From positions 10,376,501 through 10,440,500 of the forward strand of contig NC_092020.1 of assembly GCF_042242105.1 (NCBI RefSeq): a DNA stretch of 64,000 nucleotides. The letters run 5' to 3'. Made by a program: the position numbers and the translations under genes. The first letter of the stretch is position 1, and every line of letters starts with the position of its first letter. The notes beneath the pieces were generated by a model that was not told the DNA's origin, searched no databases, and saw only the letters and a program-made list of their open reading frames with translations. The stretch is from Pempheris klunzingeri. Taxonomy: Eukaryota; Chordata; Actinopteri; Acropomatiformes; Pempheridae. This document shows, piece by piece, positions 1 to 64,000 of the stretch.

Positions 1-160
1 TCGATGTATACTTTTGTGTTGCCAGGCTGTTTTGTGTTGTTTTTGCCGTTAGTATAAGTTTTATAGATGTTTTTAGTGTTGTTATTTTGGCGCGAACAGC
101 AGCCCGCCCTGTGTTAGCTAGTTTCCTTGTTAACTGTTTGTAATGTCGTTTATATGTTTA

Positions 161-218
161 GGAGCAGGAAAGGAGAAAACAAACCCAGAAGACATTTGTT
201 ATGTTTGTCTTCTTCAGG
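161..218. repeat. 58-bp direct repeat, copy 1
   Basis: Identical to 402-459, starting GGAGCAGGAAAGGAG and ending CTTCTTCAGG. It is 183 bp away from the second copy. The spacer carries unrelated AT-rich sequence. Confidence 0.85.
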
Positions 219-401
219 TATGTGCTTCACTGGGTAATGTAATTCTGTTGATGTTTAATCACTCCGTCCCTTACGGACCCCCATGGTACTTTCGCCACCA
301 GGTGGCATTGTTTTAGTCCTCTGGTTTTGAGGAGATTTGTTATATATATTAAGAATGTTTCCTCTGTAATGTAAAACACAGTACTGCTGTGCCTTGCTGG
401 G

Positions 402-459
402 GGAGCAGGAAAGGAGAAAACAAACCCAGAAGACATTTGTTATGTTTGTCTTCTTCAGG
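402..459. repeat. 58-bp direct repeat, copy 2
   Basis: Perfect second copy of 161-218. It is followed by a possible polyadenylation signal about 10 bp downstream. Confidence 0.85.
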
Positions 460-533
460 CTGTACTAAATAAATTCTGGGAAACAGTCTATGGAGTGGTC
501 CTGTTGGTGATGCCCATCCACACACCCGTTACA

Positions 534-1666
534 CATGCATCCTCCTACTGGTGATATTAGCATTGTAACGCCTTCATTAACAATGGTCAGGAGAGGGTCA
601 GTCCCACTCTGTCTGCTGTCTGTTGTAAACATCCACACCTGTTTAGAGACCTTTGACCCTCAGAACTCTACTGTAGTCGAGCACACACAGTTTTACTGTG
701 CAGTGTGAGATTATTATTTAGATAATCTTGTTGTTTGGTTATACACGTTTTTACATAAATAAGAATAAACTGGAATTATCTTTCACATTTTGAGACCAGA
801 GTCTGAGCTGCCATACAAACGCGCACTGGGTCAGTGTGTGTGATAGATAGATAGTAAAGAGCTACAACTAATGTCTAAGCAACTGCATGCTTGCTATTTG
901 TGGTGAATAGACACAGACTGTAAAATCCTTTCAATAGTAATATATTCAGTGTCAAAGTAAATCTTTTCAAAGTTTTATATAGAGCCTTTTGTGTGGTACT
1001 GTAGATACACTTATTGATTGAAGTAGAAATTATTATTAGCTGAATAGCATTCAAGTACAAATGTAGATGTTGGGGGGGGGGGTTGTAGTGATTATTTAGT
1101 TACATGTGGCAACCACAGGCCGTATGAGGAGCTAACGTGGCGTCCTTATTGTGAAAGTTCCAGTATGACTAATTCCTGCTGCTCTTTAAAGACAGGGCCG
1201 TCTTCAGAGCCCGAGACATTTAAGTGACAAAAAACATTAACAGCAACACACACGAGTGAACAGACAAGGGGAAAGGCGTCTTAAAGACTGGCTAGGCAAT
1301 TATGGTAACAAAAGAACTTGAAATTGCTTATTTTTGTATCCTGACTATGAAGCACTGGCTTGGCATCAGTGTTGATTGATATTTGTCATCCTCTGAAGAC
1401 TGAAGGTTCTTGGGTTGGCTCATTTCTCCCCCTGTGCCACTGTCAAGTGAAAAAAAACCTGAAAAACATTTCACAGGACAAACATGTTTAAATCAATTAT
1501 AGAATCAACTGAAAGTCCAATTTTATAAAACATTATGCAGCCAACGGGATGATGGGTAAACAGAGGAGAATCACGTCCTAACTGTGAATCAATTGAGAAG
1601 AATATTTGTGATCTGACGGAAAAAAGAGTGGAGTGGACCCACGGAGACCTCTATCATCCAGACGGT
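534..1666. other. Intergenic, nothing identified
   Basis: AT-rich unique-looking sequence with only short open frames, a short G tract at 1073-1082 and no recognisable gene or transposon ends. Confidence 0.5.
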
Positions 1667-2253
1667 ACTGTCACAGTCCCTCCTCTCTGTATTTTTCCAC
1701 TCACCTGCCAGCCACTCCCACCAATCAGCCAGCTCCCAGCACCTGTTCCACTCTGCTGTTCCTGCTCCTGATCGCTCATTAAGCCGGTATTTACTCACTC
1801 ACTGCCGGACTGTCCTTTGCTCCTTGATGCAAGACTCTCCAGCACTCATTCCCGGACTGATCGCCTGTTGCCGACCCAGCCTGTCTCTGACCATGTCCCT
1901 CCTGGATCCTGTCTGCTCGTGGCTCCCTGGCTTTTGATTCCCCTGTGCTGGTTTTCCTGATTCACAGTCTGCTCCCTTCTGTTTCGCCCAGTGCTCACGT
2001 GGTTCCGGACCCGCTACTACACTAAGCTGTGCTCCTGTTGCGGTCCTCACAGTACCGCCAGCTCCCGCTGAACTGTCCAGAGTGTGAGCTCTCCTTCCTT
2101 GCTCCACTCACCACCAGCTCGCCAATCCAGTTTCACCAGCTGGAATCCTGAGGCGTCCTCCGCAGACTCTGAACTGCATTCACCTGCTTGCCACGTGTAA
2201 TAAATGACTTTTCGCGGACGTACTGTGTGCTGCATTTGGTTCTGAGACACAAT
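1667..2253 (+). mobile_element. Solo-LTR-like interspersed repeat, copy A
   Basis: Shares long, near-identical blocks with 4756-5395. It begins TGTCACAGTCCC and ends CTGAGACACA, the TG...CA pattern of LTRs. Inside are a CCAAT element (about 1720), a TATTTA stretch (about 1788) and AATAAA near the 3' end (about 2201), in the order expected for U3 promoter then polyadenylation signal. No internal region or flanking target duplication was found, so a solo LTR is an inference. Open frames through it are artefacts. Confidence 0.45.
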
Positions 2254-3100
2254 TTATATGTATTTTACATGAATTTGCTGAACACATTAATGCTGCTCCC
2301 TTTTGACTTTAATAAGCCACCCACTGAGCAAACTTTCCTTTTTAGCTCTATCACCGATGCTCTAAGAGGCAAATTCATGTTTGTTCAATGCGTTTGTGTT
2401 GTGGCATGGCAAGAACTGCTGTGCTGCATGGTGCATGTCTTCAAAACAGTTAATGAGGACATTATAAATACTGGCTATCGTGCTGTTTTTCTATACCCCT
2501 TGAATCCAAATGCTGTCATTTGTCATCTTGATGGGGTTTGAATGCATGCAAGATATTGTTTTATACTTTGGCAAAGCTGGTTTTGTTTTGGCCATATAGT
2601 TTCTGCCAAACAGTCATGGCAGCAAAGCCAATAAATCAAAGCAAATTGGCAAATGAAGGTAAAAATGATGAGAGGAAAGCATGAAACAGAAAAAGCAAAA
2701 ACTTCAGAGGAATGGGGTCAGAGAGATGGTGGGAGAAACAGATACTTGGACACAGAGAGAGAGGGAATTAAAAAAAAAAAGACATGAAGCAGGCTGGAGG
2801 ATGAATCGACAGCGATGAATAGCAGCACAGTGGGAAATAGCCAGGTGAGGTGGGGAGGGATGGATAGGGAAAGGGCAGAACAAGAAAAATGATGGAGGGT
2901 GGTGGTGGCGGCGGCAGTGTGTGTAGGGTGGGTGGTGGCGAGGGGATGTGTGAGGGGAGGGAGCCGGGAGGCCAACGGCGATGAGAACATTATGGCTGGA
3001 TAATGAAGAGGTTCCACGCTGTCAGCCAACACCATTCACCCTGCATGGCTCTGACCCCAAAGTGTCAACAAGCTAAACGACCGAGCAGCAGCGCATTACT

Positions 3101-3132
<32 letters not shown>

Positions 3133-3282
3133 GCGCGCATGTATGCAGACAGACAAGCAAGCAGATAATGCTTAGAAATAATGTTTCTGTGTATGAGTGT
3201 GTGTATCAGCACATATGATGTATCAGCACACGCAGACATATGTTAATAATGCAGTAATGATTGTTTCTACATGACCACAATG

Positions 3283-3335
<53 letters not shown>

Positions 3336-4754
3336 CACACAAGCCTTGTAAATGACATAGATACTGATTCACTCACACACACTGCTGTTTGCAGAGTAAA
3401 TATCAAATTCTTTATTGGTATTCAGAACAGTACAATTCAATAAATTGAGTCAACAGAGGTTGTTTCATAAAGCTAATCTCTGCTCACACATCACATCACA
3501 ACACAGTCGCTGCAAGAAAATGGAGTTTAGACGAACTGAAACCTGCCTTCAATCGTCTCTGCTTCTCCAGCCTATCTCTCTTTGTCTCCCTCTCTCTCTC
3601 TTGTCTGTCCCTGTCCTCCTCTCTATGTCTCTCTGTATCTCTCTACCCTCCCAACCCGTCGCTTTATCACACATTTGCACACAGGCGCCGCTTTTTCCTC
3701 TTTTATTCCTTCTTCTATGCTGCTCTATCTCAGTTTCTCTCTCGCTTTCCCTGGCTGCCTGATGCAAAGCCCTATCTGAGCAGCAAAATCCTCGTTTTGT
3801 CGCTCTCCCTCTGTTTCAGTTCAGACTCCACTCTGCTTTATTAACATGACAGCACTGAAACCTGTGTTGTGAAAGCACGTCCCCGTCGACTCCGTTAGTG
3901 GGCTTTATGTTACATGGGCTGATGGACAACTGCAGTCCACTGCATGCACATGGGTCTTTTCAGATGAGCCAGGCCTTGTAACAGGCGTATATAATAGATA
4001 GAGCCCCTGTTACTAATTTCAACTGTTTCACCAGTATTTTGAAAACGAGGCCTCCCTGTTTTGTGACTTGCCCCATTTTCATTTCCTGTTGATGCAACAC
4101 TCAACGCTTCCTCCATTCTTCTCTTCCAGTCATGTCATACTGACCATTCTGCTGCTCCAACATTCGGGAAGCTTATTAATTGCAGTCAGCTTCACATTTT
4201 TTTATTTCATGTTAAGCTCATGTCAGTAAAACAAAAGATGTCCTGAACAGCTCTTTCACATTAAAAGCCTTCCTGCTTCTCACATTTACAAGATGAACTC
4301 CGCTGACCTTGAAAATACTAGTTTGACAAAATAGAATTAATTCAAGGTCCACTTTGTAGATTTCTTCCAGAGCATTCACCCAAATTTCTTTTATCAGTGG
4401 GTGGTCTTCTTGGTCTTCATCAGCTGATGGCATTTTGTTTTTCAGGACCTGTTTTGTTGTGCTCCATCTTTAACCATGTGTAACTTCTCTGAGCTGCCAT
4501 CTTGGCCAGGTCTTTCTTGTAAAATAGATGATGTATCTTCATCATCGATGAAGCTGATGCCATGGGAATTTCCTGTACAACTTGCTGAATTTATCATCTG
4601 AGCCATTTTAGTCAAGGTTATTTCAACCCAGGAGTATCTCATTGAGATAAGCAGACAGTGGAGACAATTCTCCAGCTGGAAAACTGTTGTAGCAGAAGTG
4701 CAGAGCGCAACCAGATGATATGATTAAAAGAGCTGGTTGCTGCTGCTGCTGCTG
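2254..4754. other. Intergenic with microsatellites; no supported gene
   Basis: Contains (CA)n at about 3110-3131, (TG)n at 3286-3334 and a CT-rich tract at 3570-3740. Two short minus-strand open frames (4218-4433 and 4442-4642) have ordinary-looking composition but match no family I know. They are not called as genes. Confidence 0.5.
3286..3334. repeat. (TG)n microsatellite
   Basis: About 24 uninterrupted TG units. It creates spurious Val/Cys open frames. Confidence 0.95.
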
Positions 4755-4755
4755 G

Positions 4756-5395
4756 TTAACCCTCCTCTCTGTATTTTTCCACTCACCTGCCAGCCACTCC
4801 CACCAATCAGCCAGCTCCCAGCACCTGTTCCACTCACCTGCTCCTGTTCACTCATTAAGCCAGTATTTAAGCCTTCACCACTCACTCTCTGCCGGACTGT
4901 TCTTTGCTCCTCCATGCAAGACTCTCCAGCACTCATTTCTAGACTGATCACGTGTTGCCAACCCAGCCTCTGTTCAGGTCATCACAACAGCCTTCTGTCT
5001 CTGGCCACGAGTTTTGCCTCTGTCCCCTCTGGATCCTGTCTGCTCGTGGCTCCCTGGCTTTCGGCTGCTTCGCTTCCTCTGCCTGGCTACAACTCTGTCT
5101 ATCTCGCCCTGTCCTCACCTGGTTCCAGACCCACTGTGTCCGTGAGCTCTGCTCCTGTTGCAGCCCTCACGGCACGGCCATCTCCCATTGAGCTGTCCTC
5201 TGTGTGTGAGCTCTCCTTCCTTGCTACACTAATCGGCTCACCGATCCGGCTCATCTGGCATTCTGGGGCATCCTCCAACCACAAAGAGACTCTGAACAAG
5301 GCTGTCATTCTGAACTACATTCACTTGCAAGCCAAGCGTAATAGAAGTGCCTTTTGAGCTTTTGCTGACATCCTGTGTGCTGCGTTTGGGTTATA
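4756..5395 (+). mobile_element. Solo-LTR-like interspersed repeat, copy B
   Basis: Second copy of the 1667-2253 element, with the same CCAATCAGCC box and TATTTAAG motif. It has extra sequence around 4970-5000 and 5060-5100 and a diverged 3' end that has lost AATAAA. The 5' terminus is replaced by CTG-rich sequence. The 206-codon open frame across it is not a gene. Confidence 0.45.
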
Positions 5396-5454
5396 AATAC
5401 CTGCTATGGAGTATATTTTGTGTTTAATGTACACTGTCTTTATATTTGACTGAT

Positions 5455-5625
5455 TAGTTTAACCAAAACCAGGATCTTTTCCTAAACCTAACCAAACTGA
5501 CATAAGTTAACTACATCCACAAATAAATAAATGTAGTAAGTATTGGTCTCACACAGGATTCAAACCCTAATCTCTACTGTTAGTCCAGAAACTAAACCAT
5601 TCAGCTACCACACCCACTTTGCATT
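5455..5625 (+). repeat. CCTAACCAA-type interspersed repeat
   Basis: Carries the CTTTTCCTAAACCTAACCAA core, also seen near 19700-19800 (reverse), 29370-29470, 31150-31215 and 60060-60135. It continues into a tail about unanswered accounts of ordered motifs (CAGGATTCAAACCC). Low-copy within the window; class unknown. Confidence 0.45.
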
Positions 5626-6499
5626 GCAAAAGGATTTATTGTTCCTTATGCTGCATAAGCAGACAGGGTGCAGATAGCCAGACTGCCACTATTAACAGGT
5701 GCAAATATGATTCAACTTTTTCCCTTGGTCCAGTGGTCCAAAGAGCCACAATGACTCGTAATATTGATTCACAATACTTAGAATTCATAATACATATGAA
5801 ATTGATACCCAAGTATCAAGATAATATTTAACTGGGGGATAATCATCCCAGCTGGAATCCCACCTACTGTTTATTATGTACACAGATGTGCATTTTACAT
5901 GTAGGAATCCTCCAAAATGAGAGGTGTATGCAGCTACTGTCATCATTGTATAATGGTTTATACAGGAAGTTGGTAGACATTGTCTGACCAGCTTCATTTC
6001 TTCATTTAATAAGAGTATAATATATATAATATAGAGTATAATAAATACAATAAATATAATAGTTTCCTACTGAAATTTACACTTCACATAAATATATCAA
6101 TGCATATCTGCCAACAAAATCATATATTTCAACCATGTTCCTGAATTCATTGAATAAAACATGATTTGTATTAGAAACACATTCAAAAAAAAGAAGTCAA
6201 ACCTAAGTTTGTCAGAGTGCAGTATCTATGCATATATGAATAATGTATTTGTATCTGGTTGAACCTGTGTCATGAATAGGCAAATGTTTTGCTGGCAGGG
6301 TTAACCGGACCACCAACAGTTTCCTGCCCAAAAATCCATCCAATGGAAGCCAAAAGCCAAAACTAGCAACTATTCAGTTGCAGAGCTTTGCATGAACAAG
6401 ATGTCAAGTTAAAACAAATCTTCTCCTTCGCACATATAAAAGGACTGTATATATGTTGTTACTGTGAAATACATGCAACTCAATCAAAAATCAATGGCA

Positions 6500-6690
6500 T
6501 GGACAGATTTAGCCTAGCTTAGCACAAAGACTGGAAGCAGGGACAACTGATAGCCCCGTTTAATTTGCAAGAATACGCCTTACAATGACATCAAACTGTC
6601 TTATTTTACGCAATTAAGACTATCAATAAAATAGATATAAAGTTGTCAGAAGGCTCTGAGAAATATTCCAAATGAAACACAAAATACATC
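6500..6690. repeat. Interspersed repeat related to 10409-10590
   Basis: Shares the AGCTTAGCACAAAGACTGGAA-type core (AGCTTGGCTTAGCATAAA at 10437) and the downstream pyrimidine/AT-rich tail with the copy at 10.4 kb. Likely an old non-autonomous element; no terminal repeats were resolved. Confidence 0.35.
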
Positions 6691-7668
6691 ATTTATCCAT
6701 GCTGTGTAGGGCGACACACTGTTTAGATGTGATGCCTTTATCTTCAGGACAACATCATCTGTCTGCGCTTTCTACAGCTGTTGCAAATCACTGTTGAAAA
6801 TAAATCCTTTTTTTGAAGTATCAGCATGGTTGGCGTTAGGGTTAGGCATCGGAGACACATCCACCAGCAGGCAAAAGGGGGACATGTCCTGCCACAATTC
6901 TGCCCCTCAGGCATCCTCCTGTGTTAAAGCCTGATGTATTGTTGATGTGCTTTCTAATAATGTCACCTGACGTCCTTTTTTTCCCCATCATAATTACTAT
7001 GGCCTTTGGAGGGTCCACTGCCCAGCAGTGATGGGGCCGCACCTGCTTGATGGATTTCTAATGTAAAGTCTTGATTAGAGTCAATAAGAAGAAGAAAATA
7101 TATGATAGTGACAAGCTGGGCGTAGGGATGGGGGCATTCTTACTCTCCTCCCTGATCAGCAAGTGGACTTTGCTCCATTTCTGTTGAACTAACCATGACA
7201 GGACTGAAAAAGTTTGTCTTCAGTGTTATTGTTTAAAGACATAATGGCCACTGTGTGGCAAAGGATAGTCCAGTCATCTCTCCATCTGTTCAGTCCGTAT
7301 TCTTTCTGTCTTTCATGCTGCCAGCTCTACTCTTCTGTATATCCCTGTGCTCTACAGTACAGTATGTCTGTATCCATCCTCCTTCATCCCTCCTCTCTTC
7401 TTTACCTCCCACTTTCTCCTTAAACCTGTATTCTCTCTCTCTCTCTCTCTCTCTCTTACTCCCTCCCACTTCATCTTCTTCTCCTCATGTATTTTTGTAA
7501 TACTTTATATTGTCAGTCTCATTGATACCAAACATTTCAAAATAAGATGCTCTGTTAATCAAGTTTAGTTTTTCCCTTTTGGTCTCTTCCTCCCCTTTAC
7601 ATCTCTCACTCTTTGTTGCCTAGTCTGCCTCCCTCTCTGTCTTGTTCTATTTCTAACTGTGTTGGTGT

Positions 7669-7712
<44 letters not shown>

Positions 7713-7825
7713 GTTTTCCACTCTGGAGTTTTTAAGAATTAAGATGTTTCATTAAGTGGCATCAAGAGTGAAGCCTCTCTCCCCCCTTTTTTTCTTGTCT
7801 TGCTGATAGTCGGTTGACTACAGCA

Positions 7826-7870
<45 letters not shown>

Positions 7871-8823
7871 GTGGCACTGGCTGGATGAGGAGAAAAGCCT
7901 CTGATGGCTCCAGTCACTCTCTCCTGAGCCTGCCGGATTAACTGGGACACACACACAAACACACAAACACACACACAGATACACAGGCCGCTCAAACGCA
8001 CAGAGACAAACCACACAAACATGCTTACAGTATGTATACACACAGCAAAATATATCTGCCAACTGTCCATGCATACATTCACATGCATACACCCCCCACA
8101 CACACATACACTGACATAAAATTTAAAGGCACAACACACACAAGAGAGAGATTTGTATACTGTATTTCAGATCACAGATTAAATCAACACAAACACAAAC
8201 ACAAACACACACACATACACATTTACACTGTAAGTGGATGCACATCCATACACACATAAGCCCACAGTAAAAAAAAAAGTGAAAGAAGGTGACACACACA
8301 CAAACACACACACACACACACACACAGATCTAGAAAGATAAATATGTTCTATCCATGCATGGCTACAAATAGACTAAATGCACAAATACACTCTCTGCCA
8401 TTGGTCATAGTGAGTTTGATTCCAGGAAGTGTTGCCTTGGCTGCTTTTAGTCCTGGACATTAAATATTCAAAGGGACCAATCACACGATTTAATTGAATC
8501 TGAGGCCCCTCCCTCTAGGGGCGACGGGCTCCGATCACAGCCAATTAGAGGCAGATGAGCATGACAGTAATGGGTGCTATCTGTTGGTCCCTCGGGAGAG
8601 GGAGAGCGGGAGAGAGAGAGAGACTGAGTGTGTGTGCACGTGCGTTTGTGCATGTGTGTGTGTGATAAGGTAGCTTGTTGTGCTTACCGACCACCCATCC
8701 ACACACACAGACACACAAATCCGCACATGGACATGCATGTGTACAGTATGTACACACACACACGCACACACAGACAGACACACTGAGACTTCAGTTCCTC
8801 CTTCAGCAATAATCATATTTACG

Positions 8824-8859
<36 letters not shown>

Positions 8860-9149
8860 AGAGAGAAGGGGGACATGCAAATCTACGTTAACCTAATTAT
8901 TCTGTTGGTCCCCTGTGTTTTCTCATTAGAACTCACCGCCAGCAGGGACCAGAGAGACAGAGAGAGAGAGAGACTTAGTGAGAGGGAGAGGGAGATTTAA
9001 TAAGGAGGATTGAGATACAAATGAATAGAAAGCAGAGAAAAGGAGTGATGCAGAGAGATGAGTGTTACAGAGACACAGGACAGCTTGTTGAAAAGTGTAT
9101 GAGCCAAATACTCCCAGAGTGAGTCATGACTGAGATTTCTTACCAATTT

Positions 9150-9184
<35 letters not shown>

Positions 9185-9330
9185 CTTTCTGTGTTTATAG
9201 TTTATAGTAAAAGTTTATAGTTTTGCCATACAATAATTTATTTTAGATTTTGTAGCTTCTATTAAATATCAAGAAAGAAATTAAACTTGACTGGGGTACT
9301 AAACTATGAAGACACTTAAGAGTATATATG
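6691..9330. other. Microsatellite-rich intergenic block
   Basis: (TG)n at about 7674-7708 and 7831-7869, CA-rich 7945-8330, (TG)n 8826-8857 and (CA)n 9154-9182, plus GA/CT tracts (7436-7455, 8590-8622, 8957-8995). All open frames here are made of these repeats. No gene is supported. Confidence 0.6.
7831..7869. repeat. (TG)n microsatellite
   Basis: About 19 pure TG units within the microsatellite-rich block. Confidence 0.95.
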
Positions 9331-9338
9331 TCTTATTC
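9331..9338. repeat. Left target-site duplication of hAT element
   Basis: TCTTATTC, matching TCTTCTTC at 10142-10149 at 7 of 8 positions. This is the 8-bp size typical of hAT insertion. Confidence 0.65.
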
Positions 9339-10141
9339 CAGTGGCGGGCCACAAAAGAATTCAACAAGTCACCAAACACTCTAACCACCGACTCGGCTCC
9401 AAACACAGAGTCGTTCAGTTGCCAATACCAGGCGTTCTCAGCAACACAATTTGCTCCTCGGAGCCTGTAAGCCGAGGGTACCGCTCGTAGTTGCTGACCT
9501 GAAAGTGGCGGATGAACCCGACAGGCTTGCTAGCTTCGGGGTGGGCCAGCATTTCCTCAAAATGTCCAGCTTTTCTTGGAAAGTCCGCCTTGAAAATGGA
9601 TTTCTAAGTAGATCTGCGACCAAATTAACATCTTCTCCTCCGTCAGCCGTTGTGGATTAAAAAAAACTGCTATTAATACTTACGATTATGATAAAGTTTT
9701 AGCTCGTGCAGGTCGCTACAGATAAGAATCGCTAGCTTTGGCTAAGCTCTCTGATCAGCCAATCAGAGGACGTGAAAATACTAACGTCATCGTACGCCTG
9801 CTAGAAGGCCCTGGGGTCACCAACTCAAAATCTGATTGGTTAAAGCAACAGTTTAATTGCGATGTATTTTAAGCTACGGGCGCCTGCACTTTTGATTCTG
9901 AAGGCCTCAGGGCAGATTTCTTTGACCCTGGCAACACATGATGGCTGATAAAAGCTCTAATATAGACATACACTGCTGGAAGCCCCCCAGCCCAGAGACA
10001 CAGAGACACGCTATGAAATGAAGAGCATAGACTATTAGGAATAATCTAAAATGATTAATGGGAAAATATTAAAACGTAAATCAGTGATTCTGAGTTTAGG
10101 CCAGCAGAGAAGGCCTTGCTGGCCCTGACGGCCCACCACTG
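9339..10141 (-). mobile_element. hAT-superfamily DNA transposon derivative (803 bp)
   Basis: Both ends are visible. The left end is CAGTGGCGGGCCAC and the right end, read in reverse, is CAGTGGTGGGCCGT, giving inverted termini flanked by an 8-bp near-identical duplication. Inside, on the minus strand, 9438-9623 encodes a stretch with the motif NPFSRRTFQEKLDI. That motif resembles the N-terminal part of ZMYM1-like/DUF4371 hAT transposases, just before the TTF-type zinc-finger region. The frame then breaks near 9440-9360, and no catalytic core is present. It is therefore an internally deleted, non-autonomous copy. The class is inferred from termini, duplication length and protein remnant together. 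Confidence 0.75.
9438..9623 (-). pseudogene. hAT transposase N-terminal remnant
   Basis: About 60 codons of a ZMYM1/TTF-type hAT transposase N terminus (NPFSRRTFQEKLDI, then a PTPKLASLS-like motif). A frameshift and stop follow where the conserved Cys-rich region should be read. Only a fragment survives, so it is not functional. Confidence 0.6.
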
Positions 10142-10149
10142 TCTTCTTC
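10142..10149. repeat. Right target-site duplication of hAT element
   Basis: TCTTCTTC, partner of 9331-9338. Confidence 0.65.
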
Positions 10150-10408
10150 ACATGATTCTCAGCATTATATTCAGGATGTGACAACCTTCACAGAGTGAAG
10201 TCAAGCAGATTGACACAGCAAAGCAGATTGCTCAACCTCAACATGACTAAACCCTTAATGCCCCAGTAGCAATAGACAAAAGTGTTTATTAAATGTGTTG
10301 TTTTTAGGTACAGACAGAAGAAGATTCCTCTGAACCCACTGGGGGGCCTTAAAGTAGAATGAATGATAGGGCTCAAAGAGATCTCCCCTCACTTTCTTAG
10401 TCAGTTGA

Positions 10409-10600
10409 GAAGATTGATAGAGCCAGGAAGCAGTTAGCTTGGCTTAGCATAAAACAGGGCCCTGGAAACAGGACAAAAGCTGTCCTGGCTCTGTCCAAAG
10501 GTAACAAAATCCACCCACTAGCACATCTGAATCATTAATGAAGCATTAATTAATTAATTGTTTGTTTAAGCCGTAAAAAGACACATGAGGATGAGGAAGC
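10409..10600. repeat. Interspersed repeat (GGCTTAGCATAAA type)
   Basis: Contains CTGGCTCTGTCCAAAGG followed by a core and AT-rich tail common in teleost genomes, as far as I recall. It is related to 6500-6690. Ends are not resolved. Confidence 0.4.
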
Positions 10601-11204
10601 CAGAAGGTCCTGAGGAGTGGACTAAAACATTTTTGATGACTACACATTCATCAAAATGATAGGGGGTTCATTCTCTTGCATTATTTCTTGTGGTAACTGA
10701 AATTTCTGAAATAGGCTTAATTTATTCATACTTCATTGTTATTGCAATGGACAAGGATGACACAGATAGATGTGTAGATGTACAGATAGTACAGAACAGT
10801 AGTCTATGCCAGTGTGTTTTGGGAATAGGGGAAAAAATAATTCCACAAATATTTGAGAGGAAGCAGACAAGTTGTGGAAAAAGGTAGAACAACCCCAAGT
10901 GATAATTCAGACAGGGAACTGCACCAGCAGGAACTTCAATCTATTTTCATCACAGTTTAAAACAAGATCATCTGTAATACACCTGCAATATACTGTAGAG
11001 AGGACAAATCCAGAGGAACCAGGCTGTAAGTACAATATTCTATTGTTTTCATTCTGTTTGAGAATAAACTGATGGATCGTTGATGCACTTTTGAACTTTG
11101 AGAGTTGACTGCACGTCAACCAAGTATCTTACTTAAAATGTTTTTCATCCTACTTCCTATTCATACATAGTTTTGGTTCAAAATAACTGGTAGGTGCAGT
11201 TAGT

Positions 11205-11545
11205 TTTGGAATTGGTCCAGTAGATCTGGGAGCCACAATGGGCTGCAATGGCTGCAATGTAATCCTTTGGGGCAACTGCGTCTGATCAAAGCACGTCCAT
11301 TAAAGATCCACTGCTTGTTTTGCCACTTGCAGAGTAAGATTGTTACTCTAAGTGTCTGACAACATTATTAAAGAGGTCTACAGAGACAAACCTTTTTATT
11401 GAAGGTTAAGATCCTTTCTGTTTAACCAGAAACAGCTGATGTATCGCTTTTCTCAAAGCCTCCAGACTCCATTGACAAAAACAACAATTTTACCTCGCAG
11501 ATCACAAAAAGTTCTGTCTCTGTAGAGGCCCTTTCCATAATGTGC
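11205..11545 (+). repeat. 'GGTCCAGTAG' repeat family, copy 1
   Basis: First of at least five copies sharing, in order: TTGGTCCAGTAG, a GGGCTGCAATGG block, CAACTGC-TCTGATCA, GTCCA-TAAA, CTAAGTGTCTGACA, and a tail with CCAGACTCCATT. Other copies are at 39245-39342/40331-40410, 47879-48160, 50285-50445 (reverse) and 51505-51690 (rearranged). No coding capacity. Probably a non-autonomous DNA element. Confidence 0.55.
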
Positions 11546-11554
11546 TTGTATTTA

Positions 11555-11852
11555 TAAATGGTAAATGGTCTGTATTTGTATAGCTCCTTTCTAGTCATTT
11601 CAACCACTCAAAGCTCTTTCACATCACATCCTCATTCACCCATTCACACATCATTCATTCAGGAAGAATCTCAGTTAGAGGAGACTGTTCTTTCACACAC
11701 ATTCACACACTGAAGCTGCTTCAGGAGCAAGTTGGGGTTCAGTGTCTTGCCCAAGGACATTTCAGCATGCTGACTCATAGGAGCTGGAGATCAAACCACC
11801 AACCTTCCAATTAAGGGACAACCCACTCTACCTCTGAGCCACAGCCACCCAC
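11555..11852 (+). repeat. 'TAAATGGTCTGTATTTGTATAG' interspersed repeat
   Basis: A teleost-type repeat running from GGTAAATGGTCTGTATTTG through TTCAGTGTCTTGCCCAAGG to CTGAGCCACAGCC. A shorter, internally deleted copy is at 22086-22238. No TIRs or A/B-box promoter were verified, so the class (SINE-like or DNA) is left open. Confidence 0.6.
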
Positions 11853-12173
11853 CCTATGATTGTGCCAATAAAAAGAGTTGTTCATTTGAAGAGCCTGTCA
11901 GCCAGCTATTGTGTACAGAACAACTGAGAGATGCATCTGTGGATCTACTGAACCATTCCACTTGTGAAGTTTTATAACTAGGTTCAGGAACAATGACCAC
12001 GCCTCATTCCCGCACCAAAGTATTTAAGCTCCTCATATCCGTTGCTTCCCCCTTCGACTAGGTTTTCAGATGACCAGTAACAAACTCGCATCAAGATCAC
12101 TCACACCCATAATGGAGCAAGAGCGCTTTCTCAAACCTTCAGACATCAGCTAACTCCTGAAGTTTCGGAGTCT

Positions 12174-12440
12174 CCTCAATCAATCAATCTTTATTTATAG
12201 AGCGCCAATTCATAACAGTGTTATCTCAAGACGCTTTCCATAAAGAGCAGGTCTAGACCAAACTCTTTAATTAGTGAGAGACCCAACGATTCAGGAATTC
12301 AACATTAAGGATTCGAGAATCCCCACAAGAGCAGCATCAGATATTATATTAGGACACAGTGGCAGGAAGAACTCCCCTTTAACAGGAAGAAACCTCAAAC
12401 AGACCCAGGCTCAGAGGGGAGGGGGGCTTTCTGTCGGGAT
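12174..12440 (+). repeat. LINE/SINE 3'-tail-type repeat
   Basis: Starts at an AATCAATC tract and CTTTATTTATAGAGCG, then AAGACGCTTTCCATAAAG, AACAGGAAGAAACCTC and a GAGAGA tract (12461-12490). The arrangement matches a very common teleost interspersed repeat tail. A more diverged relative lies at 16482-16670. Confidence 0.5.
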
Positions 12441-12459
12441 CCGTGTTGGGTGAAGGTTG

Positions 12460-12490
<31 letters not shown>

Positions 12491-12599
12491 CAACCTGAGA
12501 ACCACAGCAGGAGAACCAGGACCAGGATCCACAGGAACCTGAGAGATGAGAAAGATGAGACAAACAAAAGTTTAAAGAACTTTAAACCGACTCCCAATA

Positions 12600-13640
12600 A
12601 AACAAAACTATTCCTCCGCAAACATCTTGAACACTTCCGGGTCCCCAGCGTCGCATCTGCGGCACTGCCAGTGACGTCATGCCGCATCCCATCCAGGCTG
12701 ACGAAGCCCCGCCTTCCACATCAGCCCTCTCCAAGGGATCAGGTCGTATCAAACCCTACACAAGCTCTCTCTGTTTCAGAGCTTCCTCATCCTTCCGTTC
12801 CCCCTCAACCTTCACTCACAACCCGAGCAAATGCTCCCCCTCTCCCTTTTCCCTACCCTTACTCCCCTCCTCCCCGTAGCCCACACATTGCTAATGTCGT
12901 CCCTACTTCTTTAAATGCGCCCTTCTTCCGTACAGCTCCACCCGGGGCTGTTTCCAGTGATTTTCCCACTTGTGTTCGTCCACCTAGCAGTTTCACCTTA
13001 GCCACCGCCGTACCCTCAGTACACACCATCCCCCGTGTCACCCACACTCAGGCATCAGATTCTCAATGGTAACTATGTTGACCTTTCCCAACTGATCCAC
13101 CCATCCTCATCAATACTCCAGTATTCCATATTCCAGTCATCAAAGTAGCCATTCTTTAGGGGCATAAATAGTCAAAAAAGATCATTGCCATTCACTCTGC
13201 CTACAGCGCAGACATAGACATCCTCAATGAAATATGATCCCATCGTCTAGACAAAATGCAGTTTATGCGGAGGCTCACCCTGGTTTCGGTCCAGCACCAT
13301 TTAATTATCCAAGCCTTCCACATCCCGGGTCTCAAAACTCAATCGCTGATTCATTGTCCTGCTTCTCATTCCAGAAATTCAGACAATTGGCGCCAGCTGC
13401 CGACTTCTGCCCGATCCCAGTCCCACAGTTTTCAGCTACCATCTTTAACTGAACCCACAGCTAGATCAATTGGTTACCGCTTCCCAAGATGCCATCCACA
13501 ACACAGTTGCTCCCTGCATGCTCTTGTCCAACCTGACCAGTTGGAACAGCTTCAAAGCTTTCCACGCCGCAAACGGCCTTTCATTCCCTTCATTCAACTG
13601 TCCTCAGGTGCACCATGTCCAGCCTTGTCTCACACCCATA
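12600..13640 (+). mobile_element. DIRS-like (tyrosine-recombinase) retroelement relic
   Basis: Several broken plus-strand frames read as pieces of one element. Near 13060-13110 there is a gag-like segment (GNYVDLSQLIHPS). Around 13256-13330 is a MRRLTLVSVQHHLIIQAFHIP-like RNase-H end. At 13330-13450, in the next frame, comes IADSLSCFSFQKFRQLAP, then at 13470-13600 a segment resembling the start of a tyrosine recombinase (TSWNSFKAFHAANGL). This order, RNase H into recombinase, is characteristic of DIRS/Ngaro-type elements. Frameshifts between pieces and loss of the catalytic recombinase domain make it inactive. The Pro/Ser-rich frame at 12600-13072 is probably its gag region. Family assignment comes from motif memory only. 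Confidence 0.5.
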
Positions 13641-13659
13641 TCTTTTTTACTTTTTTTTT

Positions 13660-14290
13660 TTTTTTTTTCACTTTTTAGACTTTATTGTCATTCAAGGTTA
13701 TACAACAAACAGTGCACACTTACCTGAGCGAGTTCATCTGCAGCGGGGAGTGGCCTTCCTATCAGCCCTTCATGCCTTCTCCATAAATAGTCAGTCAAGA
13801 CCACTACTCGATGCCGGACTGTAGATGTAGTTCACTTTGCAACCTCCCCATCCGCTCGCTTCAGTCCCAGATCTCCGCCCGCTCCGGAACCATCCATCCA
13901 CCGGCTTCTGTTCCCGCCATCCGCCACCTCGGTACCAGTCTCCCTACCCACTCCAGTCTTCGCTCCTCGGCCGCCCCGGTTCCTGTTCTTTCCCTGTTCC
14001 TGTGTCCGTCTCCCGGTTCCGGATTCCACGTTGGCTGCTGGACACCGTTCACCGCAGCCCTCTTCCGTGCCTCTGGTTCTCCACTCACCCAGTTAAGTAG
14101 CCTCTTCATCTCAGCTAGGTCCTGCGCTATGTTAGCTTTATCTGTGTCTGCAGTGGTCCCAATGATTTTCTCCGCTGTCCTCACCACTCTCTGCAGGGAC
14201 TTCCACTCTGAGATCTTGCACTGTCCTGACCAGACAGAGATGCAGTTGGTGAGGATGCTCTCTATCGTGCCCTTGATATCAGCATGTTGA
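13660..14290 (-). mobile_element. LINE ORF2 C-terminal relic (L2-like), antisense
   Basis: On the minus strand, 14280-14150 reads as the segment just after a reverse transcriptase: NCISVWSGQCKISEWKSLQR then VVRTAEKIIGTT, a motif shared with teleost L2/CR1-type LINEs and with the copy at 39395-39940. Downstream the frame diverges. The left end (13660-13700) contains ACTTTATTGTCATTCAAGG, the reverse of a typical LINE 3' tail, next to a poly-T run. It is inserted beside the DIRS relic. Confidence 0.5.
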
Positions 14291-15440
14291 TTTGGCTTTC
14301 CTAGGTTTCCTGTGCTGCACCGTCCACCACTTCAACCCTCGACTACGATCCATCTCTCCATGCATCCATATCAGAAATTTCCATGGATTCCTCCGACACA
14401 CTCATCTTTCACCTTAAATGCAATAGGCAAAGGAATGCAACATGGATGGCTACAAGTAGGGATAACCAAATGTTGACTCCCTACAAAATGGCCCCCAGAC
14501 CCCCTGCTGTGTGGGTTGGAGGCAGACAAAGGAAAGCTAGGTGCTGTAGCTGTTAGCTTATCTTTGTCTCTCAGTCAAGGCCTATTGTAAAACTGTATGT
14601 GTGAGTGTGTAGATAAAGGTACCAGGTTAGGAGAGGATGGTTAGTCTGTAGACCCTGTGTCTGTGTGAGCAAACTAACATCAACTAAACTTTATGGCTGC
14701 ACAGTAAACTACAACACATCACAATAATCAAACTCAATGAACATTAAATCAAATCAAAACCATTACATTCACGAGGTTAAACCATTGCTTAGCCATGTAT
14801 ACAGTTATGCTATGCTATTTATGTCCAGTTACAGTTTGTTCCCAGTCCTCTAAAGGGAAGAAGAAGGTCCTTCAGTGTGCTGCTTTCTCACCCTGTTGAT
14901 TAACCAGGCTGGAAGAAGGTTGTGGTTCTTTGTCCTTGCTGTCCTGGTTGCAGGCTGGAGGAATCTGGTCGCTGATAAACTTGGCTCAGGCAGGGCTTCG
15001 TGTCGCTGCCATGAAAAAGGTGGTCTGCTCTGGTACAGGCCACACTGAGGGTGGAGGCGAAAACTCTCATTGGTCCTGGTGAGATGGTGCAGCGATGAAC
15101 TGGTCACCAGCAGAGCCCAAGGTGAAAGAGAGCTGGACCCTCAGAGGTCCAGATGAGAGGTGTGAGAGAGCCAGGCTGGACTCTCAGGGGTGTGAGAGAG
15201 CTCTGGGAGAAGAGCTGGACTCCACGCAAACCAGATGAGATATCAGAGAGAGAGAGCAGTGGGGGAGCTCTGGTTTTGTTAACCTGAGGCTGTAGTCACA
15301 CATTAACCAATGGTGGCTGTCAATCTGGGTCCAGGGGTGCGTTTAGCACATCTCTGGGAAACTGAGTTCAGAGAGGGAGCCCTTTGTTCAAAAGACAGAG
15401 AAACGTGTAGTCTTCACTATTTTCTGGTGGAGGGCCCAAC
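14291..15440. other. Unassigned, probably repeat-derived
   Basis: No gene. 15120-15260 carries short tandem variants of a GAGAGCTGGAC/TCCAGATGAGA unit, suggesting a decayed repeat. No ends were resolved. Confidence 0.4.
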
Positions 15441-15444
15441 AATA

Positions 15445-15990
15445 CAAAATGCTGAAAGCCTCCATGCCTGAACTCCAAGACCTACACCACTACTGACCCA
15501 AAAGCACAAGACAAGTCAGCTCTAATATGCACAAAACCATCGTTTTGGGATTCTGTTCTGTGGAGCGATGAAACTAAACTGGAACTTTTCAGGTCCATGG
15601 ATCAGTGGTATGTCTGGAGGAGGAAGAATGAGGTATACACTGAAAAGAACACCCTGCCCACAGCATACCTCAAAGTCCACCAAGGCTTGGCTTCAGAAAA
15701 GTCCAGGAAGATAGTGGCCGCCACAGTCACCTGACTTGAACCCCATAGAAAATCTCTGGTGGGATTTGAAGAAGGCAGTTGCAGCACGTAAACCTAAGAA
15801 CATTAGAGAGCTGGAGGCTATTGCCCATGAGGAATGGGCTCAGATTCCTGAGGAACGCTGTCAGAACCTGGTGACTGGCTGTGCATCATGTTTGCAGCAG
15901 GTCATAACAGCAAAGGGTGCTCTACTAAGAACTAACGATGAAGAGCAACCGTTTATAACTATATTGATGAATATGTGCGATATGTTTGAT
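15445..15990 (+). mobile_element. Tc1-like transposase relic
   Basis: The plus strand contains the second half of a Tc1/mariner DDE transposase in broken frames. A WSDETKLELF-type segment lies near 15556-15590. After an internal deletion with a frame change near 15690-15720 comes SPDLNPIENLWWDLKKAV-like sequence (15728-15780) with the third catalytic acidic residue in the NPIE motif. The conserved C-terminal helix region follows (EEWAQIPEERCQNLV). Stops and deletions leave it inactive, and terminal inverted repeats were not found. Confidence 0.7.
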
Positions 15991-16481
15991 GTGATTTGAA
16001 AGAAAGAAATTAGACTACTCACCATGTCTGCATCAGTGCTCACTAAATGTACAATGAGGTCACTAATTCATTTCCAGGGGGAAAGCTAAAAAAAGCCCAA
16101 AAGCCTCTGAACTGTGACATTGATGGCGTCAGGACAATTTGACGCACATATTCCCCTCCTGTTCTCTTTCTCCCATCCTCTTCTACATATACCTTTCAAC
16201 AGTGGGAGGGCAGTCATCTCGGAAGGGCATTAAATAGTTATGCTGAAAAACAAATGCTTATTAAAGCATAGTTCCAATTTGTTACAACATGGGTCTTATT
16301 TTTGCTGCTTTGGCCATTGTTTCTAATTCCTATGATAACACTGCCCTCACCCAAGTAACTGCGTACATCTTAAACTTGTTGGAATTGCTACAACAAAGTC
16401 AGAAGTTAACAGATTAGCCAGGTTATACAATCCTTTTTCATCCATTTTGAGGTAAAATGTAAAATACTATCATGCCAAATC

Positions 16482-16670
16482 AAGTCAGTCGTATTTATAA
16501 AGCCCAAAATCATAAATCAGAGGGTTTTACAAATCTGTGCATCTTACATCACCCTCTGTGCTGAGACAGATAAGGACCAACTTCTCCCCAAAAACAGTTA
16601 ACAGGGGCAAAATGGAAGAAATCTTAGGAAGAGCAACAGAAGAAGGACACCTCTCCCAGGACAGACAAAC
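16482..16670 (+). repeat. Diverged 'GTATTTATAAAGCCC' repeat
   Basis: Begins CAAGTCAGTCGTATTTATAAAGCCCAAAATCA and runs through a decayed LINE/SINE-tail-like sequence (GGAAGAAATCTTAGGAAGAGC). Related in layout to 12174-12440 and 39343-40330. Confidence 0.4.
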
Positions 16671-16897
16671 AGACATGTCCCATGCACAGAACAGATCAGC
16701 AAGATCACAGTATACACACATTATGATGACAAAATGTCTCATACATGTAGATCACAAACAAATCTATGAGAAGATCATCTGGAAATTTAGAAATCCCTCA
16801 TTGTACAGGAAAACTGTGCACATGCACACTGGAAGGGAACCAGTCTGCAACCGGTGATGGTGTGAATAGTTTTACAGTATTTCTTTGGTTAAGTTTG

Positions 16898-17363
16898 TTT
16901 AAAGCTGCAGTAATCAATATCTTTGTGTTAAAGGTGAGAACATTTACAAATCCACAGAGAATCATCATCAAATCATCAAGTTTCTGTCAACAGAGCATTT
17001 TAGCATATGTTAGCTAATTTTTGGGGTTTGGTTTTACAGTGTGCAACTTTTGATCATATCAACCTTGTTTTCAGCAACAGCAGGTAACTATGGAACAAAA
17101 GAGTTTTGACAAACCCAGTCTTATCACCAAATGGCTGGCATACGCAGTTAGAGAGGAGTTGGTGAGCTTAATGGAACATTTAGCATAAAAAAACCCAGAT
17201 ATTTTTCTCAAGAGCTGGTGGAGACCAAAAACAGAGCTAAAAGAATGTGAATAACGGAGTTTCATGCATCATGTTGTTACTTGGTGTCTGCTGGATTTGT
17301 AAACAGGTGTAACTAACATGTGATAATGTGATCATATGTCTTAAAAGTAATGCAACTTTAAAA
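16898..17363. mobile_element. Non-autonomous DNA element with inverted ends
   Basis: Left end TTTAAAGCTGCAGTAA and right end, in reverse, TTTAAAGTTGCATTAC form short inverted termini about 465 bp apart. The interior (AACTATGGAACAAAAGAGT, GGTGGAGACCAAAAACAGAG) resembles a common teleost repeat. No convincing target duplication and no coding capacity. Confidence 0.45.
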
Positions 17364-20300
17364 CTTGTTTGATCATTGATGCAAAAAGTGACTAAGGCCT
17401 TAATTCCCCCTCCACCTTATGTTTATTTCTGATAAACATAGAAAATCTTTCTTTATTAAACAGTTTGTGAAATAATTCAGCAGCAGTCATTAAACAAACA
17501 AAATGGAATTACATACTGTTAGGTGAAAATATCTTTGAAACAATAAAAAAGCTTTTAAACAATACAAACCACTTCATTGCAAGAATGCAGTTGCCATAGT
17601 GTATTAAACTTGGGATCAATAACCATGCAGCTATGACTCTATTCCTCTGTTCTGGTTTTGAAGTAATAGGCCCTTTTTTACAGTGTGTCATAGCAGAAAC
17701 AACGCAGGTGTAATCAATATCACTATTGCTGGCTGAATTCCATTTAGTTTACATTTATTGTGCATGATGGCTCACTAGCATGATTTACTGGGACATTTCA
17801 ATGAAACAGAGCTATCATTTGTGTTATTAGTAACACCTGTGTTTCTCCTGCTGATGACAAGTCAGAATGCTGTGACACAGGCCTGTTTGGCAGAGCTCTC
17901 CATTTTCAGTAGATCCATGTAAATTAAGTTTAATTACATCCACCCACTACCTCCTTCCTTTAATATAGCACATGCACATGTACTGTTCAACACCTGCTTC
18001 TGAGGCAGAGAACTGATACCCTCACAAGCTATGTGTGCTGAAGTCAGTCCAGCAGAAGGCTCATTCGACCACACTTCCCATATCTCCTCTTGTTTGTGAC
18101 ATGATCCTCCTTTGAATGCGCCTCGCTGATTACATACAAGCTGTACCTCAGCTCTCAAGTGCATTTCCAGGCTGCTGCATTTACTTGATAAAGAACCTGC
18201 AGATTTGCAGACACAGAATACAACCTCTGAAAGTAGCGCAAACCATTTAAAATCTTGGCCAAAAAAGCAACGATTGGCACATTTTCACTGTGAAAGAAAA
18301 TTCGAAATGTTCTTGGGGAGTGGCTCCTTCAACTGAACAGTTACAAGTCAGGGATTTATGTCATGTATAGAGCTTAGACTATTAAAATGCTTTTTGTAAC
18401 TGCCATCAATGCAGCTGTTATCTGGTAGGATGACGGATGCTTAATACAGAATTTGATGCATAATTTATGAGTTAGTGAGGAAATAAAAACAAAGACAAGC
18501 TGCCAAGCTGTAAACAAAAGCAAAGGGATTGTCCTAAGAGTGGCACAGTCATGAAATACATCAAATAATACAAAATCATGAACTGGGAATTGAAAACACC
18601 AACAGGTTTACAATTAATATCCATACAGGCGAGAAGTGTGGCTCACACATTCACACATTCATGTAGTCAGCATTTGTAAGCTTTGTGAGATTGTTTCTGG
18701 AGTGCGAAGCAGCTTTTAAGAACATTGGACCACTGCTGTTGTCCCCAGTGCCAGGACTCGACTAAAGCCAGCCCACAAGCGTACAGCCTGTAATGCAATA
18801 CATCTCATACAGCATTCACTATATTGTTAAGAGCTGACTGCAGTCAGCCTGAGAAAACACAAAATGTGCCAAGCAGCACTGGAAAGACAACAAAACTGTT
18901 TGGTGAAATGAAATGGGATGAACATGAGTAGACGAAACAAAACGGAGAGCCTCTCTCATGTGAGTGGGGAAGAAGAACGGATGGGAATAGAAAACCTCAA
19001 TCAAAGTGCTGCTCACTTCTGCATGGCTTTGTTCTGGCACATTTGATGCTAATAGCTAACTTCTGTGGTCTGTGTTTGGTGATCTCACCACTGTGTCAGT
19101 GTCCACTTGCTCACACACGCTCAAATACACTCTACACACTGAGAAATGATGACTTACTTGTTATGGACTTACACAGACAAAAGACCTTCTGTAATTCCAC
19201 CCTTGAGAGCACAGATGTGGGCTCCGTGTTAGCACTTTGGCAGGCACTGTGCTGTGTGATAGTACTGTATGTGGAGACGTTCAACGCTTCATTTCAGTCC
19301 AGAGGGAGATATCTCCACAAGTACTGGCCAGTTTGCCGTAAAAGTGGGCATTCATGGCCCCCCACATGATTAATTCTTGTGATTTCTGTGTCTCATCTAA
19401 CTTTCCTTGACCAAGACCACCACATTAAAATTCATCGCCACATTCTCTCTCTGAACTCGTCAGCTCTGTCAGTGGCCCTACGTTTACGCTGCAATCATCC
19501 CTCCAGTGTCAGTTTTGCACGTGCAGGGTTCAGCAGTCCAGTTAGCAACAGTAAATGTGCAATGTCTGGTTAGACTTTCAAAATAAAGCTTGCTGAGATA
19601 CACCCAAGAAAAGGATGAAGTTAGGTGACCTTTGTCATCCAGGTAACAACAGTTAGGTAACCTTCATCTTTCTGGTAACAATAATAAACACACGGTTGAC
19701 GTTGTGGAATTTGGTTAGATTTAGGTGCCAAAACTACTTGGTAAGGTTGAGAAAAAGATCATGGTTTGGGTGAAAAGGTATGTTACATATATTAGGTTCA
19801 TAAGTGAAGTTATGTTCAAGAGTGGTTTCACAGAAAAAACAATCTGTTGTCTTTTGAGTGAAAGTCCTGTGTTTGACTCATTCTACTGACACTGACTTCT
19901 TTATACAACATCACCTGAACATTACACTAGAGGGTCACAAACTAGGACCAAGCTTCCAGGTTGTCGGTATCTTTTTTCACGACAACTTATCTTAAAATCA
20001 ATATCCTGATTGGCGTTCTCTGTAAGTTTTTAGGTTTCCCAGGTTTCCTAATTTCTCTGGTAATCAACGTAGCCCTTCGTCTTGCACCACCATCAGGCCA
20101 AAATTTAGTTGGAGTGGTCCAATGACACACTTTCTGCGGCCAAGTAGCTGTGAGCGTCCATATGAGGGAATTTTAATTCCACAACTGTCCGCTTGGACAT
20201 CCACACACAGCCCACTATTATGAAGTCACATATGAAACACCCACCATAGTTTAAACAGAAGGGAACTCCACTGAACCATTCTGCACTGCATTAGTTTAGT

Positions 20301-22085
20301 CCAAAGCCACTTAGTTTAGTGCCAGTGCTGCCCGTGGAAGGTGTGTGTCCTTTAACAAAAAGCAAAGTAAAGGTGTGTGGAGGTCAGATTCTGATCATGG
20401 GGATCATGATCTTTTTCTAAACGTAGCTAAGTGTATGGTAACCTGACTGTATTTTATTTATATTTATTACTATCACAGCCCCTTTTCCCTGACTCTAACC
20501 ATACTGTAGCTACCATGCACAGCACAGGTGTAGCAAACAGTAAGAAGTTTAAATGTTGAACGTGGTTGTAAAAAATGTTTTCATTATCAAATTACTCAAC
20601 TCCTCACTCAAGCTTTCTATCGCTTCCATTATGTCTTTCGTTTCGTCTTTTTTTTTCAGATGCGATGTGATGCAGAGTTAAATCTTTTAGGAGATGTTGT
20701 GTATTACATGTGTGTGTGTGTGTGTGTGTGTATGTGTAATGCCTGCCCATGGGCCATATAGCTTAATATGATTAATAGGTCTTCACACATAAAGACGCTG
20801 CCATCTGTGTGTGTGTGTGTGTGTGTGTGTCACTTTTGAATACTTATTGCTCTAGGAAGAGGTTATGCGTGCACCCTTTGACCTCTGACTCACTAACACA
20901 CATGTACAATAGCTTATGTGACAAAGTGACAAAGACTGTGTAGCCGCCCACAGTATATAAAGTTTCTTTGTCCGCACAAACACCTACCGATGAACACGAA
21001 CTGAGGGTGTCAGTGGTTGGTGACGTTGAGCAGATAATGGTGAGGTGACAGGTCAGGAGCTGGAGGGAGGGTTAGAGAGTTAAAAGGTTCAGTGGGGGGA
21101 CAGCACTTTGGCTGATTAGTTGTACTCCCATGGGATGGGGGAAGCACTGAGACATGACATCATACCGTCCTGAAAGACAGAAAGAGAGAGATAGAGAAAG
21201 TGGGTGAGCAAGAGAAGAATGAAGGTCACAGGGTCATAAAAAGGAGCAACGGACAGGGACAATAAAACCATCTGCATGAGGCCAACATCTCATTATCATC
21301 AAGCATCCGGATTCCCACTTTAGCCCCAGTTTCTTCTGCGGGGGAGAAAACGAACATTACTTCTCAGTGATTTTAAGCACTCGTCCCACTGAGTTTCAGA
21401 TACTCACACTACTTTTCTATCATCAGTGAAAGGTAGAATTTTGTTGTGAAGGGATGTGTATACAGTAGATTTAGAGAAATGTTCCACAGGAGCTGAACTT
21501 GGCTCACAGAAAAACAGCCAAAATGACTGGATGTAATGGTTGCATCTGAAGGTTATTTCCATCCGTAAAGTGCACTATGGTGCACACATAGCACCAAAAT
21601 AGTTACAGTTGCCATTACAGCTGTTATTACACACAGCCATTACGCACGGCTGTGGCTTTTTATAGCACCTGTATTATGCACTTGACACATGTACCTGGAA
21701 AACATCATCACCGGGGATGTATCTCAGTCATCAGTGCTAAACATGAGATGAATTTTACAGCATGTTTCACATTAGAGGATGAAATCAAAAGAGCATAAAT
21801 GCAGGAAAATTAAATACTGCCTATAATGAAAGAATGATGAAACTGATCACAGAAAATCAAAATTACGTTTCTAGATGGGCCTAAATGTGTAGACCGCAAT
21901 ACAATAAGATGAAGAGAGAAATTGGCTGACAACCTAAGTTAAGAATTCTGTAGGACAAGATATCCCCGCGTGCTGGGAATCGGTTTCACTATTCATCATG
22001 TAACCTTAACATGGAAAAAAAGTCAATAGGAGCAGGTGGGATGGGAAGACAGCGTTGCAGCTTAGAGGAAGGACAACAATCCGTG
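17364..22085. other. Gene-poor intergenic sequence
   Basis: No supported gene. It contains a CCTAACC-family copy in reverse orientation (about 19690-19800), short (TG)n tracts (20711-20731 and 20803-20830) and otherwise unique-looking sequence. Confidence 0.5.
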
Positions 22086-22238
22086 TAAATGGTCTGTATT
22101 TGTATAGTGCCTTTCTAGTCATTTCGACTACTCACCCATTCACACGGTTCAGTGTCTTGCTCAAGGACACTTCAACATGCTGACTCATAGGAGCCGGGGA
22201 TCGAACCCATTCTACCTCTGAGCCACAGCCGCCCTGCA
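22086..22238 (+). repeat. 'TAAATGGTCTGTATTTGTATAG' repeat, deleted copy
   Basis: Shares both ends with 11555-11852 but lacks about 145 bp of the interior. Confidence 0.6.
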
Positions 22239-25200
22239 TGAATCATACTGACAAGGCTTTTGGCAGCTCTGAGGTTATGAACATGTTTCCAAGAGTCAAG
22301 AGTGATTATTTGAAAAGGCTCAATGCTGTTTGTACACTATACACAAGTCATTGCATGGCCTAAAGACTACCACTCCTGAAAAAAACACAACAAGATGGGA
22401 CAGGAGTCGTTCGTCCAGGAGTGGAATGGGACAGGGGTTTTTTTTGTTTTGTTCTGTTGGACAGGACAGGAGTCTTTTTGTTGGATTGGGGTGGGATAGG
22501 AATAAAAATCTACTTCTGTGTTTTTTAAAAATACCAGTTTTTCATGACTATGCTTTGTTTACACATCTGGCACATCTGTATATTAAGTATACATCTGTAA
22601 TTAATATACAGAGATTAATATTAATATTAATTTCATTTAATAAATAATGTAATATTCATTTTCTCATCTCACTCTCAGAAAGACAGCAAATACTTTCAAA
22701 AGACAATAGACCGCAGAACATCATGAACAGTTGTAACAACCACAATAACCAGGCTAACCAGGACACAATTTGTGACAAAACAATACATGGGAAGTTATTA
22801 TACCTAATGTAATTTCATCAGTGATTCTGTGCCGGCTAAAAACTACTTTACTCATATTTAAATAGCTGGAGAAGCACGTTTTATTATCTTCATTATGCTG
22901 TAAATCTAATCTTGTCCACTGTTGCTGTGGAGCATCTGAACACGAAGCACATCACCTCTTACATACAGTATGAATCATAAAAAAATGAAGTGTTTGTCTC
23001 AGTTTTACTACCGTGCGTGAAGAGTAAGAAAATCTCTCAGTGATTTATTGGGAAGTAAAAAGATGGCATGGAGTGGAGGAAAGAAAGAGGCCTCTATCTC
23101 TCCTTGTCACCGAGTACCACTGCTTAATGGATGGAGAGAGAGATGGAGGATGGATACATGTGTAAAGGTAAAGGAGGTGGTTAACTCAAACAAGAGCGGG
23201 GCATTCTGGTGAAGAAGATTCACTTGTTGCCATAATGTCCTGGATTTGACTCCATCAAGGGTCATTTGTCACAACGCTCGCCTCTCTCTGATTATTAAAC
23301 ACTTTTCTTTCATACTTTGCTGTAATGCAGATGTGTTCTGTTATTGAATCTATTTCAAAATCAATAACACTTGTCGTCCTTATCGCTGTACACACAGACT
23401 ATTTTTGTGTCACTAGTGCATATGCAAAAACTAGTATAAAGCCTTTGGTGTCTCCAGAGGAGTGGTGGTGGTGGGGTGGGGGGGGTCTGATAAATGTCCT
23501 CAAGTGACGTCACTCGAGTCAGCATCGGTTGGGGCTGAAGACTACAAACTAGAAAATGAAAGAAATGTGTTGGTGTAGAGTTAGAAAGAGGTGAGCTGGT
23601 CAGACTGCTGCAGGCTGCAGGAAACATTATAGCTGCTGCTATCGTAAAAACATGTGAATCTCCGATCAGACCTTCCACTGCAGAAGGTCTGCCGACGACT
23701 GTTAAGCCTCGAGTTTGGCATTTTGGCCATGGCCGTGTTGCTTCAAGTCAGTGTCAGTCCAGGTGGTAGTAAAATGATTGCATAGCATTATGGAAAGGTG
23801 AAGGTGTATTTTTAGGGTCTTTTGAGCAGAAAACTATGTTTTATGAACTCAGACTGTTTCTAGAATTTATCATCCAAGGAACAACAGTCTCACCTGCTCT
23901 CCTTTTACTTTAGTTTTTTGTTGTAGGCTCCTATGAATAAAGCAATACCCTAATGTAAAAAGTGACATATTGTTACCTTACACTTAAAATGAGTTAAAGA
24001 ACCATATGTTCAGCTCATGTAAATCAACACACGATTAACACAGAGGATTTCTGTATCTAACTCAGTTGTGTGTTATTGTCATTTTCATGCCTCCTCATTG
24101 CTCCCTGTTTGTGACTATGAATATCAGTCCACTGTCTTGTGATTGTGGCTGTACCCTGATCAGACCTAGACTATTTTAAAACCCTACAGATTGGTCTCAA
24201 AGCACAATCAATTCACACCGAATTCTTCAATGATTTTCCTCTTGGATTGGTAATGGGATGGATTTGCTGCATTGTGCTGCATGTCAATAAAGCTTAAGTA
24301 AGAGGGAGGGAAGTGAAGAGGAGAATTAGAAGGTTGGTTTCAGTATTTATGGGATTCAATTTACTGATTCAACTCTAAGCAGCTCTTTGTAATCAGCACT
24401 TAACAGAGATACTCCAGGTTTCAGGTATTCGCTGGACTTCATGTACTATATGCGGATAGTTGCGTTTACTTTTAAATGTCTCCGATTTCTAATTTGTCTC
24501 TCTGAGATTGCAAAATGTCGTTTCACTTCTATTCTTCACAAGTCTTTGACCAAGTAGCCCAATCGTGACACAGTGGCATCCCTCTCAAGTACACTTTGAC
24601 AGTCATGCTGGTTGTGATTGCCAGTGGAAGAAATAAGCAGCTCTGGCATCAGTGAAGCAGCCCCGGGCCATGACACAATACAGAACAGAGGAAAGCTCCC
24701 ATGCAGAGAGTGTCACATTTGGACTCTTCGGATGAAAGATCAACTTTCATCACCTCCAGTCTACTTTCTGTATTTTATGACTCAAGCAATGGACTTTGAC
24801 AACAATTTCACAACAGACAATGTATCTATCCACATGTCAGAAGCAAACACCAATGGAGGCCCAAAGAGTGGTGCATTCGTCCTGTGAGGAGGAGGATGTT
24901 CAGGCCCGTGGATGGACTAATCCAGCTGTGACGGCATATCACTTGTAAGCTTGAAGAAAAACAGTGTCATATATGTAAAGGATTCCAACTGCCTTTGAAA
25001 GAACTTCTGACGAGAAATATGTGCAGGATAACTCGAAGAAACCGTTCAAACACAACCACTGAAATGGTGAAGAAGCAAAAGGTTATATGTAAGCCAGACA
25101 CCTGAAACACTTTTCACTTGATTCAGATCAACAAAATGCCAAATCCACATGGTTCCACATAATCTCTCTGTTTAATGATCGTGACGAATTTACGATTGAA

Positions 25201-26340
25201 TTCTTCAGATTTTTAATAGCTGTACTTTATGTGTTTACAACCACAGAAGAAAAAAACACAATCGGATGCTTGTTAATGGAGTGTGATCAGCAGCACAGAC
25301 TGGGCCTAACGTACAGAGCACCCTCGCATCCATCCATAATGCCACATTGTATGGCTGGTCAGTGCCGTGGTCGCTGTGGTGGTGATCCAGGACTCACCTG
25401 CTACCCTTAGCCTTAGGCTGCTTCGGGACCGCAGGATATTCGAAACATGGCGTCCTCGCGTGCCCACCACTTATCAACCTTATCCTGCGTGTTGCAAAGG
25501 TCTGACAGCCAGCTCTTCTCTTTGTATTGGCAGTTCTCTTTTTATTTGATGGAAACGAGTGCTGATTAAAGTTTGGAAATTGCTCAATTCACCCTTTCAG
25601 GATTGTCTAAAGCCTGCTGGGTAGGATTTATTTTTCTAGGAGGGGTGATTTTAACATCACCTGCCCTAGTGAATTAAATCCCATCCACAGTGTGTATGTG
25701 GGTCATTTCTTGCCCCCAACCCAGTAATAATTACAGCAGCAACTACCTACTGTTTTTCTGTGAACTGGTAGTTCATCCTCCAATTTAATCCTGTCTGGTG
25801 CAAAAATGTTGTGAAGGATCTTCGGGTTTCCTCTGGTTTAGTTTTTATCCTTTAGAGTGAAAATGGAGGAAAACCAAAAAAATTGCTAATCTGATAGCTG
25901 AAAACATGATAACACCAACATGTAGGCCTGTTTAAGAACCAATATTGCAACAGAAAAAATGTGACCCATCAGCAGAGCATTTAGTTGTTCCACATTTTGG
26001 AAAATTGTTCCTGCTTGCGCTACGCCCAGAGATGTACAGACTCCTGTTTTATGCTATGTTGCCATTCACCCGCAGCCTGGTCTGTGATACCTGAACAAAT
26101 CGATGATCTTTTATCTTTTATCTGAATTCATTTCACCTATATTCTCAATGCACTTTTTATAGATGCTTTGCAGGAGGACTTAAACTTGTGACGAATGCGT
26201 GAAAACACCAGAATACAAAAAGAAGCCCTTATATCTACACACAAGTACATTATAGCACATACTGCATAATGTGTTTTGTTCCATCTGCATCTGGTCTTAT
26301 CAACAAGGACCAGGAGCCCCACTGACACAGACCCTTATCC
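22239..26340. other. Gene-poor intergenic sequence
   Basis: No recognisable gene or element ends. An 89-codon plus-strand frame at 24618-24887 is unsupported by any homology I can recall. A G-rich patch lies at 23460-23486. Confidence 0.5.
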
Positions 26341-26355
26341 CCCCTCCCTCACAGA

Positions 26356-26468
26356 CACTACATATTACTGGAATGAATGTCATGTCATGTGTGGAATATG
26401 CCTACATACAGTATGCATGTGTACACATTGGCCAGGTTGTCTGTGTGTTTGTGTGTGTGTGTGTGTGA
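26356..26468. repeat. Local duplication, copy 1
   Basis: ACTACATATTACTGGAATGAA through GGCCAGGTTGTCTGTGTG matches 27947-28030 closely. Both copies run directly into (TG)n. The two are about 1.6 kb apart. Confidence 0.75.
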
Positions 26469-27569
26469 CCCAGCTGTTGCTGAGCTGCCCTCCCCCATTC
26501 TCCAAGGGCATTTGGCCAACAGAGTCAACCCCTTTGTGTCAACGTCTCTCTGCCTCTCTCACTTCGTACGTGTTGTCAGATGTCCCCTCTGACTTCTCCT
26601 TTACGTCACTTTCCATGTGCGTTCATGTCTCAGTGTGTCTCTGCTGCTACTTTTTTGTTCCTCTCTTGTAGATCTGTCTCTCCTCCTCCATCTGCCAGTC
26701 TCACTTTGGCTCCATGTCTTTTTTGCTTTTTTTAAAAAATGTTTTTAATCAACTCCCTTTTTGTGCCGCCTTGTCTATCATCCCTCCGTCTTTTCTCTGT
26801 CGCACATTGGTATTTCACTGTGTACCTCAGTGCTCCTCAATAACAAGCTGAGAGCATGTGGCGTTTTTGCAGGTGAGTGCTTTATGATCATCTCCCCTCA
26901 TTCCTGAGGCTGACCTGCCACCTTGTGGCCACAGAGACAGCATCACTTAAGTTTCCTAAATCAGACTTCGATTTTATGTGAACTAATGCCTAAAAATATT
27001 CACTGCTTTTGCCAGTCAAGAATTATTTTCAGGCTACAATCAATAAATGAATTAAAAGCATCTTAGCAAATCATTGCCCAGCACAGAGTGGGGGGTATTT
27101 ACATATGTATCTATGTGCTATTGGATGATAAAGACCACATTATGAATGTGGTATGTAAGATCCAAAAGAATCATCAAATACAACATTGTGTTATTAGAGT
27201 AAGTAAGTGTCTTTTCTCAAAATTGCAAAGTTCTCAAAATATTTTGACTTTATTTTCAAAATAAAGAAGAAAGAAAGACGGCAGTAACACTCAGTCATAC
27301 ACTGAAACACTAAATCATGATAATAAGGGTTGAAGGCTCCACAGTGGAGACACAGTGTCACCGATGAGGCAGTCTCTCTGTCCGGTGTCCACCACTTTGG
27401 TCCAGTAGTAAATGTTATGCTTTTATTTTGAAGGCACCACTGACTTACTTCCAGGATTGATCTTTCTCTGATGTCACTGTTTATTTACTTCCCCTTCTCC
27501 AAGGTAACCAACCTGTAGACATAGACACAGACTGTACAGAGCTGAATATAGTCCAATAGCTACACAGAC

Positions 27570-27571
<2 letters not shown>

Positions 27572-27634
<63 letters not shown>
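27572..27634. repeat. (GATA)n microsatellite
   Basis: About 15 uninterrupted tetranucleotide units. Confidence 0.95.
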
Positions 27635-27635
<1 letters not shown>

Positions 27636-27723
27636 TTCTAATGATACTGACATCCAATAGTTCTGTGTGCAATTAGTCCTTAACTACTACACATCAACCA
27701 CAGGTAGGTATGTATGTGTGTAT

Positions 27724-27728
<5 letters not shown>

Positions 27729-27803
<75 letters not shown>
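27729..27803. repeat. (TG)n microsatellite
   Basis: About 37 TG units. Confidence 0.95.
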
Positions 27804-27804
<1 letters not shown>

Positions 27805-27946
27805 ACACACACTGGGTTTATAGAGTGTGTTTTCCATCACACTTTGATACAGGATTATACACTGAGTAACCTGTTTAGCCTACTGTACCTTAAAGATACA
27901 CACTCACATTTAGTAGTGTCCAGAGGTACTCCTCATGACCCCACTA

Positions 27947-28022
27947 CATATTACTGGAATGAACGTCATGTACATATGTGGAATATGTCTACATACAGTA
28001 TGTACACATTGGCCAGGTTGTC

Positions 28023-28030
<8 letters not shown>
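27947..28030. repeat. Local duplication, copy 2
   Basis: Second copy of 26356-26468. It leads into the (TG)n array that abuts the first coding exon of cfap96. Confidence 0.75.

Positions 28031-28099
<69 letters not shown>
28027..28099. repeat. (TG)n microsatellite at cfap96 splice acceptor
   Basis: About 36 TG units ending only about 10 bp before the CTATTTCCAG acceptor of the first coding exon of cfap96. Confidence 0.95.
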
Positions 28100-28100
<1 letters not shown>

Positions 28101-28118
28101 TATTTCCAGTATGTAAAG

Positions 28119-31100
28119 ATGCTGTCGGGTGAGGGAAAGAGTGACATGGAGCGTCTGGGTGTCTTTAAGGAGATGAGCTACATCTCTATAGGAGATAAGT
28201 ACACTCCACACACCAACCGTAAGTACAGTATATTATTTATCTTCCTGAATAATTCATGATGACGTGAAGTTCTGAAGATTTATTAAACACAGCATATGTA
28301 TAAAAAATCCACTTCTCACCGCCACCAACCCCAGCTGGCAGTGTCTTCCTCAAGCTCAGGTCCTCTAGCAGAGGTAGAGGTAGCTGTTCATATGACTGAG
28401 CTCTTTTGGACAGAGACCTCAGCTGTTGTGCCTGGAATCTGGAGGCTCTCCCCCAGCTTGTGGGTCACAGCCCCCAGTGCTCTGATCACCACTGGCACCA
28501 CTGTTGCCTTTACTCCCCACGTCTTTTTTAGTTCCTCTTTCAGCCCTTAGTATTTTTCAACCTTCTCATGTTCCTTCTTCCTGATGTTGTTGTCGATGTT
28601 GCTACATCCATCATCACTGCCTTCTTCTGTTGTTTGTTAACCAGCACGATGCCAGATTGGTTAGCCATCACCAGTTTGTCAGTCTGGATCTGGAAGTCCT
28701 TCAGGATCTTAGCTCGGTCATTCTCAACCACTTTGGGAGGTGTCTTCCATTCTGACCTTGGGACTTCCAGCCCACACTCAGTGTAGATGTTCCTGTACAC
28801 TGTGCCAGGCCACTTGGTTATGACCTCCAATCTACTCTGTTCCTGCCTGCATCTGACACCCTGATATTATGTGCTGGATTGTTTCAGGAGCATCTTTCCA
28901 CAGCCTGCACCTGGGGTGCCAAGGCACCACTAGTGGTAAGATATCACTCTGAAACATTGTGCCGGGACCATGTTAACTTGTGGCATCTTCCTTTCAAATC
29001 CAGGTCCGTTCAATGAGTCAGCCCACCGAAGCCGGCAGATGCAGGCGGGCATCGCTAAGCAACGATGTGCTCTGCAGAGTGGCTTCTTTGACAAGTCCTT
29101 CAAACGGATTTTTGAACGCGAGGCACTGAGTGACCCGCTGAGGCTGGCCAGACAGTATCGCATCCAGCAAACCAAGAAGAACCTGGGGAAGGCCTTCCTG
29201 CCTTGTAATGGGATCAAGAAGCCGTGAGAGAACATGCGTGTGCACACATACACACATGCCTTGGTTTACAGGAGGTTTAGGATGAGCGGATGACCCAGCA
29301 GACTGCAGTTCATGGACCATGTGAAACCAAAAGTCAATGTTCCATCTGTTCCATATCTAACATACTTCTTCTAACCCAAACCATAATCTTTTCCTAAATC
29401 TAGCCAAGTAGTTTTGCCAAACTGTGACTGTTCCACAGCGTTAACTCACGTCATGTACATAACGTAACTGAAGTTTGATTGCCTCAGGCTGATCCTCCTT
29501 CATCCTATAGAGAGTGCTGAAAACATCTCATTTTGGGAATCTTTGGGTTGAAACCTATTCTGGCATTTTAGTACGAGAATGTGTTGGAAAGTATACAGTC
29601 TAAGATTAAATGTAAAGTATGAGCAGAATCTGTCTAAAACCACGAGTGCACTCACATCTACTCGCTTGGTTGTCATTTCCTGCCATCTAACACTGTCTCG
29701 CTGTCTGCCTCCAGCTGCGGCTCAGGGAGTTACTATGGGACCGTGTCAGGACCAGTTGAAGCCATGAGTCCGCTGTCAGTCGCCCGAAAAGCCCATCGCT
29801 CACCTGGACGCAACATAGTCACCTCACCTCCCAAGAAAGGCAGTGGTTACAGGTTTATGGCAACAGCTCTTTCTAAAACAGCTCAGCACATTTTAACTGG
29901 AACAATTACAGTACTGCAGGGTGTACATGCATCATACACATATCAGAATCAAATAATTGAAGACTTTCTATGAAATGAATTATCTGGCACCTGTTAAGGA
30001 AACTTTCCAATGACCAGTGAACTCATAAATCTCAAAGCTTTTCTGGGAAGAATTATTATTATTATAATTATTGCCACTGTCTACTGAGACCACTAGAGAT
30101 ATGGTTTCATTTTTCTATATTTACATCCTTTGAAAAATACTATGACTAGAACATAATAACACAAAAGGACAGTTTATTGTGTGCAGCTGAAGTTAACACT
30201 ATATTATCTCCTGCAGCTATCCCAATGTGACACTGTCCAGTGTTCAGCTATATGCCTCAGACCCCTACGACAGAGCCAAAGATGTACTACAGGTAATACT
30301 TCAAGTAGAATATCTAAATCTCTAGGTCTGGCCATCATTTCATGTCACCAAAGTGCTGAAATAGTTGAGATCTGAAAACACAGCGACATGTGAATGGAAA
30401 ATACACTAAAGGAACATTTGAGTGTAAGAATGTCACTCAGCTCTGCATATTTGGAAAAGAGGTCAGACACTGCAACGAAACAAGAGTAAGACCATCAGAC
30501 AAGTCTTTCCCTTTGCAGTACAGTTTTCCAGGAGGGGTCGTCGCAGCATTTCCTGCAGAGTCTCACTGACTCTTACTCCCACACAGCTATATCTTAGTTT
30601 TGTTTATACATTACTGATCAGTAACTTGCAAGGCTACAACATTACATTGGCTGCAGTCTGTCTCCTTGAACACATATGACACAGATGACGGGAACATTTA
30701 AAAACTGAAAGAGAAGCATTGCAAAATTGCTCAAACCTAACACTAAATACCTTGCTGTGCCCTGTTTTGGTTTGTTTCCAACCTTTTCTGCTGCCTGAAT
30801 CACCGGCACACGGATTAGGGGTTAAAACGACCTCTTGCAGCCTTGTGAATAGACGTAAAACAGAGCCACATAGTTTGTCTTTGCAAGCAGCTGATTATGC
30901 CCCATATGTAAGGTTTAAAAAGGTTAGGGTGTAACCTCTAGTGGCCGTAGTGAGTGTGACAGGAGCAAAGGAGGAGGTCAGGGGACGTAGTAAGAGAGAT
31001 AAAGTCCTCATATGGAAGAGGTTGTGGAGGGTGGATGGGTCCAGCGCAGGACTTCCACCGAGAAGAGCACTGTTTGTGTCCCGGCAATGCTGACTGATAA

Positions 31101-31339
31101 TTATTAATGTCCATGAGTTACCTTATGTAACATGCTTTGATGTTTATTCTAACCCAAACCATCATCTTTTCATAAACCTAACCAAGTAGTTTTAGTGCCT
31201 AAACGTAGCTGAAGAGCCACATGCTTATTATTGTTACCATGGTGACTGCTACTCTACAATGGTCATGTCATTTGTTTTGGGAGTTATTGGAAACAGACTA
31301 CTGTAGTAAAAGCATGTCTTAACAAAAATAACTTATATA

Positions 31340-31400
<61 letters not shown>

Positions 31401-33216
31401 CTATTTTACTTAGACACCTCTTATTTAACGTTCATTTTAAATGTATGTATGATGCAGAAGGAGGCAGCGATCCATCGCTCCAAGTTAAGAGATGGCCCAT
31501 TCAAGGTCAACCTTCATCCCAGAGATTATTTCCAAGGCAATCCATACCGCAGTGACAAGCCCCTCCCACCACCATACAAGCCCCTCCCACCTGCACAGAG
31601 CGTTGCAGTCCCCTTCAAACCCCCCTCCCCCAGCAAAAAGGTGACTATCTCTCTGTCTGCTCTACCGTGATGATCAGAGGGAAATATCTGACAGCGACAT
31701 GGAGCAGTGATCTGTTTTACATTCCACTACATTCATTCCTCACAGTTTATGCGAATGTATTGTGTGCTAGATCGGAGGAATGAAAGCCGGGACGTTTGGC
31801 ACTTATCCCTCACATTCTGCTGATCCGTCCATCAGTCGTCGTTCCAAACCAACCAGTCAAGAGCCAGTCTTCCGTCCTGCTGCTGGTCCTAAGAGCACGC
31901 CTGTCAAGAGCATCATCACTGCCAATGTTAACAGGTCTGATCCCTGAGCTTCCCTCCCTCTGTTGTCACATGCAGGGCTTTCAGGTGACCCCAGATCAGC
32001 CTTTAGAGGTCATAACGAGTCCTAAGGCCCTGTTTTAAGGAAGCATCCTATTCGGTGGCATTTCGAGGTCGAACATTGGATGGTCAATGAGGTCAGGGTG
32101 GATGGTGTCACACTTTGACATGGAAGTCAACTGTTTACAAAACCCTGATAGTCCCAACAGCACCTTAATAAGCTTTCTTTCAAACATTTGTCGGAGTAAA
32201 ACGATGACAGCATCACCCCAGTTGGTGCACGTCCCCTTCATAAGAGTTGTTAGACGTAGGCTGATTATGAACTCAGTGGGAGCTGTCTGAAAAGCCCTCA
32301 GTCTCAGTTTTTGTCACAGTCACAGAAGGGTTTTTGTAATATCTTTGGAAATCACAGACAAGCGTGATAATGACAGATGTTCTCCTGCCTGTTGACATCA
32401 GATCAGAAAACGCTTGTGTGTGTCAATGTATAGAGCAGTTTTGTGATTTCATTTAGACGACTCATTGGGTAGGGAATTATCCCAGAAGATATCCTGAAGT
32501 TCCAGAAGTCTAACTTCAACTTGCCACTCCAAAGTGTTCTTACTGGGTGTCGTTAATGACGTTTCTGTTTCGTTTGGAGTACGGTGCTCCACCTTGTGTT
32601 TGGACTCCCAACTTTTCTTCTCAATTTTTGTATGTGATTTGTGTGTGTGCACATGGCTCTTCCAGTCTAATGCCCTTTAATGGGGCTTGACAGATTGCTA
32701 ACCTATGGCAATTAGGAACAACTGACAGGACAATGGGATTTATCATTATAAGAACACTTCTGTGAACAATTAGCTGTTCAAGAACATGCCATGAACCCCA
32801 CATAGACTTTTCTTCGGAATCTTCTAAAGAACAAATATAAGGAAAAAGTGTAGGAAGATATTGATGAATGATGCCCTTGAATGGAACAAAATGCAATTTA
32901 ATAAAGTGATATTGAAGAGATTACATTAATCCAATCTTTGATTGGCTGACATAGACATTTTCAAGACATTATTAGGCCTTTTGTATGTTAAATGTAATGT
33001 CATGTTCCTTTTCAGCTGTACCTTGTCCCTAAGGACAGCTGTATTCTAAGCTTCCAGCTTTCGCAAGACAAAAAGTCAAGATCGGTCAAACACTTTAGAT
33101 TTTCATGAGTTAAATACACACTGAGTTATTCTCTAACTTATTTTTCTCTTTTCTGTTTCAGGAGTGTGAACTCTACAAACTACAACTCAACCATTCCAAC
33201 TGTGATGACATTCTGA
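28119..33216 (+). CDS. cfap96: Cilia- and flagella-associated protein 96 (C4orf47 homologue)
   Basis: Seven coding exons join in phase: 28119-28218, 29004-29223, 29715-29852, 30217-30292, 31458-31640, 31771-31934 and 33162-33216. They give 311 aa, against about 309 for human. All junctions are GT-AG. Conserved segments appear in family order: N-terminal GKSDMERLGVFKEM and GDKYTP; RPFNESA across the first junction; KKNLGKAFLPCNG; GSYYGTVSGPV; PGRNIVTSPPKKGSGY; PFKVNLHPRDYFQGNPY; GGMKAGTFGTYPSHSADPS; and GPKSTPVKSIITANV. A small internal duplication (KPLPPPYKPLPP) lies near 31560. The start is the ATG at 28119; the upstream ATG at 28111 meets a stop at once. A 5' non-coding exon must lie upstream but was not found. 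The protein is small, without membrane segments. The family is linked to cilia, flagella and centrosomes, but its molecular role is poorly known. Confidence 0.93.
28330..28925 (-). mobile_element. LINE ORF2 C-terminal fragment in cfap96 intron, antisense
   Basis: The minus strand reads as the far C terminus of a teleost non-LTR retrotransposon. It has a Cys/His segment (near 28910-28850, C-R-L-C-K-D-A-P-E-T-I-Q-H), then GTVYRNIYTECGLEVPRS, KVVENDRAKILKDFQIQTDK, VLVNKQQKKAVMMDVA and a VVPVVIRALGAVTHKLGE-like end (28540-28440) after a frameshift. It lacks the reverse transcriptase and is broken, hence inactive. It sits between coding exons 1 and 2 of cfap96, in opposite orientation. Confidence 0.7.
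31148..31215 (+). repeat. CCTAACCAA-type repeat copy
   Basis: CTAACCCAAACCATCATCTT and AAACCTAACCAAGTAG in a cfap96 intron. Another copy is at 29370-29470. Confidence 0.45.
31341..31399. repeat. (AT)n microsatellite in cfap96 intron
   Basis: Nearly pure AT run located about 60 bp before the exon starting at 31458. Confidence 0.9.
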
Positions 33217-33397
33217 CTACATTACATTACCTTCTTTTTCTGCATCTGCTTCCGTGATGAGCTGTGACGACAGTCCCACACATGAATGCTTTAAAAAGAA
33301 ACGTGGCCGCTTCAGCCATCTTCGGTGGTTTAATGTGTGAACGTTTGCTTCTTTTCTCCTCCTGTTTACGTGGGAATATCTGTAATGTTGTGGATGA

Positions 33398-33403
33398 AAT
33401 AAA
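33398..33403 (+). terminator. Poly(A) signal of cfap96
   Basis: AATAAA 182 bp after the cfap96 stop codon, the first canonical signal downstream. Confidence 0.6.
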
Positions 33404-33760
33404 TCTCTCGTTGAGAGTTACTTTAGTCTTCCATGCTGTAACATAAGGCCTTTAATATTAGAATTTCTGACAGGAAAAATGACCAATGATCAGTACGGCA
33501 GAGTGTCTGTGGAACGTATGTCCAACGGAGAACTGGATGATGGATGTTTGGCTGTGTGCTTCACAGTTTACACACAACAGCAACCAGACAGGTCTTTTGA
33601 CAATATCAAAAACATAAATGCTTCCCCTCATCTCATCTTGTCTTCTCTCTATAGCTATCAAAAGGCAGACTAGTAGAAATACTAATTGCCTCCTACTACT
33701 GATACTACTACCGGTAGTAATATCTACTATGGTACTAATACCACTACTGTTACTACACAG

Positions 33761-34057
33761 TGTGACGACCCCTGCCTAAACTGTTTGTGCTGTGCAAGCT
33801 ATTGTATCTACCCTTGTTTTTTTCTGAGGTGCCACAATTGATTGCAGCACCTGTCCAGACCGGGACCACCTGTGCTCCGTGCTCCACAGGATGAAAGACG
33901 CAGTTTCTCGCGTGGCTCGCTGTCTTTCCCCCGCCCTTCTGTTTCCACACCACTGATATACCGACAAACATACCTCACTCCTGCTCAGTTTAGTTGCTTT
34001 TGTTTCAATAAATACTTTGCATTCAATTGAATTCTGTGTCTTTTCCCATGTTTGTCA
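33761..34057 (+). mobile_element. Possible solo LTR
   Basis: Starts TGTGACGACCCC and ends TTTGTCA, with a late AATAAA (about 34006) followed by a short T-rich downstream region, as in compact teleost gypsy-type LTRs. No internal region and no clear target duplication, so the call is tentative. Confidence 0.35.
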
Positions 34058-34339
34058 TGCTCTATGGGCCAAGTCATCACAATGAATGAATATAAAATAA
34101 TGTTTGAATGGATATTCTTATTTTTTGACAGAGTTTATTGTGGTACCACATTCAAACACTTTTTGGTTTGGGTTGGAATCAGCCAATTAATACATTGAAT
34201 TGTTTAACGATCTCCTAAGTTCAAAACAGTGTATAAAGACACGTTTTCCTGCGTTCCTATCTGAAGCCAGTTTCTAAAAGAAGTCTGTCTTGCTTCATCA
34301 CAAACACTGTTTACCACTAGTTAACCATAGCAGGTCAGC

Positions 34340-34655
34340 TATCCATAAAGATCCAAAACATCCAAAATGTCAACCCAGAGAGCGACGTACATCTATTTTC
34401 TGATGTTTTATATCATTATAATGTTCATTTCCCTCATCTTTTTACCCCACTTCACAAATGTGCAATACTTTCTAATATCTCCCCGTTCTTTTTTAATATT
34501 CCCTCTATGTATATTATATTGTTTCTATTTTTATACTTCCTCTGTCTTAGTTGTACATATTTTTTATATCTCCTCGTGTCTGCTGTGACACTGTAAATTT
34601 CCCTGTCGTGGGACCAATAAAGAAATATCTTATCTAATCTTATCTATCTACAGCT
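34340..34655 (+). mobile_element. LINE 3' end with (TTATC)n-like tail
   Basis: Ends CCCTGTCGTGGGACCAATAAAG followed by ATCTTATCTAATCTTATC, the typical 3' end of a teleost L2/CR1-like LINE with its pentanucleotide tail. No reading frame of note survives. Confidence 0.55.
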
Positions 34656-34977
34656 GAGCCATCAGTTGAAATTGCACTACAGCCTTTAGCCAATCATCAG
34701 AAAGCCATCTGGATTATTTTAGTGTGAGTGGAATTCATTTTTGAAAGAAACTCATGGTGAGTTCAACTAATATCAAATATATGAAATATAATGTTTCTTA
34801 ATAATTTAAATAATAGCACTTTTCCTTGTACTGAATGTTGAATGTGGTTTCAAATGTAGCATGTGCCCATTTATCTGAGGCAAAGGAGCAGATCTTCATT
34901 AGTTCTGTAGGCTGTTTTCTTGTTCGGGGGCAGTAAAGGTGCATTACCTCAATAGACGATCTTTGGGAGAGCTTCCC

Positions 34978-34995
34978 TTCCCATGATGCACTGCG
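34978..34995 (+). promoter_or_regulatory. ZNF143/THAP11-type promoter site
   Basis: TTCCCATGATGCACTGCG is a close match to the known vertebrate SBS consensus (TTCCCA-N-ATGCA-TGCG). It lies about 39 bp before the inferred start site of the snoRNA host gene. Such sites are common in housekeeping and small-RNA host promoters. Confidence 0.65.
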
Positions 34996-35005
34996 ATACT
35001 TTGCC

Positions 35006-35014
35006 TTTTATAAA
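35006..35014 (+). promoter_or_regulatory. TATA box
   Basis: TTTTATAAA, 28 bp before a C-initiated pyrimidine tract at 35034, the standard TATA-to-start spacing. Confidence 0.6.
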
Positions 35015-36552
35015 TGAACGTGTGACTTCCGTTCTTCCTCTCGGTCCGCAAGAACCATGTGCTGTAGGAGGCCACGAGACTCTCCGGTAGAAGTGGTGAG
35101 TATTTCAGCCTCTGGTGAGAACTGTTGGCGGAACAACGCTAAGAATTCTGTTATTGGCGGAAATAATGGCGCCAGAGCGGGACCCATTCAGCGGGAAGCT
35201 TTGTGACGCTGCTGGAAGGAATGGTGGTCTGTGTGAACTCTGTTCAGTGGACTGGATGTAAGAGAGCAACGTGGTGCGTTCACGTTCTGCATTGAAAAGT
35301 ATCAAGCGTCCTCGGTTGTTGGCCGTTTATTTCTTTCAATGCAAGAGAAAAATGCACCATCAGTATATAGAGCACTTATGGTTATTCATTAAAATGCAAT
35401 AGAATAGTTCCACTTTATACATGATGACGATATATTAATTTTTTTTTTTTTTCTTTTTGAAAAGCATCGAGGTTTGGGAGAATGGATTGTCCCCTTGCCT
35501 ATGAGCTTTCCCTCCAGTTGTGGCTGTGGGAGATATGGAGAAACCTCAGCTTCCTGAGAGGCACCTTTATCACCTTTGAAGCTACTTGGTAAGTCTATGA
35601 ATGAGTAAACTGCAGTCACTGAACTCACCAGTGCTGCAGATGCACCAGTTTCTGTTTCTTGACTGGTTGTAACTGTTGCAGGCCTAACCCTAACCCTTCT
35701 TCAGCACTAATGTGACTCTGATGTTTCCTTCAGAAATGCTGTCCCCTGAACAATCTTCAGCTCAGAGCAGCAGCTCTAGGATAGCCAGCACCCGGCCCTG
35801 CCTTCTGGGACTAAAGGTAAATGCAGATTAACAGTAGTGGGTCTTTCCCAGGCTCTAATAATTTGGGAGCGACCATGTGGTGGTCATGTGTGTGTCTCCC
35901 CCCCCACCAGCGCTCAGTCAGCTGGCCAGGCTTTGTGTGTGCCTGGCTCAGTGTTACAGTGCTGGTAGAGGAAGTCTCTGTACTTTGTCTCAGCTGTGCA
36001 GGTTTTGTTTTAGAGTCTGTTGCTGCTGAGCTGTTGCAGAGCGTGGCCCAACGAGAGTGGCCTGTCCTGATCCAACAGCAGGGCAGGCCTAGTATAGGGC
36101 CACACATTAATAAATTGGTCCAAGGCAAATGCCTTCAAAATAAGTTTTCCATGAATTGACCTAGAGGCCTGTATTTGGTCTACACACCATTGATTGTGCC
36201 AGGCATAATCAAACATGTTTGTACGTTAACAGAATTTGAACAAATAATGCAGTTGCTTGTTAGAAGTCTTCCAATGGTCCAGTTTTAAACTAACCCAGCC
36301 GGTACTTTACATTAGACTAGGCAAAACCTAGCTGCATGCACTCACTCCATGGGACTCCCTTCCATTTGACAGGTTGGCTCAAAGTGGAATCAAATTGCTT
36401 TTAGATCCCAGACATGGTAACGAACACAAAAGTAAACTTGTGACCTGAAGTCTTTTCCTTGATTGTGTTGCAGGTGGGGGCCCTGGGCTGCTCAGTGTGG
36501 AGCTGACTGAGGGTGAGCACGGCACCAGTACTTTCTATATAATCACTTGTGT

Positions 36553-36622
36553 TACATGCTGTGATGAAATTATAACACATCATGCTGACACACCATGATG
36601 AACTTCAAACCCTGAGCATAAA
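36553..36622 (+). ncRNA. C/D-box snoRNA (intronic)
   Basis: All four boxes are present in order: C GTGATGA (36561-36567), D' CTGA (36585-36588), C' ATGATGA (36595-36601) and D CTGA (36612-36615). A terminal stem ATGC (36556-36559)/GCAT (36616-36619) closes the ends. The length of about 70 nt and its position inside intron 3 of the host gene are typical. Guide sequences would be TTATAACACATCATG before D' and AACTTCAAACC before D. I could not assign an rRNA or snRNA target, so the snoRNA is unnamed. Confidence 0.65.
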
Positions 36623-36821
36623 AAAAAAAAAGATGGTTGACCGTGATCAGTGGGGTTCCTCTATGACTGACTGACTGTTTCTCTACAGGAGCCTGTGCAG
36701 CAGGGGGCCTGCAGGGGGCAGCAGACGCATGCAAAGAACTTGGTGTGAGGTCGCTGGGAGACTGGGGCCCAGGTGTGTATCAGTCTGTTACCATGGATAC
36801 AGGAGCGATGCAGCATTGTGT

Positions 36822-36961
36822 AAACCCAATCTTGTACTGCCGTGGCAGAGGCCCCCCCCTCTGCTGTGGAATCTTTGGTATTGGGAGAGAAACGTCAGGA
36901 CTTTGGCACAGGTTTAAGTAACTGCCATTTACCAGAACCTGACTGAAGACTTGAAACATGC
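36822..36961 (+). ncRNA. Possible H/ACA snoRNA (intronic)
   Basis: The 5' hairpin has an outer stem CCCAAT (36825-36830)/ATTGGG (36880-36885) and an inner stem around GCAGAGG/CCTCTGC. An H box AGAGAA (36886-36891) follows, 16 nt from the upper stem as expected. The 3' hairpin has an outer stem GTCAGG (36894-36899)/CCTGAC (36938-36943), and ACA lies at 36956-36958. The 3' spacing is longer than the usual 14-16 nt, so this half is less convincing. Confidence 0.35.
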
Positions 36962-37251
36962 TTTGTGAGATCTGTTACGGTAAAGTAACGAAGGGATGAA
37001 TGGTCTGACACTTGTGCTTCGTTTCTAGTGTTGAGTGGAATCCTGCCCGGCTGATCTGGATGTGTGACGTCTCTGGGATGTGACACCCCCCTCCCTCCCT
37101 CCCCATTGTCTCTGCCATGTCTGCTCAACCTGGTTCACGATGTAAACTTGTTGTACACGTTTTGTTGGATGATGTCCTGAAGCCGTCAACTACATGTAGC
37201 AGCTACAGGAACTCTAAACTCTGGTCTATGAAGTGTAATCGTAAGAGTGTG

Positions 37252-37257
37252 AATAAA
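37252..37257 (+). terminator. Poly(A) signal of snoRNA host gene
   Basis: AATAAA 223 bp after the last inferred acceptor. Confidence 0.5.
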
Positions 37258-37275
37258 GTTTTACAGCTTACCACT

Positions 37276-38220
37276 ACGGTCTGACTCAGGAAGTCATTGA
37301 AGTCGGGTCATGTTTGTCCTGCTCGGTTTATGTTGAGGACTCACTCCTGCTGCTATACATGCACTGAAAGTTGTGCCATATTTTGTCATGTCTCCTACTT
37401 TGGTCACACTCAGGGAGCCATCTTCAGATGACCCAGATTCTTTAGCCCAAGTGTTTAAAATCGCTTCCGGAGGTCCAACCTCCTCCCTGGTACCCATCGG
37501 GCCTCATGCACCAGTGAACCATGCCGATGTCTCTATAAGGCTCGAGGTTCAGTTTGTGCCACAACTGAAGTAAAAGGCAGATTTCCAAAATACCTATTCT
37601 GTGCAGTTATGGAAAACTATAATGAAAGAAACATGGGGCTTTGCTTTAGAGAACTTGATTAAAAGTCTGTCACTGAACTTAAATTGGGTTTGTTGGAATC
37701 CCAGCGGTGACCGTCAGCCCTCATCTCCAAATGATTTGGAGGTGGAGGCCAGGAGGATGTGCAGATCTCCCAGGATGATCGGTCCGCATCCTGTCCCAGA
37801 CGATCACTCGAGGGATCCCACTTCTGTTGTGCAAAAAGCTAATAACAGACTGGGAGCACCATAGTCTTTAATTCTTGTACAAGAGCGAACAGTTCAGAGA
37901 CGGTGGCCTGTTTAGAAGTCAGCTGCAGAGTTTCATAGGATATTTCTATGCTTGGGGTGAACCATCATACGTACATCAGAACAGCTCATCTTGTGATTGG
38001 GGTTGGAATGAGGAGGAACATGTAATTACATACAGTTGGAACTCTATCACATGAAGGCACAGTCAGCATATACAGCAATTTCCCATTCCAGTCGCATCCT
38101 CTGTATTGTGTCGTGTTCTGCACTGGTTGTTTAGCTTCTGGTTGCTTTTCATCTCTTTTTAATTGTTTTACACCTCTAATATGACACTTTAGGCTCCATC
38201 CAGTAATACATCCCTGTTTG
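37276..38220. other. Intergenic, nothing identified
   Basis: No recognised gene or element. Only short open frames on both strands. Confidence 0.45.
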
Positions 38221-38224
38221 AACC

Positions 38225-38800
38225 CTACATGGAGGCATCTGCATTAATTATTTCTGACTCTTTGGTTTTTAATTTGTCACATGTGTGATCCACTTCAGAC
38301 AGATGGATCATCTGTGTCAGTATTTCCAGAGGGTGGCTCTGCCTTTCTATGCCTAAACATAAACCCAGGGTAGAGGGGTTCAGTGAGGTGTAGAGGAGGA
38401 CTAGTGTGTCAGAGATGACTCCGTAGCAGGACTGAGTGCCTGCATGCCGGTCCAGATACACTGCAACTTTCTTTGGGAGAAAGCAGGTTTGGATATAGAT
38501 GGTTTGTCCTTAGTCATTGTGCCAGGCAGACAAAAGATCATCAGACACAAACGGAGACCAGGACCTGTCATTCCCCTTCCTACTGCTGTAGGTCACTCCT
38601 ACAGAAAGCCACCCCTCCCTCTCAACCTCCCAGTAGCAGTGACCAGTCAAACCATGATCTCACACTCCCCCTAACAACACGTCAGGGTGTTCAGGATAAG
38701 GCAGCTCCTCTCTCACTACTACTGCTTCTCTTTGTGTTTGCTGTGAGTTCACGGGCATCTGATGGACAGAACAAATCACTACAGCGCCGTTACTGATTGT
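38225..38800 (-). pseudogene. B30.2/SPRY-domain pseudogene fragment
   Basis: The minus strand reads as the PRY-SPRY end of a teleost TRIM- or NLR-type protein. REELPYPEHPDV lies near 38710. TGHCYWEVEREGWLSVGVTY follows at about 38640-38580, then NDRSWSPFVSDDLLSAWHN (38560-38510) and VAVYLDRHAGTQSCYGVIS (38480-38415). The frame is broken by a stop after the WHN motif and by a shift near 38375, after which TEPLYPGFMF reads in another frame. The landmark motifs (CYWEVE, W-F, YLD-AGT-S-Y) are clear. No upstream RING, B-box, NACHT or LRR is visible. It is therefore a decayed fragment of a family that is highly expanded in teleosts. Confidence 0.7.
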
Positions 38801-39244
38801 ATGAGCTGTGAAGAAAATATCTGTTTGGGATGTAAACTATGACCTGAAGAGGCACTTCAGTCATCACTAATCACCAAGCTTGAAATTCTGTTTTGTGCCC
38901 TGCTAATGTCAAGTGGAAGCTAAAACCACGATGATGCGTTCAGCTGTTTAAATCTTTTGGATCTTTGGTTCATTTGGATGTATTTGGTTCTGTAGGTGTA
39001 TCCTGCCCCCCTGTAAGGTAACACTTGTTGGATGGTCTAACAGGTCTGAAACCACCTGCTCTAGACTTTTCTGATTCTTCACACAACTGCTGTTGTCACT
39101 CTGTGTGTACACTGAGGCGTAACAGTGTGACTGTCACACCCCCCTTGACGACCTCTAATATTAGCCATTGTCCAGTTTGCTTCAAAAACAGGTTGTTTAG
39201 TATCTAAATTCATGTAACCTGCACCATTCCTTCTTTATTTGATC

Positions 39245-39342
39245 ACCTCTGCTGCAAAACGGTTGCAGCGTGATCCTTTGGGACAACTGCACCTGATCAC
39301 AGTAGGTCCACTAAAAGTGCTTGTTTGATCCACTGACAGGCT
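39245..39342 (+). repeat. 'GGTCCAGTAG' family, left half of interrupted copy
   Basis: Matches the other copies up to GATCCACTGACAGGCTCA. The continuation expected from the reverse copy at 51500-51690 (GACTGTTATTCTAAG) is found instead at 40331 after about 1 kb of inserted repeat. Confidence 0.6.
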
Positions 39343-40330
39343 CAATTCAATTCAATTCAATTCAATTCAATTCAATTCAATTTATTTTGTATAGATTCAA
39401 GATTCAAAGATTCAAAGCGTTTATTGTCAAGTGTACAGTGCAGAAACGGGTTTCCCTGTACAATGAAAATCTTACTTTGCCATCCACATTGAATGCCAAA
39501 GAGTAAAAAAAGAAGAGGATAGAATAAAATATAAAAACATATAAATATAAACTACTATTGCTAAATAAACTGCTATTGCTTAACATATAAATATATTTAC
39601 AAAATGTGCAACTTAACATAAAGTACAGTCAATGTGCAGATGAATGTGCAGATTAGAGGTAGTTGTGACTCCTATCGGCTGTTAAGGAGCCTGATGGCGG
39701 AGGGAAAGAAGGAGTTTCTGAGTCTGGACGTCCTGTGCTTCAGACTCCTGTACCTCCGGCCTGAGGGGAGGAGAGTGAACAGTTTGTGTTGGGGGTGGGT
39801 GGGGTCCTTGATGATGGAGGCAGCCTTCCGGTGGACTCTGTGTCTGTAGATGCTCTGCAGAGAGGGCAGGGGAGTCCTGGTGATCTTGGACGCAGTCTTC
39901 ACCACTCTCTGCAGGCGTTTACGATTCATGATGGTGGTGCTGTATAGCCCAATATCACAACAGAGTTGTCTCACAGTGCTTTACAAAGTTCACTGAAATA
40001 AACAAGAAGTGTAAGCGAACAAACAATCTAATAAAGAGTCCAGCAGTCGATGAGGCCAATGGATCAGTCCGATGGATCAGTCCGAGGCATCACCTGCCCT
40101 TTATGACCCTTCTTCGAGAAGGAAAAACTCAAAAAACCCAGTGGGAAAAGAGAAACCTCCGGGAGCACCACAATGAAGGAGAGATCCAGCTCCCAAGGAC
40201 GGACAGGCTGTAGCCTTGGACAGATGCACATCCATTGGCTGATGGAGAACCACATCAGTGGGGCCGGGATCAGGACCCACAGGAACCAGAGAACCACATC
40301 AGCAGAACCAGGACCAGGACCCACAGGAAC
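39343..40330 (+). mobile_element. (ATTCA)n-led interspersed repeat, itself interrupted
   Basis: Opens with (ATTCA)n (39343-39381) and TTTATTTTGTATAG, is interrupted by a LINE at 39395-39940, then resumes TATAGCCCAATATCACAACAG-like sequence through GTGCTTTACAAAG and AAACCTCCGGGAGC to about 40330. It matches the common teleost repeat that starts with AATTCAATTC and encodes nothing. Confidence 0.55.
39395..39940 (-). mobile_element. L2-like LINE 3' fragment with target duplication
   Basis: On the minus strand 39935-39672 encodes an ORF2 C terminus: RVVKTASKITRTPLPSLQ, then IYRHRVHRKAASIIKDPTHP, LFTLLPSGRRYRSLKHRTS and FFPSAIRLLN. A 3' untranslated end follows (CATTGTACAGGG...TGACAATAAA read in reverse) with a GATTCAA-type tail at 39395-39415. 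It is flanked by TGTATAG on both sides (39388-39394 and 39941-39947), an apparent 7-bp target duplication. 5'-truncated, as is usual for LINEs. Confidence 0.7.
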
Positions 40331-40410
40331 CCAGTGTTATTCTAAGTGTGTGACAGCATTATGGAAAGGATCCCTACAGAGAGACCTGGAAGATCCTTTA
40401 AGTCCTCTGC
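40331..40410 (+). repeat. 'GGTCCAGTAG' family, right half of interrupted copy
   Basis: TGTTATTCTAAGTGTGTGACAG and AAGGATCCCTACAGAGAGACC continue the copy that stops at 39342. Confidence 0.6.
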
Positions 40411-41024
40411 AACCAATGTCATTTTCAGAGTACACCTACAGGCTCTCAGTATAAACTGACGCTCTCAGTGTTTATGCCTTCTCAGTCAACAGAGTGGGAA
40501 TACACATCTAGATCGAATCTTTGACCTTCGGTTGTTGCAACTTTAGTTACTTGGCATTGTTGAGAGCTAAACCCAAAATGATTTCATGGGGGATTCATGC
40601 AAATGTGTAGATTACTTCAGATCTGCTGAAAAGTCCTGTTGAAGTAACTCTGGAAATGTAACTAACCGGTTGTCTTTTGATGAATGTCAAACTTCTCAGC
40701 TCAGAGAGTCAGTCGGCTCATCTTGCTTCATTCTTTTCAGGAAGTTCAGTGTCATCTTCAGAGAAACTTCTCTGCTGCTCGTCCTGTGCTCTTCCTCCTC
40801 AGCACCGATCGTGTTCTCATCCTCCTCCTTTTTTTGGGTCATGTGGGCTCAGAACCCTCCGAGCCTCTTCAGCTCATTCTTCACAAAAGTAATAATGTTC
40901 TCCTCAAGCAGCTGGAAAAAGAAAATACTGCATTGAGCAATCTTCTCAAAATGTATTGGACCCTCAGCACACAGGTAATGAGCGCCTGGGTGCACGAGTG
41001 ATCCCTGGTGCTCCGTTTTTGGGC

Positions 41025-41255
41025 CAGTGTTGTTCGTTTCTGATACGTCTTTGGGGGGTGTTCTACGCATGACTGACCTGGATGAGGCACCCGGGAAGGC
41101 AGAGGACATCTCCTAGCTGGTCTGGGAGGGCGATGACATGCCCAGGCTCTAGCTGGAGGAACTTCTAGTAGAAACAGACTTTCCTCACCTTGTTGCCACC
41201 TCAGCCCGAACCATCAAAAATGGATCCATCGATGAAAAGAAGATCAAGATCTAAT
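41025..41255 (+). mobile_element. Rex1-like LINE 3' relic
   Basis: Reads as a decayed ORF2 end/3' region: GACCTGGATGAGGC, CACCCGGGAAGGCAGAGGAC, CTAGCTGGTCTGGGAGG, CTAGCTGGAGGAACTTCT and a tail ending near GGATCCATCGATG. The order and wording resemble the teleost Rex1/Babar LINE 3' end, but divergence is high. Confidence 0.4.
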
Positions 41256-42936
41256 AGAACAACTTATTGGTAAACTGGTCTAAGTGTTGTCACGTTAAAA
41301 CTCTTGTAAGGATCTGCTGTCACACCATAAATATGGAGTCCATGGTTTGTCTTCTAACCCAATCTTACCCATGATCCCCTTACTCTATAAAACACAGCAC
41401 TGAACTAGCACAGCTTTTTGGGCTCCTTCAAACTTTGCACAGGTGTCTTTGTCCTGTATACCCCCATGTCAAATGCTACAATCTTTAGGATTTTTTTTAA
41501 ATGTGTTCACAACAGGATGGCTTTAGTTCATTCTCCTATTTTTTCCTAGTCTATTCCATTCATATTCCGGTGTCCACCAAAAGATTAAAATAGCCAAAAG
41601 GATCGGTGGACTGGCTTATTATAAGCAATAATCACGTGGGCAGAAAAAGTAAAGTGGCAATTCAGTCCACTGGCATCAATGGCAACAACAGCAGAAGAAT
41701 ATAGAATTTAGGGAGAAGCTCACAGTTGACAATGCAGGAATGTACGTGCAGGGGTGTGCTCGATATGTTCTGTGGTAAAGAATAAGAATAATTTCAGTAT
41801 CAGTTTGATGATTCATTCTTCATTTCAGGGAAAGAGAACGCAAGAGGAGGCTCCTTTCACTGGACACACAGCAGGTTTCATGTCTGTCCTCAAGGATCCT
41901 GACAGACAGACATGAACTTGGCTCATACACAAACAAGTGCCATCAAAAAAATATTTTAAAAGTTTTTTCTCAAGAAATATGAGCTGCAGGCACAGAGCTG
42001 CCTCACTGTGAACCCACCGATCCCAAGTTTCACCGTTCCAACTTTTAAGACTACGACTCAACATGCTAACAATCCCCGATTAGCACTAAACACAAAGCAC
42101 AGGTAAACGCTGATGGGAGTCTGGTCTCTCCTGGTGGGTCCTGGCGGACAGACGGGAACATCACCAGGATGGAAAGATGGAGAAACATTGACCCCCATGA
42201 TATGATATATGGCAGACGGGTGTAGGACGCCCTGCATAGTGAACAATTCTTTTCTTTTTTGGCATTTCACACCTTTATTGGAAGTTCAGAGTAGAAAGAG
42301 AAGTCAGGAAATTATATCTATGGAAAAAAACCACTGCTCACAATAACAATAACATGACAGCCTTTAGGGAAAGATGGCCCCCATTCTTGTCCATGTTGGG
42401 GCTGGGCTAATGCCGCACACCCTCCCACACTCACCCCCTCCCTCACTCACACTGCAGGGCTGCACTAACTAACAGTTTCATTACTAATCTAAGGTTATTC
42501 TCTTGGTGGTTTGTTGAGTTCAACTGCAATTCAGTGTCTGTCTCAGTTTCCCAGAGTTCAGTACGGGTGACGGGACGAGGTTGGCTGGGCCCGCCTCCCT
42601 CCCTCCCTCCCTTCCTCTAGTCCTCCCACTTCTTGTTGGGCAGCAAATAAACAAGTGAGGAATCCTCCTCCTCCTCCTCTTCCTCCTCCTCATTGTTGCA
42701 TAACTGTGGCCTTCTGTTAATCACTGCACCAGCTAATCCTTCCTCTTTTAAAATGTAATGCACCCAGACACTGTTACTGTGTTTCATCACTAAGGTGCTG
42801 CTGTGCATCTTATTTCTGCCTCCACATAGAACACACTCATCACTCTGCACATTACCTCTCAACAAACACAGAGTTCACTGGCTCTGCACACACACACACA
42901 CACACCCCCAGCTCTCCTGCTGCTGGGTGCCACATG
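41256..42936. other. Intergenic, no supported gene
   Basis: Unique-looking sequence with only chance open frames. A (TCC)n-like tract lies at 42664-42690. Confidence 0.5.
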
Positions 42937-42938
42937 TA

Positions 42939-43465
42939 CAGGGTTCACAAAAAGTTAGGGATATTCGACTTTCAGGTGAAATTTATGGAAAATGTAAGAA
43001 GTTAATGCTACAGTGATATTATATCATGAAAGTAGGACATTTAAGTATCAGCATGCAATGGTAGTTTCTTCATCTTAAACAATTTATTGAAAGAAAATCT
43101 AACAACAGTGGAGGGTAAATGAGGGTAAACGTAAAATTGGGATGTGGCCAAAGGACGTCCACTCCTCTCCTTTCTGTGACTCTTCCAGTCTCTCTGTATC
43201 ACTGTTACAACCTCCTGATGACACTCTGTGACCCTCTAAGCTCAGTGGACACTTCTGTCTGAGGACCTGTTTGAAGCCTCCAGTGTTGAGGTGCTGCTGA
43301 TCAATAGTTAGGTGTCGTCTTGGTCTCATGATGTCAGAATGTGAACAGCACGATGAGGAGGACTGTTAAAATACCAATTCTAACTGAAGCAGGAAATGTA
43401 TTGGTGGTGGTTCATCCTGAAATTTCACCTGAAAGCTGAATATCCCTAACTTTTTGTGAGTAGTG
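42939..43465. mobile_element. Tc1/mariner-type MITE (527 bp)
   Basis: Terminal inverted repeats of about 40 bp. The left end has TTCACAAAAAGTTAGGGATA then TTCAGGTGAAATTT. The right end, in reverse, has CTCACAAAAAGTTAGGGATA then TTTCAGGTGAAATTT. TA dinucleotides flank both ends (42937-42938, 43466-43467), as expected for Tc1/mariner. A minus-strand remnant of about 75 codons (43099-43329; MRPRRHLTIDQQHL) may come from a transposase N terminus but is not assignable. Confidence 0.8.
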
Positions 43466-43473
43466 TATGTGTA

Positions 43474-43493
43474 GGGGGGGGGGGGGGGGGGGG
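43474..43493. repeat. Poly-G tract (20 G)
   Basis: Twenty consecutive G, immediately after the MITE. Confidence 0.9.
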
Positions 43494-43689
43494 TAGTTTG
43501 CATACAAAGCCAGTAGGTGTCAGTGCGCTCACAGAGGAGAGGAGAGCTCCCAACCACTGAACTCTGTGGTGTCTGCTGCTTTAGAGTAAAAACAGGATGG
43601 AGGGAGGGGGGGGGGGGTCGCCAACAGAGGCGGAGTTTTCATGCTTGAAGTGAGCTCGGTGCAGGAGTTGACTGAGCAGAGGACCTGAG

Positions 43690-43871
43690 GTGTGTGGGGG
43701 CGCAGTGGGGAGGAGCAGCAGCTGGACGGGGCTCTCCGTAAAAACGCTTGCACGGCAAAAACACAGCAAGCGGATGTTTTCATCACGAGTCTTCGCCTTC
43801 GACTGTCCACACAGACTGCTGCTGCTGCTGCAGGAACCTCTGCAACATCTGGCAGGAGAAGTTCAAAGAAA
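43690..43871 (+). other. hvcn1: Possible 5' non-coding exon of hvcn1
   Basis: GC-richer segment ending AAAGAAA/GTGAGTG, a good donor, about 790 bp upstream of the first coding exon. The acceptor for the coding exon's 5' UTR is not certain. The exon start is unknown. Confidence 0.4.
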
Positions 43872-44051
43872 GTGAGTGAAGCTCTCTCTCTCACACACAC
43901 ACACACACACGCACACAGAGGGTTCTTGTGTTCATGTCCACGGCTGCACACTCTCTGTGTTCAGGGTGGATCAGACCAGGACTGTGGTACACTTCTGATC
44001 TGCAAGTTCAGTGCTGTCATCTCTTCAAGTCAGAGTTTAACGGCATTGTGT

Positions 44052-44084
<33 letters not shown>

Positions 44085-44659
44085 AGCAGGACACAGTGCT
44101 GACTGTAGTCCAGTCTTCTCTGTGTGGTCAGTGTCTCCCAGAGTTCTAGACTCAGTAGTCCTGATCCCTGTTAGAAGAGGATGCAGATATTAGGGGGGAC
44201 GTCTCCAACTGTGAACTATCTCATGACTTTAGTCCCTCTTGGGGGGGGTTGAAGAGGACACCTACATCATCATCATCATAAGTTGACAGCAGACTGAGAT
44301 GGTTTGCTTTCTCAATACCATGTTGCAAACCTAAAAAAAAGGAGAAGTGAACTCAGATTGTCTAACGTATGGAGAAATGTGCTCACAGTTGTGACAGAGC
44401 TGGGACGACCGCCAAGCTGCACTGTGGCTGTCGCTGCCTGGGCAAATATTGAGCTTTTCTGCTTCTACAGAGCGGCACGACCAACCAGAGGTGCTTCCTT
44501 ATGTAACGGAACAACAAAGTGTGTGTGGCTTGGAATTGATGAAATTTTCTGTAGAAACAACTTCTGACCAAACATTTGAAGTGACATGCACCCCTCCGTT
44601 CCTCCCTCTGAGGTGAAGCTGAGGTGGGACGTGGTCCACTCCTTCTAGAGCCTGCCGTC

Positions 44660-47600
44660 ATGGCTCGGTACCTCAAATATTTCACCACCGTCGGCGATGA
44701 GCAGCCGGTCCAAGAAGACGTTGAGGAGCTGCACGTGGCCAGTGAGGAGCTGAGTCCGGCTACTGGTCAGTTCTCCACAGCGCTGACCTTCAGGCAGTCG
44801 CTGCAAAGGCTGTACAGCTCCGATCGGTTCCAGGTACGCAGCTCTGGCCTGTTCAGTGCATCTGTTGGTAGAGTAACGCCACTCTGTCTGTATGAAAGCA
44901 AGTCTTTTGGTTCCTCAGCTTTGATGCCACTGGTGTGGGTACAGATATGGAAAATACCCATCAGTCTAAAGTAGTAGTGATGGGAATTTCGGCTCTTTTT
45001 AGAGAGCTGGTTCTTTTGGCCCGGCTCCCTAAAAAGAGCCGGCTCTTTCGGCTCCCAAGTGGTTCCTCAGATTTTTTGGTTGCTTCAATAAATGTATTAC
45101 CAAATTATGTGTAAAATGAATTACTAATGTAAAAAACACATTATATAGAATATTTATTGTTTATATTATTAATTTTAAATTATTTAGTTTTACTGGGGTC
45201 ATAGAGCTCTGGGCTGTAGGTCTTGGTGGCTGTGGTGTTGTCCTGGATGATGCTGTAGACATTGTAGGAGCAGCGACTGTTAACAGCAGGTTCCCTTGCT
45301 TGTCTTTCCTCCTCTAACTGAATTGATGGGTGAACAGTACGCACATGTCTGTGCAGGTTGTTTGTGGAGCCTGCCTGATATGAAATTTTAATTTTGCAAA
45401 GTCTGCCCTCGAACTATCAATTATATTAAAATGTGTCCAAATTTTACTACGCTCAGCGTGGACACACAGACACCACCACACATCTTGACCAATCACGTGC
45501 GGCTTTAGCAGAAAAAAGACGAGAAAAACAAACATATCGGCTCCCGATCAGGAGCCGGCTCCCGTCGTTCACTTCAAAGAGCCGTCTCTAAGAACCGGAT
45601 CGTTCGCGACTGACACATCACTATAAAGTAGTATCTGCAAATTGTCACATGAGAAACTGGAACCAGCAACTGTTTGGCATTTTTGCTTGTTTAAGCATTT
45701 TACTCATGTAAGATCGCCAGGCTCACAGTGAACGGTGAACAAAGATTGGTGAGCCAAACCAGAGATGTTGTCGTTCAATTCCACACATTCTCCACTGCCT
45801 ACATTACCCACTGTGCAACTCATCCACCCACACTAAACTGAGAGCAGCAGCGATGAACTCCACGCCAACACAGTCTCCAACATGTTGTCTTCAGCCCCAT
45901 CAGGGCCAATTCAAGTGACAGCGCTTTGAGGATGTTTAGTGGAAGTCACATAGTTCTCCCTGGAGACGCTTAACGCTTGAAACTACTGTTGTCGCAATTC
46001 CCCAACACCTGCGAACACACTGATGCGTGACATCAGTGAAGTTCCTCTTCACGCTTTGTGGAGTTTTAGAGCAGCTGCTGTTAGACGCTCCACTGATTGT
46101 CCGACTTTGCCTCCAGGTGCTGGTGGTGTGTTTGGTGATCCTGGACGCCATCTTTGTTCTGGCGGAACTGCTCATAGATCTGTCTGTTATCAAGCTGGAA
46201 CATGGTCACATTGCTCCTGAGGTGACAGACACACATTTGTCCTCTTCTTACCAAGACCTCTGTTTGGTATTATGAAGTGATTTACTGACACATTAGTGTT
46301 GTTGCAGGTGTTTCACTACCTGAGCCTGGCTCTTCTCACATTCTTCATGATGGAGCTGGCAGGTAAGCTCTATGCTTACCAGCTGGAGTTCTTTTACCAC
46401 AAGTTTGAGGTGTTTGATGGCTTGGTGGTGGTGGTCTCCTTTGTGCTGGACATCGTCTTCATCTTCCACGAGGATGCCTTTGACGGGATGGGTCTCCTCA
46501 TCCTGCTGAGACTCTGGAGGGTGGCCAGAATCATCAACGGTCAGTAACACCTTTGTTTTCAGCATGTACGGGCGGGGTGGGGGTAATAAGACATACCTGC
46601 AGCTCGGGTCAGAGCATTCAGCTGAAGTGAACTTTGAAATCCAAGCAGACACATACAAGCTTCTTATAAGATGAAAAGGCAGTTCCACATGCCCACTAAA
46701 GTCTATGTGATCATGTGTACAGTGAAAGAAAATAAGTTCTTTAACTACTACTACTACTACTTTTTTTGGCTCCGCTGAACCGTCACCTTTTCAGCTCACT
46801 GGAGTGTGCAGGCCTGACAGGAACACCTAACACCTTGAGATAAATACTGCGTGTACGAAGCCGATGGTCAGCTTGTCTCACATCTTGATAATCCCTGCGG
46901 TGGCAGCTCGTGGTGATGTTTCATTGAGTTGTACTTGTATGTTGGAGGGTGTTCTTTTCCACTGGCAGGTTCATCTGGACCTGGATTTTTGCTATTCCGG
47001 TTGGCATGTCAGTGGAGTGCACTCACAACATGTAACAGAATTTGAGTTCAGATTTTATTGTAAATTAGTTGTACTTTTTCTGAATTTTCGTATCACTCAG
47101 ATAAAAACAGCGTTTATTTGTGGATTTTTGGTGAAGTACAGTATATTAGATACATTTGATAGGATCCACTAATACAGATGGGTATATAATGAGAGCATTT
47201 TATTTTAAGACCACAGACTGGGTCCCACACACAGACTCCTATAACACACAGACCCCCCTCCCACCCCCGCCCCAGAGTTGTCATGATAAAGAGCACCAGA
47301 AGCCAGTGTGGCTGCTCCACACAGGGATGACTGTGTGTAATGTGTTGCAGGCATCCTGGTGTCAGTGAAGACGCGAGCACACCAGCAGATCCACAAGCTG
47401 AAGGAGAGCTATGACCACCTGGTTCAACGGGTCACAGAGCTCCAGGAGCGGAAGGACAAACTGGTGAGTCCTCACAGCTGCCTCACACTAAGTCACGCAT
47501 TAAAACGATCCAGATGGTGACGCAAAGCATGTTCACGGCTGGAGATGAATATTATACTAAGGGGTTTCTAGACATGATGTCTTCTATAGCTAGAATACTG

Positions 47601-48695
47601 AGGTAACTGGAGGGTCTTTATATCCTGCTGTTAAAGACGGACTCATAGTGGGTGTTTGATAAGCTCATTTCAGTACATTCAGACCTGACATTTAAACTTG
47701 AACATGTCGACATGAAAAAATTTAGAAATGAACATTTAACAAAGTAAAATAACAAATATTGAAAAAAAAAAAAATCTTTTTGGCTTCTGGTCAAAACTAT
47801 AGTAGGGTGGTGGGTAAATAAGAACTTCCCTGTTTGTACATATTTTGGCATCTGGGAGGTACAGTATAATGTTTTTTAGGAATTGGTCCAGTAGGCCTCA
47901 GTAGCTGTGAAACAAGCTGCTATGGCTGCAACCTAATCTTTTTGGACAACTGCACCTGATCACAGTAGGTCCACTAAAAGAGCTTGTTTGATCCACTGTG
48001 TGTGACAGCATCATGGAAAGGATCCCTACAGAGAGAGACCTGGAAGATCCTTCTGGTTTAACCACAAACAGCCGTTATATCGCTCTCTGACACACACACA
48101 CACCAGACTCCATTCACTAAAACAATAACTTTACCTTGCAGAACACAGGACAGTTGCTGCCTTGATTGGTCAGTTTGTTTGTTATTGCTAGTTCAGATCC
48201 GAACTAACCCTTCAAAATACCAGTCATATAAAGTCTTGTGCTTTTATTTTGTCAATGGAGTCTGGTGACTTTGAAGAGGGCAACTTAACGGCTGATTAAA
48301 CAAAAGGGTCTTACAGCTTTAAAAAAATCCAGCTTTCTCGTTAAACTCGTGAAAAATTAAAAATTTATTACAACTTTGGTTTTATTTCTGTCGTTGTGGT
48401 TCTGTGATTCATGGAGATGTTTTACTCACCAAGATAAATGCTGAGATCTCAGGTTGACCAGGGGAGCAAACAAGAGCAGTCAGATGATCGGACAGGTTGT
48501 GCTTAAGAAAGTCTTTCTAATATTCCAGTGCCTCACGGTAACTGGCAGGAATCCATCAGATGTAGGCTAGTGACAGCATCAGTGTTGAATGAGGTCCAGC
48601 AGCAGACTGACTCTTCTGTCTGTCTCCGTCTGTGTTAGGAACAAGAGAACCAGAGACTTCAAGCCCTCCTGAAGAAGAACGGCATTGACTTTTGA
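44660..48695 (+). CDS. hvcn1: Voltage-gated proton channel 1 (Hv1/VSOP)
   Basis: Five coding exons join in phase: 44660-44833, 46117-46221, 46308-46539, 47351-47463 and 48639-48695, giving 226 aa. Exon 1 encodes a short acidic cytoplasmic N terminus. Exon 2 holds S1 ([19 protein letters not shown]) with the Asp that is the proton selectivity determinant (Asp112 in human). Exon 3 holds S2 ([17 protein letters not shown]), S3 ([16 protein letters not shown]) and S4 ([17 protein letters not shown]) with the three voltage-sensing Arg. Exons 4-5 encode the C-terminal coiled coil (Leu heptads; ends KKNGIDF) that dimerises Hv1. The channel exports H+ on depolarisation, notably in phagocytes. There is no separate pore domain, as is normal for Hv1. 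The first extracellular Zn-site His (in VFHY) is kept, but the second (human His193) is Asp. Start chosen at the ATG matching the family's M-A/S-R-[FY]-L-K opening. Confidence 0.95.
44967..44974. repeat. Left target-site duplication of hAT element
   Basis: TAAAGTAG, identical to 45624-45631. Confidence 0.9.
44975..45623 (-). mobile_element. hAT (ZBED-type) non-autonomous element in hvcn1 intron 1 (649 bp)
   Basis: Termini TAGTGATGGGAA and, in reverse, TAGTGATGTGTC, flanked by a perfect 8-bp duplication. Subterminal GAGCCGGCTC-rich palindromes lie at both ends (44998-45060, 45540-45590). On the minus strand about 45450-45330 is a decayed BED zinc finger: [20 protein letters not shown] followed, after a frameshift, by a segment corresponding to STNNLHRH-type sequence. 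No catalytic domain remains. It lies between coding exons 1 and 2 of hvcn1. Confidence 0.85.
45624..45631. repeat. Right target-site duplication of hAT element
   Basis: TAAAGTAG, perfect partner of 44967-44974. Confidence 0.9.
47879..48160 (+). repeat. 'GGTCCAGTAG' family copy in hvcn1 last intron
   Basis: GGAATTGGTCCAGTAGGCC, GACAACTGCACCTGATCACA, GATCCACTGTGTGTGACAGC and CCAGACTCCATTCAC in the family order. An inverted scrap of the same end (CAATGGAGTCTGGTG) follows at 48255-48270. Confidence 0.6.
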
Positions 48696-49449
48696 CTGGT
48701 CAGGCGACCTGTTGTGGAGCTGTTGTTCAGTATCGTTTGTATCATGAGCCTTTTAATGTCAAACTGTTCAGTCCACGAGGAACTCTTATTCTAGACCTGA
48801 TTACTGTATTCATTGTACTTGGTTACCATAACTACGTGATTCACTATCTACTATTCAGTAGATTCATATCCTTGCTGAAGGTCTGCATATTTCAGATTGT
48901 CAGTTACTCAGATGCTACTGGAAATCACTCTCTGAAGCTATGAAGGCCGTGGCCTTAAAGACAGTCTCCAATCCCCTCTCCCCTCTCTCGTCGGTTCTGT
49001 ACACAGCCGCTGACTGACAGCCTCAGTCTAACCCACACACAAGCAAACAGCCATCACAGCTAACGTTAGCTTTAGCTCACAGCTCCTGCCTCCTGGGCTC
49101 TGAGGCTCTGAGCTCTGTGCTCTGTGCTCACTAAGCGACGGTCTGTGGCGCTCAGCGGTGGTTCGCTGTCCGTCTGCTCAGTGGGTGTGAGCTTCGTGCT
49201 GCTAACTCACCACACTGTCGCTGAGCCGATTTAAACTTCAGCCATTCTTTCTGTTGTGCGACTAGCTCACTAGTTTTAGCTCTGTGGAAGACGGCGGTCA
49301 TCCAATGGGGGCAGGTAGGCAGGTCTGTAAGTGGACAGGCAGGTCGGTGAATGAAATGGTTGGACTGTCTTGCCACAGCTACAGATGCCAGTTTTTTTTT
49401 GTCCAACTACTTCATTTATTGATTGCCAGTATAACAAGAAGTGCTTCTA

Positions 49450-49455
49450 AATAAA
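49450..49455 (+). terminator. hvcn1: Poly(A) signal of hvcn1
   Basis: AATAAA 755 bp after the hvcn1 stop, the best candidate before the opposing tctn1 3' end. Confidence 0.5.
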
Positions 49456-49598
49456 GTTGCAGACTCTGCCTTTAATTAGCTTGTAAATAGTTGAAACATC
49501 CTTTACATTGATGACTTAAAACTAAATCTGCTTGCTAACATTTAGTATAAGTACTGTATGTTGTTAAATGAACAAGTGATTTCATTGATTAAAAAACA

Positions 49599-49604
49599 TT
49601 TATT
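49599..49604 (-). terminator. tctn1: Poly(A) signal of tctn1
   Basis: AATAAA on the minus strand, 129 bp after the tctn1 stop codon at 49733. Confidence 0.6.
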
Positions 49605-49732
49605 AAATAATCTATACATGTTATTCACACAATATACAGTAACACATCGTACACACACTGTTTGGTGTCGTGTGTGTGTGTGTGTGTAGTAAATGTTCCG
49701 GCACACCGACAAGTGGAAACCTGACGGATGGT

Positions 49733-52700
49733 TCAAACAAACGGGAAGAAGAAGTCAAAGGGCAGTTTGGCGTCGATGGTGGGCGTGGCTCTGTAACCAG
49801 GAAGAGCGGGTGCAGAAACTGGTGTGAAAGCCACTGAACTCCTGACTGACAGGATGCTGCTGCCTCCAGATAACAGGGCCTGTGGGAGAACAGGCCAGTC
49901 ACACACACACACACAAATAATTAGACTGTCATTTACTTTCCTCGTAAAGCCTGCATGTGTCCCGCGTGCCCTATGTGTGAAAAGGTGAGTCTTACCAAAC
50001 TGGTGGTGTTGGTTTGGATTATCTCTTTGATGCTCACAATCTGAGCTTGGGGGTTCACCAGGGATCCATAATTAGTCCATTCAATGTCTAAATGAAGTGA
50101 TAGTGGGATGCTGCAAGTCTGCGCTTCCTGCAAATCACAAACATACTGCTTCATTGTGGCCTCCCAAACCACAGAGCATATAATAAGTACATATACTGAC
50201 GTGTTTACTACATGCTCATTTAAAGGGAAACTGGAGAATTTTTGTTTTTAAATTTCACCCAGAATTCATACATTCATACACAGTCCCACATTGTTCTCTT
50301 CAGTCTGAGCCTGTCTGTGGCTAAAACAAGCTGTTTTAGTGGACGTACTTTGATCAGGTGGACTTGGCCCAAAGGATCACGCTGCAGCCCATTTGGCGGC
50401 TGCCGGCTGTAGTGATCTATTGGACCAATTCCAACATCTACCAGACATTTTGAATCTGAAATATGTAAAAATGGGGCTCAGGCTTAAAAATACAGGAATT
50501 ATCCTTTAATCATCTAAATTAGTAACAAAAAATATATTTTAAAAAATAAGCTTGTTGGACTCAACTTCAATCAAATGTGCAGAGAGCAGTGTTAGAAACA
50601 CAAATTACATTTCTGTCTTATTCTTTATCAGGAGACTGATTTGGAAACACCCTCAATATGTGAAAAGCCCTGATGAGCGACGGCAGAAAGGTTAAATAGG
50701 TTTGACCATCTCAGACAATCAGTCTGGGATCAAATGTCATACATATCCACAAAGCAACACACACTGCAAATACAATAGGCAATGAAAACAGGAAAATTAA
50801 ATACATGAAATAAATCAATTGAAATAAACAAAATAAGAAAAACATGAAATAGTGAAGAAACTAGTGAGGACTACTTTTTATCCTTTCATTTTAACTTACA
50901 CCTCTCCCATCATATTCAGGACCTGACCTGACAGACCTAAGACTCCTCTCTGTTTTCAGTGTGCACTCACCAGGGGACCCAGGTTGTTCTCAATTGTCAC
51001 CCAGTCTAGTGGATAATCTGCTGGTGAGTTTCCAAAGGAAGCCACAATTTGGGGATAGTTTGGTCCTCTCAGAACGCCCAGAAGCTCTTGAAAGACCAAG
51101 GAGCAGTTGGCAACATCATCCAGTCTACAGGGACAAGACAAGTTACCTTCACATATGTATTCAGACACAAGGAAAGACTGTAGCAGTACACAGTGAGCAG
51201 ATCTGATGAGTGTGAGGATGTCCCGCCTTAATGTGCAGCCGGACACAGAGTCCAGACCAAAAAGGACAGGGGAGCGCTGATGTGGTCCCCTCAGACAGTC
51301 CTGGTCATCAGCACCCTGGAGAACAGACAGAGTGTCCCTGAGGTCGATGCTTCTGGCAATCCCAGTGACGACAGCTGTTAAGGACAAACCCTGGGCCTCG
51401 AAGCACATCACAACATCAGCCCCCTGTCATCAGACCGTGTCACAAGGAGAACTCTGTCTTATTTTTATAGATGTGGGTGTCTAAATGACTGGTAGGTATA
51501 AAAAGTGTTGGAACTGGTCCAGTAGCCAATAGCCACGAAATGGGCTACAACTGCACCTGATAGTACATAGAGTACATCCACTGAAAGTAGGGATCCTTTC
51601 AATAATGCTGTCAGACGCTTAGAATAACAGTCTGAGCCTGTCAGTGGATCAAACAGCACTTTTAGAGGACCTACTTTGACGTTCAGCTCTCACTGCTGCG
51701 GTCCAGGCACATCTTTAAAATGTCACAGTCTATGAATGTGGGTGAGGGAAGCCAGCGTTCGGGCAGGAAAGGGAAACGGTAAAGGATATTCTGCCGTTCT
51801 TGTTCCAGACACAAGAGGGAGTCCAGCCACATAACCTGGATTTCCACTGAAGTGGACAGCCTCCTCCTGCCCATCCTGGACACAAGACAGAGTACATTAC
51901 TCACATTTAGTCCCAACAATATTGTTTTCATTTATTGCATTTATAGTTTGCACAGGACTGTAATGTGACAAAAACCTATGGGTGAATTATTTGAACACCC
52001 CTTAATGAGTGGAGGTTAAGTCTACGGCAAGTCTGCAGAAGAACTGTGAACTTTCACTTTGCAACCCCCATAGCCATCATGGTGCCAGCACAGGATAGGT
52101 TGAGTGCTGTGGACGGCTCCATCAGTGGGGTAGATGTCATAGCACCTCTAAATATAATACTCCTCTGTACAAGGTGAATGTTTGAATGTGAGTTTATTCA
52201 GATCTTTGTTGGGGCAAAGTTTTAACCGTGACTTCAATAATAATGTCCCCCTGATAACAGCAGAAGTAGGGTTGCAGTGTTATTAGACGACATACTGTGT
52301 GATGTAATGTGACAGTAACGGGGGGGGGCGTCACATTGTGTTTTTGTGTCCAAACCCCTTTAAAAGTGAATTCTGAGGTGTGTAGGATCAAACTGTGCAG
52401 GCTGAGATGACGACAGCAGCCAGAAGCAGAGGCTGGGATGTTGGCAGTGCGGTGCTTTAGAGTAACTAACAAGAAACACTACAGCGCTGCCATCACAACA
52501 GATCTTTGTAGCATAGGTTCCCACTGGTGGCATTCGGGTTGCCACGGAAACGAGGTGCTCATTATATCTACAAATGTTCAGCTTAACTAAATAAAAAGTT
52601 GAGAGCGACTTTAATCGTAAACTGTTATTATCTGTCAAACAGTTTCCACTGCAGTAGGTACCAGTCTGTTTCCTCTCTTCTTTGTATGTTGTTTTGTTTC

Positions 52701-55700
52701 ATTGCCGTTGGGTACCACGACCACTATTTAATGCAGATATAACCCCAACTTCATGGATAACACTCCATGATACACAGAGGAAGTCTTGTTAAGATGGTAC
52801 CTGGACAAATGTGATATGAAACTGCTGTTCCAGGGTCAGCGCTGCTTCATAGACAAATCCAAGCACCAGGGACACGGTCACATTCACTATCTCACCAGCT
52901 GGGTTGTACTTCATCACATAGACAACCTGAGGAGATAACAATGTCCAGCTGGTTATCATTAGAAGACTTTTCAGGTGTGTTTGTTTAGTGTAAAGCCTTA
53001 GTTCTTGAGAGCACACTTTTGTCGTATAAAGTGATGAAATATTATTGCAGCTTTTAATTGAGAAACGTGGATGAAGACAGTCATGTGTTGCCTCACCTCC
53101 AGCACCACGTTAGCACAGAGGCTCGGGCTCAGGGGGACGGGGCTGAGGCTCTCTCCACCACCGATCTGTAGCTCTGTCTGAGTCCCCTCCACAGACTGCA
53201 GGATGACTGAAGCCACCTCCACAGGAACAACCTCCAGCAACGTCAGAAACACCCAAGTTAGTCCACTGTCATTAACAGTTTACATTCTTCCTCTGCTCTC
53301 ATTTACAGCACTTTACAGTTACACTTTGTATATTGGTGGGGATAGCGACGCCAGAGCTGTCCATGGTGATAAAGGGTGAATCCTAATCACTTTCATGGTC
53401 TCTTGATTTTCCTCTGGCGCCACTAGCAGGTTGAATCTGTCAGCCATTTGACTTGCAGATATGTTATTAGTACTGGACATCCATGTTTGTTGCCATAAAA
53501 TAAAGGCAGGCAGGATGTCCACTGTGATTGGCTACGTATCTCAGTTAAATTCCAAGCTCCTGCTGGTTGATTTTCATACCATACTAAAATGAATATGAAT
53601 CCGTGGAAGGTCAGAAAACATTTTAACGGGTCTAAGACACTACCCGTATGGCCTGATTAAACAGAAGGCTTAAGTGCAGTGTGGTGTCGTAACTGACTGA
53701 TTCCTTCTTTGTGGGAACTGGGCACAGTGAAACAAATGTCATGTTCCTGCCTTTGCATTGCAGCAGTTAACCACATGTTATTGCACTATGTGGGGCCTTC
53801 CTATTCTTTTTGAGCAAAAACAATGTCAGTGTCTTGCTAAATTTGCTGGTTGGCCGCTGGCTGTGTTGACATGTGAAAGTTCTAAACACAGACTTGATTA
53901 TATTAGAGCGGCCAATAACACGATAATACCACAACGCTTCCTCCAGCTGGGTATCAAAACACTGAGCTGGGAGGTCATTATGGGATGTGGAGGCTCCAGG
54001 GGCATAGCTTCCAAGACACATATCAGCTGGCAAAGACAATCACAACGTCGGGTAATGTGGCGTATAACTCACATCATGGAGAACCTGCGAGGCTTTATAC
54101 TCACATGAAGGCGTCAGTTGCATTACATGTGTTTCAAGTTTGTTATGAACCATGGCACCATTACAACTCCTTTAATTCATCATCAATTACTCGGGCCTGT
54201 ATTTTCTATCAGAAAACATCCAACTGACTCAACTAATTAACTGACTAATTCAGAGTTTAACAAAAGTGGTTATACTTACAGCTGCATCTTTGTTCTTCCC
54301 CTGTAGAGTGGAGAAGGTTTGGTTTAACATCTTTAAAAGAAAATTTCTCTGTGTTGTAAGCATTTCCATACACTCTAAATAAGGATATGTCTCCTGCAGG
54401 GCATCAAGCAGCACTCACTGATATTATCTGAGACAGTGGGAGTGTCTGAGCTTGTTTAGCAGTATGTGGCAGAGGAAATGTGGGACTCACAGCCAAGAGC
54501 TGGATGTCAGTATAGGTGTCCATGCTGAGGGCAGGCAGGGTGCTGCAGTCCTGATCCAGGATTACACGCCTGGAACACCGAGTGCTCTGATCCTTCAGGA
54601 ACGCTGGGGAGGAACAGGAAAAATGAAGCAACAATATGCATAAAAAATGAAAAGCACATATTTTATGAGCTATTTTAAGCATATTTGAAATAATACAATA
54701 TATTGAAACAAGATGATAGTATGGTGTAGTTCTTAAAATGTCAAACTATTCCTTTAACAGACAAGAAATGAGCCTTCTTAACAAGCTGTTGCAGTAATAA
54801 TGGGTGTAATAGTCTTAATATAATGTAACTGACTGTGTGATCCAGATGTTACATACAGATGTTACAGGGACTAACTCACACTCAAAAGCCTTTACTGTGT
54901 TTCACTTTTAGTGGAGTTAGACTTTGTACATTGTCTGTTGTAGGTTGTATGTATTATGACAGCAGTCATGTGACATGTCCATGAGTAACTTTTGTTGGTC
55001 CAATAGAAATAGAACACCCGTAGCTGACCATGTTGTTAGAAGTTGAGACTGTGTTGGAGGTTGTCTGCTTATCATTCAGCTTTGTGCCTGCATGGCTTTC
55101 ATCCAAACTACACTTAAGTTAGCCAGGAACACCCGGCCTACTTGGATCGCTGAGCAAATCAAAGATGTGGGTGGTGAGTCAGAGGAATGGAAGCAGGCTA
55201 AATTGCTGTAGTTTTTGGGGGTAGTTATCTCTGCAGTGTAAGCTTAGGGTGGATGCTTCAAAAGGCACCACGAAACATTTGAGAGACGTAGTGACACATT
55301 CTGCCTTTTCCAACAGACAACTTGAATTCATAAGAAACAAAATACAGACGTACTCAATTTATATGCAATTAGCTAATTTTGGATAGATGATGCTATGTAA
55401 CATTACAGAGTCTGACTTTAGGACCCTTCTATACTGGTGTGTTTTAATATTCATAATTATCCCAGTTCATAATCTCATGTCACAGTGAGGAGTGGTTACC
55501 TGCAGGACTGGTGTCCACGCAGTCAGCAGTGACCCCAGGAGCTGGCAGCCAGAACATCCCACTCTGCCCACCGTCTCCAACTGTCCCCATCACATCCCCG
55601 TACTGAAACCATCAACCATCAGCAGAGAATCAGCAAATGATCTGATGACAAGTTAACAAGTGTAAATGAGACAGACAGTTTCCCTCGCCTGGTATCCAGA

Positions 55701-56713
55701 CACGTGGAGCTCTGCAGCGGGATCCTGGCTACTGTTCTCCTCTGAGCCGAAAAGAAAACTGGTAAATTTTTTAAAGAGCGAGTCAAAGTTGCTGTCAGTC
55801 GGAAGAGTGGGAGAGGGATGAGATAATCCATCGACACCTAAACAAAACACACAGTCAGTGGCTTGTTAGTGACAGAGGTATCAGCCCACAGGCACGTTCT
55901 CAAGTCATTCAAACGAAGACCATTAACGACTTACGGTTCCGCGAGTGAATGCAGAAGATGTCATAATTAGTCTCCCTATGGACAGAAGACTGAAGCTCTG
56001 AGTAACCATCTACTGTACTCCCTAAAGAGTAGGACGCTACTTCATGGCTGCACAGCTGCTTGTTACCACTGCAGACAGAAACGAACAAACACCAAGACAG
56101 ATGTGTAGATCAGACACAGTGAACTGAGGAGCGCAGAAACAGGAGGTCATTATTTAAATCCACATGAATTCTAAAATAGAGGCCGGACTCCATAACTACA
56201 GAGAACCAGGCGTTGAAACACCCTTCATTTCAAATGTCCTTCACTAATTCCATCAGCACAACAGTCATGTGACACTTGCCACTCTGCTGCACTCACTTTG
56301 TCAGAAATGACTTCCTGTCACTTCTATTTTGCATGGTTGAGAACTGACAGTAAATTAAGTAAACTGTCTGTTGCTTTTTCAAATTTTACTTTTGAATAAT
56401 TAGTACTGGCATGTAATAAATAAAGATTGATTGATTGCTATCTATAAAAGCTTGGTTTTGTAACAACTTTATTACTGTTTCAGGTCTACTCGAGCCCGAG
56501 CCTTTTGCTGTGTCTCTCCTGCTGAAGCACGGTCAGGACAGGACACCTGGCATGAGGCTTGAAGCAGGAGGCAGCTGGCCGGGAGAGACTTGCCTGACGG
56601 TGTGGGTCGAGCAGCGGGTGAACAGAGCCACCTCCTCACCACAGTCTCTGTCGCAGCAACAGTTGATGTCACACACATCCCTGTGGTTGTCACAGGGACA
56701 TAACCTGTCAACT

Positions 56714-56772
<59 letters not shown>

Positions 56773-57539
56773 CAGTTCTCAGGTCAGAGGGAGGCTTCCA
56801 CAGATTGTCTGTTTTACACTTCCTCCATCTTAGTGGGAACATTGAAAGTCGACCTAAGACAGCTCCCTTCTTCCTGTGGCCTAGCTGACGGAGACATGAC
56901 CTCACAGTGGTGATGGATGAATGAACATGGCAGCTGTGTGTCATTTGACAGCTATCAGCACAGTTACCTCCATCTATGATGTGTTTATGTGTGCACAGGG
57001 ATATTTGAAGATATGTACAATTTAGGTATTATTTTCAAAAGCAATGGCATTTTGCTTTATGTTTTATGTGAATGCGTCGACGTGTATAATGTGCACGTAA
57101 GAGCTTTCTCTTCATTCAGTCACATATTTGAAATGCTTTGCTGTTTTAGACCTGACACAACAACAAGCAGTGTATCAGTATGCTAGCACTTTAATATCAA
57201 GCATGTGGTCGACATTGTGCCGCAGTGGAACGGCAGCTTACCGCTGGAGACGGGGGTGAGCAGGCGGCCGGAGACGGGCAGGGGCTCGGCGGGCAGGGTG
57301 GGTCGGACGGGCTCCTGTGTGCTGCTGGGGCTCGCTGTTTGGGTCGTGAGCTCAAACTCCGCAGGCTCCACTGTAGTTAGGAAAGAGTCCGTGACCCCGT
57401 AAGTAACGTTCTGCTCATAAGACGCAGTCGTTTCCAAGTTGTAACTCGTTGTATTGTCGTTTGTCGTGACGGCGGAGAACAGGAGAAATAAACTGAAGAG
57501 GTTTGAGGGGCGGCAGGGTGCAGCACCCGGGGCAGCCAT
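49733..57539 (-). CDS. tctn1: Tectonic-1, ciliary transition-zone protein
   Basis: Fourteen exons (minus strand, first to last): 57539-57242, 56711-56594, 56068-55935, 55837-55689, 55602-55500, 54603-54491, 54330-54280, 53231-53097, 52926-52801, 51875-51790, 51364-51227, 51124-50971, 50127-49996, 49879-49733. Every junction keeps phase; the total is 627 aa. Exon 1 gives a signal peptide (NLFSLFLLFSAV) and a Thr/Pro-rich stretch. Exon 2 has the Cys cluster CPCDNHRDVCDINCCCDRDC. Later exons hold the tectonic domain (SLCANVVLEV, FSGNPGYVAGLPL, QDCLRG-SPVLFG, IEWTNYGSLVNPQAQI). The end is KLPFDFFFPFV, as in human TCTN1. It acts in the transition-zone MKS/B9 complex needed for ciliary membrane composition and Hedgehog signalling. 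Intron 10 is AT-AC, and introns 2, 4 and possibly 11 are GC-AG. If intron 11 is not spliced, 34 codons are added in frame. Confidence 0.93.
50285..50445 (-). repeat. 'GGTCCAGTAG' family copy, reverse, in tctn1 intron 12
   Basis: Reverse orientation of the family: TTGGTCCAATAGATCACTAC, GGGCTGCAGCGTGATCC and GTCCACTAAAACAGC read on the minus strand. Confidence 0.55.
51365..51789 (-). other. tctn1: U12-type AT-AC intron (tctn1 intron 10)
   Basis: On the minus strand the donor is ATATCCTTT (51789-51781), a perfect match to the U12 AT-AC consensus. The branch motif TCCTTAAC (51384-51377) lies 13 nt before the terminal AC (51366-51365). Splicing here joins GA and T into an Asp codon and gives GTRTADGIARSID, colinear with the tectonic-1 family. 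No GT-AG alternative keeps the frame: the upstream exon otherwise runs to a stop. Confidence 0.88.
51505..51690. repeat. 'GGTCCAGTAG' family copy, internally inverted
   Basis: 51505-51580 is the left end in forward orientation. 51590-51690 is the middle in reverse (TAGGGATCCTTTCAATAATG, AACAGTCTGAGCCTGTCAG). It lies inside the AT-AC intron of tctn1. Confidence 0.55.
55687..55688 (-). other. tctn1: GC splice donor, tctn1 intron 4
   Basis: Minus strand TACCAG/GCGAGG. It joins in phase to TACGGGGAT at 55602, giving GYQYGDV, as the family suggests (human has a similar E-Y-G). A weak GT donor 15 nt upstream (CAC/GTGTCT) would drop five residues. Confidence 0.6.
56592..56593 (-). other. tctn1: GC splice donor, tctn1 intron 2
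   Basis: Minus strand GTCAG/GCAAGT, the ideal GC-AG donor. It joins to the acceptor CTGCAG/TGG at 56068 and gives CSTHTVSGNKQLCSHE in frame. Confidence 0.8.
56715..56764. repeat. (CA)n microsatellite at tctn1 exon 2 acceptor
   Basis: About 25 units. On the transcribed strand it is (TG)n directly followed by TCAG, the acceptor of exon 2, so it stands where the polypyrimidine tract should be. Confidence 0.95.
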
Positions 57540-57550
57540 CTTTGTTTAAC

Positions 57551-57561
57551 CGTTGCTATGG
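57551..57561 (-). promoter_or_regulatory. tctn1: Possible RFX X-box half site upstream of tctn1
   Basis: GTTGCTATGG (minus strand CCATAGCAAC) lies 12-22 bp before the start codon. RFX factors drive many ciliary genes through such motifs, so the site fits the gene, but a half site this short can occur by chance. Confidence 0.4.
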
Positions 57562-58030
57562 TCCTTCTTCTCCTTTCCTTCTGTCGGTGCTGGTAATGAA
57601 AGGCCGCACGCGCAGCGCCACCTGCTGTCCACCGGAGGAACTGTTCCAGAAGAACCGAAGGACACTTTATCAGCAGATCTGCTCGCTCTCATACGACGAC
57701 ACTTTCAGTCTTGGTGAAATGACCACACCTTAAAACACGAGTTTGAGCTCTGCACTGTTCACAGCCCTGGTTTACCCGTCCGGCACAGTTCTGGTTGTGG
57801 TGATTGTCCACAAGGTGGCAGCACAGGACAGTAAAACACAGGAATACCTCAGGTTGCTGGTCTTAAAATGTAACATCTCCTCTAATGCACCACATCAAGT
57901 CTAGGTCACATGGTAAAACACTGGTGTGACATTCCAAAATAGAATCTATCAACTTTTACCTTGGTAGGAAATAGTGAAAAATCATGATGGCAGATTCTGA
58001 GAACCCACAGGTGTCCCAACCAAAGGTTCA
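57562..58030. other. Upstream flank of tctn1, nothing else identified
   Basis: A 76-codon plus-strand frame ends at 57733, but it starts inside tctn1 exon 1 antisense and matches no family I know. Confidence 0.4.
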
Positions 58031-58042
58031 AAACCAAGAAAG

Positions 58043-58460
58043 TCACAGACCACCACAGACCACACAGACCACCAAGACTACCACAGACCACACAGACCAC
58101 CACAGACCACACAGACCACCACAGACCACCACAAACCACACAGACCACCACAGACCACACAGACCACACAGACCACCACAGACCACACAGACCACCACAG
58201 ACCACCACAGACCACACAGACCACCATAGACCACACAGACCACCACAGACCACCACAGACCACACAGACCACCACAGACCACACAGACCACTACAGACCA
58301 CACAGACCACCACAGACCACACAGACCACCACAGACCACACAGACCACACAGACCACCACAGACCACTACAGACCACACAGACCACACAGACCACTACAG
58401 ACCACACAGACCACCACAGACCACTACAGACCACACAGACCACCACAGACCACACAGACA
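58043..58460. repeat. Minisatellite of 9- and 10-bp units
   Basis: About 45 tandem units made of CACCACAGAC (10 bp) and CACACAGAC (9 bp) in irregular alternation, with a few point variants (AAGAC, TACAGAC, ATAGAC). No stop codons form in several frames on both strands, giving a false minus-strand frame of 160 codons. Confidence 0.95.
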
Positions 58461-58796
58461 TAGTGCAGATATTATCCCTCAGTTAAACAGCGAACTTTTC
58501 CTGCCGTGACCTCTGACCTCCTGTCTCACTCTTTAGTAGATGCAGTCTGTAGAATTTAAACATGTTTATATATTACAGGTATTTCTTGGAATGGCTCTCT
58601 TTCTCTCTCCCTCTCCTTCTTTCTCTCTCCCCCCCTCTCTTTCCTTGCAGTGCTTCCTGCCCCTCACACTACTTAATCAATTCTCAGCGGCCATTAAGAT
58701 GGTGTGGACCGGGCAACTGATAAATATATTCAATCTGAGTCTTTGTGGATAATATCCAACTGTCAGGAGGAGACGCACACATGCACTGTTGATGGT

Positions 58797-58814
58797 ATGT
58801 GTGTGTGTGTGAGT

Positions 58815-58854
<40 letters not shown>
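58797..58854. repeat. (TG)n microsatellite, interrupted
   Basis: TG run with two GAG interruptions near its start. A second run is at 58951-58980. Confidence 0.9.
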
Positions 58855-58856
<2 letters not shown>

Positions 58857-58946
58857 TGCGTCAGCGCTGGGGCATGGTCATTGAACGATGAGCACACAGG
58901 TTATCACAAGGTCACCACCTCACTTGCATTGGAAGTGTGTGTGAGC

Positions 58947-58982
<36 letters not shown>

Positions 58983-59529
58983 TTGGGTGGCAGTGAGAGG
59001 AAGGAAGCCTAATTAGAGCATTAATTAAGAACCAAAGGGTTTATTGAATAAATCCTGTGGTCATTAGCAGAACACACAGCAGCCAGCCTCCTCCTCTCTG
59101 TGTTTCCTCCCTCTGCTCTGATGTCACCGTGACAGCGCTGCTGTAACTTTAGACTAATAGACCAGATACTTCCTCCCACATCAGTGTTACTGAAAGTATT
59201 CACAATCTCAGAAGCCATAAAGAACCTGTCAGAAAGTCCTGACATCACGTCCTGCCCAACTGATAGCTTGGAAAACTATGCTTTATCACAACTTAGGTTT
59301 TATAGTCGGAGCTCTGGACATCATTTCTATTAGATATGAAGACAGCGTACCCCCTGTTTGCTGAGATCTGGGTACACAGATGGATATGAATCTCTCAGCC
59401 TGCATGGCTAAATACACTGGTTGATTATGTAAGGGGGTTAAAATGACATGTTTGCACAGGCGACCTCTTGTGGTTGTGTGCATACGTGCATGCGGCTGTG
59501 TCGTGGTATGAAAAGTAACTGCATCACCA

Positions 59530-60040
59530 TTAGCCCCTTTTCCACCGCAGGAACTGTTCTCATTTACCCGGGATTTTGAAAAACCTCGGCGCATTTCTAC
59601 CGAAATTACCGGGGAAAAAAAACTTTCCCTCAACCCCAAACTTTCCCCCGAAAAGGTCCTACTAGCGAGGAAGAGCTTTTCAGATTGCCTGGAATTCTTG
59701 AGGGGCGGGGCTGTGTGCTGAAGAACGCTGATTGGTGGAACACACGCAAACCTGTTTATTTCATTTCTACAAGCTTCACTTTGTTTGTGTTTTGAACATT
59801 TGGAAAATGGACGCTGAAACAAATTCGTGAAAAGTTGAAGAAACATATGCAAGATTTTAAGACACTGAAGGACCACAACAGGTCTACGCCGTACTCTACG
59901 TCCCCCATACGCCGTCAGCCTGATTTGAATAAATGTTCCGGAACTTTGAGGTGCGGTGGAAACACAAACCACACAGATTACCAGGAATTCTTTTACCCAG
60001 GTAAATAAATTCCTGGTAATAAAAGTTCCTGGAGCACTGT
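59530..60040. mobile_element. Degraded DNA transposon (PIF/Harbinger- or hAT-like)
   Basis: AGCCCCTTTTCCACCGCAGG at the left and a reverse-related GTGCGGTGGAAACACA near 59951 look like terminal/subterminal repeats. GGAACT, CCGGGG and TTCCTGG motifs recur. The right boundary is uncertain and no transposase is recognisable. Confidence 0.35.
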
Positions 60041-60054
60041 TAACGCTGCTATTT

Positions 60055-60300
60055 ATTATTCTAACCTACACCAGCATCTTTTCCTAAACCTAACCAAGTG
60101 GTCGTACTGACCTAAACCTAACCAAACTGCAACTGAAAACTGAAAATAGTTTTTAAAGGAAAGGACAATGGACGCAGGACTCACACGCTGGACTGTCAGC
60201 CAGGAGATCGCTGTTTGTGTCAAAAGCAAAAGTCACAGTCGACTCATTTTAGCTCACGTATGTAAGTTAACTCCTCTATCCTACGTCACGTACATAACAC
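60055..60300 (+). repeat. CCTAACCAA-type repeat copy
   Basis: TTCCTAAACCTAACCAAGTG, a second AAACCTAACCAAACTG, then CACACGCTGGACTGTCAGCC and CACGTACATAACAC, shared in order with the copies at 5455 and 29370. Confidence 0.45.
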
Positions 60301-63300
60301 ATGCTGCAGATTTCTGTACGATTCCCCATGTGTCAAGTATAGATCCGGCTTTTGATTTGCTCCTCTGATGGCTCCTTTTCCATTCAGACTCATTGGTAAT
60401 GTATTATCTTGAGTCATACCACGCCGCATCCGAGCAGCTGTTAGCGTAGCTGCGGCTCAGAAGACTTGTGCAATGGGCTTAACTTTCAACTTTGGTGATT
60501 GTTGCTTGACGACTGCATCATTAACCAAATGATAAAAACTGACTGGCCCATGCTGTGTGCCCTTCACTGTGCTTCGTACCATGCATACTGCCTCACAGGA
60601 AAACGCTGTCCTTAGCTGTAAATCTGCTCCACTTACAGCGGTATCCTCACACACCAGGCTGCTTTCAGAGCATGTACTGTATGTGTGTGTTTGTAGTGTA
60701 TCATGTCCCAGTGCTACAGAGCAACACCTCTGCTCCTCTAATCCTCTCAGCCTATCCGTCTCTCTGTCTCTGTCTCCATCTATCTGTCCACTTATCTGTC
60801 CATCTCTCATCAGGTCATCGTCTCAACCGTTTCTGCCTCCAAACATCGTCCCTCCCTCCCTGCTGTCGCCGTTGTCCTTCGCAAGCGCACGTGCACACGC
60901 CAGAGATAGTTTGCACAAGACTCGCACCTCGCCTTAACAAATCCGAATGTGAACTTGTAACGTCTCTAAATAAAAGAGCGAATCAAAAACAGATTCAATT
61001 CTTACTGGCTCTTATGTAGAATCCTGCAGAAACCTTGAATCTCCGTAAAGGAAGGAAGATTTAATATCTGCATCGAACAGTGACTGTGAATCAAAAAGTG
61101 ATTAAAATATGAATATTTTCTGGATATCTCGTCTATATCTCTCGGTCTCTCGATGTCCCTCGTTGTGTCATCGTCCTCTCTGTCTCTGTCTGTCAGTCTG
61201 TCGTCTCTCTATCCTGATAACATCATGTTATCTACTCTCCAAATTAAAAAAGCAGCCTCATGCCCTTCACTGACACACACTCGCTGTGTGTGTGTGTGTG
61301 TGTGTGTATGTGTGTGTGTGTGTGTGCGTATGGTGTAGGTCACAATGTTTTGCCATTGTCTTGTAACAAAGGTTAGAAGGGGGGGGGGGGGGGGGGGGGG
61401 GGGGGTGTTAATCAGGGTCAAACTGGCTTCATGGTAAAATATGGAAACATTGCTTTTGTCTTTGTCACTGGGGGGAGGGAGTGAATGCCAACACACTGGA
61501 CTGTGATAGTTGTGCTTCTGACATTAAGAAGTTGAGTTTGGTTCTTGCTGTCGTAACACAGAGAGAGTTTGGTACTGGAATGGCTCTAGCTTTGGAGAAT
61601 GCAGGACTGTCTTCTCCACCGCAGGGAAGGCACGCACAACAACATCACGGCTCTGTGCTTCACATGAGGTGGGACCTCCTCCCTGAAGGCTTTTTAATGT
61701 TTGTAAAAATCTCTTGCGGATGTCAGTTGCAACGTGGTTAAGGTTAGAGAAATCATTTGTCAAACAAAATGCCATTCTGTGATGCGATACCAACTCCACA
61801 GGCAGGCTGGATCCCCCACCCTGAACACTGAATGTTCACATTGGATGTAAATTGTGCTTTACACGTTATGTCCGATAGGAACATGGGCCCACCGCTTCGG
61901 ACTGAATATCTCAGCATGCATCACGTGGCTCGCCGTGATATTTAGTACAGGCTTTCATGTGGCCAGATCATGTGTCCTAATGACTGTGGTGGTGCCTTCA
62001 TTTTCCATTAATATGTTAGATTCTGTAATGAAGGAGAGGAAGACCAGTTGCATTTGTTTTACTTGTTGTTCAGTTGGAGCAATATCTTAATTGGTTAAGG
62101 CCACTTTCACTTTTTTAAAACTCAAACCCAACCGCTGTTGGGGGTTTTAGAGGAAAGCTTTCCCCAGATAATGAAATCAAATATTCTTTGGGTAAAAGAG
62201 CTAACTTGAGTCAATATTTCCTGAAAAATAAACAGTGAAGCCAATTTCTTTTGGAAAAATATTTGCTTCGAACCATTCCAAAGTAGCACAGCACAATATG
62301 AAATGGGAAGAAGTGTGTTTTACTGAAGAGTGGGATTAGACAGAGCGTTCTGAATACGCTCTACCTGTCGTGTGTATTTCCGTTTCTAAAAGTATTGGTA
62401 TTGTCTATCGAATTACTTAAAGGGTCCTATCAGTGTAATAACTTTGGTGTTCCTGGATTTGTTCAGTAGTTTCATTTATGACTAAATACCTGCGAAAATA
62501 ACAACATTCCCATCAGCCTCAGCTGTACATTGTGCGCTGATGTTAGCATGCTAATAGGCAAAACTAAGATGGTGAAATTGGCCAAAAAAAAAAGGACGCA
62601 TGATAAAATCAGCATGTTAGCATTGTCACTGTGAGCATGCTTGTATGCTCGCTTTAGCATTTAGCACAGAGACTACCGCCTCACAGAGCCGCCAGCCGTG
62701 GAGCAGTTTACATTACCAGAACTAATGAACCTCTTAACAAAGTGAATAAAAACTAGTCACTTCAGTAAACACAGTCTGGTATTAAAGCACACTGTATGGG
62801 TACACAAATCTTTATGTTGAAACATATTTGGACCAAAACAAGATTAAATACACACCAGTGGAATCCTGTCTGTTTAGAATCAATTGGGGTTAAGTGTGTC
62901 CCAGGCAATCTGTGTTGTATTGATCAGTTCAGTAAATCCGTAATCGTCCAAACCACATCATATCCATCAAATCAGACCACATCCTAATTCTAACATCTGG
63001 ACAGAACTGGCTCTATGCATTAGCCTACATTATAATGTTCTAAAGCATTTATTAAATGTTCACCCTGCTGCTAAATGTTAAATAGCGGTGTTACCAATCT
63101 GATTTTAACATACACGCAGTAGATGAACACATATTCATATCATATTCACTCTATCAAATGGGAATTATCCATCATAACAAAGACCTTGACTTTCATCTAG
63201 TTATTACTGGTTATTACTGCCAATGAAAATAGATAAACCCAACCACTGATTTATCCTCAGTAGCTGTGAGTGCAGGGCTCAGCTCATTTCAATCACAAAC

Positions 63301-63783
63301 GGCAGCGTCTTGATTTACGCCGGCCACTGTTTTAATAGAGCTAGCCATGGCCAAATTCAAACTAGCCCGATTAATCAACTAAACATTCAATATCTCCCAT
63401 TCAGCAGGCGAGTGGCGAGCACACACGGCTTCTCAATATGAATTTTCCGGGAGATTTCTCTATTGATCGACAGACAGATGATTTGTGAGATACATTGTGT
63501 GGAGATCGATAGGTGGCCAGTCAATAGCTCATAGGGAGAAATGAACTGCGGTGACGTGTTGGCCATAAAGTCAAGTCTGCATGTGGTATTGCATAGTACG
63601 TGTGAAAATGAAGACATGCAGTGCATGCCGGGGCAGGGACTCAAACTGCCAACCTCTAGTCCTCTAATACCGCAAGACCACATGCAGCCAATGAGGTTTA
63701 ATAAAGTAGAGCGGCACAGAGTCTGAGGAGACAGCAGGGTGGCCAGTGACTTTTACAGCAATCATACTCATGGTTCTCTCTTT

Positions 63784-63816
<33 letters not shown>

Positions 63817-64000
63817 ACACACACACTCACATACACAGGGTTTCATACACTCTGCTATTTCACTGGAGTTCCACTTTGCTGCTCTGCTCAGCAGGGAGAC
63901 CTCTGTCTTTTGGGGCACGGCTGTGTGTGTGTGTGTGTGTATGTACCATACATACACTGCACTTTGTGTATCTTTTTGTTGGTGTGTGTTCAGTGATTCA
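60301..64000. other. Intergenic with microsatellites; no supported gene
   Basis: CT/GT-rich tracts (60750-60810, 61130-61210), (TG)n at 61285-61326, a 27-G run, and (CA)n at 63787-63812. The open frames (for example 60555-61019) are made of these and show no family motifs. Confidence 0.5.
61379..61405. repeat. Poly-G tract (27 G)
   Basis: Twenty-seven consecutive G, unusually long for a vertebrate homopolymer. Confidence 0.9.

Follow-up and report, generated by a model that had tools for sequence, protein, structure and literature searches.

Intron 10 of the tectonic gene tctn1 of the fish Pempheris klunzingeri (51365..51789, minus strand; 425 nt, phase 2, between coding exons 10 and 11) is, judged from its letters, almost certainly a genuine U12-type intron of the AT-AC subtype, which would be cut at AC and removed by the minor spliceosome. 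A preliminary description of this DNA had proposed such an intron, and U12-type AT-AC is still the best reading. We base this conclusion on an exact donor, an exact branch site, a spacing of 13 nt and an AC end, which occur together once in the window (the whole 64,000-nt stretch of DNA that was analyzed) against 0.04 expected, and on the full-length tectonic protein (PF07773) that splicing yields.

The tctn1 gene and the motifs of intron 10

The tctn1 model lies on the minus strand (49733..57539) and has 14 coding exons, whose open spliced frame encodes 617 aa with the C-terminus FFFPFV. These are exons 1-5 (57539-57242, 56711-56594, 56068-55935, 55837-55689 and 55602-55500), exons 6-9 (54603-54491, 54300-54280, 53231-53097 and 52926-52801), exon 10 (51790..51875; 86 nt, or 28 codons plus GA, with the 3' letters GCAGA), exon 11 (51227..51364; 138 nt, starting TGGG) and exons 12-14 (51124-50971, 50127-49996 and 49879-49733). 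In Pfam the protein scores 127.1 bits for the tectonic domain PF07773 (cut-off 22) and 53.1 bits for PF25752. We name this paralogue tctn1, not tctn2 or tctn3, because hvcn1 adjoins it and because of its C-terminus: the tail-to-tail neighbor at about 44.66-47.5 kb, one exon of which reaches 24.1 bits as Ion_trans (cut-off 25), reads as what we take to be hvcn1, and HVCN1 presumably lies close to TCTN1 in human.

Searching the genome (646 Mb, 439 contigs) with the tctn1 protein gave 13 matches at E <= 0.01, all 13 inside tctn1 itself; at this threshold the genome thus contained no spliced tctn1 retrocopy showing the exon junction. Among solved structures no relative was matched at E up to 10, and none of the 12 stretches in viral contigs that fit a peptide pattern encodes a relative. 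Some 0.5 kb before the start codon of tctn1, at about 58040-58500, there is a tandem repeat with TTDHTDHHRPPQ-like units in open frame. The window also holds a SNORA74-family H/ACA snoRNA (35906-36108, plus strand, 97.5 bits).

Nine of the 13 introns in the model are GT-AG, three are GC-AG and one is AT-AC, making four of 13 non-canonical. The preliminary description called AT-AC introns very rare, in agreement with the share of 0.106% of animal introns given in the passage cited here (PMC7072748). The GC-AG introns, all on the minus strand and given here with their donors (a slash marks the junction), are intron 2 (CAG/GCAAGT; 56069..56593), intron 4 (CAG/GCGAGG; 55603..55688) and intron 11 (AAG/GCGGGA; 51125..51226). 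The same source puts GC-AG at 0.983% of animal introns, a rate at which three or more among 13 have p = 2.5e-4 under independence, in a post hoc test. Intron 11 is the least certain of the three, because it is short (102 nt), in frame and stop-free; its excision is nevertheless favored, both by the Pfam profile (38.8 bits when excised, 32.6 when kept) and by the paralogue on contig C20, discussed below, which would have an intron at the matching position, likewise in phase 2.

U12-type introns have the 5' splice site [AG]TATCCTTT and a branch site near TCCTTRAC. According to the preliminary description, the donor, the branch site and an AC end at 13 nt were all at consensus in intron 10, and letters and coordinates are indeed exact. 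The 5' splice site ATATCCTTT (51781..51789, minus; context AGA/ATATCCTTT) has no mismatch to [AG]TATCCTTT; the branch site TCCTTAAC (51377..51384, minus) is likewise exact, its branch A being taken as 51378; and the 3' terminal AC (51365..51366, minus; end GTCAC) places the last base 13 nt from the branch A. A passage on U12-type introns gives 11-13 nt as the optimal distance from branch site to 3' end (PMC6717393). Scored as a major-type donor with a weight matrix, intron 10 receives -11.2 bits, compared with 1.4 to 10.3 for the other 12 tctn1 introns. Positions -2 and -1 of exon 10 read GA and so are not AG; absence of AG at these exon positions has been described for minor introns, in a passage that speaks of GU-AG ones (PMC10853781).

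The donor is the sole exact [AG]TATCCTTT in the window on either strand (one seen, 0.92 expected), and the branch site is one of five exact TCCTTRAC on both strands; no second exact donor/branch-site pair was found anywhere in the window. Chance expectations were taken from 200 first-order Markov sequences, with one strand simulated and the result doubled. Under looser, cumulative rules the pair counts in the window are near chance: one seen against 1.01 expected for an exact donor with at most one branch-site mismatch, three against 1.64 for at most one donor mismatch with an exact branch site, 30 against 32.1 for at most one mismatch in each, 26 against 18.2 for at most two donor mismatches with an exact branch site, and 337 against 379 for at most two donor mismatches and one branch-site mismatch. 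Besides intron 10, the only pairs in the window whose donor is one letter off and whose branch site is exact are 40373/39672 and 40373/39669, which we rejected as U12 introns as they start GGATCCTTT, without T at +2. A further one-mismatch donor, at 54388, was also set aside; it lies within intron 6 and has no partner exact branch site.

The 12-base pattern ATATCCTTTACC is common in the genome, at 45 places, with 82 for the reversed control. Intron 10 contains an interspersed repeat (51457..51679, minus; matches at intron positions 111-203 and 240-333, about 44%), partial copies of which lie at 50301-50472, 47960-48029, 40323-40377, 39297-39344 and 11155-11372.

Choice of junction and spliceosome

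The AT-AC junction joins the 28 codons plus GA of exon 10 exactly to the T of exon 11, a restoration of the reading frame that the preliminary description counted in its favor. The join itself stands, but its weight as evidence is slight, because 80 donor/acceptor pairs around the gap keep the frame open into exon 11, and we do not accept it as proof of the AT-AC junction. Nor does the Pfam profile single out the AC site: among the nine of the 80 in-frame pairs that were scored, AT-AC reaches 38.8 bits, compared with 41.1 for AT-AG ending at 51353, 38.7 for the weak GT-AG pair 51777/51353 and 27.6 to 37.6 for the remaining six.

The alternative that survives best keeps the same U12-type intron but places its main end at the AG at 51353..51354 (minus), as an AT-AG intron, or uses both ends as an in-frame pair. 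This end is open and in frame, with four fewer residues in the protein, and its Pfam score is the slightly higher one; moreover, alternative U12-type 3' site usage, lost on RBM41 knockout, is described for human TCTN1 in the passages cited (PMC11039992). However, the AG, 12 nt downstream of the AC, lies 25 nt from the branch A, compared with the optimum of 11-13 nt (PMC6717393), and the AC, at 13 nt, comes before it. We therefore regard a main or shared end at the AG as unlikely.

That a major-spliceosome intron with poor GT-AG sites spans the gap, the U12 motifs being there by chance, is very improbable. Several GT-AG pairs across the gap are open and in frame, and 51777/51353 ties with AT-AC on Pfam, but 51777 scores -6.9 as a major-type donor. 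The best GT or GC donor between the start of exon 10 and 51726, before the in-frame stop described below, is 51835, with 3.8 bits, and it cuts a SGNPGY motif that the C7 paralogue has too; stronger major-type donors inside intron 10, at 51693 (4.5 bits) and 51674 (6.8), are both beyond that stop. Against this reading also stand the exact donor/branch-site pair, unlikely by chance, and the similar U12 motif pair that the C20 paralogue has between matching exons. Removal of an AT-AC intron by the major spliceosome is less credible still: such U2-type AT-AC introns exist as a rare class in sodium-channel genes, but have G at +5 in the account cited (PMC2831892), where intron 10 has C; intron 10 also matches the U12 type exactly at its 5' site and at its branch site.

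On the preferred reading, that of a U12-type AT-AC intron cut at AC, ATATCCTTT and TCCTTAAC would be recognized by the U11 and U12 snRNPs, U6atac would take over from U11 at the 5' site, and cutting at the AC 13 nt beyond the branch A would join exon 10 (..GCAGA) to exon 11 (TGGG..). In a message retaining the intron, the frame continues for 22 codons after the final complete exon 10 codon before it meets an in-frame TGA (51723..51725, minus), after residue 449. As this stop precedes three later exon junctions of the model, such a message would be expected to undergo nonsense-mediated decay, or else to yield a tectonic-1 that lacks about 190 residues of its native C-terminal end. Skipping of exons 10 and 11 together (224 nt) shifts the frame; exon 11 alone, at 138 nt, is a multiple of three. 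With its AT-AC subtype and predicted premature stop, the intron could make this transition-zone gene an easily read indicator of defects in the minor spliceosome.

Tectonic paralogues and minor-spliceosome snRNA loci

A genome search with PF07773 returned four matches, two in tctn1 and one each on contigs C20 and C7. The best independent support for tctn1 intron 10 as U12-type comes from a putative U12-like GT-AG intron in the C20 paralogue (8103-8199 of stretch L028, or C20:11718602-11718698), which lies between exons matching tctn1 exons 10 and 11. This intron reads CCT/GTATCCTCA ... TTCCTTGAC ... GCAG/ACC over 97 nt, with 14 nt from branch A to end and a 3' part, up to the junction, of TTCCTTGACGGTGAGTTAGCAG/ACC. 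The branch site agrees exactly with consensus, the donor departs from it at two positions (+8 and +9), and the reading frame is kept across the join. In phase the C20 intron differs from tctn1 intron 10 (0 compared with 2), and the C20 junction is about nine residues off in a gappy part of the alignment; we counted both differences against the best explanation of the tctn1 intron. The C20 intron could also end three bases earlier, at an AG (branch A + 11), and other phase-0 GT sites occur in the exon before it, at 8046, 8058, 8070 and 8094.

Near the same place the C7 gene has an ordinary major-type GT-AG intron (7854-7958 of stretch L030; 105 nt, donor CAG/GTGAAA, phase 1). A scan of positions 5000-10500 of that stretch for a U12 intron found no pair with an exact branch site; three loose U12-like pairs, all of them two letters off in the donor and inexact at the branch site, were rejected. 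We label the C7 gene tctn2 because a V-ATPase a-subunit gene (PF01496) lies near it, human TCTN2 presumably adjoining ATP6V0A2, and the C20 gene tctn3 by elimination.

A tentative explanation, which we find possible but rather doubtful, is that the minor introns of tctn1 (AT-AC, phase 2) and tctn3 (GT-AG, phase 0) descend from one ancestral tectonic minor intron, the subtype having switched and the phase shifted, and that the tctn2 counterpart turned major-type (GT-AG, phase 1). If true, minor-spliceosome control would have persisted in two of the three tectonic paralogues since before vertebrates. Comparing the paralogues gives a small model in which to follow long-term changes of subtype, phase or class in minor introns.

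The genome has loci that match the U11, U12, U4atac and U6atac families, with scores above the cut-off in covariance-model searches. One match each is listed for U12 (128.7 bits), U11 (118.9) and U6atac (135.2), and there are two U4atac-like loci (96.9 and 83.1 bits), at C10:6006811-6006936 and C24:1135370-1135498. The ends of the genome's own U11, U6atac and U12 can pair with the donor and branch site of tctn1 intron 10, in runs of 6, 6 and 7, in free register and with G-U pairs and one bulged A permitted. Such pairing is not discriminating, because one of 12 control introns, that before exon 3, equals or exceeds intron 10 for each of the three (6, 6 and 9), and we discarded pairing as an arbiter of the junction.

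Tectonic genes among published minor-intron genes

Passages of three papers (PMC6717393, PMC11039992, PMC13216214) place mouse Tctn1 and human TCTN1 among the minor-intron genes, so that the tie between this ciliary gene and the minor spliceosome, to which the preliminary description drew attention, is already published for the mammalian gene. One of these papers names both TCTN1 and TCTN2 as minor-intron genes, and reports that reduction of the minor-spliceosome protein ZCRB1 affects ciliary genes and leads to cilium loss, in human cells and zebrafish (PMC13216214). TCTN1 and TCTN3 also come up where minor-intron genes and domestication are discussed (PMC6865273). These papers already count mammalian TCTN1 and TCTN3 among the minor-intron genes, and with a minor intron in TCTN1 and a link between minor splicing and cilia both known, the point is not a new one at the level of the gene. 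What the fish gene and the comparison with its paralogues add is modest; tctn1 intron 10 provides a clean fish case of the connection, already in print, between minor splicing and genes of the cilium. In open-access literature text, supplements apart and as far as the passages reach, we found no mention of a minor-intron site common to tctn1 and tctn3.

The minor intron of human TCTN1 and mouse Tctn1 resembles that of fish tctn1 in gene and intron class, and alternative splicing around the mammalian one is published; the passages of these papers state neither its position nor its terminal dinucleotides. An introductory passage puts at 91% the share of human minor introns that are conserved in zebrafish (PMC10639083). 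Fish intron 10 and the minor intron of mammalian TCTN1 are most likely orthologous. For tctn2 the comparison runs the other way: the scanned part of the C7 tctn2-like gene has a major-type intron, whereas human TCTN2 is called a minor-intron gene (PMC13216214).

Mouse Tctn3 has an evolutionarily conserved U12-type intron, and its human orthologue is enriched in ZRSR2 CLIP (PMC10853781); this passage concerns GU-AG introns, and the U12-like intron of the C20 paralogue is likewise GT-AG. Within P. klunzingeri, the GT-AG, phase 0 intron of the tctn3 paralogue thus differs from the AT-AC, phase 2 intron 10 of tctn1. The main text of a study of CENATAC, supplements apart, names no TCTN gene (PMC8280824). 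In its passages A-type AT-AC termini make up 24% of minor introns, and it is the CENATAC-dependent AT-AC/AT-AN (A-type) minor introns described there whose AT-AC termini intron 10 of tctn1 shares (PMC8280824).
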